64,000 nucleotides of DNA, taken from contig JAQENU010000007.1 in NCBI GenBank assembly GCA_027676805.1, positions 97,849 through 161,848 of the forward strand, written 5' to 3'. Below the pieces are notes generated by a model. The model made no database searches and was not told the DNA's origin. It was given only the letters and a program-made list of their open reading frames with translations. Shown here in pieces: positions 1-64,000 of the stretch (position 1 is the first letter of the stretch; the number at the start of each line of letters is the position of its first letter). This DNA comes from Coprobacillaceae bacterium UN01-12pH3A (lineage in GTDB: Bacteria; Bacillota_I; Bacilli_A; Erysipelotrichales; Coprobacillaceae). The translations under genes were made by a program, and so were the position numbers.

Positions 1-32
1 GGATAGGGTAAATCAACTTTATAACGGCTCAT
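1..32 (-). CDS. 5' end of an unidentified gene running off the left edge
   Basis: Only the first ten codons lie in the window. They read MSRYKVDLPY from an ATG at 32-30. A strong ribosome binding site, GGAGGTG on the minus strand at 44-38, sits five bases upstream, so the start is convincing. Too little protein is visible to name it. Confidence 0.6.
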   Translation of the reverse strand, partial: MSRYKVDLPY

Positions 33-44
33 ATCAGCACCTCC

Positions 45-425
45 ATTATAAATATACGGCAGCTTTGTACATTTATGTAAAGAAAACGAAAAAGTGGTTT
101 TCACCACTTATATATTTTATTATATCATATATTTCCATTAAAAGAATAGGCTTTTTTAAACATAGAAAAACGATTGTATTTCCAATCATGTATGACTATT
201 ATGTAAGTAGAAAGAGGAAGAAGTTCTTCAATGATGTAATAATAAAAAGAAGGGCAAATCCTTTGAGCATTGTTAATCTTAACCTATTTACCCCAAACAC
301 AACGTCCACAAAGTTAAGATTGAACGGTGGAACAAATTATCTAATATGGATCGTACAACGGAGTTTTAGAGAAAATTCTAACTCATAGTTAACTAACTGA
401 TGATCAACCATTAGATGAAATGTTC
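45..425. other. Intergenic stretch with degenerate coding remnant
   Basis: There is no convincing gene here. A small hairpin (AAGTGG/CCACTT, 92-109) could be a terminator. Plus-strand frames near 290-425 show short protein-like pieces (GSYNGVLEKILTHS, a stop, then LTDDQPLDEMFKKSYDK) joined only through a frame change. That suggests an old, decayed gene whose identity I cannot tell. The 107-codon open frame at 65-388 has no ribosome binding site and low-complexity composition, so I do not call it. Confidence 0.4.
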
Positions 426-459
426 AAAAAGAGTTATGACAAAAGTCATAGCTCTTTTT
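426..459. terminator. Bidirectional Rho-independent terminator
   Basis: A 15-bp stem (426-440 with 445-459, one G-T pair) with an AAAA loop has five A's on one side and five T's on the other, so it can work in both directions. It covers the last codons of the oxidoreductase gene read on the minus strand. Confidence 0.85.
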
Positions 460-1873
460 CATTGTCCTCATCTTCACTTGTCACAATAGTAGATTCAATC
501 GATTCAATAGCCGGACCATCCAATACTTTACCCGTGTAGTCAAAACGTGAACCATGGCACGGACATTCAAATGTGTGTTCTGAAGAATTATATTTTAATA
601 TACATCCTAAATGACTGCATACAGGAACAAATCCATAATAATGTCCATTTTCTTTATAGACGGCAACCATTGTATCATTTAAATCTGTCACTGTCCCACT
701 ATGATTATCCATATTTTCAATATCAACTTTCTTTAAAACAATACGGTCTACAATTTCCGCTTTCATTGTTCTTAATGCTAATCTTGAAAAAGCAGATGCA
801 CTGGTTATTGGTTTAAAACGATGCGGTTCATACAAATCTTGATATTCACTTTCCTTGTTCAATATTAATTCGCTAATTAATTTTCCTGCAACATGACTCA
901 TAGTAATACCCCACTTATTGTAACCAGTTGCGACAAACATTGTAGGATCACCTTTATCATAATACCCAATCATCGGTAAACCGTCATGACTGATACAGTC
1001 TTGATTATGCCATGTTTGAATTTTATCATAGACTCGCAACGGTTTTTCTTTATCCCCTACAAGTCGTTCATTTGTCACATGCAAATTATAATGATCGATA
1101 TTGCGACGGCTGTAGATATCATCATCTTCACATAAAACAATTCGACGATCTCTTTGCGGCGTTAAAAAAAGTGCCGAACGAACCTGATGCATTTTCAAAA
1201 AATACATACTAGGAAAATTAAAGATAGGATAGCGTGTCGCTACCACTACATATTTAGCGGTAATGCGATGTTGTCCAGATTTTAAAACATGCTTATGCTG
1301 AATCTTGGTATGATTAAGCACTTTTGTATGTTCATAGATATTAACATTATCTAATGTTTCTACGATTCCCTTCATATATTTTACTGGATCAAAGGTACCT
1401 AATGGGAACATCTTAATTTGATTGGTTGTAAACTCCATGGTGGAAATACTTCCTTCAAGCATATCACAAACTGTTTTTAAATCCTGTGGTTTATCAACAG
1501 AATAGAAATAATGCGGATTCACACTAAAGTCACACTGAATATTATTTTTCTCTATGATTTCAACTAAGGAAATATAGGCTTCTAAATTTGATTTAAAATA
1601 TCGCAGTGCTGTCAATTCATTAAAAGACTGCTTAATATTTTTTAAAACACTCGGATGGAAATAGGAGATTTTTCCTGTCATATGAGAGGAAGAATGCGAT
1701 CCAATCTCATCTCCTTCTACCAGTGTAATATGATACTGACTGTCCTTTAAAAAGTATGCACACATAAGCCCCGTCAATCCACCGCCAATAATTAGAACAT
1801 CAGTCTCGATATCATGATCTAATGCTGGAAACTTTTTAATTTTTGTTTTTTGCTGCCAATAAGATTCTTTCAT
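446..1873 (-). CDS. FAD-dependent oxidoreductase with C-terminal Rieske [2Fe-2S] domain
   Basis: This is a two-domain redox enzyme of the DAO/glycine-oxidase fold. The N-terminus carries the dinucleotide-binding motif DVLIIGGGLTGL (about residues 25-36). The last 80 residues form a Rieske cluster site, with CSHLGC followed by CPCHGS supplying the two Cys and two His ligands. The family is found in Bacillus and gut Firmicutes (YhfW type), and its substrate is unknown. The first possible start is a GTG at 1882, but AGGGTG lies over that codon and is correctly spaced (6 nt) from the ATG at 1873, so I chose 1873 (475 aa). It stands alone and ends in its own terminator. It is predicted to be cytosolic, with no signal peptide seen. 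Confidence 0.9.
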   Translation of the reverse strand: MKESYWQQKTKIKKFPALDHDIETDVLIIGGGLTGLMCAYFLKDSQYHITLVEGDEIGSHSSSHMTGKISYFHPSVLKNIKQSFNELTALRYFKSNLEAYISLVEIIEKNNIQCDFSVNPHYFYSVDKPQDLKTVCDMLEGSISTMEFTTNQIKMFPLGTFDPVKYMKGIVETLDNVNIYEHTKVLNHTKIQHKHVLKSGQHRITAKYVVVATRYPIFNFPSMYFLKMHQVRSALFLTPQRDRRIVLCEDDDIYSRRNIDHYNLHVTNERLVGDKEKPLRVYDKIQTWHNQDCISHDGLPMIGYYDKGDPTMFVATGYNKWGITMSHVAGKLISELILNKESEYQDLYEPHRFKPITSASAFSRLALRTMKAEIVDRIVLKKVDIENMDNHSGTVTDLNDTMVAVYKENGHYYGFVPVCSHLGCILKYNSSEHTFECPCHGSRFDYTGKVLDGPAIESIESTIVTSEDEDNEKEL

Positions 1874-1992
1874 TTTTATCACCCTAATAAGTATGACCAG
1901 AAAATAAAAGAAATATAGATTTAGAATTATAAATATTAAAAAATAACACTTTTCCCCATAATTTCATATACACTATAACTATATAAATATTA

Positions 1993-2018
1993 AAATCCGG
2001 AATATTTACTCCGGATTT
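1993..2018 (-). terminator. Probable terminator downstream of the esterase/lipoprotein pair
   Basis: A 9-bp perfect stem (AAATCCGGA with TCCGGATTT) has an 8-nt loop. Read on the minus strand it is followed by a T/A-rich run. It lies just past the decayed lipoprotein gene. Confidence 0.55.
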
Positions 2019-2046
2019 ACGTGATTTTAATGATGGATAACAATTT

Positions 2047-2450
2047 TTAAGATTGCTTTTCATCAGCTAACTTTATTTTAAATTTTGAACCACCTTCTAC
2101 AAGATATTTTGCTTCTTCGTATCTAGTATTTCATAGGACAGCGTGACTGTTTTGCTTTCTCTAACTTTAACTGAAAAATTCTTCTCACCTAAAATAATAT
2201 TTTCATATCTCTTCCCATCGATTTCCAACTTCCATAAGGAACTGTCACAAGAAATCATTTCTTTTGATCAATTCTCCACTTTTATATCGACATCAAGTGT
2301 TATTTTGTCATGAAAGATAATTTCAGTCACACCATCCTCTGTGATATGAAATTCCACATTTTATATTCAATAATATCACTTAAATTGCAGCTCTTTTGCT
2401 TAGTGCATCCTACCAAAAGCAATAAAACGCAAATAATAATTATTTTTCAC
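2047..2450 (-). pseudogene. Decayed lipoprotein gene
   Basis: The minus strand encodes a recognisable signal peptide with a lipobox (LLLLVGCTKQ), but the frame is broken several times. The start overlaps the esterase stop (TAGTG). An A appears to be missing from the AAAAA run right after the start, because the start codon is out of frame with the hydrophobic stretch. A frame change follows near the YKMW/NVEFH junction, then a TGA stop after DVDIKVEN. A last frame change near YEILDT/EEAKYL leads to a terminal KLADEKQS. Reassembled, it would be a secreted lipoprotein of about 125-130 residues. No known domain is recognised. It probably formed an operon with the esterase. Confidence 0.75.
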
Positions 2451-3769
2451 TAGATTTTCTTAGATTTAATAACTTCATCTAAGCATTGAATCCACTGCTC
2501 AACACTTGTCCATTTATGCCAAATCGGCAGATCAAAATGGTTAGGATCCCCTTTTTTAACAAACTCACTGAAATAGCAATTCATTTTATCTGATAATTCA
2601 TAATCTCCAGGTGTAAATGGTCTCCAGCATCTTTTCAAAGTTCCAAATTCATACCATAACTCGCCTGAATGGAATGCTCCCGCTTGATCACCTGGCAATT
2701 CCTTTTCAAATGAATACACATAAACCGGTGCATCATGCAGCTGACTCTGTAATTTTGCGAATCCTTTTGTGGATTCAAGAATCGCATGTGCTGTTTCTTT
2801 GGAAAACAGTTCATCTTTCGTACAGCCAATCATATAAGGAATATCGTGGAAAGCTGCTTTGGATAAAATCTTGTCGCATTCCTCTATCAGTAATTCTCCA
2901 TCGATGTTTGGTCCCAGCAGTTCTAATGGATTGATTTGATGGTCTGCCAGATATTGATGAATGTCATGAATAAGCACTTTATATGGTGCGGCTCTTAATT
3001 GTGCTAAATCCTTGTATCCCAATCCGGCAATAACCTCTTTCATGATATCAGCCTGCTTTTCCTGAGTGATCTCCTGACAGATACTATTTGTTCCAGCGGC
3101 ACTTTGCATAATAGCTTTAGAAAAGAGTCCTTTTGTCTTATCTGTTGAACAAATGATTTGGACACTTCGACTTCCTGCCGATTGCCCCATGATTGTAATA
3201 TTATTAGCGTCTCCACCAAAAGCTTCAATGTGTTCATGGACAAATTGAATAGCCGCTATTTGGTCATAAATTCCAAAATTTCCTCTTTCATTTTCCTCTT
3301 GAAGCCATGGATGAGATAAGAATCCCATCACTCCCAAGCGATAATTAATTGTAACTAAAATGACCTTTCTCGAACAAAACTTCGCTCCATCAAATTCAAT
3401 TTCATGACCATATCCACCTGTATATGCTCCTCCATGAATCCAAAGTAAAACAGGCAATTTTTCTTCTTTTGTTGCCGCCGGTGTCCAAATATTCAAATAC
3501 AGGCTATCCTCTGACATAGCTTCTTGGTGTTCAAAAAATTCTTTTTGGTAAAATGAACCTAATTCATGTCTAGGCTGAACACTAATCGGACTAAAGGTAT
3601 CCGCTGTATATACCCCTTGAAACGCATCAAGTGGCTGCGGTTTTTTCCAGCGTAAACTTCCAACCGGTGCCTTCGCATATGCAATCCCCTTAAATACTGT
3701 ATACTGTGGGTGATCATCCTGAACTCCCACATATGTCCCTAATTTTGTTTTTGCTTCTAATAATGCCAT
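2450..3769 (-). CDS. Type B carboxylesterase family protein
   Basis: This is an alpha/beta-hydrolase that cleaves carboxylic esters. Visible landmarks are the oxyanion-hole motif HGGA (residues 112-115), the nucleophile elbow GQSAG (Ser197) and a late His in AFHSGE that fits the catalytic histidine. At 439 aa it is shorter than the usual 480-550 residues of the family, with a reduced C-terminal half. The open frame begins at a TTG, but AGGAGG is ideally spaced (7 nt) from the ATG at 3769, which I use. No signal peptide is visible, so it is probably cytosolic. The real substrate is unknown. Confidence 0.88.
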   Translation of the reverse strand: MALLEAKTKLGTYVGVQDDHPQYTVFKGIAYAKAPVGSLRWKKPQPLDAFQGVYTADTFSPISVQPRHELGSFYQKEFFEHQEAMSEDSLYLNIWTPAATKEEKLPVLLWIHGGAYTGGYGHEIEFDGAKFCSRKVILVTINYRLGVMGFLSHPWLQEENERGNFGIYDQIAAIQFVHEHIEAFGGDANNITIMGQSAGSRSVQIICSTDKTKGLFSKAIMQSAAGTNSICQEITQEKQADIMKEVIAGLGYKDLAQLRAAPYKVLIHDIHQYLADHQINPLELLGPNIDGELLIEECDKILSKAAFHDIPYMIGCTKDELFSKETAHAILESTKGFAKLQSQLHDAPVYVYSFEKELPGDQAGAFHSGELWYEFGTLKRCWRPFTPGDYELSDKMNCYFSEFVKKGDPNHFDLPIWHKWTSVEQWIQCLDEVIKSKKI

Positions 3770-3795
3770 AAACAAACCTCCTTGCTCCCATTATA

Positions 3796-4176
3796 CTACA
3801 ACTTTAATTTAATTGTATCGTACTCCCTCATTAATTGTATAACTTCTTTATACACATGAGCATCTACTTGTTTTAAGTCCCCTAAAATCTGCCCAATCAT
3901 TGCCTTATTAATGGTGGTCTGTTTATGACAGCGTATAAAGCATTGTTCATGCAGCCCTAATTGATGACACAGCTCCCAAGATAAACAATAATCAAATTGA
4001 GGTGAATAAAATTCTCTGCGTTTCAGCGTTGCAATTGGCAACACTAGAAATTCCTCATCCGATAAAGGGTAACTTGCCATAATTAAAGCCGGTCTGGCTT
4101 TATAAGCATAATGATGATTTTGCACATTATAATAAGGAAATAAGGTAATGACAATTTTACCTCTCCACATCTGCAT
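3796..4176 (-). CDS. Probable MazF/PemK-like toxin of a Panacea toxin-antitoxin pair
   Basis: The protein is about 127 aa. It resembles the MazF/PemK/Kid RNase fold: an N-terminal GKIVITLFPYY strand, the KARPALIMA segment (like the RPALV element of MazF), FLVLPIATLKRR, and a C-terminal region CFIRCHKQTTINKAMIGQIL resembling the conserved MazF core. Known members cleave mRNA. I infer the assignment from pattern, not from an alignment. It overlaps the 3' end of the antitoxin gene by about 20 bases (ATG at 4176, alternative ATG at 4170). The overlap and shared strand imply translational coupling. A start at 4209 is open but would sit deep within the upstream gene. Confidence 0.65.
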   Translation of the reverse strand: MQMWRGKIVITLFPYYNVQNHHYAYKARPALIMASYPLSDEEFLVLPIATLKRREFYSPQFDYCLSWELCHQLGLHEQCFIRCHKQTTINKAMIGQILGDLKQVDAHVYKEVIQLMREYDTIKLKL

Positions 4177-4636
4177 GTTCTTCAAAGAAGCAACCCCAAT
4201 CTGTATCAAACGGTTTTATCTTTTGGGCATCCTTCACTATATCACTCATCTTTAATGGTTTTGTCCCTATTTCGTTTTTACGCATTGCTTTTCTTGAATT
4301 TTTCCAAGAAATTTCCTGATGTGTTAAACGACATAAATCTATAGACTGGCGATTCCCATATTGCTTTAGCACACTATCTATCAGCATTTTTGTTTGAAGC
4401 GAAACCGGGATCGAAAAATCTTCTATACGATAAAATATGCTTCTTACTTCCAAAGATACCGGTCCATGCACCCAGCCCAGCAGAGATTCCTCAAATATAG
4501 GCTGATGATAAACGTTTAAAGCTTCACGCTGTAATAGATATAATAGTTTATGTAGTTTCAGCTCATCCATAGTCTGCCCGTAAAGAGTGCGATAATGATT
4601 ATAAAGATACGCCGCTATATGTTCAACTTGTTCCAT
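4157..4636 (-). CDS. Panacea (DUF4065) domain antitoxin
   Basis: This 159-aa protein carries the Panacea/DUF4065 (SocA/GepA-like) signature: an N-terminal helix, then LKLHKLLYLLQREAL and LLGWVHGPVSLEVR at about residues 25-65. The domain is known as an antitoxin module that pairs with many unrelated toxins encoded beside it. Here the partner immediately downstream looks MazF/PemK-like. The ATG at 4636 follows GGTGATG. The gene order, antitoxin then overlapping toxin, is the usual one. Confidence 0.8.
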   Translation of the reverse strand: MEQVEHIAAYLYNHYRTLYGQTMDELKLHKLLYLLQREALNVYHQPIFEESLLGWVHGPVSLEVRSIFYRIEDFSIPVSLQTKMLIDSVLKQYGNRQSIDLCRLTHQEISWKNSRKAMRKNEIGTKPLKMSDIVKDAQKIKPFDTDWGCFFEEHADVER

Positions 4637-4651
4637 AACATCACCATATAC

Positions 4652-4660
4652 ATTATAGCA
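4652..4660 (-). promoter_or_regulatory. Extended -10 promoter of the toxin-antitoxin operon
   Basis: On the minus strand the sequence TGCTATAAT is a perfect extended -10 element. No good -35 box is visible. Transcription would start about 9 bases before the antitoxin ATG, giving a very short leader. Confidence 0.5.
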
Positions 4661-4705
4661 GATTGCTCTTGATCATTCGTTTCATCTTCATTCCAACTTT
4701 ACAGC

Positions 4706-4740
4706 AAAAACCCTGCCCGTTAATCGTTTAACCAGCAGGA
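4706..4740 (-). terminator. Terminator of the MFS transporter gene
   Basis: A 12-bp stem with one mismatch (4713-4724 with 4729-4740) is followed on the minus strand by five T's. Confidence 0.75.
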
Positions 4741-4759
4741 TTCATTATACATGACACAG

Positions 4760-5995
4760 TTATGATTTTTGTGGAGTCTCCCTAATAATTTCATCCTCCA
4801 TCCAATGAAGTTTACGATCAATAACAAAATGATCGATCAGTAAACCAAACGATACCGCCAGCAATAAGCCACGATATAAATTAAATCCTCCACAGAAATA
4901 ATTCAGTCCATAGAAAATAAGAAGTCCGGAAATTCTTCCTGCTGCTGTAGGAAATTCGCAGGCAATGATGTAATCGCCATCATTGAATCCATCTTTCGCC
5001 CTAGAAGAAAGCTGATACTTCATGGTTTGGAAGATAACAGAGTTCCAGCATAGGATAACACCATTTAGGATAAAACACATAATCAAGCTCCATGGCTTAG
5101 CCACAATAGCCAAAGTTCCAATAGAAATTAAATAAATAATTGATGCCCATAAATGATATTTCTTTTGATTTTCTAAAGTAAATTTACTTGCGATAAAAAT
5201 CGAACTTAACACACCAATTAATGACATTGCCGAGTTCAGATTTCCGATGATCTGTTCATTATTTAATATGATATAGGCAAAGACCATAAATATTTGTCCA
5301 TAAATCGCTTCTCTTAATCCAAAACTAAAATTATAATAGCGATTTGCATCCCAGTATTTATTATGCTTTAATTTCAAAATAGGTAAAACATGATACTCTT
5401 CATCAAACTTAACATTTTTAAGCAAACAGGAAATGATAATAGCCAAGATATAAACAATGACACTAAATGCAAATAAGATATAGTAACCCGTTAATTCACT
5501 GTAACGCACTATAATCGCCCCGGAAATCATAGGTGCAACTACTCCAAAAATATAGCTAAATGAGGTTTGATAACTAAAGAATGTGGCACGATGTTTTTCT
5601 CCGGTAAATTTTCCTACTAGGATATTAAAGGCAAAGTAATACATTCCCATTCCAATGCCATTAAAAATCCCCAAATAGATCAAATACTTGCTTGCCTCAG
5701 CCTGCAGCAGCAAAATAAGACTGTAGTAGATAATAGATGATACAATTCCAACTTTCAGCAAGGTAAGAATAGATCCTTTTTTAACATAATATGTTCCAAA
5801 CAAAAACGACCCTAATAATGCAATATAATTGGAAACATTTTGCAGAATCATCAATCCCATATTATCCGTTAAACGTATCAAATATACATTGACAAATGTT
5901 GCCGCAATCGTCATTCCCGATAGGAATAAGATTCCAACCATCAATAAGATTTTCGCATCTCTTGATAACGGCTCTCGCTTCTTTTTCTTCTTCAT
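4760..5995 (-). CDS. MFS-type membrane transporter
   Basis: This 411-aa protein has a short basic N-terminus (KKKKKREPLSRDAK) and about 12 hydrophobic segments spread along its length, with a basic central loop near residues 195-215 (LKNVKFDEE... LKLKHNKYWD). That pattern fits the major facilitator superfamily. The substrate cannot be read from the sequence. AGGGGG lies 8 bases before the ATG. It is a single-gene unit with its own terminator. The prophage left end begins just upstream of it. Confidence 0.8.
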   Translation of the reverse strand: MKKKKKREPLSRDAKILLMVGILFLSGMTIAATFVNVYLIRLTDNMGLMILQNVSNYIALLGSFLFGTYYVKKGSILTLLKVGIVSSIIYYSLILLLQAEASKYLIYLGIFNGIGMGMYYFAFNILVGKFTGEKHRATFFSYQTSFSYIFGVVAPMISGAIIVRYSELTGYYILFAFSVIVYILAIIISCLLKNVKFDEEYHVLPILKLKHNKYWDANRYYNFSFGLREAIYGQIFMVFAYIILNNEQIIGNLNSAMSLIGVLSSIFIASKFTLENQKKYHLWASIIYLISIGTLAIVAKPWSLIMCFILNGVILCWNSVIFQTMKYQLSSRAKDGFNDGDYIIACEFPTAAGRISGLLIFYGLNYFCGGFNLYRGLLLAVSFGLLIDHFVIDRKLHWMEDEIIRETPQKS

Positions 5996-6060
5996 ATGAT
6001 TATCCCCCTATTAATGCGATAATAGCGCGTTTATGTAAGGAAATAATCTTTTTTTCAAAG

Positions 6061-6128
6061 CGTGAAATATTATTAACCAATTTATAGGCACTTTCAAGCA
6101 CTTTGTTACTTATTTGTTACTTATTCAT
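6061..6128 (+). repeat. Left end of the decayed prophage: possible att core and integrase arm repeats
   Basis: CGTGAAAT (6061-6068) resembles CGTGAAAG at 15329, on the far side of the integrase gene. It is followed by CAATTTATAGGCACTTTC and then two tandem copies of TTTGTTACTTA ending in TTCAT (6102-6128). The TTTGTTACTTATTCAT unit recurs right behind the integrase (15243), and the whole block recurs at 61364-61414. Direct repeats near both ends of an integrated element are typical of integrase arm-binding sites. Calling the short CGTGAAA the crossover core is a guess. Confidence 0.55.
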
Positions 6129-6152
6129 GAATATTTTTCCATATTTTCAATG

Positions 6153-6181
6153 AAAAAAGCTATCTAAATTTGATAGCTTTT
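6153..6181 (-). terminator. Terminator of the zinc-ribbon gene
   Basis: The stem AAAAGCTATC/GATAGCTTTT with a 7-nt loop is followed on the minus strand by T's. A diverged copy lies at 61438-61466. Confidence 0.8.
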
Positions 6182-6200
6182 CATGCTTAAAAAGGGACAG

Positions 6201-6371
6201 TTATCTCTTAAATCCCTTTATAATTTTAGTCTTCCCGTCTGCGTAGTGTACAACTATTTGGCAGCACCCACATACCGGACACTGGTAATAATACGCCTTA
6301 AACTTTCCATTCTCCTCGTAGAACACATCATATGTACTAACATTTTCTCCACACTTACATTTAAAAATCAT
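6201..6371 (-). CDS. Small zinc-ribbon protein at the prophage end
   Basis: This 56-aa protein has N-terminal CKC (residues 5-7) and a central CPVCGCC (31-37), together a likely metal-binding ribbon, and a basic tail IIKGFKR. The ATG at 6371 follows AAGGTG with correct spacing. A longer open frame to 6524 exists but lacks a ribosome binding site. A truncated copy of the same gene sits at 61488-61605, in the same place relative to the same end repeats. The function is unknown. Its conserved place beside the element end suggests a phage-borne small regulator or recombination accessory factor, which is inference. Confidence 0.7.
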   Translation of the reverse strand: MIFKCKCGENVSTYDVFYEENGKFKAYYYQCPVCGCCQIVVHYADGKTKIIKGFKR

Positions 6372-6608
6372 TTTTGCACCTTCTACTATGTATAAGAACA
6401 ATATTAATCTTAAACACATTATTTGTAAATAGGTTGATGTGTATAAACACGTCATGTTTCTATTTACTATATTTCTAAAATTTTGTTGCAATATTTTTAG
6501 ATTTATTGTTATCATAAATATCATATGTTACTCTTAAAATAACCTTAAGGTATATTTCAAGCGCTGAAATGTTTATTTGAAAGTCTATATAAAAGAGAGG
6601 GAATAAAA

Positions 6609-7532
6609 ATGAAAAAAAATAGTTTTTCAAAACTATTTTGCGCTACAGTGATGACATTTTCACTGTTTTGCGTAAATACTCATGCTATTAATGCTCAAGA
6701 AAGTCAAGATAATGATTTTTATATCGAAGAAGGTCAAATTAATTTAGAAAATCTTTCATTAGAATATGTCGAAGAGAACGATGAAATTGTAGTTAACTCT
6801 AAAAGTCGTACCACTAATACAGCAATTGAAGAAGACAGACTACTGACTATTTTAGAAACTTCACCCGAACTGAATAAATATCTTAAAAGATCACTTTCTG
6901 AAGGAAATTCATCTGAAAATATGTACATTGGATATTCTACGGTTTATCTCAAAGAAATAGAGGTTCAAGGTGGTACGGACGTTTATCCACTATCAAAAAC
7001 AGAAATGCAAAATATTAATTCGCGTATCGTGGGAAATGGAACAACTTATCATGGTGGAAAGTTTACTTTATACACTGTTGCCCAGCAAAATCCTGCTACC
7101 GGGCAATATGCTGCTGGAACAGTCGGTCAATGGTATGATTTAGCCCCAGGTCTTGATAATAAAGTAAGATTATTTTATACTCCTGATGCAATTTCTTTGT
7201 ATATGCCTGAAGGGTTTATGTGTACTGATTCACGAGTTAATGGTGACTATCGTTATAGTGATAAAGTTTTTGATGGAGACAGAAATACCATTTATAGTGT
7301 GCAACTTGTAAAAGAAGGAGATTTATTACTTGTTGATAGAACTATAGCCTTAGATACAAAAGGTCTTAATTATGGCTTCAATATGACAGAGAAAAAAGCT
7401 ACTAGTTGTTATGTACATAATTATTCACAATTAAACTTATCTTTTTCTGGTAGTCCTACTTCTCCATCAATTGGTGTAGGCGGAAATAGTAATTACTGGA
7501 CTATTTCAAGCAGTGTAATTTTCCTTGGCTAA
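6609..7532 (+). CDS. Secreted protein of unknown function (prophage cargo)
   Basis: The 307-aa protein starts with a clear signal peptide (basic MKKNSFSK, a hydrophobic core, then AINA before QES as the likely cleavage site near residue 30). An acidic region (residues 30-60) follows, then a beta-rich, Gly/Ser/Thr-rich C-terminal half with no recognised family. AGAGAGGG precedes the ATG. Its stop overlaps the start of the next gene, so the two are probably co-translated. It lies between the prophage end and the lysis genes and points away from them, the place where temperate phages carry lysogenic conversion genes. The frame is intact, whereas nearby phage structural and lysis genes are broken. 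Confidence 0.7.
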   Translation: MKKNSFSKLFCATVMTFSLFCVNTHAINAQESQDNDFYIEEGQINLENLSLEYVEENDEIVVNSKSRTTNTAIEEDRLLTILETSPELNKYLKRSLSEGNSSENMYIGYSTVYLKEIEVQGGTDVYPLSKTEMQNINSRIVGNGTTYHGGKFTLYTVAQQNPATGQYAAGTVGQWYDLAPGLDNKVRLFYTPDAISLYMPEGFMCTDSRVNGDYRYSDKVFDGDRNTIYSVQLVKEGDLLLVDRTIALDTKGLNYGFNMTEKKATSCYVHNYSQLNLSFSGSPTSPSIGVGGNSNYWTISSSVIFLG

Positions 7533-8025
7533 AAAATTCATTATTCTTATAGTTTCGGGTTTATGTGTACTTGGTGGTTGTTTAATAATTAATGAGTATA
7601 GAGAATTATATAAATATACCTATGCCAAAAATGATTATAATAAAGAGTTGGAATTGATAAGAAATAACTATCAAATAACAGATGCTATTCATTTAGTAAA
7701 GCAAGTTGAACTAACAAATACGGATATAGCAAAATTATACGTAGATAACAATGATAATCTTATTTTTTCATTATCTGAGAAATCAAAAGATCCTGAAAGA
7801 TTCTATATAAAAGATATGGTATCATCTACCAATCAAGTGGATGAACTTCATAATTATGAGTATATTAAAAATGATGAAAAAACGATTATTATTTATGGTT
7901 ATAATAAATCATATAAAAAATGCATGGTAAACGATAAAGAAATAGAATTTTACCCTTCTGCCTATATGTTAAAATACATAAATATACAAAAAGACGAAGT
8001 TGTAGAAGATATAAAATATTTATAA
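7525..8025 (+). CDS. Membrane-anchored or lipoprotein partner of the secreted protein
   Basis: A 166-aa protein starts at a TTG that overlaps the end of the upstream gene by 8 bases. Without a separate ribosome binding site, translation is probably coupled. The N-terminus is a hydrophobic segment ending in VLGGC, which could be a lipobox (Cys about residue 19) or a plain membrane anchor. The rest is hydrophilic and predicted extracellular. No family is recognised. The same architecture, an overlapping second gene with an N-terminal membrane segment, occurs at 62761-63936 behind the C39-like protease. Confidence 0.65.
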   Translation: MAKKFIILIVSGLCVLGGCLIINEYRELYKYTYAKNDYNKELELIRNNYQITDAIHLVKQVELTNTDIAKLYVDNNDNLIFSLSEKSKDPERFYIKDMVSSTNQVDELHNYEYIKNDEKTIIIYGYNKSYKKCMVNDKEIEFYPSAYMLKYINIQKDEVVEDIKYL

Positions 8026-8029
8026 AACA

Positions 8030-8067
8030 AAAAACAACCCTAAGTCCAGCCAAGGACCTAGGGTGTT
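8030..8067 (-). terminator. Terminator with a sequence shared by both prophage cargo loci
   Basis: The stem CCCTAAGTCC/GGACCTAGGG (8038-8047 with 8054-8063) is followed on the minus strand by a T-rich run, which serves the lysis operon; it may also stop the plus-strand cargo transcript. Its first 19 bases, AAAAACAACCCTAAGTCCA, recur exactly at 63935-63953 behind the second cargo pair. Confidence 0.8.
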
Positions 8068-8070
8068 ACT

Positions 8071-8259
8071 TTACTCTTTTACATATTCTCTTATTTGATC
8101 TAAATTAATCTCTTGCTCCCAGTCCCCGCACTTTATTACACAGGTGTGGTTTTTCATTTTTGTTATATAAACAGCTTTTAGAAAGCAATCGAAACTAACG
8201 GGTGTGCCATCTATACACTTTGCATTACTAACCAGTATTACTTCAGGCAAGTTTTCCAT
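8071..8259 (-). CDS. Small hypothetical phage protein at the end of the lysis operon
   Basis: This 62-aa protein begins at an ATG just 3 bases past the endolysin stop, with AGGGG upstream. It is not recognised. It contains three Cys (C15, C25, C40) and an acidic C-terminus (EINLDQIREYVKE). Its place directly after holin and endolysin genes and before the shared terminator supports a phage gene. Confidence 0.5.
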   Translation of the reverse strand: MENLPEVILVSNAKCIDGTPVSFDCFLKAVYITKMKNHTCVIKCGDWEQEINLDQIREYVKE

Positions 8260-8262
8260 ACT

Positions 8263-9288
8263 CTACCCCTTAATAACTAAGACTTGTCCCGGATAAATTA
8301 CATCGTTGCTTAAAGAATTCCAAGACATAATATCTTTGTAACGTGTTGGATCTCCTAGCTGTTGTGCTGCAATATCCCATAAAGTATCTCCACCTTGAAC
8401 AACATATTGTCGATCCGGATTAGAAGTACCTTCTCGAATGTCACCGTCATTCACAAAGCACATACCCTCATTAATCAGATAGGGGTTATTGGTTCCTTCA
8501 TAAATAGCTGTGATCGTTCCCTCTTTAATATCCGGTACCAAGGCTTCTCCATTAGGCTGCCAACCAACTTTAGCTGTAGATGAAGCGTAGCAGCTTCCGA
8601 AATAAACATATTCTCCAACATGGTGCTTTAATGTCTGTGGTGTCGGTGCCTGTACAGGCTCTTGCGCCCCATCGCCATAACCATTTAATCTATTCTCTTT
8701 AATCAGAGTCATGAAGTCGTTATATGCAATATTTGCATCTAAGTTGCCACCATAACCATTTAGTCTTGCTACAGAAGTATATTGTAACATACCTACACCA
8801 CTAACCTCTGAATAGTCTCTTTGAATTGTTCCATCATTCGTTCCCCATTCAGCAATCCATTTATCAAACTGATCTAATCCGGCTAAATGTGAATCAAACC
8901 AACTTTTTGAAGCATAGATTCCTACATAATTAATGATTTGGCAGAATTGTTCTAAAATAGCTTAAACTAAGCTAAAATTAAAACCATGATTTGTTTTGTA
9001 ATGATCCGCATCTTCCATATCTAAATAAATAGGATATTCAAATTGTTTATAAGAAATTACGTTTAGACACACTCTAGCTTCATTAATTGCTTCTCCTACA
9101 TCTAATGCATTACTATACCAATAAGTCCCACAGGGAATGCCTAAACACTTACACTCTGCATAATTTTTTTCAAACAATGGATCAATTACATCGGCATAGC
9201 CAGCACGAATAATAACAAAGTCAATTTGATCTTTCAACGCTTCTAAATTAATATGTCCTTGATGTTCGCTAATATCAATACCTCTCAT
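8263..9288 (-). pseudogene. GH25 muramidase endolysin with C-terminal LysM, interrupted by an in-frame stop
   Basis: One continuous frame of 341 codons encodes a phage endolysin, except for a single TAA at 8962-8964 after NHGFNFSLV. The N-terminal part has the GH25 lysozyme motifs RGIDISEHQG and YPIYLDMED. After the stop the GH25 domain continues (GIYASKSWFD, MLQYTSVARLNGYGGNLD). A region that may be SH3-like follows, then a C-terminal LysM repeat (YVVQGGDTLWDIAAQQLG ... IYPGQVLVI). The likely original codon was CAA, one transition from TAA. The start is the ATG at 9288, 8 bases after GGAGG. The enzyme would cut the peptidoglycan glycan backbone. The truncated N-terminal piece lacks part of the catalytic domain, so it is presumably inactive. 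Confidence 0.85.
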
Positions 9289-9315
9289 TTTAAATACCTC
9301 CACTTTCTTTTTCTT

Positions 9316-9732
9316 CTACTTAGCAGCTTCCTCAATTTTTCCTCTTAACATCTTTACAGTAGGAGATAAGAAAGGAATACTCACTCCAATTTCTTCACAG
9401 TTTTCTGTAATACTAATTAGTTCGTTTAGCACTAACCATACAGCCACAAAACAGCTAATGACTGGTGGAACATTTATACCTAAGTTCATATTCACTAAAA
9501 TATAGACAACTGACATATCCAAGGCACACCCTACAAAAATTAGGACGTACATAGTTATTTTCTTTACAATTCCTAAAAAGCTCTTTTGACTTGTTATTTT
9601 ATTGCCTTTGCTGTAACTTTCTCCTAACCCGGTAAACCAATTGATCAAGTTACATCATACCAATAATAAAATTGGAATAGCTAATAAACCAAAGAAACCA
9701 AAAAAGGCATTACATATAGTGCCTAAGAACAT
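9316..9732 (-). pseudogene. Phage holin (Phage_holin_4 type) with an in-frame TGA
   Basis: The frame from the ATG at 9732 (MFLGTICNAFFG...) to 9316 is 139 codons, the normal length for toxin-secretion/phage-lysis holins. A TGA at 9655-9657 falls within LLLV*CNLINWFTGLG. The expected residue there is Gly, so one base change probably made the stop. Downstream are the usual features: hydrophobic segments (MYVLIFVGCALDM, ISCFVAVWLVLNELISI), then ITENCEEIGVSIPFL and an amphipathic tail. A holin normally opens the membrane for the endolysin encoded right behind it. A truncated product could start at the TTG at 9648. Confidence 0.8.
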
Positions 9733-9883
9733 CTTTACTTTATCCGTCTTCCCATTATTCCACCCGCTCTCTAGAATAGTCACAAATTAAATCATGTGTT
9801 AGACAGAAGGAATCTATTTCTTTCGATTTAATTGCAATCTTACTGTTTAATTTTTCTTATATCATATTTGGTTCCTATTACAT

Positions 9884-10847
9884 TCAAACAGTTTTTCTGT
9901 TTTTATATGATCTTAACGATCTTTCCATATCTCTTAATCTCTGAGTGTTTTCATAGTATTCTCTATTTTCTTTCTCATCATATGTTTTGGCATATGGAAT
10001 CGAGATACTCGGAAAAAACAAAAACATTCGATATCGGCAATTTACACCGCCTAGCCCTAATATATTCCCATAACCAGTGCTTTTAACTAAATTAGGATAT
10101 TCTTTTGATTCTCCTTCTAATTGCTATTGTTTTCCTTGCCATCCAGCATGATTTACAATTGGATTAGTATCATTTACCCTTGCCCCAATATGAGAATAAA
10201 TATTTATATAGTTACACTCTAATTCGTTGGCTGCAGTTAGTAATGTACGATTAGTTATTTGATGTGTGGCTGTCAGCGTGTTACGCCTAACTGTTGCTTC
10301 TATTGAGTATGAAATTATTGTCCCATCATATGTAGCACCTTTTAGTCCTTTTTGAGCCATACTTTTAATACCACGTTTAATAGCTTCATTATAACTATAT
10401 ATCCCACATGATACATCAATATAAGTTTTATTTAAAACATCCTTATATGCATGTTTTTGGCTTTCTATTGCTTTCGTTTGAATTAACCAAAATGATTTAT
10501 TCAATTGTTTAAAGCTCTCTTTAAACATACGATTTAAGGTAATACTCTCAATCAAGTCCTCATATCTCAAACTAGATAATCCCCTCTGATAAGTCAAATT
10601 GATATCATCTTTATTGAAGTTTCCTAGCTTTTCCTTTTTAACATAACTATTATTTCTTTTTCTGAAACCTTCGAATATTTAGCAATAATTTTAATTGCAT
10701 CATTGTTTAAAGCATCTCAGATAACATATTTAAATACCATTCAAGAGAACCGGATATGGTGAAGTAAGTAGCAAATCTTTTTGCCACGTCAATTAATTCA
10801 TCAGGTGGATCTTCTTCTTGTTCGTCTTGAAGAGTACGCTTTTTCAT
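9884..10847 (-). pseudogene. Phage minor capsid protein 2, multiply broken
   Basis: The start overlaps the portal gene stop (ATGA), and MKKRTLQDEQEE opens the frame. The frame breaks after LNMLSEML, continues in another frame as NNDAIKIIAKYSKVSEKE, breaks again near MLKRK, and resumes as KEKLGNFNKDDINLTYQRG. It is stopped by an in-frame TAG at 10124-10126 after HAGWQGKQ and ends with GYGNILGLGGVNCRYR and a charged tail. The piece IGARVNDTNPIVNHAGWQGK and the GYG..G.NCR element are typical of Phage_min_cap2. Intact members are about 350-400 residues and sit next to the portal gene. Confidence 0.8.
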
Positions 10848-11567
10848 CTGACTCTAAATTTAATTGCCTGATTTTCAGTCATTTTATAAACATCCATGTA
10901 ATATTTAATATCATCAATTAAATTATTATTAAATTCTAAAAGTGCCTGTTGTCTTATCTTTTCTGAATCATCTATAATAGAATCATCAAAATCAGTAGTG
11001 ATATCTTCTATATATTCAGAACCATTCATCACATAGAAAATAGCTTTTACCAACTCGATCATGCTGTATTTCAACAGCTTTTCATAATCCTTTATATTTT
11101 ATATAGTTTAGATTGAGTTGAGATAACTTGATCACTATTTGTATAGACTTTACCGTCTTTAAAAATGAATCTATCCGATCCTAACCCGCAATTCTCTGAA
11201 AAAAGATTTAAAGCTGTTTGTAACCCATAAATTTCTGATTAAATCGATTACGCTCTAAGGATTTGTTCAATTTTTCTTGATCCTCCTCTTCAATATTAAT
11301 ACTCACATTATCATTAAAAAGAATGGAGGCCATGTACTCTGTAATTCGTAATGTCGGATTTATTTCAGTAATTGGTCCTTTGCCATCTTCCACCTCTCTG
11401 GGTAAAGCATAAAACTTTGTTTGTTCCGAATCAAATTCATTTTTTAAACTATCATAAATTAAGTCAATGGTCTTATTTTGATCAATACCATTAGCAAAAA
11501 CACTTAGTCCAAAGGGAGTAAAGAGATCAATGTTATTAGCTATGTAAGGCTTATAGATTTGAAACAT
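10844..11567 (-). pseudogene. Phage portal protein remnant, apparently rearranged
   Basis: Two open pieces remain (11208-11567 and 10844-11074), joined by a stretch that still encodes portal-like sequence (LFSENCGLGSDRFIFKDGKVY) through stops and frame changes. PFGLSVFANGIDQ and TDFDDSIIDDSE are familiar from A118-type portal proteins. The segment ITEYMASILFNDNVSIN normally lies near the portal N-terminus but here comes after the PFGLSVFAN region. That suggests an internal deletion or recombination. The order argument rests on memory of the family and needs an alignment. Confidence 0.7.
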
Positions 11568-11767
11568 TTTCGTCGTTTTGTAAATTTATTTAAATGTTAC
11601 ATATCTTGCTACATAAACATTCCTTTTTAGAGGATACAACTTGATTTATTCAATAGGAGAAATAACATATGGATAATTGAAAAATTATAAAACAGTAGAT
11701 TGGGGCATTTTAGTTGAGTGTTCTTACATTTTGTACCTTTATAGATTGTTGTATCGCCTTAAAAAGA
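11568..11767. other. Decayed prophage spacer
   Basis: I see no gene here. The plus-strand frame at 11677-11898 is low in quality and runs through two terminator hairpins. The terminase and other head genes expected upstream of a portal are absent, so most of the phage was lost between the portal remnant and the nuclease operon. Confidence 0.4.
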
Positions 11768-11823
11768 AAAGAATCCTTGATAGGATTCTTTCGTGCAAAA
11801 TAAAAAGCACTCGAAAGTGCTCT
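11768..11823 (-). terminator. Two tandem terminators after the nuclease operon
   Basis: AGCACT-CGAA-AGTGCT (11806-11821), read on the minus strand as a TTCG tetraloop hairpin, is followed by TTTTTATTTT. Next comes AAGAATCC/GGATTCTT (about 11769-11791), followed by TTTTCTTTTT. Both suit transcription of the upstream minus-strand operon. Confidence 0.8.
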
Positions 11824-11832
11824 AATATATTT

Positions 11833-12543
11833 TTATTCTGTCTTCATATTTTTCATTTCATCTTCCGCTGGATGCTTAGATATCAAATTATTAAGTGAGG
11901 TATCAAACCTCAAAGCATCTATCTTATCATCAATAAGTTGCAGTAAATTATTACCATTTAATATCTTCTCAAAATCATCATATGTGAATTCTATAATGCA
12001 AATACGTTCTGGTTCTTTTTCTTTACACATATAGAACTTCTTAATTAATCCATTACCGTCTTTCCACCCAGAACCAGAAACTCCGTGATAAGAAAACATT
12101 ATTCCTAACTTTATATCAGATGTCTGTAAAAGGCTACAAAACTTACCTACATATGTAACACTAACTTTTTTATTATAATTTTTACATTCCCCAATAAACA
12201 TGCCTAAGCGCTCATTTAAATATTTATGAGCATATAACCATTTTCCTTTTGAAGAAATTTTTATTATTTGATCTAACTCATTCGTATTTGTTCTAACATT
12301 ACATTTCACCTCGAAAAGTCCACCTGATACTTCTAACAAAAAGTTGACAAGATCTTCTAATGCTTTTCCTCTAATATTTTTATTAGATTCATTTTCATTT
12401 ACTGATTTAAAATAGTCCAACTTATCTTTATAAACAATCTTATCTTCATCTTTCATTTTACATAAAGCTTGATAAGAAGATTCTTCTCCTACTTTTTCTA
12501 ATAAGCTGGTTAGTTTCGAAGCATTTCTTTCTAATTCAGTCAT
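11833..12543 (-). CDS. PD-(D/E)XK-fold nuclease, third gene of a candidate defence operon
   Basis: The 236-aa protein contains a restriction-endonuclease-like core: a helix RGKALEDLVNFLLE (E63), then NELDQIIKI (E89/D91), then the catalytic GECKNY (E119, K121), followed by YVGKFCSLLQTSDIKLGIMFS. This layout matches the Mrr/type IV restriction nuclease fold, which cuts DNA with Mg2+. The helical N-terminus (1-60) may be a dimerisation or targeting part. It overlaps the preceding gene by 8 bases. All residues expected for activity are present. The substrate is unknown. It lies inside a prophage whose lysis and head genes are all broken, yet this frame is intact. Confidence 0.75.
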   Translation of the reverse strand: MTELERNASKLTSLLEKVGEESSYQALCKMKDEDKIVYKDKLDYFKSVNENESNKNIRGKALEDLVNFLLEVSGGLFEVKCNVRTNTNELDQIIKISSKGKWLYAHKYLNERLGMFIGECKNYNKKVSVTYVGKFCSLLQTSDIKLGIMFSYHGVSGSGWKDGNGLIKKFYMCKEKEPERICIIEFTYDDFEKILNGNNLLQLIDDKIDALRFDTSLNNLISKHPAEDEMKNMKTE

Positions 12544-12901
12544 CTCTAATCACCTTAAAAATAATAAGAATATTTTCTATCCCATTTAATTCTTCCTCAC
12601 AACAATCACACATAAACGTGTCAGGAATATCTTTAAACGCTGTTACTAATCCCATCGATCTATGGCACTGACTGCAGTACAATTCGTAATAAAGTTTTAA
12701 AACACCAATTTTATCTAAATCTATTAATAATTCATAGACTAATTTTGGATTAATACCTAATTTGCGTATGATCACTCCTGGATATACCCACATCCCATTT
12801 CTATAACTTTCAAACACTTTTATAAGCTTATCTTTACTGGTTCCCTGTAGTAGTTCATCTTTCGCTATTCCCTCTACTTTTGATAATGTATTCTGTAACA
12901 T
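12536..12901 (-). CDS. Winged-helix/zinc-ribbon protein, second gene of the candidate defence operon
   Basis: The 121-aa protein has a predicted winged-helix-like N-terminal half (residues 20-70, WVYPGVIIRKLGINPKLVY then LLIDLDKIGVLK). A zinc ribbon follows, with Cys76 and Cys79 (CSQC) pairing with Cys98 and Cys101 (CDCC). The start at 12901 lies within the 3' end of the upstream gene (47-base overlap) and has GGAGA upstream. Such small wHTH proteins often serve as specificity or adaptor subunits between a sensor and a nuclease. That role is inferred from context only, and I recognise no family. Confidence 0.6.
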   Translation of the reverse strand: MLQNTLSKVEGIAKDELLQGTSKDKLIKVFESYRNGMWVYPGVIIRKLGINPKLVYELLIDLDKIGVLKLYYELYCSQCHRSMGLVTAFKDIPDTFMCDCCEEELNGIENILIIFKVIRDD

Positions 12902-13949
12902 CGTTCATTCTCTCCATTCCTATAAGGCTTTGACTAAACATATGTTGTATCAATGAATATTGTCTTGAATTATAATTAAATGTAATATTTACTTTATTAT
13001 CATGGCTTAAATTCTTCCCAATTAATAAAAATCGTATAAATGGGTAATCAGAATTATTTATAATTTCATTTAAAAATTCATTTAAAGCATTTTTTAAATC
13101 AGGAACTATATCCAAATCTTTTTCAAAATCATACATTAATAATTTTAAATCGTCAATTAATGGAATTCTAAATTTTTCATTATTTCCTACTCCTAATTCT
13201 GCTTCACCACCATCTCTAAGCCTCATAGATTGATGAATCAATTTAACAGCTGGATTAGTGTTTTCCTGAAACAGTTGAACCAAAAAACTTAAATCAATAT
13301 TTTCCAAGACACAGTTATAAGTTATAGATAAATAAGCAATCATTTGATCAATTAGCCTTGAGTATAGAAAGTTGTCCTTTCTATCATTTAAAAAAATTCT
13401 TTTTAAAGTATCAAAGCGGAATTCCACAATTTTGTATCTTTTGTGAAAAACTACCAAAAATGGATATTTCAAATATAAATCTATAGGCATCTCATTCGCT
13501 CTCTCGATAAAACAACTATAAAGAAGATTAAATTTCAAATAAAGAGCATCTTCATCTTCAAAGTGTACCGGATCTTTAAAATTTCCATCAAAAACAAAGC
13601 AAGCATCAGCTTCATTCACACTTTTAGTTTGACGAATATTGTCGATACATGAATCAAAATCATTAATGTCAAATAAAACTGAATAGCGATAATCCTTTAA
13701 AAATTCCCATTCTTCAAATAAAGATATAGCCTTCTTACCGCTTTCAAGACAGGTCGCTATTTGTGCTTTGATATCAAGACCAGCTACATTCTTTACCTCC
13801 AGATTATCAAAGCTAACTTGCATAATCTTATTTTGATCTCTAATAATTATTGCGTTTTCCTCAAACATGCGTACTAAATGAGACTTTAATTTCATAGGAT
13901 ATTCATCTACTGTACTTTTAATATACTTTAAATAATTATTATATTCCAT
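12855..13949 (-). CDS. Unrecognised 364-aa protein, first gene of the candidate defence operon
   Basis: This is a soluble mixed alpha/beta protein with no signal peptide, no membrane segment and no P-loop. I recognise no domain. The N-terminus (MEYNNYLKYIKSTVDEYP) is helical, the middle has aromatic-rich stretches (LKYPFLVVFHKRYKIVEFRF), and an acidic helical region lies near residue 270-300. AAGGGAG lies 9 bases before the ATG at 13949, and a plausible promoter lies upstream. It overlaps the next gene by 47 bases, a strong sign of a functional unit. It could be the sensor or target-recognition subunit of a nuclease system (inference). Confidence 0.6.
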   Translation of the reverse strand: MEYNNYLKYIKSTVDEYPMKLKSHLVRMFEENAIIIRDQNKIMQVSFDNLEVKNVAGLDIKAQIATCLESGKKAISLFEEWEFLKDYRYSVLFDINDFDSCIDNIRQTKSVNEADACFVFDGNFKDPVHFEDEDALYLKFNLLYSCFIERANEMPIDLYLKYPFLVVFHKRYKIVEFRFDTLKRIFLNDRKDNFLYSRLIDQMIAYLSITYNCVLENIDLSFLVQLFQENTNPAVKLIHQSMRLRDGGEAELGVGNNEKFRIPLIDDLKLLMYDFEKDLDIVPDLKNALNEFLNEIINNSDYPFIRFLLIGKNLSHDNKVNITFNYNSRQYSLIQHMFSQSLIGMERMNDVTEYIIKSRGNSER

Positions 13950-13983
13950 ATTTATTTTCTCCCTTAATTCTTTTGTTTCTTCT

Positions 13984-14013
13984 ATTATACTACAATATCC
14001 GAAGGTGCTACAA
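13984..14013 (-). promoter_or_regulatory. Promoter of the three-gene nuclease operon
   Basis: On the minus strand TTGTAG (14013-14008) and TATAAT (13989-13984) are separated by 18 bases, about 35 bases upstream of the first ATG. No operator-like repeat is obvious. Confidence 0.6.
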
Positions 14014-14309
14014 GTATGTTTAAGATAGGGCGGTTAATAAGTGACACTTCATTTAAAGAAAGAAAGATACATTATGCCTTTTTCTTGTATAACCTAATCA
14101 AATTAAGGGGGAGTGTAATTCTCTTCAAAAGAACCATACTAACATAATAACATGTAAAACGACTATTTTAGTATCAGTTTAGTATCAGTAACGAATAGTT
14201 CTAAAAATTCAGTTAGTACTTTCAAACGATTCTCCCAATAAACGATAAATGTCGCTCATAAAAAGCCTTGCTCTAATGCCGCCATTTCTCGTGCTGATGA
14301 ATTGTTTGG
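14014..14309. other. Spacer with a stray coding fragment
   Basis: The minus strand at about 14256-14322 encodes a short protein-like tail (YANHPNNSSAREMAALEQGFL, then TGA) with no gene in front of it. It runs under the first codons of the integrase frame, so a deletion junction probably lies here. The rest (14014-14255) holds nothing I recognise apart from a repeated TTAGTATCAGT (about 14169 and 14180). Confidence 0.4.
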
Positions 14310-15239
14310 GTGATTAGCATAAATAATACATACTTGCCTTTGTTCCTACAGCAATTAGGTGGATCTCTTTATCAATCTATAACAAATTTTAATAACAGTG
14401 GTTTACCAACTTTTGAAGATATTTATACGATTCTATTAAACAACGATTTATCAAAGTTAACTCCCTCACGTTTAGGAGCCTATAATGGTGCCTTTAAGCG
14501 TTTATATAGCCTACATGAGAAACACATTAATACCATTACACTATTTGATATGCAAGAGTGTGTAGATAAAAGTAGATTAGAGGTAGGAAGTAAGGTTCTC
14601 TTTGACATGAAAACAATTTGTGTAAAAATATTTGAATACGCTATTATCCACCAATATATAAAACGTGATCAAGATTTTACAAGTTATCTTAATGTTTCCA
14701 AAAAAGAAATTAAAGAGGCAAAACACAAACCATTTACGTTGGAAGAAATAAACCTACTAGCATCTGAAAATAGTATTGAATCTAAAATGTGTCTAGTATA
14801 TATATTTACTGGTTGCAGAGCCCTTGAACTATTCAAGGTTGATGAAAAGAACATATTCATAGATATAAAAGATAATGATAAATTAATTTCCTATTTTATT
14901 ACAGGATCAAAAACAGAAGCCGGAAAAGATCAAATTATCCCTATACATAATTTTATAAAACCATACTTAGTTAAAGTAATTAAAAATATAAAAAGATTTG
15001 AGACACCTGCAAGCTTTAGGTCTAAATGTTTTTATCCATACGTAGATAAATTAGGATTAGCACATACACCTTATGATACTCGGTATACATTTGCGACATT
15101 AGCAAAATTATATAGTGTAGATGATTTTTGCAGGAAAAGAATAATGGGGCATAAAGCACAATATCTAACAGATGATGTTTATACCCACACTTTCAAATTC
15201 AAACTTTTTGAAGAAATAAATAAGACAAAAATACAGTAA
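14310..15239 (+). CDS. Tyrosine-recombinase integrase, probably N-terminally truncated
   Basis: The C-terminal catalytic domain is clear: TGCRALELF (Arg I), the Lys in TGSKTEAGK, PYDTRYTFATL (Arg II), IMGHK and the nucleophile Tyr in DDVYTH. The core-binding domain (residues 25-115) is also present. The first GTG (14310) has no ribosome binding site. The usual N-terminal arm-binding domain is missing, and the upstream DNA is unrelated, so the 5' part was probably lost. The HxxR box reads YDTR, Tyr where many relatives have His, which may lower activity. The gene is followed directly by a TTTGTTACTTATTCAT repeat and a terminator, as at a phage attachment end. Confidence 0.8.
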   Translation: MISINNTYLPLFLQQLGGSLYQSITNFNNSGLPTFEDIYTILLNNDLSKLTPSRLGAYNGAFKRLYSLHEKHINTITLFDMQECVDKSRLEVGSKVLFDMKTICVKIFEYAIIHQYIKRDQDFTSYLNVSKKEIKEAKHKPFTLEEINLLASENSIESKMCLVYIFTGCRALELFKVDEKNIFIDIKDNDKLISYFITGSKTEAGKDQIIPIHNFIKPYLVKVIKNIKRFETPASFRSKCFYPYVDKLGLAHTPYDTRYTFATLAKLYSVDDFCRKRIMGHKAQYLTDDVYTHTFKFKLFEEINKTKIQ

Positions 15240-15240
15240 T

Positions 15241-15345
15241 TTTTTGTTACTTATTCATCAAAATTGATAAAACTTGAAATCATTTTATAGGGCAAATCGC
15301 CCTATTTTTAAGTATTTTATTTCTAAAACGTGAAAGTGTTTTCAC
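15241..15345 (+). repeat. Right end of the decayed prophage: arm repeat, terminator, possible core
   Basis: TTTGTTACTTATTCAT (15243-15258) matches the unit at 6113-6128. A terminator for the integrase follows (ATAGGGC/GCCCTAT, 15287-15305, then T's). Next comes CGTGAAAG (15329-15336), part of the inverted repeat GTGAAA/TTTCAC (15330-15345). The similarity of CGTGAAA to 6061-6067 makes this the likely right junction. The exact crossover point is not resolved. Confidence 0.55.
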
Positions 15346-15361
15346 AAACAGGAAATAAGGT

Positions 15362-17012
<1,651 letters not shown>

Positions 17013-17013
17013 T

Positions 17014-18039
17014 ATGAAATTAAGTGATTTTGATTTTGATTTACCTGAGCATTTAATTGCCCAAACTCCTCTTGAAAAAAGAGACACCTCTAAATTACTG
17101 GTTTTAGACCGAAAAACCGGTAAAATCGAACATAAACATTTTTATGATATTATTGATTATTTAAATGAAGGGGATATTTTAGTACGCAACAACACAAAGG
17201 TTATTCCTGCACGTTTATTCGGAACTAAGGAAGAAACCAATGGGCATGTTGAAGTGCTGCTGCTAAAAGAACTTCATGAAAATACTTGGGAATGTCTGGT
17301 AGGAAATGCTCGTATTGTTAAAGTGGGAACCATCATCACTTTTGGTGACGGATCATTAAAAGCAGAATGTATTGAAGTCAGAGAAGAAGGCATTCGTTTA
17401 TTCAAAATGATCTACGATGGGATTTTCTATGAAATTCTAGATCGTCTTGGAACCATGCCCTTACCGCCTTATATTAAAGAACGCTTAGAAAACCCTGATC
17501 GTTATAATACCGTTTATGCGAAAATTGAAGGGAGTGCCGCAGCGCCCACAGCAGGATTGCACTTTACTGAAGATATTAATAATAAGCTGTTGGAAAAGGG
17601 AATTCAGATCGTAGATGTTACCCTTCATGTCGGGCTGGGAACATTCCGTCCTGTCAAAGTAGATAATGTACTAGAACATCATATGCACAGTGAGTTTTAT
17701 ATGATCTCTAAAGAAAGTGCAGATATTCTCAACAAGGCAAAAGCTAACGGTCAGCGGATCATCAGTGTTGGAACTACTTCAACTAGAGTTTTAGAATCCA
17801 ACTACACAAAATACCACACATTTAAAGAGACAAATGAAAGTACTGATATTTTTATTTATCCTGGATATGAATTTAAAGCGATTGATGCCTTGATTACAAA
17901 TTTCCATTTACCAAAATCAACATTATTGATGTTAATTAGCGCACTGGCAAATAAAGATTTAATTATGAAAGCTTATCAGGAAGCCATCGAAAGAGAATAT
18001 CGTTTCTTCTCTTTTGGTGATAGTATGTTTATCTTATAA
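17014..18039 (+). CDS. queA: S-adenosylmethionine:tRNA ribosyltransferase-isomerase
   Basis: QueA moves the ribosyl part of SAM onto preQ1-tRNA to make epoxyqueuosine. The 341-aa length is typical. Diagnostic segments are [20 protein letters not shown] near the N-terminus, [14 protein letters not shown] in the centre and [12 protein letters not shown] near the C-terminus. The ATG at 17014 comes 1 base after the tgt stop, with GAAAGGG upstream inside tgt. Its stop overlaps the queH start (TAATG). Confidence 0.97.
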
Positions 18040-18677
18040 TGGAAAAACGTAATTTTGATCTATTATTTAAACAGGAATTAGAAAAAATCAAGGATACTCG
18101 ACCAACACTATTATTGCATGTTTGCTGTGGACCTTGCAGCAGTAATGTCTTGAGAGAATTATGTGAACAATTTGAAATTACTATTTTGTATGCCAATTCA
18201 AACATTTATCCTGAAAAAGAATATCAACGACGCTTTCATGAATTAGTTGATTTTATTGCACAGTTCAATCAGGATTATTCGCAAAATATCGCGGTCATCG
18301 AAGAATCTTATCGTCCACTTGAGTTTTTAAATCATTTGAGTCCATTAAAAGAAGAAAAAGAAGGCGGTAAACGCTGTTATTTATGTTATAGCCTGAGAAT
18401 GGACTCTGCTTATCGCTATGCTTCTTCACACCATTTTGATTATTGGACTACAGTCCTAAGTGTATCTCCACATAAAAATAGTCAATGGATTAATCAGATT
18501 GGAGAATCTAAGCCTCAAGATAAAACCCACTTCTTATATGCTGACTTTAAAAAGAACAATGGCTATAAAAAATCTGTAGATATGGCAAGTCAATACGGCT
18601 TATATCGTCAAAATTACTGCGGATGTTTGTTCTCTTATACGGATATGTTAGAAAGAACCTCTAAAACTAAAGAATAA
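18039..18677 (+). CDS. queH: Epoxyqueuosine reductase QueH
   Basis: QueH (DUF208) reduces epoxyqueuosine to queuosine in tRNA and replaces the cobalamin enzyme QueG. The iron-sulfur and metal ligands are visible as LHVCCGPCS near residue 30, KRCYLCYSLR near 110 and NYCGCLFS near 195. The 212-aa length is normal. The ATG overlaps the queA stop, so translation is coupled. With tgt and queA it completes the pathway from preQ1. Confidence 0.95.
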   Translation: MEKRNFDLLFKQELEKIKDTRPTLLLHVCCGPCSSNVLRELCEQFEITILYANSNIYPEKEYQRRFHELVDFIAQFNQDYSQNIAVIEESYRPLEFLNHLSPLKEEKEGGKRCYLCYSLRMDSAYRYASSHHFDYWTTVLSVSPHKNSQWINQIGESKPQDKTHFLYADFKKNNGYKKSVDMASQYGLYRQNYCGCLFSYTDMLERTSKTKE

Positions 18678-18686
18678 CCATAAACT

Positions 18687-18732
18687 AAAATACATCTCAT
18701 AATTTATTAAATTGAATTAAGAGATGTATTTT
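18687..18732 (+). terminator. Terminator of the tgt-queA-queH operon
   Basis: A perfect 12-bp stem (AAAATACATCTC with GAGATGTATTTT) has a 22-nt loop and ends in TTTTATT. Confidence 0.75.
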
Positions 18733-18795
18733 ATTATGTCAAAACAATAGCTAAATGAAAAATATGTAAGAATATATTAAACATTGTTAATAATA

Positions 18796-18850
18796 AAAAC
18801 TACCTTTAGGTTTGACTTTATCATCAACGGAAGTCTAAAAGGTAGTTTTT
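18796..18850 (-). terminator. Terminator of lacZ
   Basis: The outer stem AAAAACTACCTTT/AAAGGTAGTTTTT and an inner pairing TTTGACTT/AAGTCTAAA give a long bulged hairpin. T runs lie on both sides, so it may work in both directions. Confidence 0.8.
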
Positions 18851-18861
18851 TGTTTTATAAA

Positions 18862-21800
18862 TTAGCGAATATGGCCATTGAAGCTAAACTTAAATACATA
18901 GTGTTTTTGGTTGGATAATAAATATTCATCATGAGTTTTGGCTCCCCATGTATTATCTCCAGCAACTCCCATCTGAATTTGATTGATACGCACTACACTT
19001 TGATATGGTAATGGCAATTCAAAAGGATGACGCGCACTTTCCATCTCAATTGGTGTATATGGAATCGCAGAAAACTCAAAAGCATCATCAATAAAGCTGA
19101 AATGTAATCCGATTTCATCTTTATTATAGATATCCACATATCGAACGCCTGTTCTGTTTCCACATTCCTGTGGCATTAAATATGGCGTTAAATTTTCATA
19201 AATGGTATATTGATAAATTCCCAGCATTGTTCCCTGCTGACGATCAATATGGTTCTCCATAGGGCCTTCCCCATAAAATTCAACGTTTTCAAAATCCAGC
19301 GGTAATTTAAACAGCATTCCAAATTCTGGCATTTCAATTTGTTCAGCGGAAGGCTGATAATCTAAAGTGACATCCACTTTACCATTGCCATCTACTAAAT
19401 AAGTAACTTCCATCTCAGTTTCCATATTTCCCGGTAAGATATGATGATAAATAATCTCAACACTTGAGCTATCTTCATTTAGCACTGCTTTTTGGAATAT
19501 AGCTTTTTGGTACAAACTGGCACTAAACCATTGTCCATAACGGAATCCGTATTTATTTCCTGTATCATTTTGAGTAGAGGCACGATAGAAATTAGGTTTC
19601 GGTACTTCTTTAATCAATGATTTACCAAGATAATTATATTCGACAATTCCACCATGGATCTTAGAGAATATAATACGGAAGTCTTCTCCGATAACTCCCA
19701 CATTAGCAAAATCATCAGCTATACGGATTTTTTTATTTGACAAAGTCTGTACAGGTTGATATGGATAAATATATTCTTGCTGTGCCACAATATGTCCGCT
19801 ATCGCTATATAATGTATCTTCCATTGTCGTATAGACTACCTGTACACAATATTCATTTTGTTCATCTAAAGGCGTAAATGGATTTTTAATTGTGATTGAA
19901 TCATGAGGCATTACATTTAGGATCATCTCTTCTGATTCAATTTCTACACCATTACGCAGAATCATAATAGTAGTGACAAATTCATCAAGATTTGTGAATA
20001 AATAATGATTCGTAATCGTAATATTTTCATCTGTAATCATTGTATCAATGCTTTGATAATTATATTTAACTTCCTGCATTTTAGGCGTTAACTGACGGTC
20101 TGCAAAAACAATTCCATTTCCACAAAAATCATAATCACTTGGTCTTTCACCGAAATCTCCGCCATAAGCATAAAACTCATTATTATAACGGTCTAGTGTA
20201 TAGATTGCCTGATCCGCAAAATCCCAAATAAAACCACCTTGGTATTGCGGATATTTTTTGACTAGGTCTGTATATTTATGCATTGCTCCGTTAGAATTTC
20301 CCATAGCATGGGCATATTCACATAAGATGAATGGCTTTTCCGGATGTTCTTTAATAAATTTCTCAACTTCATCTGCTGGAGTATACATCTGACTTTCCAT
20401 GTCACTTGTATTTGGATAGCGGCGATCCCAAGCAATTCCCTCATAATGAACAAGCCTTGTATCATCACGTTCTCTAAAGAATTCCGACATCATAAAGATA
20501 TCTTTTCCACCATAGGATTCATTTCCGCATGACCAAATCAAAATACTTGGGTGATTTTTATCACGTTGGAACATCGAGTTGGCACGGTCAATTAAATTTG
20601 CTTCCCATTCTAGTTTGTCATCTGGCAAAATAATATCTTTATCATAAAAATCTGTCCATGTGCCATGTGTTTCTAAGTTCGTCTCATCGATTACATACAA
20701 TCCATATTCATCGCAGAGCTTATAGAAATAAGAATTATTCGGGTAATGGGAAGTACGCACTGCATTCATATTGTTTTGCTTAATAATCAGAATATCTTCC
20801 AAAATTTCTTCTTTGGTAATAGCGCGCCCAGATTTAGCACTAAATTCATGACGGTTAACTCCGTTAAATACAATGCGTTCGCCGTTGATGCACATTAAAC
20901 CATCTTTCATTTCAAACTTTCTGAACCCTACACGCTGATAAATAACCTCTTTTACTTCTCCTTTATAAAGAACCGTTAAAATTAAGGTATATAGATGAGG
21001 ATACTCTGCACTCCATAATAGTGGTGATTCGACTGGGATACTTAATAACGGATTCTTTTCGGTTATTTCAAAATCCTGTTTTAATACTTCTGTCCCATCG
21101 GGATCTAATAGTTCACTTTGAATAACACAATGTTCAATCTTCCCTTTAACTTTTAATTCTATTTCAATATTAGCTTCATCGAAAGGTTCTTCCATTACCG
21201 TTTTTACAAATAAATCTTTAATATGTGTTGAGGGAATGCTGTAAAGTTCAACATCTCTGAAAATACCTGAGAAACGCCAGAAATCCTGATCCTCCAGCCA
21301 GCTTCCGCTGCTGTATTTAAAGACTTGAACTGCTAACTTATTTTCTCCTTCTTCTAAATAGGGACTTAAAAAGAAAGTTGAGGGTGTAAAACTATCTTCA
21401 CTATAGCCTACAAACTCACCATTAAGCCATAATGCAAAAGCTGTTTCAACACCATGAAAACAAATATACAGCTTTTGATCTTTCATTTTTTCAGGCACAC
21501 TGAAATATTTTACATAACTGCCAACCGGATTAAAATGTTCTGGAATTTCTCCAGGTTTAATCCCTTCTCTGCCTGACCATGGATACATTTGATTAACATA
21601 CATGGGTTTATCGTATCCTTGCATTTGGATATGTCCAGGTACTTTGATATTATCCCAGTCTTTGCAATCATAATCCTTTTGTTCAAAATCACGAATCGTT
21701 TCTTTGTAGTTCTTTGCATAGTGGAATTTCCATACCCCATTTAAACTGTGCTTAAAACTGCTTTCATCCATCAGCATTTCTTGTGAACTTGCATAATAGC

Positions 21801-21876
21801 TGTGGTCTGAATGTGCTTTCTCACGATTGATTTCAAAACATTCTGGGTCTTTTACCCATTGATAATCAAATTTCAT
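18862..21876 (-). CDS. lacZ: Beta-galactosidase, GH2 family (LacZ type)
   Basis: This 1004-aa enzyme hydrolyses terminal beta-galactosides such as lactose. Domain order fits LacZ: an N-terminal jelly roll (about 45-215), an Ig-like domain, a TIM barrel with acid/base Glu453 (IWSCGNESYGG) and nucleophile Glu520 (ILCEYAHAMGNS), then the C-terminal beta-galactosidase small-chain domain. I chose the ATG at 21876, with AAGGAGG upstream; the open frame runs 29 codons further without a signal. A TATAAT lies on the minus strand at 21924-21919 without a clear -35. No transporter or sugar regulator is adjacent. There is no signal peptide, so it is cytosolic. Confidence 0.95.
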   Translation of the reverse strand: MKFDYQWVKDPECFEINREKAHSDHSYYASSQEMLMDESSFKHSLNGVWKFHYAKNYKETIRDFEQKDYDCKDWDNIKVPGHIQMQGYDKPMYVNQMYPWSGREGIKPGEIPEHFNPVGSYVKYFSVPEKMKDQKLYICFHGVETAFALWLNGEFVGYSEDSFTPSTFFLSPYLEEGENKLAVQVFKYSSGSWLEDQDFWRFSGIFRDVELYSIPSTHIKDLFVKTVMEEPFDEANIEIELKVKGKIEHCVIQSELLDPDGTEVLKQDFEITEKNPLLSIPVESPLLWSAEYPHLYTLILTVLYKGEVKEVIYQRVGFRKFEMKDGLMCINGERIVFNGVNRHEFSAKSGRAITKEEILEDILIIKQNNMNAVRTSHYPNNSYFYKLCDEYGLYVIDETNLETHGTWTDFYDKDIILPDDKLEWEANLIDRANSMFQRDKNHPSILIWSCGNESYGGKDIFMMSEFFRERDDTRLVHYEGIAWDRRYPNTSDMESQMYTPADEVEKFIKEHPEKPFILCEYAHAMGNSNGAMHKYTDLVKKYPQYQGGFIWDFADQAIYTLDRYNNEFYAYGGDFGERPSDYDFCGNGIVFADRQLTPKMQEVKYNYQSIDTMITDENITITNHYLFTNLDEFVTTIMILRNGVEIESEEMILNVMPHDSITIKNPFTPLDEQNEYCVQVVYTTMEDTLYSDSGHIVAQQEYIYPYQPVQTLSNKKIRIADDFANVGVIGEDFRIIFSKIHGGIVEYNYLGKSLIKEVPKPNFYRASTQNDTGNKYGFRYGQWFSASLYQKAIFQKAVLNEDSSSVEIIYHHILPGNMETEMEVTYLVDGNGKVDVTLDYQPSAEQIEMPEFGMLFKLPLDFENVEFYGEGPMENHIDRQQGTMLGIYQYTIYENLTPYLMPQECGNRTGVRYVDIYNKDEIGLHFSFIDDAFEFSAIPYTPIEMESARHPFELPLPYQSVVRINQIQMGVAGDNTWGAKTHDEYLLSNQKHYVFKFSFNGHIR

Positions 21877-21961
21877 TTTCTGTCCTCCTTGATATCTATA
21901 ATCGATCTTACTACCTCTATTATAAACTTCATTTCCCCTGTTGCCTAGATAAATTGACGGC

Positions 21962-21990
21962 AAAAAAAGACTTCGCTAATAGGAAGTCTT
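21962..21990 (-). terminator. Terminator of the DUF6054 gene
   Basis: The stem AAGACTT/AAGTCTT is followed on the minus strand by seven T's. It overlaps the last codons of the gene. Confidence 0.8.
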
Positions 21991-22326
21991 ATTCAGGTAA
22001 CGTTCTATCGCCTCCTGTAGTTTTTCTAAAAATGCTTCTTCACCAAATCTATTGAACTTAAAGATCATGCCCTGACTTCCGCCCGCTGCAATACCGATAA
22101 TATGCACGTCTGTTTGATCGGCTAAAATCGTAATATTCAAGCTTACGCGATTGCTGCCGGTATAACTGTAACGTTCAAAGACTAAGACTGCACAATCCAC
22201 GCCATTCAAGTGTATATAGCTTTCTTCTTCCAATGAAGCTGTAAAACTTCCCGCCATAATCTCTTGCTTTAGACATTCAATCACTTCTTTAAAATCACCT
22301 TGAAATTGAGTCGGATATTTTGCCAT
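21976..22326 (-). CDS. DUF6054 family protein
   Basis: This small cytosolic protein (116 aa) of Firmicutes has unknown function. It matches my memory of DUF6054: an N-terminal helix, then GVDCAVLVFERYSYTGSNRVSLNIT and a C-terminal FNRFGEEAFLEKLQEAIERY. AGGAGGTG lies 6 bases before the ATG. It is flanked by terminators on both sides and so is its own unit. The family call is from pattern recognition, not a search. Confidence 0.7.
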   Translation of the reverse strand: MAKYPTQFQGDFKEVIECLKQEIMAGSFTASLEEESYIHLNGVDCAVLVFERYSYTGSNRVSLNITILADQTDVHIIGIAAGGSQGMIFKFNRFGEEAFLEKLQEAIERYLNKTSY

Positions 22327-22365
22327 AGAGCACCTCCTATACTTATCCTACAAAATTTTCGTATA

Positions 22366-22390
22366 GAAAAACAGATGCATTGCACCTGTT
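22366..22390 (-). terminator. Terminator of the polyamine operon
   Basis: The hairpin ACAGGT/ATCTGT (one G-T pair), read on the minus strand, is followed by TTTTTCT. It overlaps the end of nspC. Confidence 0.65.
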
Positions 22391-23519
22391 ACAATCTTGA
22401 CTTAAAATCATCATAGCCAAATTCTCTAATCAAAACATCTTCTCCATTTACTTTATGTAAATAAATACTTGGTAAATTTATCCCATTAAATGTATTATTT
22501 TTAACCATAGTATAGATTGCCATGTCTTCAAAAACGATACGCTGACCGATTTTCAACGGCTGATTAAAGGAATATTCCCCAATAACATCACTGGCTAAGC
22601 ATGTCGGTCCACCCAATAAATAACTATAAGGTAAGACTTCCGGTAAATCACTGCCAATGATACGCGGACGATAAGGCATCTCTAATACATCCGGCATATG
22701 ACATGCAGCTGAAGTATCTAAGATACAGTTAATCACTCCGTTGACATTAAAATCAAGGACTGATGAAACTAAATATCCTGCATCAAGAGCTACCGCTTCT
22801 CCGGGTTCCAAGTATACATCTAAACCATATTTTTCCTGCATAAATCGAATGCTTTTAATAAGTGTCTCAACATCATATCCTTCTTTTGTAATATGATGAC
22901 CACCGCCAAAATTAATCCATTTCATTTTCTTTAAATACGGCTCATAATGCTGATCAATAATTTGTAATGTACGCCACAAAGCATCTGAATTCTGTTCACA
23001 AAGGGAATGGAAATGCAGCCCTTCAATGCCTTGTAGCTGACCTTTTTGGAACTGTTCAAGCGTAATTCCTAAGCGTGAATGACTTGCACAGGGATCATAG
23101 ATCCCATGGTCTTGTTCTGAATATTCAGGGTTAATGCGTAATCCGCAGCTTATCTTTTTAGAAGCATGACCCACTTTATCCTTATACATTTCCCACTGAT
23201 TAAATGAATTAAAGACAATATGATCACAATAGTGTAAAATAGCATCAAAATCCTGTGGAATATACGCAGGTGAAAAGATATGTACCTGTTTTCCCATTTC
23301 TTCATACCCAAGACGTGCCTCATTGATTCCACTGGCTGTGATTCCGTCAAGATATTTTCCGATTAATGGGAATACACTGTACATCGAGAAGGCTTTTGCC
23401 GCTAATAATATATGGCATCCGGTGCGTTCTTTAATACTTGCAAGAATTTTAAGATTAGATATTAATTTATTTTCATCAATGATGTAAGATGGTGTCATGT
23501 ATTGATTAAAATCGATCAT
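22389..23519 (-). CDS. nspC: Carboxynorspermidine/carboxyspermidine decarboxylase
   Basis: This is a PLP enzyme of the alanine-racemase fold. It removes CO2 from carboxyspermidine or carboxynorspermidine to yield the triamine. The 376 aa are typical. The PLP lysine is Lys42 in ILLAAKAFS. Other features are GLRINPEYS, ASHSRLGIT, INFGGGHHI and YLEPGEAVALDAGYL. It is the last gene of the five-gene polyamine operon, starting 1 base after the dehydrogenase stop. Which homologue it makes depends on the diamine supplied. Confidence 0.93.
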   Translation of the reverse strand: MIDFNQYMTPSYIIDENKLISNLKILASIKERTGCHILLAAKAFSMYSVFPLIGKYLDGITASGINEARLGYEEMGKQVHIFSPAYIPQDFDAILHYCDHIVFNSFNQWEMYKDKVGHASKKISCGLRINPEYSEQDHGIYDPCASHSRLGITLEQFQKGQLQGIEGLHFHSLCEQNSDALWRTLQIIDQHYEPYLKKMKWINFGGGHHITKEGYDVETLIKSIRFMQEKYGLDVYLEPGEAVALDAGYLVSSVLDFNVNGVINCILDTSAACHMPDVLEMPYRPRIIGSDLPEVLPYSYLLGGPTCLASDVIGEYSFNQPLKIGQRIVFEDMAIYTMVKNNTFNGINLPSIYLHKVNGEDVLIREFGYDDFKSRL

Positions 23520-23520
23520 T

Positions 23521-24726
23521 TTAGTCTACCAATACCGGATTAAAAGATTCCTGCCATGGTAATCCACATACATTTAATTGTTCCATGAATGGATCAGGAT
23601 CGAATTCTTCAACATTAAACACTCCCGGCTTTTTCCATTTTTCAGTCAATACCATCATCGCCCCGATCATTGCCGGTACTCCTGTTGTATAGGAAACGGC
23701 CTGTGATCCCACCTCTTTATAGCAGGCTTGATGATCGCATACATTATATAAATAATAAGTTTTTTGTTTTCCATCTTTTACACCACTAAATATACATCCT
23801 ATATTGGTTTTACCTATTGTTCTTGGACCTAGGCTCGCTGGATCCGGCAGTACAGCTTTTAAAAACTGCAATGGCACAATTTGTTTTCCTTCAAATTCAA
23901 TAGGCTCAATTGAAGTCATGCCCACATTTTCCAAACACTTTAAATGTGTCAGATAACTCTCTCCAAAAGTCATAAAGAAACGAATTCTTTTAATTCCCGG
24001 AATATTAATTCCCAAAGATTCCAATTCTTCATGATGTAATAAATACATATCCTTTTTACCTACTTGTGCAAAATCATACTCTCTTTTAATTTCCATTGGC
24101 TTTGTTTCTACCCATTTGCCATCTTCCCAGTAGCTCCCGTTTGCGCTCACTTCACGAATATTAATTTCCGGGTTAAAGTTAGTTGCAAAAGGATATCCAT
24201 GATCTCCGCCATTACAGTCTAAAATATCAATATAATGAATTTCATCAAACTCGTGTTTTAAGGCATAAGCACTAAATACACCTGTCACACCGGGATCGAA
24301 TCCACATCCCAGCACTGCTGTTAATCCGGCCTCTTCAAACTTTTGTTTATATGCCCACTGCCATTTATACTCAAACTTTGCTGTATCTAACGGTTCATAA
24401 TTTGCAGTGTCTAAATAATCTACTTTGCATTCTAAACAGGCATCCATGATTGTTAAATCCTGATAAGGCAGCGCTACATTGATACAGATATCCGGTTTAA
24501 ATGTATTCATTAAATTTACCAATTCTTCCACTTTATCTGCATCCACCTGAGCAGTGTGAATAATTGTGTTTGTTTTATCTTTCAATGCTTCTTTATATGC
24601 ATCGCATTTTGATTTTGTACGGCTTGCAATCATAATCTCTCCAAACACATCACTATGCTGACAGCACTTATGAATCACTACCCCTGCAACGCCACCAGCG
24701 CCGATAATTAAAGCTTTTTTTGCCAT
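23521..24726 (-). CDS. Carboxyspermidine/carboxynorspermidine dehydrogenase (saccharopine dehydrogenase family)
   Basis: This enzyme uses NADPH to reduce the Schiff base formed between aspartate semialdehyde and a diamine, giving carboxyspermidine. The N-terminal Rossmann motif is KALIIGAGGVAGVV, followed by SRTKSKC, typical for NADP binding. The domain layout (401 aa) matches CANSDH/CASDH, and the neighbour nspC encodes the next step. It starts 11 bases after speE. Confidence 0.92.
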   Translation of the reverse strand: MAKKALIIGAGGVAGVVIHKCCQHSDVFGEIMIASRTKSKCDAYKEALKDKTNTIIHTAQVDADKVEELVNLMNTFKPDICINVALPYQDLTIMDACLECKVDYLDTANYEPLDTAKFEYKWQWAYKQKFEEAGLTAVLGCGFDPGVTGVFSAYALKHEFDEIHYIDILDCNGGDHGYPFATNFNPEINIREVSANGSYWEDGKWVETKPMEIKREYDFAQVGKKDMYLLHHEELESLGINIPGIKRIRFFMTFGESYLTHLKCLENVGMTSIEPIEFEGKQIVPLQFLKAVLPDPASLGPRTIGKTNIGCIFSGVKDGKQKTYYLYNVCDHQACYKEVGSQAVSYTTGVPAMIGAMMVLTEKWKKPGVFNVEEFDPDPFMEQLNVCGLPWQESFNPVLVD

Positions 24727-24737
24727 CTTTCTTCCTC

Positions 24738-25577
24738 CTAATGTTTCTCTAACATATCCAGTACATAGTTTGGCAATTTAAAACAGCCATCATGTAACTC
24801 TGTATTATAATATTTTGTTTTTAAGTTAAGTTTATTCCAAGATGATACATCTGTTTGAGGATCAAATCCTTTGCTCGCAAATCCAAACAGCCAATGACCG
24901 GATGGATAGCTGGGGATATGTGCCTGATAAACCTTTGCTACTTGAAATGTTGAAGCGATCTTACGATGCGCCCGCATCATTGCCAAAGCATCTTCACTGT
25001 AATAAGGACTTTCATGCTGATTAATTAATATACCATTATCTTTTAATGCCTTATAGCAGTTTCCGTAAAACTCTTTTGTAAACAAACCCTCACCCGGGCC
25101 GAAGGGGTCAGTAGAATCGACAATGATTAAGTCATATTCATTATTGACAGTTCTAACGAATTTTAATCCATCCTCATAAAAAATAGTCACTCTTGGATCA
25201 TCGAAGCTTTTGGCTATGGAAAAATATTGTCGGCAAACTTCCACCACTAACCGATCGATCTCTACGACATCAATTTTTTCAATTGAAGAATAACGAATCA
25301 ATTGATTTACTGTTCCCCCATCGCCAGCCCCAATAACAAGGACTTTCTTTATCTCCGGATTGACCGCCATCGGCACATGGGTAATCATCTCATGATAAAT
25401 AAATTCATCTTTTTCGGTCAGCATGACAACTCCATCCAATGTCAGAATTTTTCCAAATTCATAGGTTTTCAAGATATCAATTCGCTGAAATTCACTTTGT
25501 TTACTATAAAGATGTTCATCAACACGAATAGATAATTTAACGTCATCTGTATGTTTCTCGCTGTACCATAGTTCCAT
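24738..25577 (-). CDS. speE: Polyamine aminopropyltransferase (spermidine synthase)
   Basis: SpeE moves the aminopropyl group of decarboxylated SAM to a diamine. Clear motifs are VLVIGAGDGGTVNQL and DVVEID (dcSAM binding), then DSTDPFGPGEGLF, including the catalytic Asp. The length of 279 aa is normal. The ATG overlaps the stop of the decarboxylase gene by one base. It is unusual to find SpeE in the same operon as the carboxyspermidine route, as both make a spermidine-type product. Confidence 0.95.
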   Translation of the reverse strand: MELWYSEKHTDDVKLSIRVDEHLYSKQSEFQRIDILKTYEFGKILTLDGVVMLTEKDEFIYHEMITHVPMAVNPEIKKVLVIGAGDGGTVNQLIRYSSIEKIDVVEIDRLVVEVCRQYFSIAKSFDDPRVTIFYEDGLKFVRTVNNEYDLIIVDSTDPFGPGEGLFTKEFYGNCYKALKDNGILINQHESPYYSEDALAMMRAHRKIASTFQVAKVYQAHIPSYPSGHWLFGFASKGFDPQTDVSSWNKLNLKTKYYNTELHDGCFKLPNYVLDMLEKH

Positions 25578-27028
25578 TACTCCACCTCCACTATATTCAA
25601 ATAATTTAAATCCATATCCTCTGTCCCGGTTAATACACAGCCCTTTTCTTTAGCGAAATCTATATATTCTAAAATATCCTTGGTAATTTTTTCTCCCGGG
25701 GCTAGAATCGGAATTCCAGGGGGATAACACATTACAAATTCTGCACATACCATTCCTTCCGTTTTATCAATCTCCACAGCTTTCTTGTTTGCATAAAATG
25801 CAATTTGAGGAGAATAGATAACTTCCGGATCAATATATTCATGATCATAAAGACCACTTGGATCTTTTGAAGCAGTGCGGCTGATTTCGGCTAAAGCTGC
25901 GATCAGCCGCTCAATCTCGAAGGGACGATCTCCTACTGAAATAATAGCTAAAATATTCCCAATATCGCCAAATTCTATTTGTATATCAAAATCATCTCTT
26001 AACAGATCATATACTTCGATTCCGGCTAACCCCATTTGGCGTGTATGAATGGAAAGCTTCGTCACATCAAAATCATAAAGGTCATCGCTATTGCATAATT
26101 CTCGGCCAAAAGCATAAAGTCCTGGTATTTTATTGATTTCCTGTCGTGCATAGTCTGCCATGTCTACTACCTTTTTAAAAATTTCTTTTCCGTGAATTGC
26201 TAATTCACTTCTAGCAATATCCACTGAAGACATCAGCAAATAAGATCCTGAAGTTGTTTGTGTCAGGTTAATCACCTGTCTTACGTAGTCCGCATTCATG
26301 GCTTTGCCTAAAAGCAGCAATGAGCTTTGTGTCAGGCTTCCTCCGGTTTTATGTGTACTAACAGCTGCCATATCCGCTCCCGCTGCCATCGCATTGATAG
26401 GAAGATTTTCACCGAAATATAGATGTGTTCCGTGAGCCTCATCGGCTAAAACCTTCATTCCTGCTTGATGTCCTAAAGCAACAATCCTTTTTAAGTCTGA
26501 ACAAATTCCATAATAGGTCGGATTATTCACAAGAATCGCCTTAGCATCAGGATGTTTTTTAATTGCGGCTTCTAAATCAGCGATTTTCATCCCTAGCGAA
26601 ATTCCAATCTCTTTAGACATTCCCGGATTCACATAAACAGGGATTGCCCCGGTAATAATCAATGCGTTGATTGCACTGCGATGCACATTGCGAGGCATAA
26701 TAATTTTATCCCCACGCTTACAAACCGACATGATCATTGCCTGAACAGCACTGGACGTACCATTCACCATGAAGAAAGCATGAGCTGCACCAAAAGCCTC
26801 TGCCGCTAACTCCTCAGCTTCTTTAATGACACCGGTTGGATGACAGAGATTATCGAGCGGTTTCATTGAATTGACATCGACATCCAGACAGGCTTGTCCT
26901 AAAAACTCCGCTAAGCGCTTATTTCCTCTGCCCTGTTTATGCCCAGGTACATCGAATGAGACAATGCGATTACGTTTATATTCATTTAATGCTTCATAAA
27001 TAGGAGCACGGCTTTGATCTTTAATCAT
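25577..27028 (-). CDS. speA: Basic amino acid (arginine/lysine/ornithine) decarboxylase, short SpeA type
   Basis: This is a PLP-dependent decarboxylase of fold type I (Orn/Lys/Arg decarboxylase major domain). The PLP lysine is Lys227 in [12 protein letters not shown], with DEAHGTH just before it. The 483-aa length fits the short Gram-positive form (B. subtilis SpeA/YaaO). The substrate cannot be fixed from the sequence. No agmatinase or agmatine deiminase gene lies nearby, so ornithine or lysine should be considered as well as arginine. I use the ATG at 27028 (GGGAG upstream), which overlaps the speD stop by 8 bases. Confidence 0.9.
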
Positions 27029-27791
27029 ATATATTTCTCCCACTGTAAATTTCTATCATTTCTTTTCTTAAATTTTGTGTAATCTGCAATCGTTCCTCCG
27101 GAGTCAGTTCATAAGTATCTATTTTAAACAAATAGTTTTGTAAGATAATATCTTTGATCAGAAGTCTGGAATGGAAGATATTGGATTGGTAAACATTTAC
27201 ATCAACTGCATCATATTTTCTTTTTATCTTCTCATCAATATAATCCTGAATAGAGGTAATATCATGATCAATAAAGCATTTTTTGCCATTAAGATCACGA
27301 GTAAATCCACGTACTCGATAGTCAATAGTAATAATATCTGAATCAAAGCTTTGAATGAGATAATCCAATGTATCAAGGGGTGTAATCTCTCCGCATGTCG
27401 ATACATCAATATCTACTCTAAAAGTGGCAATGGAAGTTTCGGGATGATATTCAGGATACGTATGTACCGTGACATGAGATTTATCTAAATGCCCGACTAC
27501 ACTTTCCCCACTGCCGTTATTATTGATCTTAAATTCTTCAGAAATCATGAGGGTCACACTAGCTCCCTGAGGCTCGTAGTCCTGTTTGGAAATGCTCAAT
27601 ACTTTTGCCCCAATCATTTCTGTAACTTGACAAAGTATATTGGTCAATCTTTCAGAGTTATATTGTTCGTCAATGTATTTAATATAATCAAGCTGTTCCC
27701 GTCTGGTTTTGGCGTAGCATACATCATATATGTTAAAACTTAACGTCTTAGTCAGATTATTGAAGCCATATAATTTTAATTTTCCATCCAT
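27021..27791 (-). CDS. speD: S-adenosylmethionine decarboxylase proenzyme (long SpeD form)
   Basis: SpeD makes decarboxylated SAM for SpeE. It is a pyruvoyl enzyme that cleaves itself at the Ser in [13 protein letters not shown], which is intact. The sequence from [15 protein letters not shown] onward is 256 aa, like the Escherichia coli type (about 264). The reading frame stays open back to 28079, but GGAGG is ideally spaced from the ATG at 27791. The upstream part also contains a terminator and structured RNA, and its first possible codon lies at the predicted transcription start. I therefore treat that part as leader. It is the first gene of the operon. Confidence 0.93.
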
Positions 27792-28079
27792 AACGGTTCC
27801 TCCACTGTATAATATAAAAACGCAGGCAATGCCTGCGATTAAGATAGCTGAAAATAATAGTTTCACCATTTCATCTCTTGATCTAATCCAAGCATTAATA
27901 CTTAGTATAGTCACAAGTTTACACCTGTCTAAAATCGGCTTTTGACCCGGCTGTCCGTTGGCCTTTAACACTGTCGTGTGGTCAAAAATAAGAAATAACT
28001 TATTTCGTATGTTCTTATCGAGCGCAGTCATGCGTTCTCCAAAATTAGTGTGATGTATGAAATAGCTTCTTGTTATCAC
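27792..28079 (-). ncRNA. Structured leader RNA of the polyamine operon, candidate riboswitch or attenuator
   Basis: About 288 bases separate the predicted transcription start from the speD ATG. They fold into several separate elements. One is a GAG(AA)CGCA-TGAC-TGCGCTC hairpin (28039-28020). Next is a 7-bp hairpin AAATAAG/CTTATTT (28005-27986). An 8-bp stem TTTTGACC/GGTCAAAA (27987-27940) encloses ACAC-GACA-GTGT and a GGC/GCC hairpin. A 6-bp hairpin ACAGGT-GTAA-ACTTGT with a GNRA-type loop follows (27928-27913). A terminator lies just before the ribosome binding site. It does not match SAM-I, SAM-II, SMK, guanidine or preQ1 motifs as I remember them. Part of the first hairpin (CTGCG...GATAAG) could pair with the terminator 5' arm region (CTTAATCGCAG) as an antiterminator. 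Confidence 0.6.
27812..27837 (-). terminator. Terminator inside the speD leader
   Basis: The perfect stem CGCAGGC/GCCTGCG with a 3-base loop is followed by five T's on the minus strand. It lies about 10 bases before the speD ribosome binding site. In this position it would switch off the whole operon. Confidence 0.85.
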
Positions 28080-28085
28080 GAAACC

Positions 28086-28114
28086 AGTATATCTATTTTG
28101 AAATTTCTTGTCAA
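28086..28114 (-). promoter_or_regulatory. Promoter of the polyamine operon
   Basis: TTGACA (28114-28109) and TATACT (28091-28086) are separated by 17 bases on the minus strand, a near-consensus vegetative promoter. The start would fall near 28079. Confidence 0.85.
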
Positions 28115-28160
28115 TATATTTTTAAATATATTAAACAAATAGTTTCATATTATTAAACTT

Positions 28161-28170
28161 ATGCTATAAT
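28161..28170 (+). promoter_or_regulatory. Extended -10 promoter for the 28189 gene pair
   Basis: ATGCTATAAT contains a consensus TATAAT with an upstream TG. The -35 region is weak. It faces away from the polyamine promoter. Confidence 0.5.
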
Positions 28171-28188
28171 TTTAAAGAGGTGAAGCAT

Positions 28189-28623
28189 ATGCATGAAATA
28201 GATTCGTTTTCTTATCAATGTGGTATTATGGATTGTTTTAATGAGATGGTAAAGGCTGGTTTAAAGCCAATGGCTTTGGCGCATCCCTTTAAAACACGAC
28301 AGGAACGTGATATATATATTCCTTTCGTCAAACAAATAACAAAACAATATGGCAACTATTATTACTTAGACAATGATCCTTTGATCACAGATTTATTTGC
28401 AGCATCATTAAATCTATCTACATATAATATTATTTTTTATCGCGATGAATATATTATTGAAAAATACAAAGAGCTAAAAATAAAAAAGGAAAAAGCGATT
28501 GCGAATGATCTTTATCAGGAAGTTAGGGAAAGTATTGCTTATGAATTCGGACATTTGCTGGGTTATCCAGATTCGCATATCCAAAAATACATCAACACCA
28601 ATAACGAAAAGGAGGAATATTAA
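28189..28623 (+). CDS. Conserved hypothetical protein paired with a cupin
   Basis: The 144-aa soluble protein starts at the ATG at 28189 (GAGGTG upstream). An in-frame GTG at 28180 lies within the ribosome binding site. Segments such as MDCFNEMVKAGLKPMALAHPF and YNIIFYRDEYIIEKY resemble hypothetical proteins I recall from Clostridia and Erysipelotrichia, but no function is known. Its stop overlaps the ATG of the cupin gene, so both are probably made together. It is acidic and basic in alternating helices, with no membrane part. Confidence 0.7.
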   Translation: MHEIDSFSYQCGIMDCFNEMVKAGLKPMALAHPFKTRQERDIYIPFVKQITKQYGNYYYLDNDPLITDLFAASLNLSTYNIIFYRDEYIIEKYKELKIKKEKAIANDLYQEVRESIAYEFGHLLGYPDSHIQKYINTNNEKEEY

Positions 28624-29093
28624 TGGCAGAAATTATTATTACCAGTCAAAAAAAGCTCGTTGCTCATCATAAAGATGAACATGAGCCTTATGAATATTAT
28701 AAATATGAGGTAACCCCAAGAAAAGATTTTTCACAGGCATATATCTGTTTTTATGAAATACCACCACAAAAATATAATTACCCGATTCATTATCATGATT
28801 TTAATACCGAAGCTTTTTATATCATCAGCGGGGAAGGATTATTAATTACCGAAGATGGTACTTCTCCGATCAAAGCCGGAGATATCGTAGTTTGTCCTTC
28901 CGGTAAAGAAGGAGGACATCAGTTATTCAACAGTTCATCTTCTCAGAATCTTACCTATGTTGATTTTGACACAACACACTCTCCCGATGTTATACATTAT
29001 CCTCATTCTCAGAAAATCGGGATTATTCAACATAATGTTTCTAGCCAATTTTATAAAGAAGAAGATCAAGCTGATTATTACGAAGGTGAATAA
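28623..29093 (+). CDS. Cupin domain protein
   Basis: This single-domain beta-barrel protein has 156 aa. The first cupin motif is seen as PIHYHDFNTEAFYIISGEG, with the His-x-His and Glu ligands, and the second as GDIVVCPSG...GGHQLFN with the late His. It probably binds a metal, though the substrate is unknown. The start overlaps the previous stop (TAATG). Confidence 0.85.
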   Translation: MAEIIITSQKKLVAHHKDEHEPYEYYKYEVTPRKDFSQAYICFYEIPPQKYNYPIHYHDFNTEAFYIISGEGLLITEDGTSPIKAGDIVVCPSGKEGGHQLFNSSSSQNLTYVDFDTTHSPDVIHYPHSQKIGIIQHNVSSQFYKEEDQADYYEGE

Positions 29094-29094
29094 A

Positions 29095-29145
29095 AAAAAC
29101 TTAGTCAAAAATTCTCTAATAATAAGAGAGTTCTGCTAAGTTTTT
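29095..29145. terminator. Nested bidirectional terminator
   Basis: The outer stem AAAAACTTAG/CTAAGTTTTT encloses a smaller TCTCT/AGAGA hairpin. It serves the cupin gene on one strand and queT on the other. Confidence 0.75.
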
Positions 29146-29617
29146 ATTTTGTGATAAAATCCATAAATTTCTTGTTTTTAGATAGAGAGCCAAACAAGAC
29201 AGCACCAATTAATAAAACTGCCAGTTCTCCAATCCATACATAAATCGCATTCATAATAAATGGAATTCCAAACGCTAAATGTAATTCAAACCCAATGATT
29301 CCACCTGTAATCAATGCTCCTACAAATGCAGCTAAATATTTATTTTTCATTTTATACATGGCAATGCAGACCAAAAAAGTACTGAATGTTCCAAAAACCA
29401 TATCGAACCATCCTAGAGTAGAAGGAATATTCGCAATAAAACATCCAATAATTAGACCCGGTATATATTTCTTATTATAAAAAGCGAGAAAAACGATAAT
29501 CTCTGATAATCTAAATTGAATTTCAGAATAGGCTAGTGGTGCAATTGCAAGTGTAAAAACTGTATAAATACAAGCTATAATCGCATTTTGAGCAATTAAT
29601 TTCGTATTAAATCTCAA
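29144..29617 (-). CDS. queT: QueT family preQ1 transporter (ECF S component)
   Basis: This 157-aa membrane protein has about five hydrophobic helices. QueT proteins are substrate-binding subunits of energy-coupling factor importers and are linked to queuosine precursor uptake. The EIQFRLSEIIVFLAF stretch near residue 35 is characteristic. The start is a TTG at 29617, 8 bases after AAGGGG. With tgt, queA and queH in the same window it supports a preQ1 salvage route. The ECF energising subunits are not in the window. Confidence 0.88.
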   Translation of the reverse strand: MRFNTKLIAQNAIIACIYTVFTLAIAPLAYSEIQFRLSEIIVFLAFYNKKYIPGLIIGCFIANIPSTLGWFDMVFGTFSTFLVCIAMYKMKNKYLAAFVGALITGGIIGFELHLAFGIPFIMNAIYVWIGELAVLLIGAVLFGSLSKNKKFMDFITK

Positions 29618-29678
29618 TCGATTCGCCCCTTTCAGTTTTTTGTTTTCACTTGTATGTCACCTCATTGAAAACATAATT

Positions 29679-29707
29679 ATTCTAGCGATTTCTTTTTCTT
29701 TTGTCAA
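29679..29707 (-). promoter_or_regulatory. Promoter of queT
   Basis: TTGACA (29707-29702) and TAGAAT (29684-29679) are separated by 17 bases. The leader that follows holds a TTTTCA/TGAAAA stem and an AAAAAACTG tail near the ribosome binding site. Confidence 0.75.
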
Positions 29708-29732
29708 TAAAAAGCAGCTATCAAATAGCTAC
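29708..29732 (-). terminator. Terminator of the lactonase gene
   Basis: The stem GTAGCTAT/ATAGCTGC is followed by TTTTTATT on the minus strand. Confidence 0.8.
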
Positions 29733-30739
29733 TTACATACACAAACAGGTTCCGGAATAGAGAGTTGTTGATCTAGGCGGATCAATTCATCATTCCCGAT
29801 TTCCAATACTTCTAAACGGTTATCATTTTGACTTGCAACGACTAAATATTTTCCAATCACATTAAAATCACGGGGATTTTCTCCCACCTCATAAAAGCCA
29901 ATCAAACCGATTTTACCTGTATCTCCACTTATTTTATACATAGCAATAGAATTATGTCCACGGTTTGATACAAACAAATACTTTTCATCTTCACTCATGC
30001 GGATAGCGGCAGCTGAGCTTGCTTTATTAAACCCATGAGGCAGACAGGAAATTTTTTGTCTTAAAATAATACCGTCACTGCCACAGTCAAACACCATAAT
30101 GTTATTAGCAATTTCATTCACTAAATAGGCATGTTCTCCGTTTCCTGAAAAAATCATATGACGAGGTCCGCTGCCTGGCAATACATTAATAGTAAGATCT
30201 TCGTTTTCTACAATCTTTCCTTCCTCATAATGATACAGTACGATTTTATCACTGCCTAGGTCTACACTATATAAGTACTTTTTCTCTGGTGTAATTCCTA
30301 CATAATGAGGATGCGGCTGTGTTTGGCGTTTAAATAAATCCGGACCCATCCCACGATGATACACAACACATGTTTTTTCTACTACTTTATGGTCTTCTAA
30401 TCGATAAGCTACGGTTGTCCCAATATGGTAGTTAGCCGCATAAATATAGTTTTGATTTGGATCTAAACAAAGATGTGTATATGATCGCCCATGAGAACTA
30501 CAATGGCTCAGTTCCTTTAAAGTATCTCCCACTACTTCAAAGCTGCCTATTCCTCCTCCATTAGGTTTTTTAGTCGCATTTTTATATGCAACATATAAAT
30601 ACTGATCTTCTTTTATCATATACGAAGCAAAATCCATTGTTTCAATTTTATTTTTTAATTCTAACTGTCCTGCCTCATCAATGCTGCAAGCATAAATACC
30701 TTTTTGCTTACCATAGCTTCCTACGTAAAATGTTGTCAT
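29729..30739 (-). CDS. Lactonase-family seven-bladed beta-propeller (6-phosphogluconolactonase type)
   Basis: A 336-aa protein of the YbhE/YkgB family. It starts MTTFYVGSYGKQKGIYAC. Family motifs include SSHGRSYTHLCLDPNQNYIYAANYH, PHPHYVGITPEKKYLYSVDLGSDKI and SGPRHMIFSGNGEHAYLVNE, each one propeller blade. Members hydrolyse 6-phosphogluconolactone, but distant members may act on other lactones. The ATG is preceded by AGGGGGG. There is no signal peptide. Confidence 0.88.
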   Translation of the reverse strand: MTTFYVGSYGKQKGIYACSIDEAGQLELKNKIETMDFASYMIKEDQYLYVAYKNATKKPNGGGIGSFEVVGDTLKELSHCSSHGRSYTHLCLDPNQNYIYAANYHIGTTVAYRLEDHKVVEKTCVVYHRGMGPDLFKRQTQPHPHYVGITPEKKYLYSVDLGSDKIVLYHYEEGKIVENEDLTINVLPGSGPRHMIFSGNGEHAYLVNEIANNIMVFDCGSDGIILRQKISCLPHGFNKASSAAAIRMSEDEKYLFVSNRGHNSIAMYKISGDTGKIGLIGFYEVGENPRDFNVIGKYLVVASQNDNRLEVLEIGNDELIRLDQQLSIPEPVCVCK

Positions 30740-30797
30740 TGTTTTCCCCCCTTGCTACTATAATTATATCAATTTATCCTTTAAAAAGATAACTATT

Positions 30798-32333
30798 TTA
30801 AAATTTATAAACAGGAATTGCCTGTCCATCACAGCGCGGGTCACAGCCTCCTTCTAAATGGTCATTAAATATTTGGATAATTTCACTTGCTCCGCTAGCA
30901 CTATATTTGGGAATCAAGACGATATCATGTCCCATTTTTTTGAGTCCTTCCACTATTTCCTCGGAAATATTTTCCTCTATTTCTATCTGGTGTTTTCCAT
31001 TTTTATAATTTGCACGCCATTTAATAGAATCTACAGTCTCAAAAACATTTTTCTTTTCATCGATTAAATTGCTCACCATCTGCATATTCCACATAACCTG
31101 ATAATCCCCTCCAGGGGTATTTCCAACATATTTTAACTTCCCTTGATCAAAGATCATCCAGGTATTTAATGTGTGAACAGCTTTCTTTCGTGTTTCAATA
31201 CAGTTTGGATGCCCAAGTCGCGTGTTTAATCCAACTCCTGCACGATTATTTAAAAGGATTCCAGTCCCATCAACAACCTCCATACTTCCCCAAGTACCGG
31301 CAATACTTAAAATAAACGAACAGGCGTTTCCCCATTGATCTACTACTACAAAAGAAGTGGTATGCCCATTATTTTGTACATAGGGATCATCAATCTCATT
31401 ATTCGCCTTGTTTAAATCAATGTGAAGAGCTAATTCCTTTGAACGTTGTTCGGATAATTCTTCTTCAATATTATTTAAAGTAATTTCACGATGATGAAAA
31501 GCTAATTTTTTTGCTTCGATTTGCACATGAAGTTTTTGTGTCGGAGTTAATGCTTCCATACTAATTTGATTTAAGATTGCAAGTTCCTGCAAATGAACAT
31601 ATCCTTGAGATACGGGCGGTGTCTGGAAAACATCATATCCACGATAATTAGTTTTTATTGGTTCAACAATCTCACATTTATATTGACTAAAATCATCTAA
31701 TTCAAAATATCCACCATGTGCCTTACTGTAATGTACGATCCTTTTAGCAAGCTTTCCTTTATAAAAACCGTCGTTTCCATGCTTATTTAAATATTCTAAG
31801 CTCTTTGCATAATCCTCATTGACAATTTTATCTTTTGACGTCTTAGGTAACCCATTATTTAGATACAAATTTGCGGCATTATATTTTTTTAATTCCGTAA
31901 GGTCTGTATTCATATGTCTTTCCACTTTACTCGGAACATAAATACCTTCTCGCGCATATTTGATCGCATCTGCTGACAGCTCTTCAAATGGCTGTGTTCC
32001 CCATTGATCTAAAGCAGTAAACAATACACTGACACATCCCGGAACTGTGACCGAAGTCATGCCATGCTGTTGTATCGGTGTTTTAATATCATAGCGTTTT
32101 GGTATTTCTCCACTTCCGTTGACTGCATAGAGTTTCTTTGTTTGTTTATGGTAATACAACATAAAAGCATCACCACCAATACCGCACATATCCGGCAAAA
32201 CAACACCGGCACTTAAAGCCATTGCAATGCTGGCATCAATAGCATTTCCTCCATTACGCAATACTTTTATTCCGGTTTCACTAATCAGCCAATGTGCCGA
32301 TGAAACCATCCCATTTTTTCCCGTGACTAGCAT
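30798..32333 (-). CDS. Gamma-glutamyltransferase family protein
   Basis: This Ntn-hydrolase precursor of 511 aa splits itself before a catalytic Thr. The site is visible in NGHTTSFVVVDQWGNACSF. The N-terminal motif MVSSAHWLISETGIKVLRNGGNAIDASIA and PDMCGIGGDAF are typical, as is the GGDYQVMWNMQM segment. No signal peptide is seen, so it is probably a cytosolic YwrD-like enzyme acting on gamma-glutamyl compounds. I chose the ATG at 32333 (AGGAGG, 9 nt) over a TTG two codons earlier. Confidence 0.9.
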   Translation of the reverse strand: MLVTGKNGMVSSAHWLISETGIKVLRNGGNAIDASIAMALSAGVVLPDMCGIGGDAFMLYYHKQTKKLYAVNGSGEIPKRYDIKTPIQQHGMTSVTVPGCVSVLFTALDQWGTQPFEELSADAIKYAREGIYVPSKVERHMNTDLTELKKYNAANLYLNNGLPKTSKDKIVNEDYAKSLEYLNKHGNDGFYKGKLAKRIVHYSKAHGGYFELDDFSQYKCEIVEPIKTNYRGYDVFQTPPVSQGYVHLQELAILNQISMEALTPTQKLHVQIEAKKLAFHHREITLNNIEEELSEQRSKELALHIDLNKANNEIDDPYVQNNGHTTSFVVVDQWGNACSFILSIAGTWGSMEVVDGTGILLNNRAGVGLNTRLGHPNCIETRKKAVHTLNTWMIFDQGKLKYVGNTPGGDYQVMWNMQMVSNLIDEKKNVFETVDSIKWRANYKNGKHQIEIEENISEEIVEGLKKMGHDIVLIPKYSASGASEIIQIFNDHLEGGCDPRCDGQAIPVYKF

Positions 32334-32420
32334 TCCCAATATCCTCCTTTAAAGTTCTATTTTATTATACTATTGTATTTTTCTATCTATATTGTTTTTC
32401 AGAATTTGAACTTAAGGATA

Positions 32421-32458
32421 AAAAATAATGCCTAAAGGATTTTCCTTTAAGCATTATT
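32421..32458 (-). terminator. Terminator of carB
   Basis: A long stem AATAATGC.TAAAGGA/TCCTTTAGGCATTATT with one mismatch is followed by T's on the minus strand. Confidence 0.85.
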
Positions 32459-32462
32459 GAAT

Positions 32463-35400
32463 TTATTTGATTGATAAATGATATTCCTGTAATGATTTTA
32501 CTTCATGACTGCCATGAATTTTCATTTCCATGATACCTTCTAATGAAGCTTTTGCTGCAGCAATATTTGTTACATAAGGTATTCTCATTTTAATAGCATT
32601 TTTACGAATATAACTATCATCATCTGCACTTTGTTTTCCATGCGGAGTATTGATAATCATCGCTAATTCTCCATTTGTTAACGCATCCATAATATTTGGT
32701 CTGCCTTCATGGATCTTCTTGATTTTTTCAACCGGGATTCCATTTTTAGAGATTAGATCATAAGTATGTCCTGTAGCAACTAATGTAAATCCTGCATCAT
32801 AATATCCTTTTGCAAGATCAACTACTTGCGGTTTGTCTAAATCATTAACGCTGATCAGAATTTTCCCTTCAGTTGGCAAGATTGTCTTAGCCCCTTCTGC
32901 GGCTTTGTAGTAAGCTGCACCGTATGATCCGCCTAATCCTAATACCTCACCCGTTGATCTCATTTCTGGTCCTAAGATTGGGTCTACTTCCGGGAACATA
33001 TTGAATGGGAATACTGCCTGTTTTACACCGATATGTGGTATCTTTTTCTCTTTTAATTCTGGTACCGGAGAAACTCTGCCTGTTAATTCTCTAGTGATAA
33101 TGTCAGTAGCAATTCTTACCATGTTGATATTGCATACCTTAGATACTAACGGTACGGTTCTTGATGCTCTTGGATTTGCTTCTAACACATAAACTTTATC
33201 GTCTGCAATCGCATATTGCATGTTCATTAATCCACGAACATCCATTTCTTTTGCAATCTTCTTTGTATATTCTTTAATGGTTTCTAAATGACGCATTGGA
33301 ATATGTTTAGACGGCAAGATACACGCTGAATCCCCAGAATGAATTCCGGCTAATTCAATATGTTCCATAACTGCCGGAACAAATACGTTTTCTCCATCGC
33401 TGATAGCATCTGCTTCACATTCCATGGCATTGTTTAAGAAACGGTCAATCAATATCGGACGGTCAGGTGTAACCCCTACAGCCGCTTTCATATATTGAGT
33501 TAAGCTTTCATCATCATACACAACTTCCATTCCACGTCCGCCTAATACATAAGATGGTCTTACCATTAATGGATAATGAATTCTTTTCGCGATTTCCAAA
33601 GCTTCATCAACGTTTACTGCCATTCCTGATTCTGGCATTGGAATTTCAAGTTTTTCCATCATTGCATTAAATAAATCACGATCTTCTGCCATATCGATCG
33701 TTTCAGGAGTTGTTCCTAAAATATTAACCCCATTTTCTTTCAGCTGAGCTGCTAAATTAAGTGGTGTTTGTCCCCCAAACTGAGCAATAACTCCTACCGG
33801 TTTTTCATTGTCATGAATACTTAATACATCTTCTAATGTTAATGGTTCAAAATATAAACGATCTGATGTATCATAGTCGGTTGAAACTGTTTCTGGGTTA
33901 CAGTTAACAATAATTGTTTCAAATCCCAGTTTCTTTAAAGCTAATGTCGCATGAACACAGCAATAGTCAAATTCAATTCCCTGACCTATTCTGTTTGGTC
34001 CACCGCCTAAGATCATTACTTTTTGTTTTCCATGATGAATATGACTTTCATCTGCACTATTATATGTAGAATAATAATAAGAACTGTCTTTTGTTCCGCT
34101 TACATGAACCGGAAGCCATGCCTGCTTAATATCATTAGATAATCTTTCATTTCTGATTTCTTCTTCTTTAACATCTAAAATTTGGCTCAAATATTTATCT
34201 GAGAAACCATCCTGCTTTGCCTGTTTTAATACATCTACAGGTAAAGATTTTCCTTTATAAGCTTTGATTGCTTCTTCTTCCTCTACTAATTCTTTCATTT
34301 GTTCAATGAAATAATGCTTAATTTGAGTTAATTCAAATAATTCTTCAACAGTAGCACCTTTTCTTAAGGCTTCATACATAATAAATTGTCTTTCGCTTGT
34401 CGGAGTAGCTAACATCTGTAATAGTTCTTCTTTAGATAAGTCGTTGAAATCTTTTGCATAACCTAACCCATATCTTCCGATTTCTAATGAACGAATTGCT
34501 TTTTGGAAAGCTTCTTTGTATGTTTTACCAATACTCATTACTTCCCCAACAGCTTTCATTTGTGTTCCTAGCTTATCTTCTGCACCTTTGAATTTTTCAA
34601 AAGCCCATCTTGCAAACTTAATAACCACATATTCACCATCTGGCACATATTTATCTAAAGTCCCATATTTTCCACATGGAATATCTTCTAATGTTAAACC
34701 TGCTGCCAACATAGCAGAGATTAAAGCAATTGGGAAGCCTGTTGCTTTTGATGCCAATGCACTTGAACGTGAAGTTCTTGGATTAATTTCAATAACTACA
34801 ATACGATCAGTAACTGGATCATGTGCAAACTGAACATTTGTTCCCCCAATAACACCGATTGATTCAACGATTCTAAATGCTTGATCTTTTAAACGATCCT
34901 GTACTTCTTGAGAAATCGTCAGCATTGGTGCACTACAGAATGAATCTCCGGTATGAACTCCTAATGGATCGATATTTTCAATGAAACATACTGTAATCAT
35001 ATTATTGTTGGCATCTCTTACTACTTCTACCTCTAATTCTTCCCATCCTAAGATAGATTCTTCAATCAAACATTGGTGAACTAAGCTAGCCTGTAATCCA
35101 CGAGATACAACTGTTTTCAATTCTTCAACATTGTAAACGAGTCCGCCTCCGGCTCCCCCCATTGTATACGCAGGTCTAACAACAACCGGATACCCTAATG
35201 TTTCAGCAATGGCTAATGCTTCATCAACAGTATTAGCAACTTCGCTTCTTGCCATTTCAATATGTAATTCGTTCATCGCCTTTTTAAATTCCAAACGATC
35301 TTCGCCTCTTTCGATAGCATCAACTTGTACTCCTAATACTTGTACATTGTATTTTTCCAGTACACCTGCTTCATTTAATTCTGAACAGAGGTTCAACGCG

Positions 35401-35681
35401 GATTGTCCACCTAAGTTTGGCAGCAATGCATCGGGTCTTTCTTTTTCAATAATTTGGGTTACCCTTTCCAAATTTAAAGGCTCAATATACGTTACATCGG
35501 CAATCTCAGGATCTGTCATGATCGTTGCAGGATTTGAATTAACTAAAACGATCTTATAACCTAAGCTTCTTAAAGCTTTACAAGCTTGTGTACCTGAATA
35601 ATCAAACTCACAGGCCTGTCCAATAATAATCGGTCCTGAACCAATAACTAATACGGTATTAATGTCTTCTCTCTTTGGCAT
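32463..35681 (-). CDS. carB: Carbamoyl-phosphate synthase large subunit
   Basis: CarB (1072 aa) makes carbamoyl phosphate from bicarbonate, ammonia and two ATP for pyrimidine and arginine synthesis. Both ATP-grasp halves are present: VLVIGSGPIIIGQACEFDYSG near residue 10 and MILGGGPNRIGQGIEFDYCC near 560. An MGS-like allosteric domain is at the C-terminus. GGAGG precedes the ATG. No carA, encoding the glutaminase subunit, is adjacent. The leader upstream contains a short reading frame and a terminator. Confidence 0.97.
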   Translation of the reverse strand: MPKREDINTVLVIGSGPIIIGQACEFDYSGTQACKALRSLGYKIVLVNSNPATIMTDPEIADVTYIEPLNLERVTQIIEKERPDALLPNLGGQSALNLCSELNEAGVLEKYNVQVLGVQVDAIERGEDRLEFKKAMNELHIEMARSEVANTVDEALAIAETLGYPVVVRPAYTMGGAGGGLVYNVEELKTVVSRGLQASLVHQCLIEESILGWEELEVEVVRDANNNMITVCFIENIDPLGVHTGDSFCSAPMLTISQEVQDRLKDQAFRIVESIGVIGGTNVQFAHDPVTDRIVVIEINPRTSRSSALASKATGFPIALISAMLAAGLTLEDIPCGKYGTLDKYVPDGEYVVIKFARWAFEKFKGAEDKLGTQMKAVGEVMSIGKTYKEAFQKAIRSLEIGRYGLGYAKDFNDLSKEELLQMLATPTSERQFIMYEALRKGATVEELFELTQIKHYFIEQMKELVEEEEAIKAYKGKSLPVDVLKQAKQDGFSDKYLSQILDVKEEEIRNERLSNDIKQAWLPVHVSGTKDSSYYYSTYNSADESHIHHGKQKVMILGGGPNRIGQGIEFDYCCVHATLALKKLGFETIIVNCNPETVSTDYDTSDRLYFEPLTLEDVLSIHDNEKPVGVIAQFGGQTPLNLAAQLKENGVNILGTTPETIDMAEDRDLFNAMMEKLEIPMPESGMAVNVDEALEIAKRIHYPLMVRPSYVLGGRGMEVVYDDESLTQYMKAAVGVTPDRPILIDRFLNNAMECEADAISDGENVFVPAVMEHIELAGIHSGDSACILPSKHIPMRHLETIKEYTKKIAKEMDVRGLMNMQYAIADDKVYVLEANPRASRTVPLVSKVCNINMVRIATDIITRELTGRVSPVPELKEKKIPHIGVKQAVFPFNMFPEVDPILGPEMRSTGEVLGLGGSYGAAYYKAAEGAKTILPTEGKILISVNDLDKPQVVDLAKGYYDAGFTLVATGHTYDLISKNGIPVEKIKKIHEGRPNIMDALTNGELAMIINTPHGKQSADDDSYIRKNAIKMRIPYVTNIAAAKASLEGIMEMKIHGSHEVKSLQEYHLSIK

Positions 35682-35713
35682 AATTTGTCCTCCATTTTCT
35701 TATATTTAATTCA

Positions 35714-35743
35714 CAAAAAAACATATCAAATAAAATGATATGT
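35714..35743 (-). terminator. Attenuator-like terminator in the carB leader
   Basis: The perfect 8-bp stem ACATATCA/TGATATGT is followed by seven T's on the minus strand. It lies between a leader reading frame and the carB ribosome binding site. Confidence 0.8.
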
Positions 35744-35755
35744 CTATAAAATGAA

Positions 35756-35827
35756 CTATAAAAAATGAGGAAAACAGCAGTGTTTTTTTAAATTAAATGC
35801 TGATGCATGATCTAATAAATACTTCAT
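35756..35827 (-). CDS. Leader peptide upstream of carB (23 aa)
   Basis: The short frame MKYLLDHASAFNLKKHC... ends in a TAG just before the attenuator-like terminator. AAAGGA lies 9 bases upstream of the ATG. The segment AATGAGGA at the start of this leader is complementary to TCCTCATT near its end, so translation could change the fold. It is not rich in arginine. I infer a regulatory role from position. Confidence 0.5.
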   Translation of the reverse strand: MKYLLDHASAFNLKKHCCFPHFL

Positions 35828-35855
35828 TCTCCTCATTCCTTTCTTATTCTTATAC

Positions 35856-35884
35856 ATTATAGTAGAATTGTACCAAATATGCAA
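35856..35884 (-). promoter_or_regulatory. Promoter of carB
   Basis: TTGCAT (35884-35879) and TATAAT (35861-35856) are separated by 17 bases. The transcript would carry a leader of about 165 bases. Confidence 0.75.
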
Positions 35885-35918
35885 CAATAAATTAAAGAAA
35901 AGTCACGATCCATTAAAA

Positions 35919-35937
35919 AAGCAGGAATCCCTGCTTA
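35919..35937 (-). terminator. Terminator of the threonine deaminase gene
   Basis: The stem AAGCAGG/CCTGCTT with a 4-base loop is followed by T's on the minus strand. Confidence 0.8.
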
Positions 35938-37143
35938 ATCTTGATTTACTGTCTTAATTTCCAATCCATTCTCTTTAAATCCATCAATAATCTGCTTAAT
36001 ATGTTTTTCACCATTCGTTTCACATGTCACACGCAATTCCACTTCGGAGAAACGAGGAAGATTAATGAACTGATTATGTTCAAGACTAATCACATTAGCA
36101 TTTAAAGATGCCAATAAATTAGAAACTTTTGCTAATTGTCCTGGAATATCGGGTAATTCCACAGTAAAAGTGAAAATTCTGCCTCTGGCTACTAAACCTT
36201 TATTGATCATTGAAGATATGTTCTTCACATCGATATTTCCGCCGCTGATCAAACAAACGACTTTTTTATTTTTAACGTTAAGCTTCTTTAACGCAGCTAG
36301 TGAAAGAATTCCTGAGTTTTCCGCAATTAATTTATGCTTTTCAATTAGAACTAGAAAAGCTTTCATTAAATCATAATCCGATACTGTCACAATTTCATCA
36401 ACGTATTCTCGGATATATTGAAAAGGAATATCCCCTATTCTTTTTACAGCTGTCCCATCCGCTATTGTCACTGCATCTTTTAAAGTAACAACCTCATCCT
36501 GTTCAATTGCCGCTAATGCACTAGCCGCCCCATCTGGTTCTACCCCTATAATTTTCACATTGGGATTCATTTGTTTTGCTGCACAGGCAATACCCGAAAT
36601 TAATCCGCCTCCGCCTACTGGAACTAAAATAATATCGGTCTCTGGTAATTCCTCTAGAATTTCCAAAGCAATAGTACCTTGCCCCTCAATAACATCCTCA
36701 TCATCAAAAGGATGAACAAAGGTATAACCGTATTCTTTTTGTAACTCACAAGCCTTTCCATAAGCTTCGTCATATACTTCTCCATGCAATACAACATTAG
36801 CTCCATGTGAAGTCGTAGCTTCGACCTTAATCAATGGAGTATGGGCCGGCATGACAATCGTCGCTTCCACATTTGCCTGATGCGCTGCATAGGCAACCCC
36901 TTGGGCATGATTTCCCGCAGAAGATGCAATTAATCCCTTTTTCTTAAGGTCCGGATCCATTTTCGAGATTTTATTATATGCTCCCCTTAGTTTAAAAGAT
37001 CCTGTACGCTGCAAGTTTTCTGGTTTAATATATACTTCATTATCACTTTCATTAGAAAACGGTTCACTATAAATTAATGATGTCTTGACAAGAACCGGAT
37101 CTAATCTATTTTTTGCTTCCTTAAAATTATCTAATTTAAGCAT
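35935..37143 (-). CDS. ilvA: Threonine ammonia-lyase with C-terminal ACT domain
   Basis: This PLP enzyme turns threonine into 2-oxobutyrate and ammonia. The PLP lysine is in RTGSFKLRGAYNK. SAGNHAQGVAYAA and the phosphate-binding GGGGLISGIA are typical. The last 75 residues form one ACT regulatory domain (TFTVELPDIPGQLAKVSNLL). The 402-aa form with a single ACT domain matches the tdcB/ilvA group of Firmicutes, so its role may be catabolic or biosynthetic. No other branched-chain genes are adjacent. Confidence 0.92.
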   Translation of the reverse strand: MLKLDNFKEAKNRLDPVLVKTSLIYSEPFSNESDNEVYIKPENLQRTGSFKLRGAYNKISKMDPDLKKKGLIASSAGNHAQGVAYAAHQANVEATIVMPAHTPLIKVEATTSHGANVVLHGEVYDEAYGKACELQKEYGYTFVHPFDDEDVIEGQGTIALEILEELPETDIILVPVGGGGLISGIACAAKQMNPNVKIIGVEPDGAASALAAIEQDEVVTLKDAVTIADGTAVKRIGDIPFQYIREYVDEIVTVSDYDLMKAFLVLIEKHKLIAENSGILSLAALKKLNVKNKKVVCLISGGNIDVKNISSMINKGLVARGRIFTFTVELPDIPGQLAKVSNLLASLNANVISLEHNQFINLPRFSEVELRVTCETNGEKHIKQIIDGFKENGLEIKTVNQD

Positions 37144-37190
37144 AAGATATCCCCCTCATTTTTTAATAGTATAGCACAATACCTTTATTA

Positions 37191-37224
37191 AAAAAAGAGT
37201 CTAAAATCCATTGATTCAGACTCT
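37191..37224 (-). terminator. Terminator of the HAD/DUF4250 pair
   Basis: The stem AGAGTCT/AGACTCT with extra AT pairing in the loop is followed by seven T's on the minus strand. Confidence 0.8.
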
Positions 37225-37405
37225 ATTTTGCTTTGATTTGATTGATTTCTTCCTGATATTCATACCCATTATCCATTAAGATACCCAGAATTTCTTCATA
37301 ACTTTCATTTTTTGTTTCGATGATAGTTTCTAACGACATATCATCATCTCTTAGCATCATATTCAACATGCTGACTAAAATATTAATATCTCTAGGCAAA
37401 CTCAT
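37223..37405 (-). CDS. DUF4250 family protein
   Basis: This small acidic protein (60 aa) of unknown function starts MSLPRDINILVSMLNMMLRD and ends NGYEYQEEINQIKAK, like DUF4250 members in Clostridia. The ATG overlaps the stop of the HAD gene, so they are co-translated. No enzymatic motif is seen. Confidence 0.8.
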   Translation of the reverse strand: MSLPRDINILVSMLNMMLRDDDMSLETIIETKNESYEEILGILMDNGYEYQEEINQIKAK

Positions 37406-38223
37406 TAGAATTCAACTCCATCAATCAATTGGCTCAACATATAGGCAATGCCATCTTCATCATTGCTAAGTGTCACTTTATCTGCTTTTTCCTTTACACC
37501 TTCAACAGCATTTCCCATCGCTACACCTACACCCGCATATTCGACCATTGATAAATCATTATAACCATCACCAAAGGCAATAACTTCTTCACGCTTAATA
37601 CCTAAATGCTTGACTAAACAATCTAAAGAAGCTGCTTTATCAATGTTTTGGGCCATAATTTCAATATAGAATGGTGCAGAGCGATAAATGCTTAACTGTC
37701 CATCATAAGGAGCTTTAAATTCATCTAAAATACCGGCTACATAGTCAGGATCTGCTGCTAATAATACTTTATTTACCGGGAAATCAATAAATGTTGTTAA
37801 ATCATCAATTTGACGTAGTCCCATATCATTTAATTTTGCTTCTCCTATTACATAGCTGTTATCTGACTGATCAGAAATTAAATCCTGATCCAAATAAGAC
37901 ATAGCTGCTAAATGATAGTCTTTTGCTCGCTGAATCATTTCTTTAGCTTGAGTAACTGTCAATGCTTTTTCATAAATGATCTCACCTGTTTTATAATCAT
38001 TGACCTTTGCACCGTTGAAGGATAATAAATAACCTTCATATTTTTCTAATTCTAACGCCAATGCCTCGTGACGCAGTCCAGGTGTAGGGCGCCCAGATGC
38101 TAATACAACTTTAATTCCTAACTCTTGACATTGAATCAATGCTTCCCTTGTTTTTTCAGAAATTGTATTCTGACTGGTTTTTAGTGTTCCATCTAAATCT
38201 AATGCAATCAGTTTATAGTTCAT
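37405..38223 (-). CDS. Cof-type HAD-superfamily phosphatase
   Basis: A 272-aa sugar-phosphate type phosphatase. It has the nucleophile motif I LIALDLDGTLK (Asp9, Asp11), motif II VVLASGRP, and motif IV IAFGDGYNDLSMVEYAGVGVAMGNA. The C2B cap lies between residues 85 and 190. The substrate is unknown, since such enzymes are broad. No promoter was examined in detail. Confidence 0.9.
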   Translation of the reverse strand: MNYKLIALDLDGTLKTSQNTISEKTREALIQCQELGIKVVLASGRPTPGLRHEALALELEKYEGYLLSFNGAKVNDYKTGEIIYEKALTVTQAKEMIQRAKDYHLAAMSYLDQDLISDQSDNSYVIGEAKLNDMGLRQIDDLTTFIDFPVNKVLLAADPDYVAGILDEFKAPYDGQLSIYRSAPFYIEIMAQNIDKAASLDCLVKHLGIKREEVIAFGDGYNDLSMVEYAGVGVAMGNAVEGVKEKADKVTLSNDEDGIAYMLSQLIDGVEF

Positions 38224-38283
38224 GTTAAGTCCTCCACTTCTTTAATATCAAAACACGAAACTATCAAATTGTCAAAAGAATTA

Positions 38284-38622
38284 TTAACGAGCATAACTGA
38301 TGATTTTGTTTGTTGTCTGATATCCTATGATCGGTAATTTAAGTGTATATTCTGTTTCCACTTGATAGAGCTGCTCTTGAGGATAAAATTCTAAATCATG
38401 ATCTATTGTACAATCTGTATACGTGATACGATATTGCTCTGAATTTGCCATCGCTTCCATAATTCCCTGATCAAAATGACTTTGCGATATTTGTGCTATC
38501 ATATAATGATGATAGTTATAAGCATTATTAATCTGCGAGGCTATATTGAACAGTCCCATAACCAATACAATAAAAAAAGTGATTAGCAAGCTGTCTACAA
38601 TCCATTCTACTGATATTTTCAT
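38284..38622 (-). CDS. TadE-like minor pilin candidate
   Basis: The 112-aa protein has one N-terminal membrane helix (IVDSLLITFFIVLVMGLFNIA) and an extracellular domain, a layout similar to TadE/TadF pseudopilins. It overlaps the previous gene by 4 bases and is the last gene of the Tad-like pilus cluster. No family is recognised with confidence. Confidence 0.55.
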   Translation of the reverse strand: MKISVEWIVDSLLITFFIVLVMGLFNIASQINNAYNYHHYMIAQISQSHFDQGIMEAMANSEQYRITYTDCTIDHDLEFYPQEQLYQVETEYTLKLPIIGYQTTNKIISYAR

Positions 38623-38999
38623 TCATCTACCCTCACATCTACAATTTTGTCAGCCCATTGTCCATAACTGTTTTTTACTGCAAAACGCACTTTATAATAA
38701 CCTTTTTCTTTAATGTTAATGTTGTCATAAATCTCTACCTTTTTTGAAATATCCCCTTCAATTTCATCTGTTGCCGTTACAAAAGTTTTAAGATCGTAAT
38801 CTTCATTTAATTTTAATGCAATCTTATCTGCATTGATTGAAATAGCGGAATATTGAATATCCGGTGTTATAAACTCATTTGCTGCTAACATAGGACGATT
38901 ATTCATCTGTATTAGAAATTGTGTAAAACTGTAAAGGAATATGGTGCATAAAACGATATAGAGTGCTAATTGACTTGCCTGCTTTATACTAAAATCCAT
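38619..38999 (-). CDS. Membrane-anchored protein with Ig-like domain, pilus locus
   Basis: A 126-aa protein with an N-terminus related to the pilin (MDFSIKQASQLALYIVL, compare MDFSLKQALGVVVVIA of the 54-aa pilin). A DUF5011-like Ig domain follows (TATDEIEGDISKKVEI ... YYKVRFAVKNSYGQWADK). This suggests a minor pilin carrying an adhesive or structural Ig fold. The start overlaps the stop of the 42-aa gene. Confidence 0.65.
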   Translation of the reverse strand: MDFSIKQASQLALYIVLCTIFLYSFTQFLIQMNNRPMLAANEFITPDIQYSAISINADKIALKLNEDYDLKTFVTATDEIEGDISKKVEIYDNINIKEKGYYKVRFAVKNSYGQWADKIVDVRVDE

Positions 39000-39127
39000 T
39001 ATATCAGTCTTCCAATCATCATTTTCACAACTTCGCCAAACAACAGGATATTTATCCCTTTCATAAACACAATCGTGACAGCTATCGCAATCAATAAATC
39101 ACAGAAATTCTCAAAAGTATAATCCAT
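38999..39127 (-). CDS. Tiny membrane protein of the pilus locus (42 aa)
   Basis: The frame MDYTFENFCDLLIAIAV... has one membrane helix (LLIAIAVTIVFMKGINILLF) and overlaps the next start (TAATG). It is too short for most gene finders. Its size and placing between the TadC gene and a minor pilin suggest a small pilin or assembly helper. Confidence 0.6.
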   Translation of the reverse strand: MDYTFENFCDLLIAIAVTIVFMKGINILLFGEVVKMMIGRLI

Positions 39128-39129
39128 AA

Positions 39130-39237
39130 TTAAAACCGATGAACATTATTAACACACTGATATGCAATCGTTAATAATCCACTGTATAAAATTAAATTCA
39201 TTATTAGTTCAAATGCCTGTTCCAAAGAAAATTTCAT
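39130..39237 (-). CDS. Tiny membrane protein of the pilus locus (35 aa)
   Basis: The frame MKFSLEQAFELIMNLILY... is 35 aa. It starts like the pilin family (MxFSLxQA, as in MDFSLKQA of the major pilin). AGGGTAA lies upstream of the ATG. It follows the TadC gene by 3 bases. It is probably a second Flp-like small subunit, which is inference from the shared N-terminus. Confidence 0.6.
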   Translation of the reverse strand: MKFSLEQAFELIMNLILYSGLLTIAYQCVNNVHRF

Positions 39238-39240
39238 ATA

Positions 39241-39945
39241 TTACCCTCCCATAAGTGCATTTGACAACATATTGGCAATCAATAAAATATAGATGCTTAA
39301 TAAAAATAAGGGGATGGAATTAATCGCCCCAATAAAAAATAAGTTCTGTTCCTGTGCATGTTGACGATGACTCGTGTTTATTGCATTAAGACGTTTATGT
39401 AAAACAGCAAATTCGCTGATCATCAGTGATTTATCCAAGTAATTGAATTGATACAGATCCAACATCAGTTCATTAATATCCGATAATTTATACTGTGACA
39501 GAAACTCAGTATAGTTTTGCTGTTCCATTGGATCTTTTTCTATTTTCTCTACTAAAATCCGCAAATCTTTTTTTATAGAATCCGGACAAGTTATTAAAGA
39601 CTTTTTTAATGTATTGGGAATATTATTAGATATAATCAATACTTCCAATGAAGACAGCCATAAGGGAAAATCGGCTGATACTTGTTCAGTTTTTTGTTTA
39701 ACCTTAACTCTTATATAAAAATAAGGCAGCTTATAACCCAATAAAAAAGATCCTAGGATGCCATAAAGGAAAACCGGTTTATTAAAGACTATCTGTCTAA
39801 AAATAATCCAATAACCGCTTATCCATAAACATATCAATAGGGCCCCTGTTATTAAGCGCCACTTTAAAAATTGCTGCAGGCTTGTATCAGAAATTTTTAA
39901 ATAACTATTAAGGTTTCTTTCATTAATTTGATATAGCCATTTCAT
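39241..39945 (-). CDS. TadC-like pilus assembly membrane protein
   Basis: A 234-aa protein of the type II secretion F/TadC fold: two membrane helices near residues 30-70, a cytoplasmic helical region with SADFPLWLSSLEVLIISNNIP, and a C-terminal pair (FIGAINSIPLFLLSIYILLIANML). It would form the inner-membrane platform with TadB. GGAGTAAAG precedes the ATG. It follows tadB by 3 bases. Confidence 0.78.
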   Translation of the reverse strand: MKWLYQINERNLNSYLKISDTSLQQFLKWRLITGALLICLWISGYWIIFRQIVFNKPVFLYGILGSFLLGYKLPYFYIRVKVKQKTEQVSADFPLWLSSLEVLIISNNIPNTLKKSLITCPDSIKKDLRILVEKIEKDPMEQQNYTEFLSQYKLSDINELMLDLYQFNYLDKSLMISEFAVLHKRLNAINTSHRQHAQEQNLFFIGAINSIPLFLLSIYILLIANMLSNALMGG

Positions 39946-39948
39946 TCT

Positions 39949-40734
39949 TTACTCCTTTCGACTGATCCATTTGCCATTTAGTCCACATGTCACCAATGTA
40001 TATGCGATGATCAGCATTTCAAAATATAAGAAAGTTATCAGCTGGAATTGCGTAAGACTAAATAGATTCTTCATAAGATCCTGCGGAAACATATAAAGAC
40101 AAAATAAAGAAATGCTTACACTTAGTAACGTGAAATAAATATTTGTCTTTTTAACGTTATTTTTCTGCTTTTGGAATCGGACTACATCGCTTTGCCAATC
40201 TTCAAAATCAACATTATTTAAAGCCTGATAAACATTATCACCGCCAATCTGTTCTCCTAAAACCATATAAGAATGTAATTTCAAAATATATGAATTACAA
40301 TAATGTCGTTCAATATGCATTAATGCTGTTTCAAAATCCTCCCCATCTTCAATATCCTGTATTGCCTTTAAAATACAGCTGTACATTCTTGAAGTATTTT
40401 CTTTGAAAGCCTGTGCAGTCTGCAATAAAGCACTCTTTATTTTCTTATGTGTCTTATACTGGATAGTCATCTGCTTTAAATAAAGACAGTAATCATTAAA
40501 ACGCTGAAATTCATAAGTATAACTAAATTGAGCATAAATAATAAATGGCAGTAATAAGACAACCGTCACTATTAATAATACTGCAAATTGCCATTCAAGT
40601 TTATGTGCTAAAGATACTGCTGATAATAACAGACTATAGATTCCTAAAGATTTCAGATAATCGAGTACGGAATAATGATATCCTAATTTCTCAATAGAGC
40701 TTTTTAAACGATTAATTTTGAACAAGTCTCTCAT
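39949..40734 (-). CDS. TadB-like pilus assembly membrane protein
   Basis: This is an inner-membrane platform protein (T2SSF-like domain; helices near 30-75 and at the C-terminus) with a helical cytoplasmic part (IQDIEDGEDFETALMHIE) that fits TadB. The frame opens at 40770, but the likely start is an ATG at 40734 or a TTG at 40725. AAGGAG lies directly before the ATG and is better spaced (9 nt) for the TTG. It overlaps the ATPase gene. Confidence 0.75.
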   Translation of the reverse strand: MRDLFKINRLKSSIEKLGYHYSVLDYLKSLGIYSLLLSAVSLAHKLEWQFAVLLIVTVVLLLPFIIYAQFSYTYEFQRFNDYCLYLKQMTIQYKTHKKIKSALLQTAQAFKENTSRMYSCILKAIQDIEDGEDFETALMHIERHYCNSYILKLHSYMVLGEQIGGDNVYQALNNVDFEDWQSDVVRFQKQKNNVKKTNIYFTLLSVSISLFCLYMFPQDLMKNLFSLTQFQLITFLYFEMLIIAYTLVTCGLNGKWISRKE

Positions 40735-41884
40735 CTCCTTTCCATAGAAAATGACAATTATATTCTGCATACCGATCTTTCATCCACTTTGGCAAAGGAT
40801 GGTAACTGACAAAAAATTGATTATGACGCTTAATAACTTCATAAATCATTTTATGATGCCGACGGTTATTTACATCTAACCAAAAAACAGCTATTTGGCT
40901 AATATAGCGAAAAGTTTTTGTATCTGTAATGTCTGCTTTCACACGGACTCCAATATCGACTGACTGATAAATAATGTTTTCTATCTTATCATTGGCTAAT
41001 TCGTTTCCTTCCAGCATGTTTAATATTCGTTTAGGAATATTAAGAACATGGTCAGTATGTAAAGTAGTTATTATTTTGGCCCCCGTTGAAACAGATTTAA
41101 TTAACTCTTTGACCTCATAACCTCTAGCCTCGGATAACAGAATCCACTTTGGCAGCATCCTCATACAGCTTTTTATTGCCGTATTATAATCTACTCTTTC
41201 ATTCACCTTCAACTCTACAATATCTTTGCTTGGATAAAGCTGGTTTAAATGCAGCTCAACTGTATCCTCAATCGTAATAATACGCTCATGATTAGGAATA
41301 TAGGAAGTTAAAAACTTAGCCAACTCCGTTTTCCCGTCTCCGGTCATTCCAATGATAAAAAAATTCATGTGACTTTGAACGCTGTTTTTAAACAATTGAA
41401 TAACTTCCTTAGGACAATATTCCTGGTTAGTCATTTTTTCCTCACTCATTCTTGCAATACAGGGAGTTTTACGAATAGACATTGAAGTCCCGCTGGTAGA
41501 AAAAGACTGATGCGTAAACTGCAGTCTTAAATCATTAAAATCCGCCTCTAATATAGGAGAAACCACATTAAATTGTTTGTTTTCTACATTTGATATTTTA
41601 TAGGCGAGCTTCTCTATATCTTCATTACCTAATGTAATATCATGGCATTGATAGCGTCCTTTGCTGATATGATTGATCCAGACTGAACGGCTGTTGCAAT
41701 TAATATCTGTAATATTAATATCGTCAATCAGATACTGTATCTTTCCAAAAAAACTTGGATCATGGATATTTTCTATCTTTTGTGGAATCTCATCCGGTTC
41801 GGCTATATAAGGCTCTGATTCTTCCTCAATTTTTGAAATTCTCTCAAAATAGTCTATTTCCTCATTCTTTTTAAACCACTTCAT
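40712..41884 (-). CDS. CpaF/TadA-type pilus assembly ATPase
   Basis: A 390-aa secretion ATPase of the GspE family that powers pilus extension. Walker A is GMTGDGKT (residues 179-186), Walker B lies in LPKWILLSEARG, and the His-containing TTLHTDH motif is present. The N-terminal domain (about 40-160) with TDINCNSRSVWI matches the CpaF group. It starts 1 base after the pilin stop. Most Tad ATPases also contact a CpaE-like ATPase, which is absent here. Confidence 0.88.
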   Translation of the reverse strand: MKWFKKNEEIDYFERISKIEEESEPYIAEPDEIPQKIENIHDPSFFGKIQYLIDDINITDINCNSRSVWINHISKGRYQCHDITLGNEDIEKLAYKISNVENKQFNVVSPILEADFNDLRLQFTHQSFSTSGTSMSIRKTPCIARMSEEKMTNQEYCPKEVIQLFKNSVQSHMNFFIIGMTGDGKTELAKFLTSYIPNHERIITIEDTVELHLNQLYPSKDIVELKVNERVDYNTAIKSCMRMLPKWILLSEARGYEVKELIKSVSTGAKIITTLHTDHVLNIPKRILNMLEGNELANDKIENIIYQSVDIGVRVKADITDTKTFRYISQIAVFWLDVNNRRHHKMIYEVIKRHNQFFVSYHPLPKWMKDRYAEYNCHFLWKGDERLVQN

Positions 41885-41885
41885 A

Positions 41886-42050
41886 CTACGCCTCTGGAAC
41901 TACGTTAATTGCTTGTTCCCACATTTTTGTCTGTGCTCCTTGAGCACTCTCATTATTTGTATTCGTTATACTGATAGCCGCAACAACAACTAATGCCGCT
42001 ACTGCAATGACAACGACAACCCCTAATGCCTGCTTTAAACTAAAATCCAT
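41886..42050 (-). CDS. Flp-like major pilin (54 aa)
   Basis: The short frame MDFSLKQALGVVVVIAV... has an N-terminal hydrophobic helix of about 20 residues and a polar C-terminal tail (TNTNNESAQGAQTKMWEQ), the form of a Flp pilin. AGGAGG lies 7 bases before the ATG. It sits directly upstream of the CpaF gene. No prepilin leader is seen before the hydrophobic helix, so processing may differ from the classic Flp (G/xxxxEY) site. Confidence 0.7.
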   Translation of the reverse strand: MDFSLKQALGVVVVIAVAALVVVAAISITNTNNESAQGAQTKMWEQAINVVPEA

Positions 42051-42424
42051 TATAATTCCTCCTCGATTATGATTGTCTGACGACTTTGAATCACTTCTTC
42101 TTTCCCATTGATATGCTGATAAGTTTGAATAATATTGACATCTAGCAATCCATTAATATGATCAACTCCTAAAATCTGCACTTTAATATCACAGTCGCTT
42201 TGTTTGCCAAGCACCACTTGTTTTAACACTTCTGCCACCAGCTGATCATTTGATGTGATCTGATGATAAGGTGATGCCAGTTGTTTAAGCGGATAATATG
42301 TGCTGTCATAACTGATACCATAAGTTTCATTGATTTTAAATGGACGTCCGTTAATATCCGATAAGCATATGAAAAATATAAACATACAAATAAACAAAAA
42401 AGAGAATTTTACCGCTAATTTCAT
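42050..42424 (-). CDS. Secreted/membrane protein of unknown function, pilus locus
   Basis: A 124-aa protein with an N-terminal hydrophobic segment (FSFLFICMFIFFICLS) and a hydrophilic remainder rich in beta-type sequence (CDIKVQILGVDHINGLLDVNII). No family is recognised. The stop overlaps the pilin start, so the genes form one transcript. It could be a periplasm-side or surface assembly factor of the pilus. Confidence 0.6.
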   Translation of the reverse strand: MKLAVKFSFLFICMFIFFICLSDINGRPFKINETYGISYDSTYYPLKQLASPYHQITSNDQLVAEVLKQVVLGKQSDCDIKVQILGVDHINGLLDVNIIQTYQHINGKEEVIQSRQTIIIEEEL

Positions 42425-42433
42425 GTTTCTCTC

Positions 42434-44422
42434 CTATCTTTGGCGATAAGCATTAAAAAAAGACAAATCCAATATTTGTCCACTACTTAATAATTGTTGT
42501 TTCAATACATTATTTTCTTCTCTGCCCCATTCAAAAATATAGAGGCTATTTTCATCGGTTGCTTCTTTATCCAAAGAATCTTTCAATAGCTGGTGAATAG
42601 ATTCATTTATTCGCCATTTCGATTGAGGATATAAAGTGCCTAAATAGTCCTCTCCAATATAGCGAATTGTTTTTTCCGTTTCCCTCTCTTTAGGCTGTAA
42701 AAAATGAATAAGTACTTTCTTGTAAACGGTTTTTTGATATCGATCTGTGACACTGAAAGTAACTTCCCCGACTCCTTCTTGATGTTCATTTATTGACTTA
42801 TTCGATATCACTACTTTATTCGTTATATTGCCGTCTTCTTGGTCTGTTGCCTGAACACCTTGAACCAGCAAAGAATCTGTTACTTCATCCCCAACAAAAA
42901 AATAACGATCCGTCGCTTTTATGACAGGTGGATCATTTACAATAACCGTAATTGTTTTTTGAACAATCGCCCCGGCAAGATCCGTAATTTGATACGTAAC
43001 TTTATACTGACCGCTTTTAATAGTGTTCAAATGTTTATCCAACAAGACTTCATTATTTGCTACAATCAATTTATCTGTAATATCTCCATCCTCCTGATCA
43101 TAAGCAGCCGCATAGTTTAAAGCTTCAAATTTATCTCCTAATTGAATGATGAGATTCTCACCATCAATATAGGCATCTCCGTCATTTACAATAGGACTAG
43201 TTATCACTGGAGAATGATTTATCCATTGAGCTGTTAAAACAGCCTGCCCTTTACTATGGGTATACTGATTATTTTCTAAGCGCCCAATACCTAATAACTG
43301 CCAGCGGTCAAAACTATAGCCGGAACGGCTGACTTGGTCAATTGCTGTTATTTCCCCCGCCATTTTCTGAATAACGGTTACTTCTTTTTTGCCATTATAG
43401 ATTCCACCATTGGGATCAATCGTTAATGTTCCTGTATAATTGTCTGATCTCACCTTTAGAAATGCACTGTCTTTTTGCTGACCAATCGACGACAGTGATA
43501 CTAAGGCCTGATTATTGCCTTGGCTATGCCCAATAATCTGTGTTTTGGGATTTAATGGGTCTCCTTCAATCATGCTGTTATACCCACTGATCCGTCCATC
43601 ATAATCCGGAATCTTACACGTAATTTTCATTTTATTATCAGTTATCGTGAACTGTACCTTATCATCGGTATGAAATTTAAACCGTTCAACAACATGCTGC
43701 GTATCCTCTAAAACAGTATAATACTCTTTCGTTTTTTCGTCATATTGATCCAAATAAATTGTAGGTGCTTTTCCGACTTGATTAGAAGTAAATGATGGGA
43801 TAAGCGAATGCTGGAACATTTTCTTTTCATATTCATCATAGAGATCATTGAAGCGATTCAGATTTTGCTGATTTGTCCCTTGAAGCAAATACGTAATTGC
43901 CGTAGTTCCCTTTTTGGATCCAATATAATTAAAGCTTTCGTTTCTCTCCTCGCACATGACTTCCCATATCAGTGTTTGAATAACTAAATAATGCAATCTC
44001 GTTTCATTTGTTCCATCATCATAACGATACTGCTTTTGTACTAACTGCAGTAATTTTGAAACATTCAGATATTTACTGTCTGGTGTAGTTTTCGAATTAT
44101 ACGCTTTAACAAACAACAGCGGCACATTGCTTTCCTGATATTGGCTATTGTCAATCGAAACGACGCCAGGTTCTATACAATAAACAAATTCATTATTAGC
44201 ACCGGCAATCATGATCTTAAAATCGTCATAAGCAGCCCCTCCTTTGCCATTAAAGTATTCATCATTGCCAATCTTTCCCTGCGCCTTTGTCATGATTCCT
44301 GCCACTATTTCCCTCATAACAAATCCCTTATCTCCATTCGTCAAAGCACTAACAGAAGTTAGAGAGAGACACCCTACAATAATGCTTAATGCCATTTTCC
44401 ATATAGTTTGACATCTTTTCAT
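42434..44422 (-). CDS. Thioester-domain surface adhesin of the pilus locus
   Basis: A 662-aa secreted protein with a signal peptide (MALSIIVGCLSLTSVSA). The N-terminal domain carries the signature of thioester-domain adhesins: FVYCIEPG (Cys82) and VIQTLIWE (Gln149), which would form an internal Cys-Gln thioester able to bond covalently to host amines. After it come a Listeria-Bacteroides type repeat (TIDPNGGIYNGKKEV) and two DUF5011-like Ig domains (AAYDQEDGDITDK and ATDQEDGNITNK). No LPxTG motif or membrane anchor is seen at the C-terminus. It is the first gene of the pilus operon and may be displayed on the pilus. Confidence 0.78.
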   Translation of the reverse strand: MKRCQTIWKMALSIIVGCLSLTSVSALTNGDKGFVMREIVAGIMTKAQGKIGNDEYFNGKGGAAYDDFKIMIAGANNEFVYCIEPGVVSIDNSQYQESNVPLLFVKAYNSKTTPDSKYLNVSKLLQLVQKQYRYDDGTNETRLHYLVIQTLIWEVMCEERNESFNYIGSKKGTTAITYLLQGTNQQNLNRFNDLYDEYEKKMFQHSLIPSFTSNQVGKAPTIYLDQYDEKTKEYYTVLEDTQHVVERFKFHTDDKVQFTITDNKMKITCKIPDYDGRISGYNSMIEGDPLNPKTQIIGHSQGNNQALVSLSSIGQQKDSAFLKVRSDNYTGTLTIDPNGGIYNGKKEVTVIQKMAGEITAIDQVSRSGYSFDRWQLLGIGRLENNQYTHSKGQAVLTAQWINHSPVITSPIVNDGDAYIDGENLIIQLGDKFEALNYAAAYDQEDGDITDKLIVANNEVLLDKHLNTIKSGQYKVTYQITDLAGAIVQKTITVIVNDPPVIKATDRYFFVGDEVTDSLLVQGVQATDQEDGNITNKVVISNKSINEHQEGVGEVTFSVTDRYQKTVYKKVLIHFLQPKERETEKTIRYIGEDYLGTLYPQSKWRINESIHQLLKDSLDKEATDENSLYIFEWGREENNVLKQQLLSSGQILDLSFFNAYRQR

Positions 44423-44711
44423 ACTTTCCCCCTTTTCAGTAAAATAAAATAGAAAAAGGTATCTCCATACTTTTTTCTACACTATCATATTAACATGATT
44501 TAGAAGAAAAAATATCCCAAATCTCAGCCAAAATTATCTGTCGATCTTTTCCTTACCGAGTATTTATTATCGCAGTATTCGCTCCACATTTTCTTAGATG
44601 TATACAAATCATTGAACAAATAAAAAAGTGACAGCTTCAAAACCGTTCATCACAAGCTAGACCAAAACGCTAACAGATTGACGATAATTTTTCTATCACT
44701 CTATGATTTAA

Positions 44712-46004
44712 TTAATTTGAAAATTTCTTAGTACATTGCGGATAATAACTTTCATCAAATGCATATCCCAATTCTTTCATTTCACTTGTGGATAATAATT
44801 GGAATCCAGTACCATAAATACGTTCGTAAGCCACATCAATATGATAATAGTTTTCGCCCACTTTCACAATGTTCCATACCATTTCCATATTATTATAAGT
44901 CCCCTCTACGTAATAGCAGTCAATCTTTTGCTGCTGACACATATATAAGAACGCGCGTGCAAAGCCTTCATCCGTCGCTGCATTATTACAGATCGCTCCA
45001 TAAGAAGAATTAGCATATTTACCCGGAGCATCAGCTGGCAGATATTTAGTAAACTTCACCAAATAATCATTCATTTGCTTCACCAAATCCAAATGATTCG
45101 TCGCTGTAAACATCGCTCGGCTGATCGTTAAATAATTTCCTTCTAACTGACGATATTTTTCCTTTGGCAAATAAGGTCCATTCGCCACATCCTGCACACT
45201 GTCAGCTTCATCAACCCCATCAATTTGCACCGTAATAGTACGATTGACAGTGGTGATATTTCCTGATAAATCAGATACAGTATACGTCAATGTATAACTT
45301 CCCGCTGTATTCGTATCTACCATTCCAGTGACCTTGATTGAAGTAGTTAAATCACCGTCTGTTTTGTCATTAGCTCTTACACCCTCTAAAGCATTAAATA
45401 AAGAACCTAATTTGACTACTTTATTATCCACACCGCTAAAGGTTGGAGCCTCATTATCCTGACTTACTACAACGCTTAAACGGAGCTTGTTTGAACGATT
45501 CCCATAAATATCCTCCACAATAATAAACACATCATTATAAGTTTTTACTTCTGTAAATGTCTTAGTTTTCGGTCTGTCCTCTTCATCAAAATAAACAATG
45601 TATTCAGAAGCATCCTGTATGTCTTTTACTAAATCGGCAGCAATTAGTGTATCGCCTACTTTTATTTCATATTTTGTTTGTATCAAAGAGGCAATCGGCG
45701 CTTCCGTATCTCGAATCTGAATCGTAAAAGGGTATTGTTTCCCTGCATATTCGGCATATGCCGTATATATACCAATCTGGTCAATTTGAACATCGGATAA
45801 ATTAATAACTGCATTTTCTAATACTTTTTCATTCGCATTCAAATAATTTTCAGCTGTCGTGGGGATTTCGGAATGGATTTCATAAGTAAATTGCCTTTGT
45901 TTAACCGCAACAGGATCAACTGTAAATAAAAGCCCCACCAGTGAGACGGAACCCACTAGCAACGCTCCCATTATACCCGCTATTATCTTCTCCCGCTTAT
46001 CCAT
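44712..46004 (-). CDS. Secreted Ig-like protein with a degenerate transglutaminase-like domain
   Basis: A 430-aa protein with an N-terminal membrane helix (IIAGIMGALLVGSVSLVGLLF), two Ig/DUF5011-like domains (GVRANDKTDGDLTTSI ... TYTVSDLSGNITTVNRTI) and a C-terminal transglutaminase-like fold. Active family members have GxCxGxA, HAWN and DxT. Here the first reads ATDEGFARAF and the second MVWNIV, so the Cys and His are lost, while YYHIDVAYE keeps the Asp. It is probably a binding protein, not an enzyme. The start is the ATG at 46004 (AAGGGTG upstream). Confidence 0.75.
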   Translation of the reverse strand: MDKREKIIAGIMGALLVGSVSLVGLLFTVDPVAVKQRQFTYEIHSEIPTTAENYLNANEKVLENAVINLSDVQIDQIGIYTAYAEYAGKQYPFTIQIRDTEAPIASLIQTKYEIKVGDTLIAADLVKDIQDASEYIVYFDEEDRPKTKTFTEVKTYNDVFIIVEDIYGNRSNKLRLSVVVSQDNEAPTFSGVDNKVVKLGSLFNALEGVRANDKTDGDLTTSIKVTGMVDTNTAGSYTLTYTVSDLSGNITTVNRTITVQIDGVDEADSVQDVANGPYLPKEKYRQLEGNYLTISRAMFTATNHLDLVKQMNDYLVKFTKYLPADAPGKYANSSYGAICNNAATDEGFARAFLYMCQQQKIDCYYVEGTYNNMEMVWNIVKVGENYYHIDVAYERIYGTGFQLLSTSEMKELGYAFDESYYPQCTKKFSN

Positions 46005-46215
46005 AAACTTCACCCTTCTGTCCGACTAAAATATCTAGACCATTATATCATCAAATCCCCAATTTGACATACAATTATATAAATAATTAGCAATTCTTAA
46101 GAATATTTAGATTTTCTTAATATATCTCTATTTTAACATAAATCTGGGATAATAAAAGTTGTTTTGTCGAACTATTACGACTTATCATAAGTTTTAACAT
46201 GCCATAGAAATTTTA

Positions 46216-46995
46216 TTAAAAAAATATTTGATATTCTACCTTTTCTTGTATACAAAATTCTTCGATTTGTTTAGATAATAGTTCAAAATAATGTCGGTTC
46301 CCTTGATTATAAATCTGATGATAGAGAGGCAGAAGCGTAGGCGCGTGTTTTTTAATCTCTTCCATTACCCACGTTTTATTTTCTCCTTTCAAACGCAAAG
46401 TATCAAACATATAGTAATCAACATACGGCTTGCTTTCTCTAATGATTTCTTTATAGTTGGTTAACTTAGGCAGCATCGGAGCTACAAAGACATACGTGGT
46501 AATGCCCGTTTCATGAATTTTTTTCAATGCTTCCATTCTTTCTTTTATCGGTGATGCCCCTTCTTCCATAATGCTTCTGAATTTTTCATCTACTGTAGCA
46601 ATGCTCATCCCTACCTCAACATGGTTCATCTGCTGAAACAGATCAATATCACGGGTCACCAGCTTCGACTTTGTCAGGATCGAAACAGTCCCGCTAAAAC
46701 CGATCAAATGTTCCAAAGCATTTCGTGTCACTTTATATTTTGCTTCTATTGGCTGATAAGGATCTGTTACCGAGCTAAGCATAATTCGTTTTGCACTTTT
46801 AGGGATAGGATACCGTTGAATTTTTTTCACATCCACATAGTCTCCCCATGCTTCTTTATGCTGAGTATAATCTTTCATATAATGAGCATAACAATATTTA
46901 CATCGATGCATACACCCCCGATAAGGATTAAAAACATGATCGAATGATTTGCTTTTAGTTAGAAAACTATTTACTTCAATTTCCTGAATCTCCAT
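46216..46995 (-). CDS. Radical SAM protein (SPL-like family)
   Basis: A 259-aa protein with a radical SAM cluster motif CMHRCKYCYAHYM near residue 35, and a TIM-barrel-like remainder (MLSSVTDPYQPIE, ILTKSK, VGMSIATVD). Such proteins occur widely in Firmicutes and their function is unclear; they resemble spore photoproduct lyase but are shorter. I chose the ATG at 46995, since the longer frame starts inside the neighbouring acetyltransferase gene. It overlaps that gene's 3' end by 20 bases. Confidence 0.82.
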   Translation of the reverse strand: MEIQEIEVNSFLTKSKSFDHVFNPYRGCMHRCKYCYAHYMKDYTQHKEAWGDYVDVKKIQRYPIPKSAKRIMLSSVTDPYQPIEAKYKVTRNALEHLIGFSGTVSILTKSKLVTRDIDLFQQMNHVEVGMSIATVDEKFRSIMEEGASPIKERMEALKKIHETGITTYVFVAPMLPKLTNYKEIIRESKPYVDYYMFDTLRLKGENKTWVMEEIKKHAPTLLPLYHQIYNQGNRHYFELLSKQIEEFCIQEKVEYQIFF

Positions 46996-47452
46996 GCGTC
47001 TTCTCTCCCCACTTCGTCTGATAATGAAACACACTAACATAATAATCCTCTTCTGGCAAATCTTTTATATATACAAAGCCTAAAGCAGTATACAATGTCT
47101 TTAATTTTTCATTTTTATAGTAGCAGTCTAAATAAATTTCTGTCTGATCCGGATAGTGTTGATTCAAGAAATCCATAATGTTTTTAGTTTCCCCATTTCC
47201 TTGGAAATAAGGTGAAATCGCCAGACGGTAAAAGTAATAGATACTGTCTATCTTTTTCATAGAAAAACTTCCTATCAGCTCTTCATTTTTAAATATTCCA
47301 AATACTTCGTTTTGACTTATTTCTTTTGATAAAAATGTTGCATCCCATGGATATTGCCATTGAAAAATGTCCCGCTCCAGTAAATCCATTGTCACTATGT
47401 CAAGCAGCTCTTTTAATTTAACTGTATCTTTTAATTCTAAATGTTTGATCAT
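46976..47452 (-). CDS. GNAT-family acetyltransferase
   Basis: A 158-aa protein with a motif A region (YFYRLAISPYFQGNGETKNIM) that fits acetyl-CoA binding, and a late motif ALGFVYIKDLP. The substrate is unknown. It overlaps the radical SAM gene downstream, which suggests co-expression. Confidence 0.8.
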   Translation of the reverse strand: MIKHLELKDTVKLKELLDIVTMDLLERDIFQWQYPWDATFLSKEISQNEVFGIFKNEELIGSFSMKKIDSIYYFYRLAISPYFQGNGETKNIMDFLNQHYPDQTEIYLDCYYKNEKLKTLYTALGFVYIKDLPEEDYYVSVFHYQTKWGEKTHGDSGN

Positions 47453-47455
47453 TAT

Positions 47456-47483
47456 AAAAATAGAGATAACATCGTTATCTCTA
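47456..47483 (-). terminator. Terminator of the aldo/keto reductase gene
   Basis: A perfect 10-bp stem TAGAGATAAC/GTTATCTCTA with a 3-base loop is followed by TTTTTAT on the minus strand. Confidence 0.85.
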
Positions 47484-48398
47484 AGGCAGTGGACGATCTA
47501 CAGATAAATAAAGAGCGTACCAGTCTTCCCGACTTAATTCAATATTAACCGCTTGACATAATTCTTCTAAATGATCGGGTGAAGTCGTTCCGGCAATTGG
47601 CTGCATACAAGCAGGATGACGCAATATCCAAGCTAAGGATAACGTACTTTTATTTACTCCGTACTTTTCTCCTAAGGCAGCTAAAAGATCATTCAATTTC
47701 TGATAGTCAGGGTGATCTAAGAAAGTTCCTTTTTCCCATGAGGCCTGTAAAATAGACCATGGCTGAATTGTAATATCATGAATACGGCAATAATCTAAAA
47801 TGCCGCCGTCATGGTCTACTGACTGAGCGTTCGTCATATTTGCATTGATCCCTGAATCAATCATGCCCGCATTGACAACATTGAACTGAACTTGATTAAA
47901 TAATAATTTATGCTTTGTATATTTTTGAATCAATTCGATTTGATACGGTGTCATATTAGATACACCAAAATATTTTACCTTTTTATCTTCATACAATTCA
48001 TCAAACGCTTCCGCTACTTCCTTTGGATCCATTAAGGCATCAGGTCGATGCAGCAATAATACGTCTACATAATCTGTCTGTAATCTTTCTAAACTTTTAT
48101 TGACAGATTCAATAATATGTTGTTTAGAAAAATCGTAGTAACCTTTGCAAATTCCACATTTTGTTTGAATAATCATTTTTTCACGCCAGTCCGGATGTCT
48201 TTTCAAAACTTCGCCGAATACTTCTTCAGATTTTCCACCGCCGTAAATATCAGCGTGATCAAAAAAGTTAATACCTAAGTCCATTGCTTTTTTAATCAGT
48301 TCTTCTAATTGTTCAGGTGTCTTTCCGGCAATACGCATACATCCTAAAGCAATTTGTGATACTTTTAAATCACTGTTTAGTATATCTATATATTTCAT
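47481..48398 (-). CDS. Aldo/keto reductase (YdhF-like)
   Basis: A 305-aa NAD(P)H-dependent oxidoreductase. The catalytic tetrad is visible as FDHADIYGGG (Asp, Tyr), IIQTKCG (Lys) and DVLLLHRPD (His). The C-terminal cofactor loop contains MQPIAGTTSPDHLEE. The substrate is unknown. It is likely co-transcribed with the ROK gene 9 bases upstream. Confidence 0.92.
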   Translation of the reverse strand: MKYIDILNSDLKVSQIALGCMRIAGKTPEQLEELIKKAMDLGINFFDHADIYGGGKSEEVFGEVLKRHPDWREKMIIQTKCGICKGYYDFSKQHIIESVNKSLERLQTDYVDVLLLHRPDALMDPKEVAEAFDELYEDKKVKYFGVSNMTPYQIELIQKYTKHKLLFNQVQFNVVNAGMIDSGINANMTNAQSVDHDGGILDYCRIHDITIQPWSILQASWEKGTFLDHPDYQKLNDLLAALGEKYGVNKSTLSLAWILRHPACMQPIAGTTSPDHLEELCQAVNIELSREDWYALYLSVDRPLP

Positions 48399-48407
48399 TC
48401 TTTTCTC

Positions 48408-49331
48408 CTATTCTTCATCTATAGATTGATTTCTGCTTAAATAATTATATAAAGCGCCTAATAAATTTGCTTTGTTTCCAAATTGATTGACGGCAATCTT
48501 TGGTCGTATTTTAGCGTCTGGCAGAGATTCCATGATATCATCCATTCGTTTTTCAACTTCGGTTAAGAAATCTTCTCTTTCACTGATGGCACCACCCAAC
48601 ACGATGATCTCAGGATCATACTGATATTGGATATTATAAATGCCGATTGCCATGTAATAATAGAAGCGGTCAATGGATTCAATCGCATCCTGATCCTGAT
48701 TAGCCGCCATTTCAAACACTTGCAATCCACTTAGAGTTTTAAGATCGCATTGTTTTCTTTTAGCGACTTCTCTGACTAATGCCACCGTTGATCCCACTTG
48801 TGACCAAGTTTTAAATCTTTCCGGTGCTTTTTGGGTAGGATCAAAATCCATAATACAATAGCCAAATTCACCGCCATGCTGATGAATCCCACTATGGATG
48901 CGCTTATTTTTAACGACTGCTCCGCCGATTCCGGTGCCACATACAACGAATGCAGAATCTTGATGTCCTTTACCGGCACCAAGCCAGCATTCTCCTAAAG
49001 CCGCACAGTTTGCATCATTTTCGATTTCAGCATTGAGCCCTGTTTTTTGATTCAGGATGCGCCGAAAATTAGGTCCGTGGATATATTTGATTGCACTGCT
49101 TCCACCGATGACGCTGGTTTCACAGTTAACTGCTCCCGGTGCACTGATTGCAATCCCCATTAGATTATAATTTTTTAACTCATTTGTTTTATTTGCCAGT
49201 GCTTCAAAAAAAGCATCTGCATCATTAGGGACAGATATTTTTCCATCTACTAAGATATCCCCAAATTCATTGGCAACGGCCCACTTAATAGCGGTTCCCC
49301 CTATATCAAACACCATATAATTGATATCCAT
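48408..49331 (-). CDS. ROK-family sugar kinase-like protein
   Basis: A 307-aa protein with the N-terminal phosphate motif MVFDIGGTAIKWAV and the ROK signature region FVVCGTGIGGAVVKNKRIHSG. The Cys cluster that binds zinc in many ROK kinases (CxCGxxGC) is absent after GGEFGYCIMDF. It probably phosphorylates a hexose or N-acyl sugar. No DNA-binding domain is present, so it is not a repressor. Confidence 0.85.
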   Translation of the reverse strand: MDINYMVFDIGGTAIKWAVANEFGDILVDGKISVPNDADAFFEALANKTNELKNYNLMGIAISAPGAVNCETSVIGGSSAIKYIHGPNFRRILNQKTGLNAEIENDANCAALGECWLGAGKGHQDSAFVVCGTGIGGAVVKNKRIHSGIHQHGGEFGYCIMDFDPTQKAPERFKTWSQVGSTVALVREVAKRKQCDLKTLSGLQVFEMAANQDQDAIESIDRFYYYMAIGIYNIQYQYDPEIIVLGGAISEREDFLTEVEKRMDDIMESLPDAKIRPKIAVNQFGNKANLLGALYNYLSRNQSIDEE

Positions 49332-49445
49332 TATTTAACTCACTCCTTTATTATCTGCCTATTTACAGGCGTCTATGATAAGTATAGTACATTGAATTTA
49401 TGGAGATAGTCTTTTTCAAATCAAGAAATATTTTCTAAAATTATA

Positions 49446-49469
49446 CAAAAAAACAGATCGCTGCGATCT
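49446..49469 (-). terminator. Terminator of the folD-DUF951 pair
   Basis: The stem ACAGATCGC/GCGATCTGT is followed by T's on the minus strand. Confidence 0.85.
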
Positions 49470-49470
49470 G

Positions 49471-49671
49471 TTAATCATCATGATGCTTTACTACCTTTTT
49501 TAATTTCTTTTCAAATTCTCTACGGCTAAACATAATCACAGCACCGCAGCCTAAACATTTAATCTTAATATCAGCACCCATGCGAATGATCTGCCACTCT
49601 GTTGATTTCTTACAAGGATGCTGCTTTTTCATTTCTACAATATCATTTAATCCGTATTGATGATCGATCAT
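49471..49671 (-). CDS. DUF951 family protein
   Basis: A 66-aa basic protein with GLNDIVEMKKQHPCKKSTEW and CLGCGAVIMFSRREFEKKLKK, the conserved pattern of DUF951, probably a nucleic-acid or metal-binding OB-like protein. It lies 12 bases after folD and shares its transcript. The function is unknown. Confidence 0.88.
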   Translation of the reverse strand: MIDHQYGLNDIVEMKKQHPCKKSTEWQIIRMGADIKIKCLGCGAVIMFSRREFEKKLKKVVKHHDD

Positions 49672-49683
49672 TATTTTAACCTC

Positions 49684-50535
49684 CTAATTTATATTTTCTC
49701 TCTGCTTATATGCTTTCAACGTATTATGCAAAAGCATGGCAATGGTCATAGGTCCGACTCCGCCCGGAACAGGGGTAATAGCCTGAGCTTTATCCTTACA
49801 CTTTTCAAAATCAACATCTCCGCACAGCTTATTATTTGCATCACGGTTCATTCCCACGTCTAATACCACAGCGCCCTCTTTAATATAACTGTCATCAAAC
49901 ATTTTAGCTTGTCCTACCGCAGCAATCAATACATCTGCTTTTTGGCAAACTTCCTTTAAATGCTTAGTACGGCTATGAGCAATGGTCACTGTTGCACTTT
50001 TTGATAAGGCAAGCAATGCTACCGGCTTTCCGACAATATTGCTGCGTCCTACCACGACTACTTCTTTTCCTTCTAAATCATAGCCTATATTTTCCAGCAT
50101 CACCATCATCCCATAAGGTGTACAAGGCAATAAGCTGGCTTTGCCTAAGAATAAATTCGCAATATTCACCGGGTGAAACCCATCAACGTCCTTTTTAGGA
50201 TCGATAGCTTCAATCACAATTGTTTCATCAATATGAGCAGGTAAAGGCAGCTGTACTAAGATTCCATCTACAGAGCGATCTGCATTCAATGTATAAATCT
50301 GTTTCAATAATTCCTCTTGTGTTGTTTGTTCAGACATTTCAATCTTAATTGAACCAATTCCAACATAACGACAGCCAATTTCTTTATTTTTCACATAAGT
50401 CATACTTGCAGGATTGCGTCCAACTAAAATAACAGCCAGAGTAGGAATTCTTTTGCCGTTTTCTTTAAGTTTTTCCACTTCCTCTTTAACTTCATCTTTT
50501 ACTTTTAAAGAAATCTCTTTTCCATTAATGATCAT
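49684..50535 (-). CDS. folD: Methylenetetrahydrofolate dehydrogenase/cyclohydrolase
   Basis: FolD (283 aa) interconverts 5,10-methylene- and 10-formyl-tetrahydrofolate. It has the catalytic Lys in SMTYVKNKE, the VQLPLPAH motif and the NADP-binding VVVGRSNIVGKP, and ends with the conserved TPVPGGVGPMTIAMLLHNT. Cytosolic. Confidence 0.96.
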   Translation of the reverse strand: MIINGKEISLKVKDEVKEEVEKLKENGKRIPTLAVILVGRNPASMTYVKNKEIGCRYVGIGSIKIEMSEQTTQEELLKQIYTLNADRSVDGILVQLPLPAHIDETIVIEAIDPKKDVDGFHPVNIANLFLGKASLLPCTPYGMMVMLENIGYDLEGKEVVVVGRSNIVGKPVALLALSKSATVTIAHSRTKHLKEVCQKADVLIAAVGQAKMFDDSYIKEGAVVLDVGMNRDANNKLCGDVDFEKCKDKAQAITPVPGGVGPMTIAMLLHNTLKAYKQRENIN

Positions 50536-50643
50536 TCTCCCAGCCCCCTTTTAAATTACTACTAATTATACTCAAAAAAGGATCTACAAACAAGCAGAAA
50601 ATACCCCTTCTTGTCTTCCACTTTCACCATATCAGCATGAAAT

Positions 50644-50705
50644 TTGACAAATCTCCAAGAGAAGTATATGCTTTATCTGTAAATATTTAATAATGATTAT
50701 CATTA
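50644..50705 (+). promoter_or_regulatory. Promoter with a Fur-type operator upstream of the DUF2871 gene
   Basis: TTGACA (50644-50649) and TATGCT (50667-50672) are separated by 17 bases. Just downstream lies the perfect 15-base palindrome TAATGATTATCATTA (50691-50705), close to the Fur box consensus. Repression by Fur or a Fur-like metal regulator is inferred. Confidence 0.65.
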
Positions 50706-50726
50706 CCAATTTAAAAGGAGAAAAAT

Positions 50727-51143
50727 ATGAAAAAATTTTATCGTTTATCTGCGACCTATGCTATCATCGGCATTATCGGTGGAATCTTTTACCGCGAATT
50801 TACTAAGTTTAACCAATTTACCGGAACTACTTCTCTTGGTTTAGTCCATACACATGCTTTTATGCTGGGTCTTTTCTTTTTCTTGATCGTTTTATTATTA
50901 GAAAAACAGTTTAAGTTAACTAAAAGCAAAAAAATAAAACCATTTTTACTATTTTATAATGCCGGATTATCACTCACCATTATCATGTTAGTTGTACGTG
51001 GCATCACCACTGTCCTAAATACCTCATTGTCTTCTGCCATGAATGCCGCTATCAGTGGAATTGCGGGAGTAGGTCATATTCTTTTAGGTGTTGGATTACT
51101 CTACTTTTTCTTAATATTAAAAGAAAAACTTGGCAGCGAGTAA
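50727..51143 (+). CDS. DUF2871 family membrane protein
   Basis: A 138-aa protein with four predicted membrane helices. The N-terminal MKKFYRLSATYAIIGIIGGIFYREFTK and the VHTHAFMLGLFFFLI helix with two His are typical of DUF2871. The function is unknown. The His residues in membrane helices and the Fur-like site upstream hint at heme or metal handling, which is inference. AAAAGGAG precedes the ATG. Confidence 0.82.
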   Translation: MKKFYRLSATYAIIGIIGGIFYREFTKFNQFTGTTSLGLVHTHAFMLGLFFFLIVLLLEKQFKLTKSKKIKPFLLFYNAGLSLTIIMLVVRGITTVLNTSLSSAMNAAISGIAGVGHILLGVGLLYFFLILKEKLGSE

Positions 51144-51217
51144 AGTTCTCTTTCCTTTCATCTTTTCATAAGACTCATTTTGTATTATGATAAGATAAAA
51201 ATACTGGGGGAATGGAC

Positions 51218-52138
51218 ATGGTGGATTTTAGTAGTCTGATAGATTTACAAATAGAGCTGTTTATATTAATGATGATTGGCTATATTTTGCGTAAAATCAA
51301 TATGATTCCGGCATCTGCAAGAAAATCGCTGACGGATTTGGTAATCTATGTAGTATTGCCTGCAAATATTATTAATTCATTTTTAATCGAGATGAACTGG
51401 GATATAATCCAATCCGGAATTATTGTTTTAATCATCTCTATAGGTATTCAAGTTTTTTGTCAGCTGTTAGGCAAACATTTATATCCCATGGCTAATAAAA
51501 AGCAAATACCTGTATTATCGTATGGAACTATTTGTTCAAATGCCGGATTTATGGGGAATCCACTGATTGAAAGTATTTATGGCTCAACGGGACTGTTGTT
51601 TGCTTCTATTTACTGTATTCCGCAAAGAATTGTCATGTGGTCTGCCGGTGTTTCCTGTTTTACTGATTCCAAAGGAAAAGATGTCATTAAAAAGGTAATC
51701 ACTCATCCTTGCATTATTGCGGTTATAATCGGAATGCTTTTAATGCTGACACAAATTCAGCTTCCGCTATTTCTGACTAAAACTATTAAGGTCACCAGTA
51801 ACTGCACTACCGCCTTATCTATGATTGTCATTGGCGGAATATTAGCAGAGATTAATTTAAAAAGCGTATTGAACAAACTTTCTTTATATTACAGCTTTTT
51901 ACGTTTAATCATTATTCCCGCTGTTGTATTAGGTCTTTGCTTTTTGTTTAAACTGCCGGCTTTAGCTGTGGCAGTCTGCACCGTTTTATCAGGAATGCCT
52001 GCTGGCACAACAACGGCAATTTTGGCAGAGAAATATGAAAGTGATGCCAAGCTGGCAGTACAGATTGTCTTCTTATCCACCGCTTTATCTCTAATCACGA
52101 TCCCTATTCTTTGCATGATTATTGAATTTATCTACTAA
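51218..52138 (+). CDS. AEC-family (auxin efflux carrier) transporter
   Basis: A 306-aa membrane permease with about ten helices. Segments TDLVIYVVLPANIINSF, SNAGFMGNPLIESIYG and SGMPAGTTTAILAEKY are typical of the AEC/Mem_trans family, which exports or imports organic anions such as malate. The ATG at 51218 is best placed after GGGGG (7 nt); another ATG lies two codons upstream. It has its own terminator. Confidence 0.88.
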   Translation: MVDFSSLIDLQIELFILMMIGYILRKINMIPASARKSLTDLVIYVVLPANIINSFLIEMNWDIIQSGIIVLIISIGIQVFCQLLGKHLYPMANKKQIPVLSYGTICSNAGFMGNPLIESIYGSTGLLFASIYCIPQRIVMWSAGVSCFTDSKGKDVIKKVITHPCIIAVIIGMLLMLTQIQLPLFLTKTIKVTSNCTTALSMIVIGGILAEINLKSVLNKLSLYYSFLRLIIIPAVVLGLCFLFKLPALAVAVCTVLSGMPAGTTTAILAEKYESDAKLAVQIVFLSTALSLITIPILCMIIEFIY

Positions 52139-52145
52139 ACACTAA

Positions 52146-52173
52146 AGGTACCCATTGCTGGGTACCTCTTTTT
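52146..52173. terminator. Bidirectional terminator
   Basis: The stem AGGTACCCA/TGGGTACCT with a 4-base loop is followed by CTTTTT. It ends the AEC gene and lies against the dGTPase stop. Confidence 0.85.
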
Positions 52174-53599
52174 AAATTCCTTTTAATTCCTGATAAAGAC
52201 TTTTTGCATAGCTATCTGTCATTCCCGCAATAAAATCACATCCCAGCAATAAACGATGATACAAACGTTCGCCTTCGTCAGTAATTCCTTTGACACTACG
52301 ATGATAATTATCTAAATAATTGCGTGATAATAAATCAATATACTTAGATTGTATTTCTGTAATAGAATCCGTTTCATAAACAATCAATGCATTCATGAAG
52401 CGATCTAATAAAAAGGTTAATATCTCATTTCCCATCAATTCCAGTTTTAAAATAGGTGAGACATTATAAATACGATCGAAAGAAAAACATTTAAGACCAT
52501 CAATCAATTTTGCTTGTGTGCAAACTGCCAATAATTCTTTATTAAACGTTCCCTGCATAATCTCTTCATAATGATCAATAAAGGCATCGCTTGTTTGTGA
52601 AATACAATAAAGCTGCTTTAAAGTCAGCCAAGAAAACACAGCATACTTGTAAGGATCGAATCCTTTTTCTTTTTCAGCGACTAATTTTTTACCGTCATTA
52701 TAAGCTTTTTCAAGGCTTTCTGCCCCTTTCGCATCTCCTGAATCAATAATAACTTTCAAGAGATCCTCATAAGAATAAAGTGATTTATTGAAGCCATCCT
52801 CCAAATCGGCAAAGGTGTAAGCTAAATCATCTGCTGCTTCCAAGATAAATGCCAGTGGATTACGACAGCCATAACAGCCGGTATTCTCTTTTATTTCATT
52901 GAAAATACGCTCTTCACTTTGGAAATACCCAATCTTTTTTCTAAGCAGATTTCTTTCTTTTTTAGGTAGTTCATCTTCTTTCATTTTAACAAGAGAGCTG
53001 GTTGGATATTTAATGATGGTATCCATGACACTCGATGTCAGATGCATGCCATTATTGCCTACTAAACGATGCAGTTTACTGACAATGCGCAAAGCCTGAG
53101 CATTTCCTTCATAATTGATTAAATCGCCATATTGCTGAGGTGTCAGATATTCTTTTAATACCTTATTATTCAATGTCAGTTTTTCTAGGTTTTGTATAAA
53201 CCAATCACGAATCGCCGTTTCTCCAAAATGCCCAAAAGGAGGATTGCCAATATCATGCAGCAAGCATGAACAGTTCAATACTTCAATCACGTTTAAAGGA
53301 TCCGGCAGATCTTCCTGAGCTTCTAAATGATTAGCTTTAATTTTTGTGCAGACTTGTTTTCCAATCAATTTAGCGATAGCTGCAACTTCTAATGAATGGG
53401 TTAAGCGGGTTCTGACAAAATCACTTTTATCAAGCGGAAAGACTTGTGTTTTATCCTGCAGGCGGCGAAAAGAGGCACTGCGAATAATACGATGATAATC
53501 ACTTTCTATCTCACTTCGCAGTCCGCTGAGATCCTGTTTTGAATTATTTTTAGGAATTCTTTCTTCACTTGTTATTTTGGTCCATTTTAATCGTTCCAT
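52172..53599 (-). CDS. dgt: Deoxyguanosinetriphosphate triphosphohydrolase-like protein
   Basis: A 475-aa HD-domain dNTPase, removing triphosphate from dGTP or related dNTPs. The metal site is seen in RTRLTHSLEVAAIAK and CLLHDIGNPPFGHFGE, with a further DDLAYTFADLEDG segment. I use the ATG at 53599 after GGGGG; another ATG lies five codons upstream inside that signal. It could also restrict phages by dNTP depletion, but it sits in a housekeeping context. Confidence 0.92.
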   Translation of the reverse strand: MERLKWTKITSEERIPKNNSKQDLSGLRSEIESDYHRIIRSASFRRLQDKTQVFPLDKSDFVRTRLTHSLEVAAIAKLIGKQVCTKIKANHLEAQEDLPDPLNVIEVLNCSCLLHDIGNPPFGHFGETAIRDWFIQNLEKLTLNNKVLKEYLTPQQYGDLINYEGNAQALRIVSKLHRLVGNNGMHLTSSVMDTIIKYPTSSLVKMKEDELPKKERNLLRKKIGYFQSEERIFNEIKENTGCYGCRNPLAFILEAADDLAYTFADLEDGFNKSLYSYEDLLKVIIDSGDAKGAESLEKAYNDGKKLVAEKEKGFDPYKYAVFSWLTLKQLYCISQTSDAFIDHYEEIMQGTFNKELLAVCTQAKLIDGLKCFSFDRIYNVSPILKLELMGNEILTFLLDRFMNALIVYETDSITEIQSKYIDLLSRNYLDNYHRSVKGITDEGERLYHRLLLGCDFIAGMTDSYAKSLYQELKGI

Positions 53600-53764
53600 C
53601 TGTTTGTCCCCCATAATTTCTATTCTTAGTATACCACAATCTTTTTAGAAACTGGTAGAGATTGCTTGCATTCAATCGTGAAGTTAAGACCATATTATTA
53701 TAAAAGCATATTGATAGTATTTTAGGAATGCTTTTCCTATAATCAAATTAGGAGCGTGATATAT

Positions 53765-54718
53765 ATGAATAGAATCTATTTAGCGGGCGGATGCTTTTGG
53801 GGAATGCAGGCTTATTTTGATAATATCAACGGAGTTATTTCCACTAAAGCAGGCTACGCAAACGGAACGATGGAAAATCCTACTTATGATTTCGTCTGTC
53901 ATCATGAGAGCGGCTTTGCTGAAACCATTGAGGTGCTTTATGACCCACAAGCAGTGAGCTTGGCGTTTTTATTAAAAATGTATTTTGAGGTGATTGATCC
54001 TGTCTCAATAAACCGTCAAGGAAATGATATTGGCAGTCAGTATCGTACTGGGATCTACTATCTTCATGATGAGGATCGAGAGATTATTTTAAAGGCTTTG
54101 GATCAGCTTCAATTACTTTACCAAAAACCGCTGGCAGTCGAGTGTGAACCCTTGATCAACTTTTATCCGGCAGAAGAGTATCATCAGCACTATCTGCAAA
54201 AGAACCCTAATGGCTACTGCCATATCTCCCGTCAAAAGATTGAATCCGCAAAAGATGCAATAGAAGAAAAAACTGTATTTTCTAAGCCGAATGATGAAGT
54301 ATTAAAGCAACAATTAAGTGAATTAGAATACTTAGTTACTCAGGAAAGCAAGACAGAACCACCTTATCAGAATAAATATTGGGATCATTTTGAAAAAGGG
54401 ATCTACGTAGATGTTACAACTCGAGAACCGTTGTTTATCTCTGATGATAAATTTGATTCGGGCTGTGGTTGGCCAAGCTTCAGTAAACCGATTGATCGCA
54501 AACTTATTAAAGAGCTTCGAGATTCTTCTTTCAATATGGAACGTACAGAAGTAAGAAGCCGACTTGGTGATGCTCATCTAGGACATGTGTTTACCGATGG
54601 TCCAATCGAAAAAGGCGGGCTCCGATACTGTATCAACAGTGCATCGCTTTGTTTTATTCCTTTAGAAAAGATGAAGGAAGAAGGCTATGAAGCGTATATT
54701 CCGCTAATTAAAAAGTAA
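53765..54718 (+). CDS. msrAB: Bifunctional methionine sulfoxide reductase MsrA-MsrB
   Basis: This 317-aa fusion repairs both S- and R-methionine sulfoxide. The N-terminal MsrA half has [11 protein letters not shown] (Cys10). The C-terminal MsrB half (from about residue 170) has [28 protein letters not shown] and the catalytic Cys in RYCINSASL. The CxxC zinc motifs of some MsrB are missing, so it is the non-zinc form. The ATG at 53765 has GGAG about 10 bases upstream; a GTG lies three codons before it. Confidence 0.95.
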
Positions 54719-54756
54719 AAACGTCGCAAGAAACTTTTTATTGTTAAAAGGGGGAC

Positions 54757-54784
54757 AAATGATCGATATCATTTTAATTTTTTT
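54757..54784 (+). terminator. Terminator of msrAB
   Basis: The stem AAATGAT/ATCATTT with a CGAT loop is followed by TTAATTTTTTT. A likely promoter for the next gene follows (TTGAAA at 54783, TAGATA at 54806). Confidence 0.65.
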
Positions 54785-54831
54785 GAAAAAGGGTTATGAT
54801 ATAGATAGATATTAGATAAGGGAGGGATTTC

Positions 54832-56430
54832 ATGAACACTATTTATTATAACGGTACAATTTTAACGATGAACCCACATAACGAAAAAGCCACTGCGGTA
54901 TATATTAAAGATGGCAAAATTATAAAAGTTGGAGATGATTCATCTATTCTTTCATTGCAGCAGGATGGAACACAAATAATTGATCTTCAAGGGAAAGCAA
55001 TGATGCCCGGATTTATTGATCCACATAGTCATTTTATTGGTGTAGCGAATTCACTATCTCAATGTGATCTTTCTGAAGCTGTTTCATTTGATGATATTAT
55101 CAATAAAATGAAGGCTTTTATAAAAGAGAATCCGGTCAAAGACGGAGAATGGATTTTTGGTACAAATTATGACCATAACTTTCTCAAGGAAAAAAGACAT
55201 CCTGACAAATTTGTATTAGATCAGATTTCAAAAGATCTTCCGATTGTTGTTATTCATGCTTCCGGTCATATGGGAATTGCAAATTCTAAGGCTTTAGAGC
55301 TCCAGCATATTACGGATCAGACAAAGGATCCTGATGGCGGTAAATATAATCGTATTGAGGGAACTAACGAACCTAACGGATACATGGAGGAGAATGCTTT
55401 TACGGAATTCCGCAATAATACGCCTATGACAGATATTGGAACTCTGTTGAAGCTTGTATTAAAAGCACAAGATATTTATGCTAGCTATGGGATCACTACT
55501 GTACAAGACGGAATGGTTACCCCGCCATTGTTTCAATTATTAAAATATGTGGCAGAATCCGATATGCTGCAATTAGATGTAGTCGGTTTTGTTGATTTGG
55601 ATCACTCTCATGACTTAATGCGTGAAAACGAATATGTAAATCAGTATCATCATCGCTTAAAATTAGGTGGATACAAGGTCTTTTTAGATGGTTCTCCACA
55701 GGGACGAACAGCTTGGATGAGCACCCCTTACCAAAATGCCGAGGATGGCTATAGCGGGTATCCAACACTTAAAGATGAACATCTTTATACTTTAATTGAA
55801 ACTGCTTTATCAGAAGATCAGCAGCTTTTAGCCCATTGTAACGGTGATGCGGCATCCCAGCAGTATATCGACCAATTTGAAAAAGTACTGCAGAAGCATC
55901 CAAATTGGGAACCACATCGTCCGGTAATGATTCATGCCCAATTAGTTAGAAAAGATCAATTGGAAAGAATGAAAAAAATAGACATGATGCCTAGCTTCTT
56001 TGTTGCTCATACGTATTATTGGGGCGATATTCATATTGAAAACTTTGGTAAAGAGAGAGCCGATCATATTTCACCAGCAAAAGATGCATTGGATTTAGGT
56101 ATTCCTTTCACTTTCCATCAGGACAGCCCGGTTCTTCCACCAGACATGATGAAAACCGTTTGGTGTGCAGTAAACCGTCAAACTAAAAATGGTCAATCAA
56201 TAGGAGACTGTGAAAAAATTGATATTTACAGCGCTTTAAAAGCCATCACCATCAATGGTGCCTATCAATACTTTGAGGAAGACCAAAAAGGCAGCATTGA
56301 AGAAGGCAAGCTTGCCGATCTTGTAATATTGGATAGAAATCCATTGGAAACCGATCCTAAAGACCTTGCAGATATCACTGTACTTGAAACGATTAAAGAA
56401 GGAAAAACAATTTTTAAAAGAGAGAAATAA
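54832..56430 (+). CDS. Amidohydrolase family protein (YtcJ type)
   Basis: A 532-aa metal-dependent hydrolase of the YtcJ/amidohydrolase_3 family. It has the N-terminal composite domain (YNGTILTMNPHNEKATAVYIKDG), the metal-binding motif GFIDPHSHF and late His residues in LLAHCNGDA and MIHAQLV. The C-terminal GSIEEGKLADLVILD is typical. The substrate is unknown, and no signal peptide is seen. GGGAGGG lies before the ATG. Confidence 0.9.
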   Translation: MNTIYYNGTILTMNPHNEKATAVYIKDGKIIKVGDDSSILSLQQDGTQIIDLQGKAMMPGFIDPHSHFIGVANSLSQCDLSEAVSFDDIINKMKAFIKENPVKDGEWIFGTNYDHNFLKEKRHPDKFVLDQISKDLPIVVIHASGHMGIANSKALELQHITDQTKDPDGGKYNRIEGTNEPNGYMEENAFTEFRNNTPMTDIGTLLKLVLKAQDIYASYGITTVQDGMVTPPLFQLLKYVAESDMLQLDVVGFVDLDHSHDLMRENEYVNQYHHRLKLGGYKVFLDGSPQGRTAWMSTPYQNAEDGYSGYPTLKDEHLYTLIETALSEDQQLLAHCNGDAASQQYIDQFEKVLQKHPNWEPHRPVMIHAQLVRKDQLERMKKIDMMPSFFVAHTYYWGDIHIENFGKERADHISPAKDALDLGIPFTFHQDSPVLPPDMMKTVWCAVNRQTKNGQSIGDCEKIDIYSALKAITINGAYQYFEEDQKGSIEEGKLADLVILDRNPLETDPKDLADITVLETIKEGKTIFKREK

Positions 56431-56435
56431 AGAAA

Positions 56436-56468
56436 ATGTCTTGCCATTTTAAAACAGGCAAGACGTTT
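56436..56468. terminator. Bidirectional terminator
   Basis: The stem GTCTTGCC/GGCAAGAC with an A/T-rich loop and flanking A and T runs lies between the amidohydrolase and the YdcZ pair. Confidence 0.8.
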
Positions 56469-56469
56469 T

Positions 56470-56931
56470 TTATTGAGTAAGTTCACTAGTCGCTATCTGT
56501 TTTTGGTCAGCAAACTGGTAGATTATTAAACCGACCATGACAATTAAGCAGCCTATTAATTTATTTAGTGAAAATAAGCCATAGAAACAATAATCTAAAA
56601 GGATTCCGCTCATCAGCTGAGAGATAAAAGTAATTAACGTTAATTTAATCGGGGATACTTTTGAAACAATAATATTTAATATAAGCACATTGAAAACACC
56701 AATCACCCCGCCTATAAACATTAAAGGATGATGAAAGCTTTGAATGATATCCGCATTTGAGAAATAAGGAACACCGATCAAAAGCATCAGCACAAAGCTT
56801 GTGATAAAACCAGTGAAATAATTAAAAAATGTACTCTGATAAGCATCCGAGTGCAAAGATAAATAACCATTTACAGAACGACTTAATACAATCGTTACCC
56901 CTCCCAGTAAGGCACAAAGCAATGCAATCAT
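56470..56931 (-). CDS. DMT/YdcZ-type small membrane transporter, second of a pair
   Basis: A 153-aa protein with five or so helices (DUF606/YdcZ). It has the family motif ALLGGVTIVLSRSVNGYLSL near the N-terminus. The ATG overlaps the stop of the preceding gene (ATGA). The pair probably works as a heterodimer. The substrate is unknown. Confidence 0.82.
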   Translation of the reverse strand: MIALLCALLGGVTIVLSRSVNGYLSLHSDAYQSTFFNYFTGFITSFVLMLLIGVPYFSNADIIQSFHHPLMFIGGVIGVFNVLILNIIVSKVSPIKLTLITFISQLMSGILLDYCFYGLFSLNKLIGCLIVMVGLIIYQFADQKQIATSELTQ

Positions 56932-57347
56932 AGAATCATTACCCCAATTCCCAATACAACAATACCTAAGCTCATAAGCTTCAACGGATTCATTTTTCTT
57001 TGCAGTGAACCCAGCCAGCCATTTTGTTCTAAGATAAGTGATGTGATCATCTGACCTAGCAGTCCTAAAGCCGTAAGTAAAGCTACTCCTAACGCATTCA
57101 CTGTCATCACATTAAAAAGAACAGTAAGTACCCCTATCATTCCGCCAGTATAATACAGGATTGGCAGATGGCTGCGAAATCGTATCTGCTTTCTTTTTAC
57201 TTTCATAATAATACATAAAGTCAGAAATCCCGTCAGATGAATCAGGACTGTTGATAAAAAAATGCCAAAATAATCTGATAATTGACCATTGAAAATTGTC
57301 ATTACTGTCACAATAATTCCACATAATATAGATAAAGATAGTTCCAT
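56928..57347 (-). CDS. DMT/YdcZ-type small membrane transporter, first of a pair
   Basis: A 139-aa protein with five helices, starting MELSLSILCGIIVTVMTIFNGQLS. GGAGG lies 7 bases before the ATG at 57347; the open frame extends 18 codons further without a signal. It is divergent from the Crp/Fnr gene, which may regulate it. Confidence 0.82.
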   Translation of the reverse strand: MELSLSILCGIIVTVMTIFNGQLSDYFGIFLSTVLIHLTGFLTLCIIMKVKRKQIRFRSHLPILYYTGGMIGVLTVLFNVMTVNALGVALLTALGLLGQMITSLILEQNGWLGSLQRKMNPLKLMSLGIVVLGIGVMIL

Positions 57348-57428
57348 AGCGATACCTCCAAAAGCATTATAAACAAAACTCCTTGATTCTAAATAGGTCA
57401 TATGTCATATTGTATAGAGGTGAATTTT

Positions 57429-58088
57429 ATGAAAGATAAACTATTCTATATCAACCAATTAAAGGAAATGCAGATGCTTAATCCAAAAAGTTATTCCTAT
57501 TTTGACCTAGTAAAGTTTAATAAAGGAGATTTACTTTTACATCAAGGGCAAAAATTAGAGTACCTATATATATTGCTTCACGGACGAATTAAATCCTGCC
57601 ATACAACATCAAACGGATTAACGGTTCTTTCTGCTTTTTCACATGCAATAAGTGTTATCGGGGAAGTTGAATTTTTAAATCATCGTGATGTCATTAACGA
57701 TGTTTATGCTTTAGAGTCTGTAATCTGTTTAAGAACTTCCGTGACACGTTTTGAAAAAGATTTGTTAAATGATTTATATTTTATGCGTTATTTGGCACAA
57801 ACGATCTCACAGAAGCTTTACGATACAAATCATAATTCTTCCATTTCTATCAATTACCCTGTAGAAAACCGTTTAGCCTCTTACCTTATTTCCTGTCAGG
57901 ATCATATGATGATTCATGACAATTTTGTTCAAGTGGCAGAAATGATTGGCTGCAGTTATCGGCAGTTACAGCGAACACTGAATGATTTTTGTCAAAGCGG
58001 TTATATTCGTAAAGTTAAAAGAGGTCAGTTTGAGATAATGGATCCTATTGCCTTGCAGCATTTAGGCGAAGATTTATACTATCTATAA
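57429..58088 (+). CDS. Crp/Fnr-family transcription regulator
   Basis: A 219-aa protein with an N-terminal cyclic-nucleotide-binding fold (FNKGDLLLHQGQKLEYLYILLHG, VIGEVEFLN) and a C-terminal HTH (FVQVAEMIGCSYRQLQRTLNDFCQSGYI). It resembles YeiL-type members. No Fnr-like Cys cluster is obvious. I chose the ATG at 57429 after GAGGTG. It is divergent from the YdcZ pair, the likely target. Confidence 0.85.
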   Translation: MKDKLFYINQLKEMQMLNPKSYSYFDLVKFNKGDLLLHQGQKLEYLYILLHGRIKSCHTTSNGLTVLSAFSHAISVIGEVEFLNHRDVINDVYALESVICLRTSVTRFEKDLLNDLYFMRYLAQTISQKLYDTNHNSSISINYPVENRLASYLISCQDHMMIHDNFVQVAEMIGCSYRQLQRTLNDFCQSGYIRKVKRGQFEIMDPIALQHLGEDLYYL

Positions 58089-58097
58089 AGACAATAT

Positions 58098-58137
58098 AAA
58101 AGGGCGATAAGAAACTTTTCTTCACCCTTTTATTATT
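58098..58137. terminator. Bidirectional terminator
   Basis: The stem AAAGGG.GA.AAGAA/TTCTTCACCCTTT is followed by T's. It lies between the regulator gene and the MFS gene. Confidence 0.75.
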
Positions 58138-59309
58138 TATTTTACTTTTTCTAAAGTTAAGAAGCCTAAGACCACTCCGACAACTGAAACAATGGCCCCT
58201 AGCAGTAAAGATTCATGTACGCCAATCATATCGAGCAGGATCCCTCCGGCAAGACTGGCAAACACACCGGCTAAAGTCATTGATGTTGTAAGGAAAGATT
58301 GTCCTTTGACCATATCATTTTTCTCAATGATCTGATTGACATAGTAAACAGAAGCAGGAACGAACAATGCATAAGCCCCCATCTGTAAAACCTGTGCCAT
58401 ATAAATCATTGGCATATTGGTTGCGACTAAAGTAAGAATATGCTTCAAGGCAAAACAAACTAAAGATATTTTAATAAGCAATGTACAGTTTACCTTTTCA
58501 TTTAATTTGTTGAACATAAACATGATTGGCAGTTCAAGCATGGCGGCGACAAAAACAGCATTTCCCATGTCGCTGCTGTTTCCGCCTACGTTGGTTACAA
58601 TCTGAATAAAGAAATTATTGATAATACTGTGTGCAAAATAAATACAAACAAAGCCTAACAGGAATATCATAAATTTAATATATTTGTGTACAAACTGTCC
58701 AAATGATAATTGTGATTTCTGTTCTGTTTCAGAGCTATCACTGTCTTTATTGTCATCTACCACTGTGTATAACTGAATAATAATATAAAGCAATGTATTA
58801 AATAAGACATAAGCTAAGGGGATAATTGAACTGTTTATGGCACTTACGACATATCCTAAGGCAATAGAAGTTAAGGCATAAGCCGCTGACCCTAATCCTC
58901 TGGCAACCCCAAAATTGATCTTATAGCCAAACTTTTCAAAAACGAAAGCAAAGGAATTGATTAATGGCATTAATGAGGTCGTTAGTGAAAAGATAACGAT
59001 AACAAAGAAAGCCAGAATTTGCTTATTCATCGGAATAAAATAAACGGCAACTGAACAAACGATCGTCACTGCCAACAGGATACGAATAACAAGATTAATC
59101 TTTGCCGTAGAAGATTTATCCGCAATCGTTGCAATTAGCGGCTGTAAGATAACTGCCACAATACTGCTAAGTGCCAAAGTGATTCCGATAAGTGAGTTAG
59201 AAAAGCCTTCCCCCAACAAATAAACAGAAGCATAGCCCATCATTGCACAGATTGCCGCACAGTAGAAAATCTGACTCAATGAATATTTTATATTTAAGAC
59301 TCTATTCAT
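58137..59309 (-). CDS. MFS transporter (LacY/nucleoside symporter-like)
   Basis: A 390-aa protein with 12 membrane helices. FNVARGLGS-like positions occur in NFGVARGLGSAAYALTS near residue 130, and PLIATIADKSSTAKIN matches the loop 2-3 signature. Such MFS_1-like carriers are related to LacY and nucleoside symporters. It is the last gene after the PHP and ROK genes, so its substrate may relate to them. Confidence 0.85.
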   Translation of the reverse strand: MNRVLNIKYSLSQIFYCAAICAMMGYASVYLLGEGFSNSLIGITLALSSIVAVILQPLIATIADKSSTAKINLVIRILLAVTIVCSVAVYFIPMNKQILAFFVIVIFSLTTSLMPLINSFAFVFEKFGYKINFGVARGLGSAAYALTSIALGYVVSAINSSIIPLAYVLFNTLLYIIIQLYTVVDDNKDSDSSETEQKSQLSFGQFVHKYIKFMIFLLGFVCIYFAHSIINNFFIQIVTNVGGNSSDMGNAVFVAAMLELPIMFMFNKLNEKVNCTLLIKISLVCFALKHILTLVATNMPMIYMAQVLQMGAYALFVPASVYYVNQIIEKNDMVKGQSFLTTSMTLAGVFASLAGGILLDMIGVHESLLLGAIVSVVGVVLGFLTLEKVK

Positions 59310-59385
59310 TTTTCTTCTCCTTCTATATGAAAAATATATGATTAAATATATTCTATCACCTTTTGTTGAATAATTGTTCTTCTAT

Positions 59386-60279
59386 TTAAATCAAATGATA
59401 TTCTTTCAATTGTGCTTCAATCTCATGTTCATCAATAATGCAGCGTGTTTCTCCAAGTTCAATCGCCGGCTTTGTTTTTCCATGATAGTCACTGCCACAG
59501 GTGATCAGCATTTGATACTCTCTCCCCTTTTGCAGAAAGTAATTTACAGTAGCTTCATCATGATAATTGCTGAATGCTTCTACACCTTGAAGTCCCATTT
59601 TTACCATTTCATCAAAAACCTCAAATTGTCCTTTTAAATTATTTCCCGGGTGAGCCAATACAGCAATTCCGCCATTGTCATTGATAATTTTAATGGTTTC
59701 CTTCAGTGATGGAAATATTACCTCCGTATAGCAAGCCTTTCCTTGAGCATAGTAATCCCAATAAAAATTCACATAGGGATTATCGCTTCTTTCTCCATTT
59801 TCTCTATAAGGCTTTAGTAGCGGATGATCCTGATAACGAGGATCATTCAGCAATGCTTCCGCAAACATTTCCCCGGTATAAACCCCATTCGCACTTAATT
59901 CGTCTAGCTGACTCTTATCCAGTTCAAAGCCTAGCTGATTTGTAAGCTTTAGCTTTTCTTCACTGCACGATAATTCTTGTTTCAGGATATTTTCCTCCAG
60001 TTCATTGAATATTGGATTTTTATGATCAATTCCGTATCCTAAAACATGCAGATTGATGCCATTATAAGTACAGTCAATTTCTGTCGCATGAATATAACGT
60101 ATACCATATTGTTCTGCGGCTTTCTTTGCCTCATCAATGGCTTTAACACTATTGTGATCAGCAATCGCCATAATTGTAATTCCGGCATCATGACATTTGT
60201 CAACTAATTGAGCAGGTGTAAACTCTCCGTCATCACTGTACATGCTGTGCATGTGTAAATCAATAAATTTATTCATCAT
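59386..60279 (-). CDS. PHP-domain phosphoesterase
   Basis: A 297-aa metal-dependent phosphoesterase. Metal-binding motifs are FIDLHMHSMYSDDG, AIADHNSVK, HATEIDC, VLAHPGNN and a late SDYHGK. Members act on nucleoside 3',5'-bisphosphates or sugar phosphates. The start overlaps the ROK regulator gene by 11 bases. Confidence 0.9.
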   Translation of the reverse strand: MMNKFIDLHMHSMYSDDGEFTPAQLVDKCHDAGITIMAIADHNSVKAIDEAKKAAEQYGIRYIHATEIDCTYNGINLHVLGYGIDHKNPIFNELEENILKQELSCSEEKLKLTNQLGFELDKSQLDELSANGVYTGEMFAEALLNDPRYQDHPLLKPYRENGERSDNPYVNFYWDYYAQGKACYTEVIFPSLKETIKIINDNGGIAVLAHPGNNLKGQFEVFDEMVKMGLQGVEAFSNYHDEATVNYFLQKGREYQMLITCGSDYHGKTKPAIELGETRCIIDEHEIEAQLKEYHLI

Positions 60280-61255
60280 TCTTCCCCTTTTTCTCTTTTA
60301 AATTTTTAATCGCTATACTGTATAGTCCTTTCCAAATCATTTCATTCATCTCTTTAATTTGAACGATCTGCGGATAATGGTGCTTTGGTATTTCACTGTC
60401 GATGTCTAAGCGTTCAACAGATTCCACAACATCACTGCAAACACCGATTATTTCAGGATTAAATACACAGCATAAGGTCAATATTTGCTTAGTCAGCAGT
60501 AACTGCGGATTTTCTTTTAATAATTGATCCTGCTGAGAGTGCGTATAAAACGGCAGATAGCGCAATTCTCCGGCAAAATGTGAAAAGCCATTGTATAATT
60601 TATGGTCAATCATCATGCCACACCCCACATAGACTGCCGCCGGCTGGTAGATAAACGCCAGATGTGGACTCTTAGGATACATATAAGATAATCCAATACA
60701 GGCATTGTTCACATCATTTTCGATGACATAGTCCAATCCATAGCGTTGCTTTAATGCTCTGCCTAAATGACAGCCATTTAGCCGTTCAAAATCACAGATA
60801 TCTATTTTCCCGTCCTGACAAATTCCCGGTATACTGAGAACCAAAAGGGAGATACTTCTATCCTTTGCCATCATTTGATCCACTATATCGTTTAATTCCT
60901 CTAAATTGCCTATCTCACTTACAAATTTTTCCTCATATAAGTTTGTCCCTATCAAATCTATCGTTCTGCCGATAAACTGATACCTATTTTGATCACGTTT
61001 TAAAATAATCATACCAATATGATAATAGTCTTTATTAAGAATATACTGCTTGGATTTTCTGCCTCCTGTAGATTCTGCTTCTCCAATATATTCAATTTCT
61101 TTCTTTTCTATCAAATCATGAAGAATATTTGTAATCCCCGCTAAAGATTGCCCGGTTTTTTCAGCCAGTTCATTTTTAGTCCATACTTTTATATTGTAAA
61201 AGCACTCTCTTATCTCCTGAATATTGCTAAGTTTGAGTTCATTTATTCTTGCCAA
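60269..61255 (-). CDS. ROK-family transcriptional regulator
   Basis: A 328-aa protein with an N-terminal winged helix (NELAEKTGQSLAGITNILHDLIEKK) followed by a ROK sugar-sensing domain (YVIENDVNNACIGLSYMYP, YVGCGMMIDHKLYNGFSHFAGEL). It probably represses the PHP-MFS operon and itself in response to a sugar. The start is a TTG after GGAGGTGATCGT. The second prophage end begins about 85 bases upstream. Confidence 0.85.
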   Translation of the reverse strand: MARINELKLSNIQEIRECFYNIKVWTKNELAEKTGQSLAGITNILHDLIEKKEIEYIGEAESTGGRKSKQYILNKDYYHIGMIILKRDQNRYQFIGRTIDLIGTNLYEEKFVSEIGNLEELNDIVDQMMAKDRSISLLVLSIPGICQDGKIDICDFERLNGCHLGRALKQRYGLDYVIENDVNNACIGLSYMYPKSPHLAFIYQPAAVYVGCGMMIDHKLYNGFSHFAGELRYLPFYTHSQQDQLLKENPQLLLTKQILTLCCVFNPEIIGVCSDVVESVERLDIDSEIPKHHYPQIVQIKEMNEMIWKGLYSIAIKNLKEKKGKNDE

Positions 61256-61273
61256 ACGATCACCTCCACCTCT

Positions 61274-61300
61274 TTCGTTATAATATGACGAATGTTATAA
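61274..61300. promoter_or_regulatory. Possible operator upstream of the ROK regulator
   Basis: GTTATAA occurs twice in direct orientation (61277-61283 and 61294-61300), and TTCG/CGAA flank the first copy as an inverted pair. It overlaps the expected promoter region. Autoregulation is inferred. Confidence 0.35.
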
Positions 61301-61330
61301 AATAAGTATACGCCGATTAAATGAGTAAGA

Positions 61331-61414
61331 CACTTTATTTTCACAACCTGAAATCAAAGTAGTCAATTTATAGGCACTTTCAAGCCCTTTGTTACTTATT
61401 TGTTACTTATTCAT
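61331..61414 (+). repeat. Left end of a second prophage: att-like and arm repeats
   Basis: TTTTCACAACCTGAAAT (61338-61354) resembles TTTTCACAAACAGGAAAT at 15340. CAATTTATAGGCACTTTC (61364-61381) and two tandem TTTGTTACTTA units ending in TTCAT (61388-61414) match 6078-6128 with one base change. This marks a second element with the same integrase specificity. Confidence 0.55.
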
Positions 61415-61437
61415 CAATATTTACCAACATTTTTATT

Positions 61438-61466
61438 GAAAAAAGCTATCAAATTTAGATAGCTTT
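61438..61466 (-). terminator. Diverged copy of the zinc-ribbon gene terminator
   Basis: The hairpin AAAAGCTATC/GATAGCTTT is the counterpart of 6153-6181. Confidence 0.7.
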
Positions 61467-61487
61467 CCATGCTTAATAAAGGGGTAA

Positions 61488-61605
61488 TTATCTCTTAAAT
61501 CCCCTTATAATTTTTGTTTTTCCTTCTGCATAATGAATTGCGATCTGACAACAACCACATACCGGACATAGGTAATAGTACGCTTTGAACTTTCCATTTT
61601 CCACC
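61488..61605 (-). pseudogene. Truncated copy of the prophage-end zinc-ribbon gene
   Basis: The frame reads VENGKFKAYYYLCPVCGCC through GKTKIIRGFKR to a TAA, closely matching residues 20-56 of the protein at 6201-6371. The N-terminal part with the CKC ligand pair is gone and a TAG stands at the break, so this copy cannot make the full ribbon. Confidence 0.75.
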
Positions 61606-62003
61606 TAAAACACAGTATTTATATAGTATATTAGTGTGTATGAACAAAATATCATCAGTATTATAATGCTCGATATGTTAAAATTAAAGTACAATAAATA
61701 AGTAATGATAGAGAATTCTATATAAATCTATCTGCGTCTTCCATTCTATATGGGTGATTTTTTATTGACTTTTAATAGAGTATATAATAAAAAAAGCATA
61801 ATAATACTATCTTTTATTTAAATATTTTTTCACTTCTTGTTGCATCTTATTAGATAAATATCAGACAAATAACAAAATAATGGGAAACTATGTTAATATT
61901 TAGATAGACTTAAAGAAATGTAAATATGGTTAGGGAGGTGTATCACCATTGCACAATTAATTATTCTACAAAGATACTATAAATATAAAATGGAGGATAA
62001 ATT
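61606..62003. other. Non-coding stretch before the C39-like gene
   Basis: AT-rich with no convincing gene. GGGAGGTG at about 61934 is followed by a 19-codon frame beginning with ATT (IAQLIILQRYYKYKMEDKL) that ends across the start of the next gene. That may be a coupled leader peptide or chance. The normal ribosome binding site for the next gene (GGAGG, 7 nt) is separate. Confidence 0.4.
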
Positions 62004-62771
62004 ATGAAAAAATTTATAGCAGCCTTTCTTTTATTTTCAATTATGAGTATAAATTTTTCAAATGTTTCTGCTACAAGCAGTACATCAGATAACGAAACTG
62101 AAGTAACAACAACAGAGGATGGAAAAGAAGTTTATTATAATAACAATTCAGTCAATGGTTCTATTGATACAACAGATTTTAAAGATGTACCAAAATTCAA
62201 CTCAATGACTAAATATGATCCAAACGATCCTAACATCAACTCAAATTCAGTGAGTGTTAGCCACCAAACACAGGAAACATCTTATTATTGTGGACCAGCA
62301 TCAGGTTCTATGATTACCTATCAATTGGGGAAGGGACAAAACCAAAACCAAATGGCTTCATATTTTGGAACAACCACTGATGGAACTGGATTCGGTAGTT
62401 ATCTAGGAAGTACTTTACAAAATATTACCGGTTATCCTTTTGGGACTACGTGGCATACTGGTTCAGATGTAACAACGATAAAAAACAATATTAAAGCAGG
62501 AATTAACTATGGAAATGCCATTATGTTAAATACTTGGGAATATGGAAATTACTTTTATCTTGATGGACACCGTGCACTTAGTGACGAAGTATTCCATTAT
62601 GGTGTAATTAGTGGGTACTCAGATTTTGGTAATTATGTTTACTATATAGATCCAGGAGCAGGATATACAGATCCAGTAACAGGACAACGCTGGGATGGTT
62701 TTACAGCAGGCAGATATTATCCTATTTATGATATAAGTATGGCAACTGGTGGTCGAGGATATGTTTGGTAA
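62004..62771 (+). CDS. Secreted C39-like cysteine protease
   Basis: A 255-aa protein with a signal peptide (MKKFIAAFLLFSIMSINFSNVSA). The mature part has the C39 peptidase pattern: SYYCGPASGSM (Cys96), VFHYGVISGY (His198) and YYIDPGAG (Asp216), so the catalytic residues are present. It stands alone without the ABC transporter that usually carries C39. It would act outside the cell. Its stop overlaps the start of the following membrane protein. It is cargo at the end of the second prophage. Confidence 0.8.
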   Translation: MKKFIAAFLLFSIMSINFSNVSATSSTSDNETEVTTTEDGKEVYYNNNSVNGSIDTTDFKDVPKFNSMTKYDPNDPNINSNSVSVSHQTQETSYYCGPASGSMITYQLGKGQNQNQMASYFGTTTDGTGFGSYLGSTLQNITGYPFGTTWHTGSDVTTIKNNIKAGINYGNAIMLNTWEYGNYFYLDGHRALSDEVFHYGVISGYSDFGNYVYYIDPGAGYTDPVTGQRWDGFTAGRYYPIYDISMATGGRGYVW

Positions 62772-63936
62772 CCTAAAGAAAAAGAAAGGGATATTTTTAC
62801 TCTTAACCACTATCACTATATCGGTACTGTTATATTTTGCATTTTCCCTTAATAAATCCAATTTATCAAATAAGCTTATATCACTGCAACAAAATGAAAA
62901 ATTTAGTATTAAAGATATAGCTTATGAAAATATGTCTGGTCTATTTAAAGACAGCGAGGTTGTAGAGTTTACTAATGATAAAGTTTTTTTACCAAAAATA
63001 TTAAATACTAACAATTTATTATTTGGATCACTACGAGATACCGAATTAACTGATAAAAATATCTCGTATTTAGATTTAAATACAGGTGACTATACTACGA
63101 TAAATGATGTTAATCTATCAGAGGGATATTTAACTGTATTATATATAGCTGCCAATGAAAAATATTTTCTCTACAGTTATTTAGATGGAAATAATGAAGT
63201 TTATTTATACAATTTAATTACTAAAGAAAATAATAAACTTGAATCATTGAATTCCTATACATTTTCAAATCAAAGTCAATGTATTTTATACAATGACAGC
63301 ATCATCTTTAATGTCTTTAATAAAAAAGCAGAGACATATGCAACCTTTTGTTATTCCATTGAAAACGATGCAATTGAAATTATTGAAAATGAAAATAGTG
63401 GATATCCCGTTATAATAGATCAAAAATTATACTACTTAAAAATTGACAAAACAGCATTAAAAACCAAATTAATTGAATATGATATTACAAAAAAAGAAAA
63501 AACCATATTGTTGGAACAATCAGGAAATGAGCAATACATTTCGAGTGTATTTGGTAACGGAAATGATTTAATTATTACAATCTCAATAAATAATAATACG
63601 CAGTTAACTTCTAGTAATTACACCTTATTTTATCAATTAGATTTAGAAAACAACGTAGCTGATCTTTTATTTAAACTTTCACAAGGTGAAATACTTTCTT
63701 TTGAGAACAATTATTTATATTTTACTGGTAGACTTAATGGTGCTGGTGACAGTCCAAGAGAAAATTATATATATGATTATAAAAACAATTTATTCTACAA
63801 GCCATTAGGACAATGCATATTTTCCAATAAAAGTATTGTTTATATAGAGCCTAAAAATACAAATGTAGATATTCCGAAAGGAGCAGATTATACAAACGAA
63901 TATAGCCAAATTCGTTATTCAAATTTTGAAAACTAA
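62761..63936 (+). CDS. Membrane-anchored beta-propeller-like protein, partner of the C39-like protease
   Basis: A 391-aa protein with a basic N-terminus and one membrane helix (GIFLLLTTITISVLLYFAF), then a long extracellular part of repeated beta-type segments (YLDLNTGDYTTIND, YLYNLITKENNKLE, IEYDITKKEKTILLE) suggestive of a propeller. It overlaps the protease gene. I chose the ATG at 62761, though a GTG four codons upstream is possible. It may display, hold or inhibit the protease, which is inference. Confidence 0.65.
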   Translation: MFGNLKKKKGIFLLLTTITISVLLYFAFSLNKSNLSNKLISLQQNEKFSIKDIAYENMSGLFKDSEVVEFTNDKVFLPKILNTNNLLFGSLRDTELTDKNISYLDLNTGDYTTINDVNLSEGYLTVLYIAANEKYFLYSYLDGNNEVYLYNLITKENNKLESLNSYTFSNQSQCILYNDSIIFNVFNKKAETYATFCYSIENDAIEIIENENSGYPVIIDQKLYYLKIDKTALKTKLIEYDITKKEKTILLEQSGNEQYISSVFGNGNDLIITISINNNTQLTSSNYTLFYQLDLENNVADLLFKLSQGEILSFENNYLYFTGRLNGAGDSPRENYIYDYKNNLFYKPLGQCIFSNKSIVYIEPKNTNVDIPKGADYTNEYSQIRYSNFEN

Positions 63937-63953
63937 AAACAACCCTAAGTCCA
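63935..63953 (+). repeat. Copy of the sequence behind the first cargo locus
   Basis: AAAAACAACCCTAAGTCCA is identical to 8030-8048. At the first locus it forms the left arm of the lysis-operon terminator. Here the right arm is missing and is replaced by other DNA, so something may have inserted. Confidence 0.75.
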
Positions 63954-63968
63954 AATAGGTGAACCAAC

Positions 63969-64000
63969 CCCTGTCAAGTAGACATGGGAAATAAATAAAA
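63969..64000. mobile_element. Possible IS terminus at the window edge
   Basis: CCCTGTCAAGTAGACATGGG contains the short inverted repeat TGTC/GACA and interrupts the expected phage terminator. Termini of this kind occur in IS3-type elements of Firmicutes as I remember them. No transposase lies in the window, so this is tentative. Confidence 0.3.

Follow-up and report, generated by a model that had tools for sequence, protein, structure and literature searches.

The window, by which we mean the whole 64,000-nucleotide stretch of Coprobacillaceae bacterium UN01-12pH3A DNA that was analysed, carries a polyamine operon on its minus strand, the strand of all features below unless stated. Its first gene is speD, for an S-adenosylmethionine decarboxylase of the E. 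coli type (27021-27791; TIGR03331, 410.9 bits against a cutoff of 255.8), and the start at 27791 is supported by the relatives L176-L179 and by the protein P0002. There follow genes for an Orn/Lys/Arg decarboxylase (25577-27043; PF01276, 260.4 bits, cutoff 27, with the NCBIfam matches listed all below their cutoffs), for the polyamine aminopropyltransferase SpeE (24738-25577; NF002010, 381.2 bits, cutoff 260), for a carboxy(nor)spermidine dehydrogenase, CASDH (23521-24726; Pfam saccharopine dehydrogenase domains, and NF043000 at 421 bits, below its cutoff of 800) and for a PF00278 protein (22389-23519) which, from operon context and recall, we take to be an nspC-like carboxy(nor)spermidine decarboxylase; a DUF6054 gene lies downstream of the latter. 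The intergenic region that holds the operon promoter also precedes a divergent gene pair on the plus strand (28180-29093), encoding a 147-amino acid protein of unknown type and a 156-amino acid cupin. Elsewhere in the window, CarB (32463-35681) is of a type that, among 50 genomes searched, has one counterpart of 68-77% identity in each of ten, while the other CarB copies listed are at about 43-49%, pointing to two CarB lineages; it is at most 49% identical over full length (52% partial) to those of 80 genomes picked from the Lactococcus-class sample, whereas six of 50 genomes, mostly Clostridia-type and including the one with locus L085, have a CarB that is 75-77% identical to it. Taken alone, this one gene, which may have been transferred, would point to a probable Clostridia host and away from Erysipelotrichia or other near relatives of the Lactococcus class.

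Between promoter and speD lies a structured leader, the putative 5' UTR of the operon (27792-28079). A preliminary description of this DNA had proposed a near-consensus promoter, a leader of about 288 bases with five hairpin elements, and a terminator about 10 bases before the speD ribosome binding site, and all three were borne out. The promoter (TTGACA-17-TATACT, 28086-28114) makes 11 of 12 consensus matches, but the scanned stretch holds 7 promoter-like sites against 4.6 in shuffles, so the promoter scan alone is weak evidence. The leader folds with a minimum free energy (MFE) of -70.3 kcal/mol compared to -56.8 +/- 4.9 for shuffled sequences (z -2.78; 3 of 200 shuffles are as stable or more so), and its MFE fold has hairpins at 28034-28023, at about 28019-27987, in the conserved core, at 27905-27888 and at the terminator. 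The terminator (27821-27837; 7 pairs, 6 of them G-C, loop of 3, U-run TTTTT at 27820-27816) ends 12 nt upstream of the ribosome binding site GGAGG (27799-27803); it scores 12.8, below our "strong" threshold of 14, with none in its 3 shuffles, and the scan found no second terminator-like site in 27400-28300 (shuffle mean 0.4). The GNRA-type loop that had been described stood in part: the hairpin CAGGU-GUAA-ACUUG can be drawn at 27914-27927, but it is absent from the MFE fold, and it overlaps the conserved ACUUGUGA (27918-27911), in a region whose ACUUGUG is the antiterminator strand in relatives.

The conserved core and its reading frame

The conserved part of the leader is narrower than 27792-28079. 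Positions 27935-27984 match the Rfam family RF02440 (SpF59_sRNA, ldcC RNA) over model positions 1-54 of 54, with 53.1 bits against a gathering threshold of 37.2 and an E value of 1.1e-6 for the whole window, and this is the only Rfam 15 family, of whatever class, over its cutoff there. The earlier remark that no known class was recognised must thus be qualified: the 54-nt core was already catalogued, albeit only as a Streptococcus sRNA fragment. The name ldcC RNA agrees with the identity of the pneumococcal gene SP0916, which we take to be a lysine decarboxylase, and so the gene had been noticed by someone before. A SAM-I (S-box) aptamer was looked for and rejected, as the SAM families gave no match at gathering anywhere in the window, none with E ≤ 10 within 27400-28300, and none in the 13 relatives scanned. 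The raiA motif, a family presumably present in the Rfam copy that we scanned, was rejected likewise; 12 of those 13 relatives match RF02440 and nothing else, and the thirteenth (L101) has no match.

An alignment (A1) of 57 leaders, taken from 121 that share less than 82% identity and headed deliberately by ten hits that were weak or odd, gave a core of three helices, P1 (UGACC/GGGUCA), P2 and P3 (GGC/GCC), then a possible pseudoknot and a hairpin B. In the window the 5' strand of P1 is UUUUGACC (27980-27987), which pairs with GGUCAAAA (27947-27940), and the first P1 pair (A1 columns 61:131) is UA in 23 rows, GC in 18, CG in 10, UG in 3 and other in 3. P2 is the hairpin ACAC-GACA-GUGU (27968-27979), all four of its pairs being changed on both sides within A1. 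P3 (27949-27963) pairs GGC (27963-27961) with GCC (27951-27949) around a conserved loop with CGGACA; its closing pair is GC in 49 rows, AU in 2, GU in 1, other in 4 and a gap in 1, with the window row shifted by one column here, and in L244-L246 the helix reads GCC/GGC.

The A1 pairs are formed in 93.6% of cells compared to 82.5% after shuffling, with a covariation score of 0.328 against 0.131, and none of 500 shuffles reached either the pairing or the score, though such shuffles leave kinship in. Sliding the partners by 1-3 columns reduced the paired cells from 93.6% to 20-53%; this comparison keeps kinship but favours a structure read from the same sequences. A lack of covariation among homologous leaders had been named beforehand as grounds for giving up the proposal, and covariation was found. 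The P3 loop CGG (27957-27955) may further form a pseudoknot with the downstream CCG (27938-27936), which would span 27936-27957; 97.7% of its A1 cells pair, but as these columns barely vary covariation cannot decide on it. A different pairing, given by RNAalifold on 108 leaders, of GACC with the later GGUC of GGUCAAUAAG was set aside because 13-17 of the 108 rows break its inner pairs and because the next outer column varies between U, G and C, yet covaries when GACC pairs with GGGUC. The near-invariant GGUCAAUAAG element of relatives repeats the P1 3' strand GGUCA and could compete for GACC.

The whole leader is also open in frame with speD (ORF 27021-28079, no stop over 96 codons), an openness reached by 0.1% of shuffles when that frame alone is counted and by 0.3% when any frame is. 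The region could then be protein-coding, giving SpeD an N-terminal extension of 80 or 96 residues, and the RNA signals would be coincidence. Two proteins lend this some weight, namely P0001 (336 amino acids, from the same or a sister strain), which starts at ATG 28031 and carries the 80-residue extension, and P0121 (115 amino acids), which is similar to the leader frame at 63% over 57 residues; but P0121 loses this similarity after the core and ends without SpeD, and the 3 residues by which P0001 differs from the window are all in the extension, with none in the 256 of SpeD. P0002 (87%) and P0003 (82%) begin with the SpeD Met or with the residue that corresponds to it, and some other proteins, P0023 and P0025 among them, have N-termini that are long but unrelated. 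Of the 352-amino acid query, in which SpeD alone makes up 73%, more than 79% is covered by just one of 120 listed proteins, P0001. The preliminary description had also asked whether SpeD begins upstream in homologues, which the speD loci do not support: of 45, the window itself is the only one in which no stop interrupts this frame anywhere across the core, while at L044 it runs for 131 codons and reaches into the core, and a conserved in-frame extension of SpeD in relatives was rejected on these 45 loci and the 120 listed proteins. Neither Pfam nor NCBIfam gave a match to the leader frame, as against the RF02440 match to the RNA (E 1e-6, rounded). A coding leader is thus very improbable, and the P0001 start is probably overcalled. 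We take the leader as non-coding and its open frame, which stays odd, as partly a result of RNA conservation. Inside the leader, GGAG-N5-ATG lies at 28029-28040, its ATG at 28031 being in frame with speD.

Occurrence and gene context

A core-only pattern, which made no use of gene information, was scanned in one genome per species and gave at least 118 stretches; 78 of 80 core-pattern titles among the matches listed are, as we read them, Bacillota or unplaced MAGs. Hits in Rhodobacter and Pyxidicoccus (L049 and L067) were dropped as chance hits, as their genomes have no RF02440 match. RF02440 itself was looked for in samples of whole classes, which are even draws under stricter filters. The class of a Lactococcus had it in 31 of 398 genomes, that of a Lachnospiraceae MAG (Clostridia-type) in 41 of 391, with 40 of these 41 over the family cutoff, and that of Acidaminococcus in 11 of 120; each of these three counts includes a centre genome already known to be motif-positive. 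In the class of Rhodobacter it was found in none of 142 genomes. The order of a Clostridiales MAG (G006) gave 49 of 188 genomes, with no copy of the window's type among the 37 read of the 49 matching, and 14 control genomes gave one, Lactococcus lactis. Six relatives of the window's speD (L174-L179, 74-78%) come from genomes without an RF02440 match, and a scan of viral contigs for the core gave 14 hits, none of which had the motif flanks by eye.

The leader set comprised 206 sequences including the window, 199 of them with full flanks and 150 below 90% identity; L228, L230-L232 and L243 were dropped for lack of a single anchor, and loci L247-L284 are in no tally. Among the 150 non-redundant leaders (window included), 147 directly precede polyamine genes, the first downstream gene being a lysine or arginine decarboxylase (LDC/ADC) in 49, potA in 41, speD in 36, CASDH in 21 and another gene in 2, with one contig too short to tell. 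Downstream genes were named by similarity to the window proteins and to the Pot proteins of L018 and L088. PotB/PotC come next in 26 of the 41 potA loci, the other 15 having too little flank, and of three potA loci checked against NCBIfam the ATPases of L018 and L121 are over a polyamine-transporter cutoff; the L088 ATPase and the permeases and binding proteins of L018 and L088 have Pot-type models as their best matches, below cutoff. One Lactococcus genome has two copies, before a decarboxylase and before potA.

The two exceptions, L132 and L142, precede M28 and C39/C70-like peptidases respectively, and these 2 of the 150 leaders count against the polyamine reading. L089/L142 and L132 share a variant core (AAGGCCGGACGGACAGCC) with terminator-like hairpins before the peptidase-like genes (C39/C70-like; M28), and here there may possibly have been a change of signal.

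These positions bear on what the RNA does, for Rfam gives RF02440 the type "Gene; sRNA", and the pneumococcal papers name it as a small RNA, which would act in trans: F59 is reported as an 82-nt sRNA of S. pneumoniae (PMC3395615), and a lung phenotype is attached to it (PMC4387999; this 2015 review lists the phenotype, and no function, where it treats F59). However, 147 of 150 copies lie on the same strand as polyamine genes and just upstream of them, F59 itself is placed in the gap from SP0915 to SP0916 and runs the same way as SP0916 (PMC3395615), and terminators precede the genes, so the short transcript may be an attenuated leader. We regard a trans-acting sRNA as improbable and, with 147 of 150 copies in leader position, reject it as the main role; the same count speaks against the type of a stand-alone sRNA gene, and the sRNA label of RF02440 looks wrong.

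Predicted expression platform in relatives and in the window

Most relatives have about 200-250 conserved nt, and the gene start lies a median of 305-399 nt after the core, depending on gene class. A terminator-like hairpin precedes the gene in 143 of 147 leaders compared to 21-26 in three shuffle sets; strong hairpins were found in 123 leaders against 0-2 in shuffles, and in 127 of 144 leaders the terminator ends no more than 100 nt from the gene. A separate, permissive terminator scan includes some false hits (e.g. L141). In 109 of 139 leaders the best upstream partner of the terminator 5' arm is a strand ending in ACUUGUG, which starts 11-40 nt before the CAAUAA element. When arms were swapped within a gene class, pairing at ACUUGUG became weaker (z -12.4, 0 of 300 permutations; 134 of the 150 leaders, window excluded), with overlapping windows at z -3.6 and -10.0 and none of the other 16 windows beyond -1.7. 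The effect is an average: 51 of the 134 leaders have an arm that pairs better than 90% of foreign ones, and in the median leader 16% of foreign arms do better than its own.

By this comparison of sequences the terminator 5' arm coevolves with the ACUUGUG strand, the predicted conserved antiterminator of the relatives. In the consensus of the extended alignment (108 of 121 leaders) the same strand pairs with UUUAUAAGUU inside the aptamer domain, and the three pairings are mutually exclusive, as expected for a ligand-controlled attenuator. What is looked for in a riboswitch, a structured conserved domain in the 5' leaders of functionally related genes and an expression platform with mutually exclusive pairings, was found, the latter in relatives. 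The transcription-attenuation layout that had been suggested for the window is supported in that it recurs in relatives together with the conserved antiterminator. A speD clade (L085/L141, L280-L283) seemingly has no terminator and by eye holds its Shine-Dalgarno sequence in a CCUU...AAGG hairpin, possibly a translational platform of the same RNA.

The window copy is firmly a member of this RNA class, albeit a compact and divergent one: after GCCGA it keeps CAGGUGUAAACUUGUGA, but the UUAUUGA/UCAAUAA helix that full-length members have is missing. The arm of its terminator fits its own ACUUGUGA strand poorly, as 67% of foreign arms pair better there. An alternative strand, AAUGCUUGGAUUAG at 27883-27896, is predicted to pair with 27842-27828 at -14.1 kcal/mol, and in the MFE fold the hairpin CUAAGUA-UUAA-UGCUUGG (27888-27905) would sequester it. 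No foreign terminator arm of 134 pairs as well at 27896-27883, a site chosen as the best one, and the pairing energy is equalled or bettered in 115 of 2000 shuffled leaders, so that we put this strand forward only tentatively as the window's own antiterminator.

Proposed mechanism and comparison with known systems

We consider it likely that the leader attenuates transcription in cis and belongs to a large class of RNAs which controls polyamine synthesis and uptake genes in Bacillota, probably turning them OFF in response to a polyamine. When polyamine is abundant, most likely as spermidine, it would stabilise an aptamer-like domain (the three-helix core, the possible pseudoknot and further hairpins), which would keep the conserved 3' strand occupied, so that the terminator could form and transcription would stop before the first gene. 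When polyamine is scarce, the conserved 3' strand would be free to pair with the terminator 5' arm as an antiterminator and the operon would be read. The sequences themselves show that the core is conserved, that it goes with these genes, that terminators follow it and that, in relatives, the antiterminator coevolves; from this we infer which ligand acts, that the RNA binds it directly, that the switch is of the OFF type and which strand is the window's own antiterminator.

A polyamine end product is the likely signal, as genes for two routes of spermidine synthesis share one RNA with genes for import. The preliminary description had offered SAM, decarboxylated SAM or a polyamine as ligand; the gene contexts (147 of 150) favour the polyamine part of this guess, while SAM and decarboxylated SAM are less likely because 41 of 150 leaders precede potA. 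Repression is the likely direction, but some caution is due here, since potABCD is reported to respond to spermine and spermidine by induction in Streptococcus agalactiae and, by the account of the same paper, in S. suis, with potD of S. pneumoniae falling with spermidine (PMC8744998).

Alternatively, sensing might be done not by the RNA itself but by a protein or by a translating ribosome. Such a reading could draw on the attenuator before potABCD in two Pasteurellaceae, the account of which is compatible with a protein factor (PMC2965389), and on the start-like GGAG-N5-ATG at 28040-28029 in the window leader. It has to contend, however, with the many near-invariant nucleotides outside helices, over about 200-250 nt and in three Bacillota classes, which are typical of an aptamer; we regard it as rather unlikely and suggest, from this depth of conservation, that the RNA binds its ligand directly.

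The leader fairly likely represents a new, large and widespread natural riboswitch class for polyamine (spermidine) in Bacillota, coordinating synthesis with import, unrelated to the rare SAM-I variants below and catalogued only as a 54-nt Streptococcus sRNA fragment. Among the matches listed from the full-text literature, a scope that leaves out preprints and most subscription papers, the RNA was not described as a polyamine leader. Selective sensing of polyamines by RNA is a long-standing question, which this leader makes directly testable, since its switch can be read from the sequence and it stands before genes for synthesis as well as for import. In many Clostridia, Paenibacillus and Lactococcus relatives the RNA could account for how polyamine levels are kept steady, and, if the reading is true, it would correct both the Rfam entry and the pneumococcal "sRNA".

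The nearest catalogued RNA is RF02440, as the window core matches all 54 of its positions above gathering and pneumococcal F59 precedes SP0916; but the family is typed as a 54-nt sRNA, whereas most of the leaders described here are much longer, adding conserved helices, a terminator and an antiterminator, and they are far from confined to Streptococcus. The ABC-leader of potABCD in Pasteurellaceae is likewise described as a transcription attenuator before a polyamine importer (PMC2965389), but it belongs to two Gammaproteobacteria and is likened here by description and not by sequence. The speF motif and the odc1 (uORF) element of alphaproteobacteria are RNAs before polyamine decarboxylases too, though in another phylum. 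Most similar in function is the spermidine riboswitch reported in 2023 (Cell Rep; PMC10853860), a SAM-I variant before ldcC, speD, speE and speB with a terminator/antiterminator OFF switch, which is rare (13 aligned representatives) and whose authors, where they discuss earlier evidence for polyamine sensing by RNA, call it unconvincing. Our leader shares with it the kinds of gene and the proposed OFF terminator/antiterminator switch but is a different RNA from that SAM-I aptamer variant, and, at 8-10% of sampled genomes in three Bacillota classes, it is far commoner.
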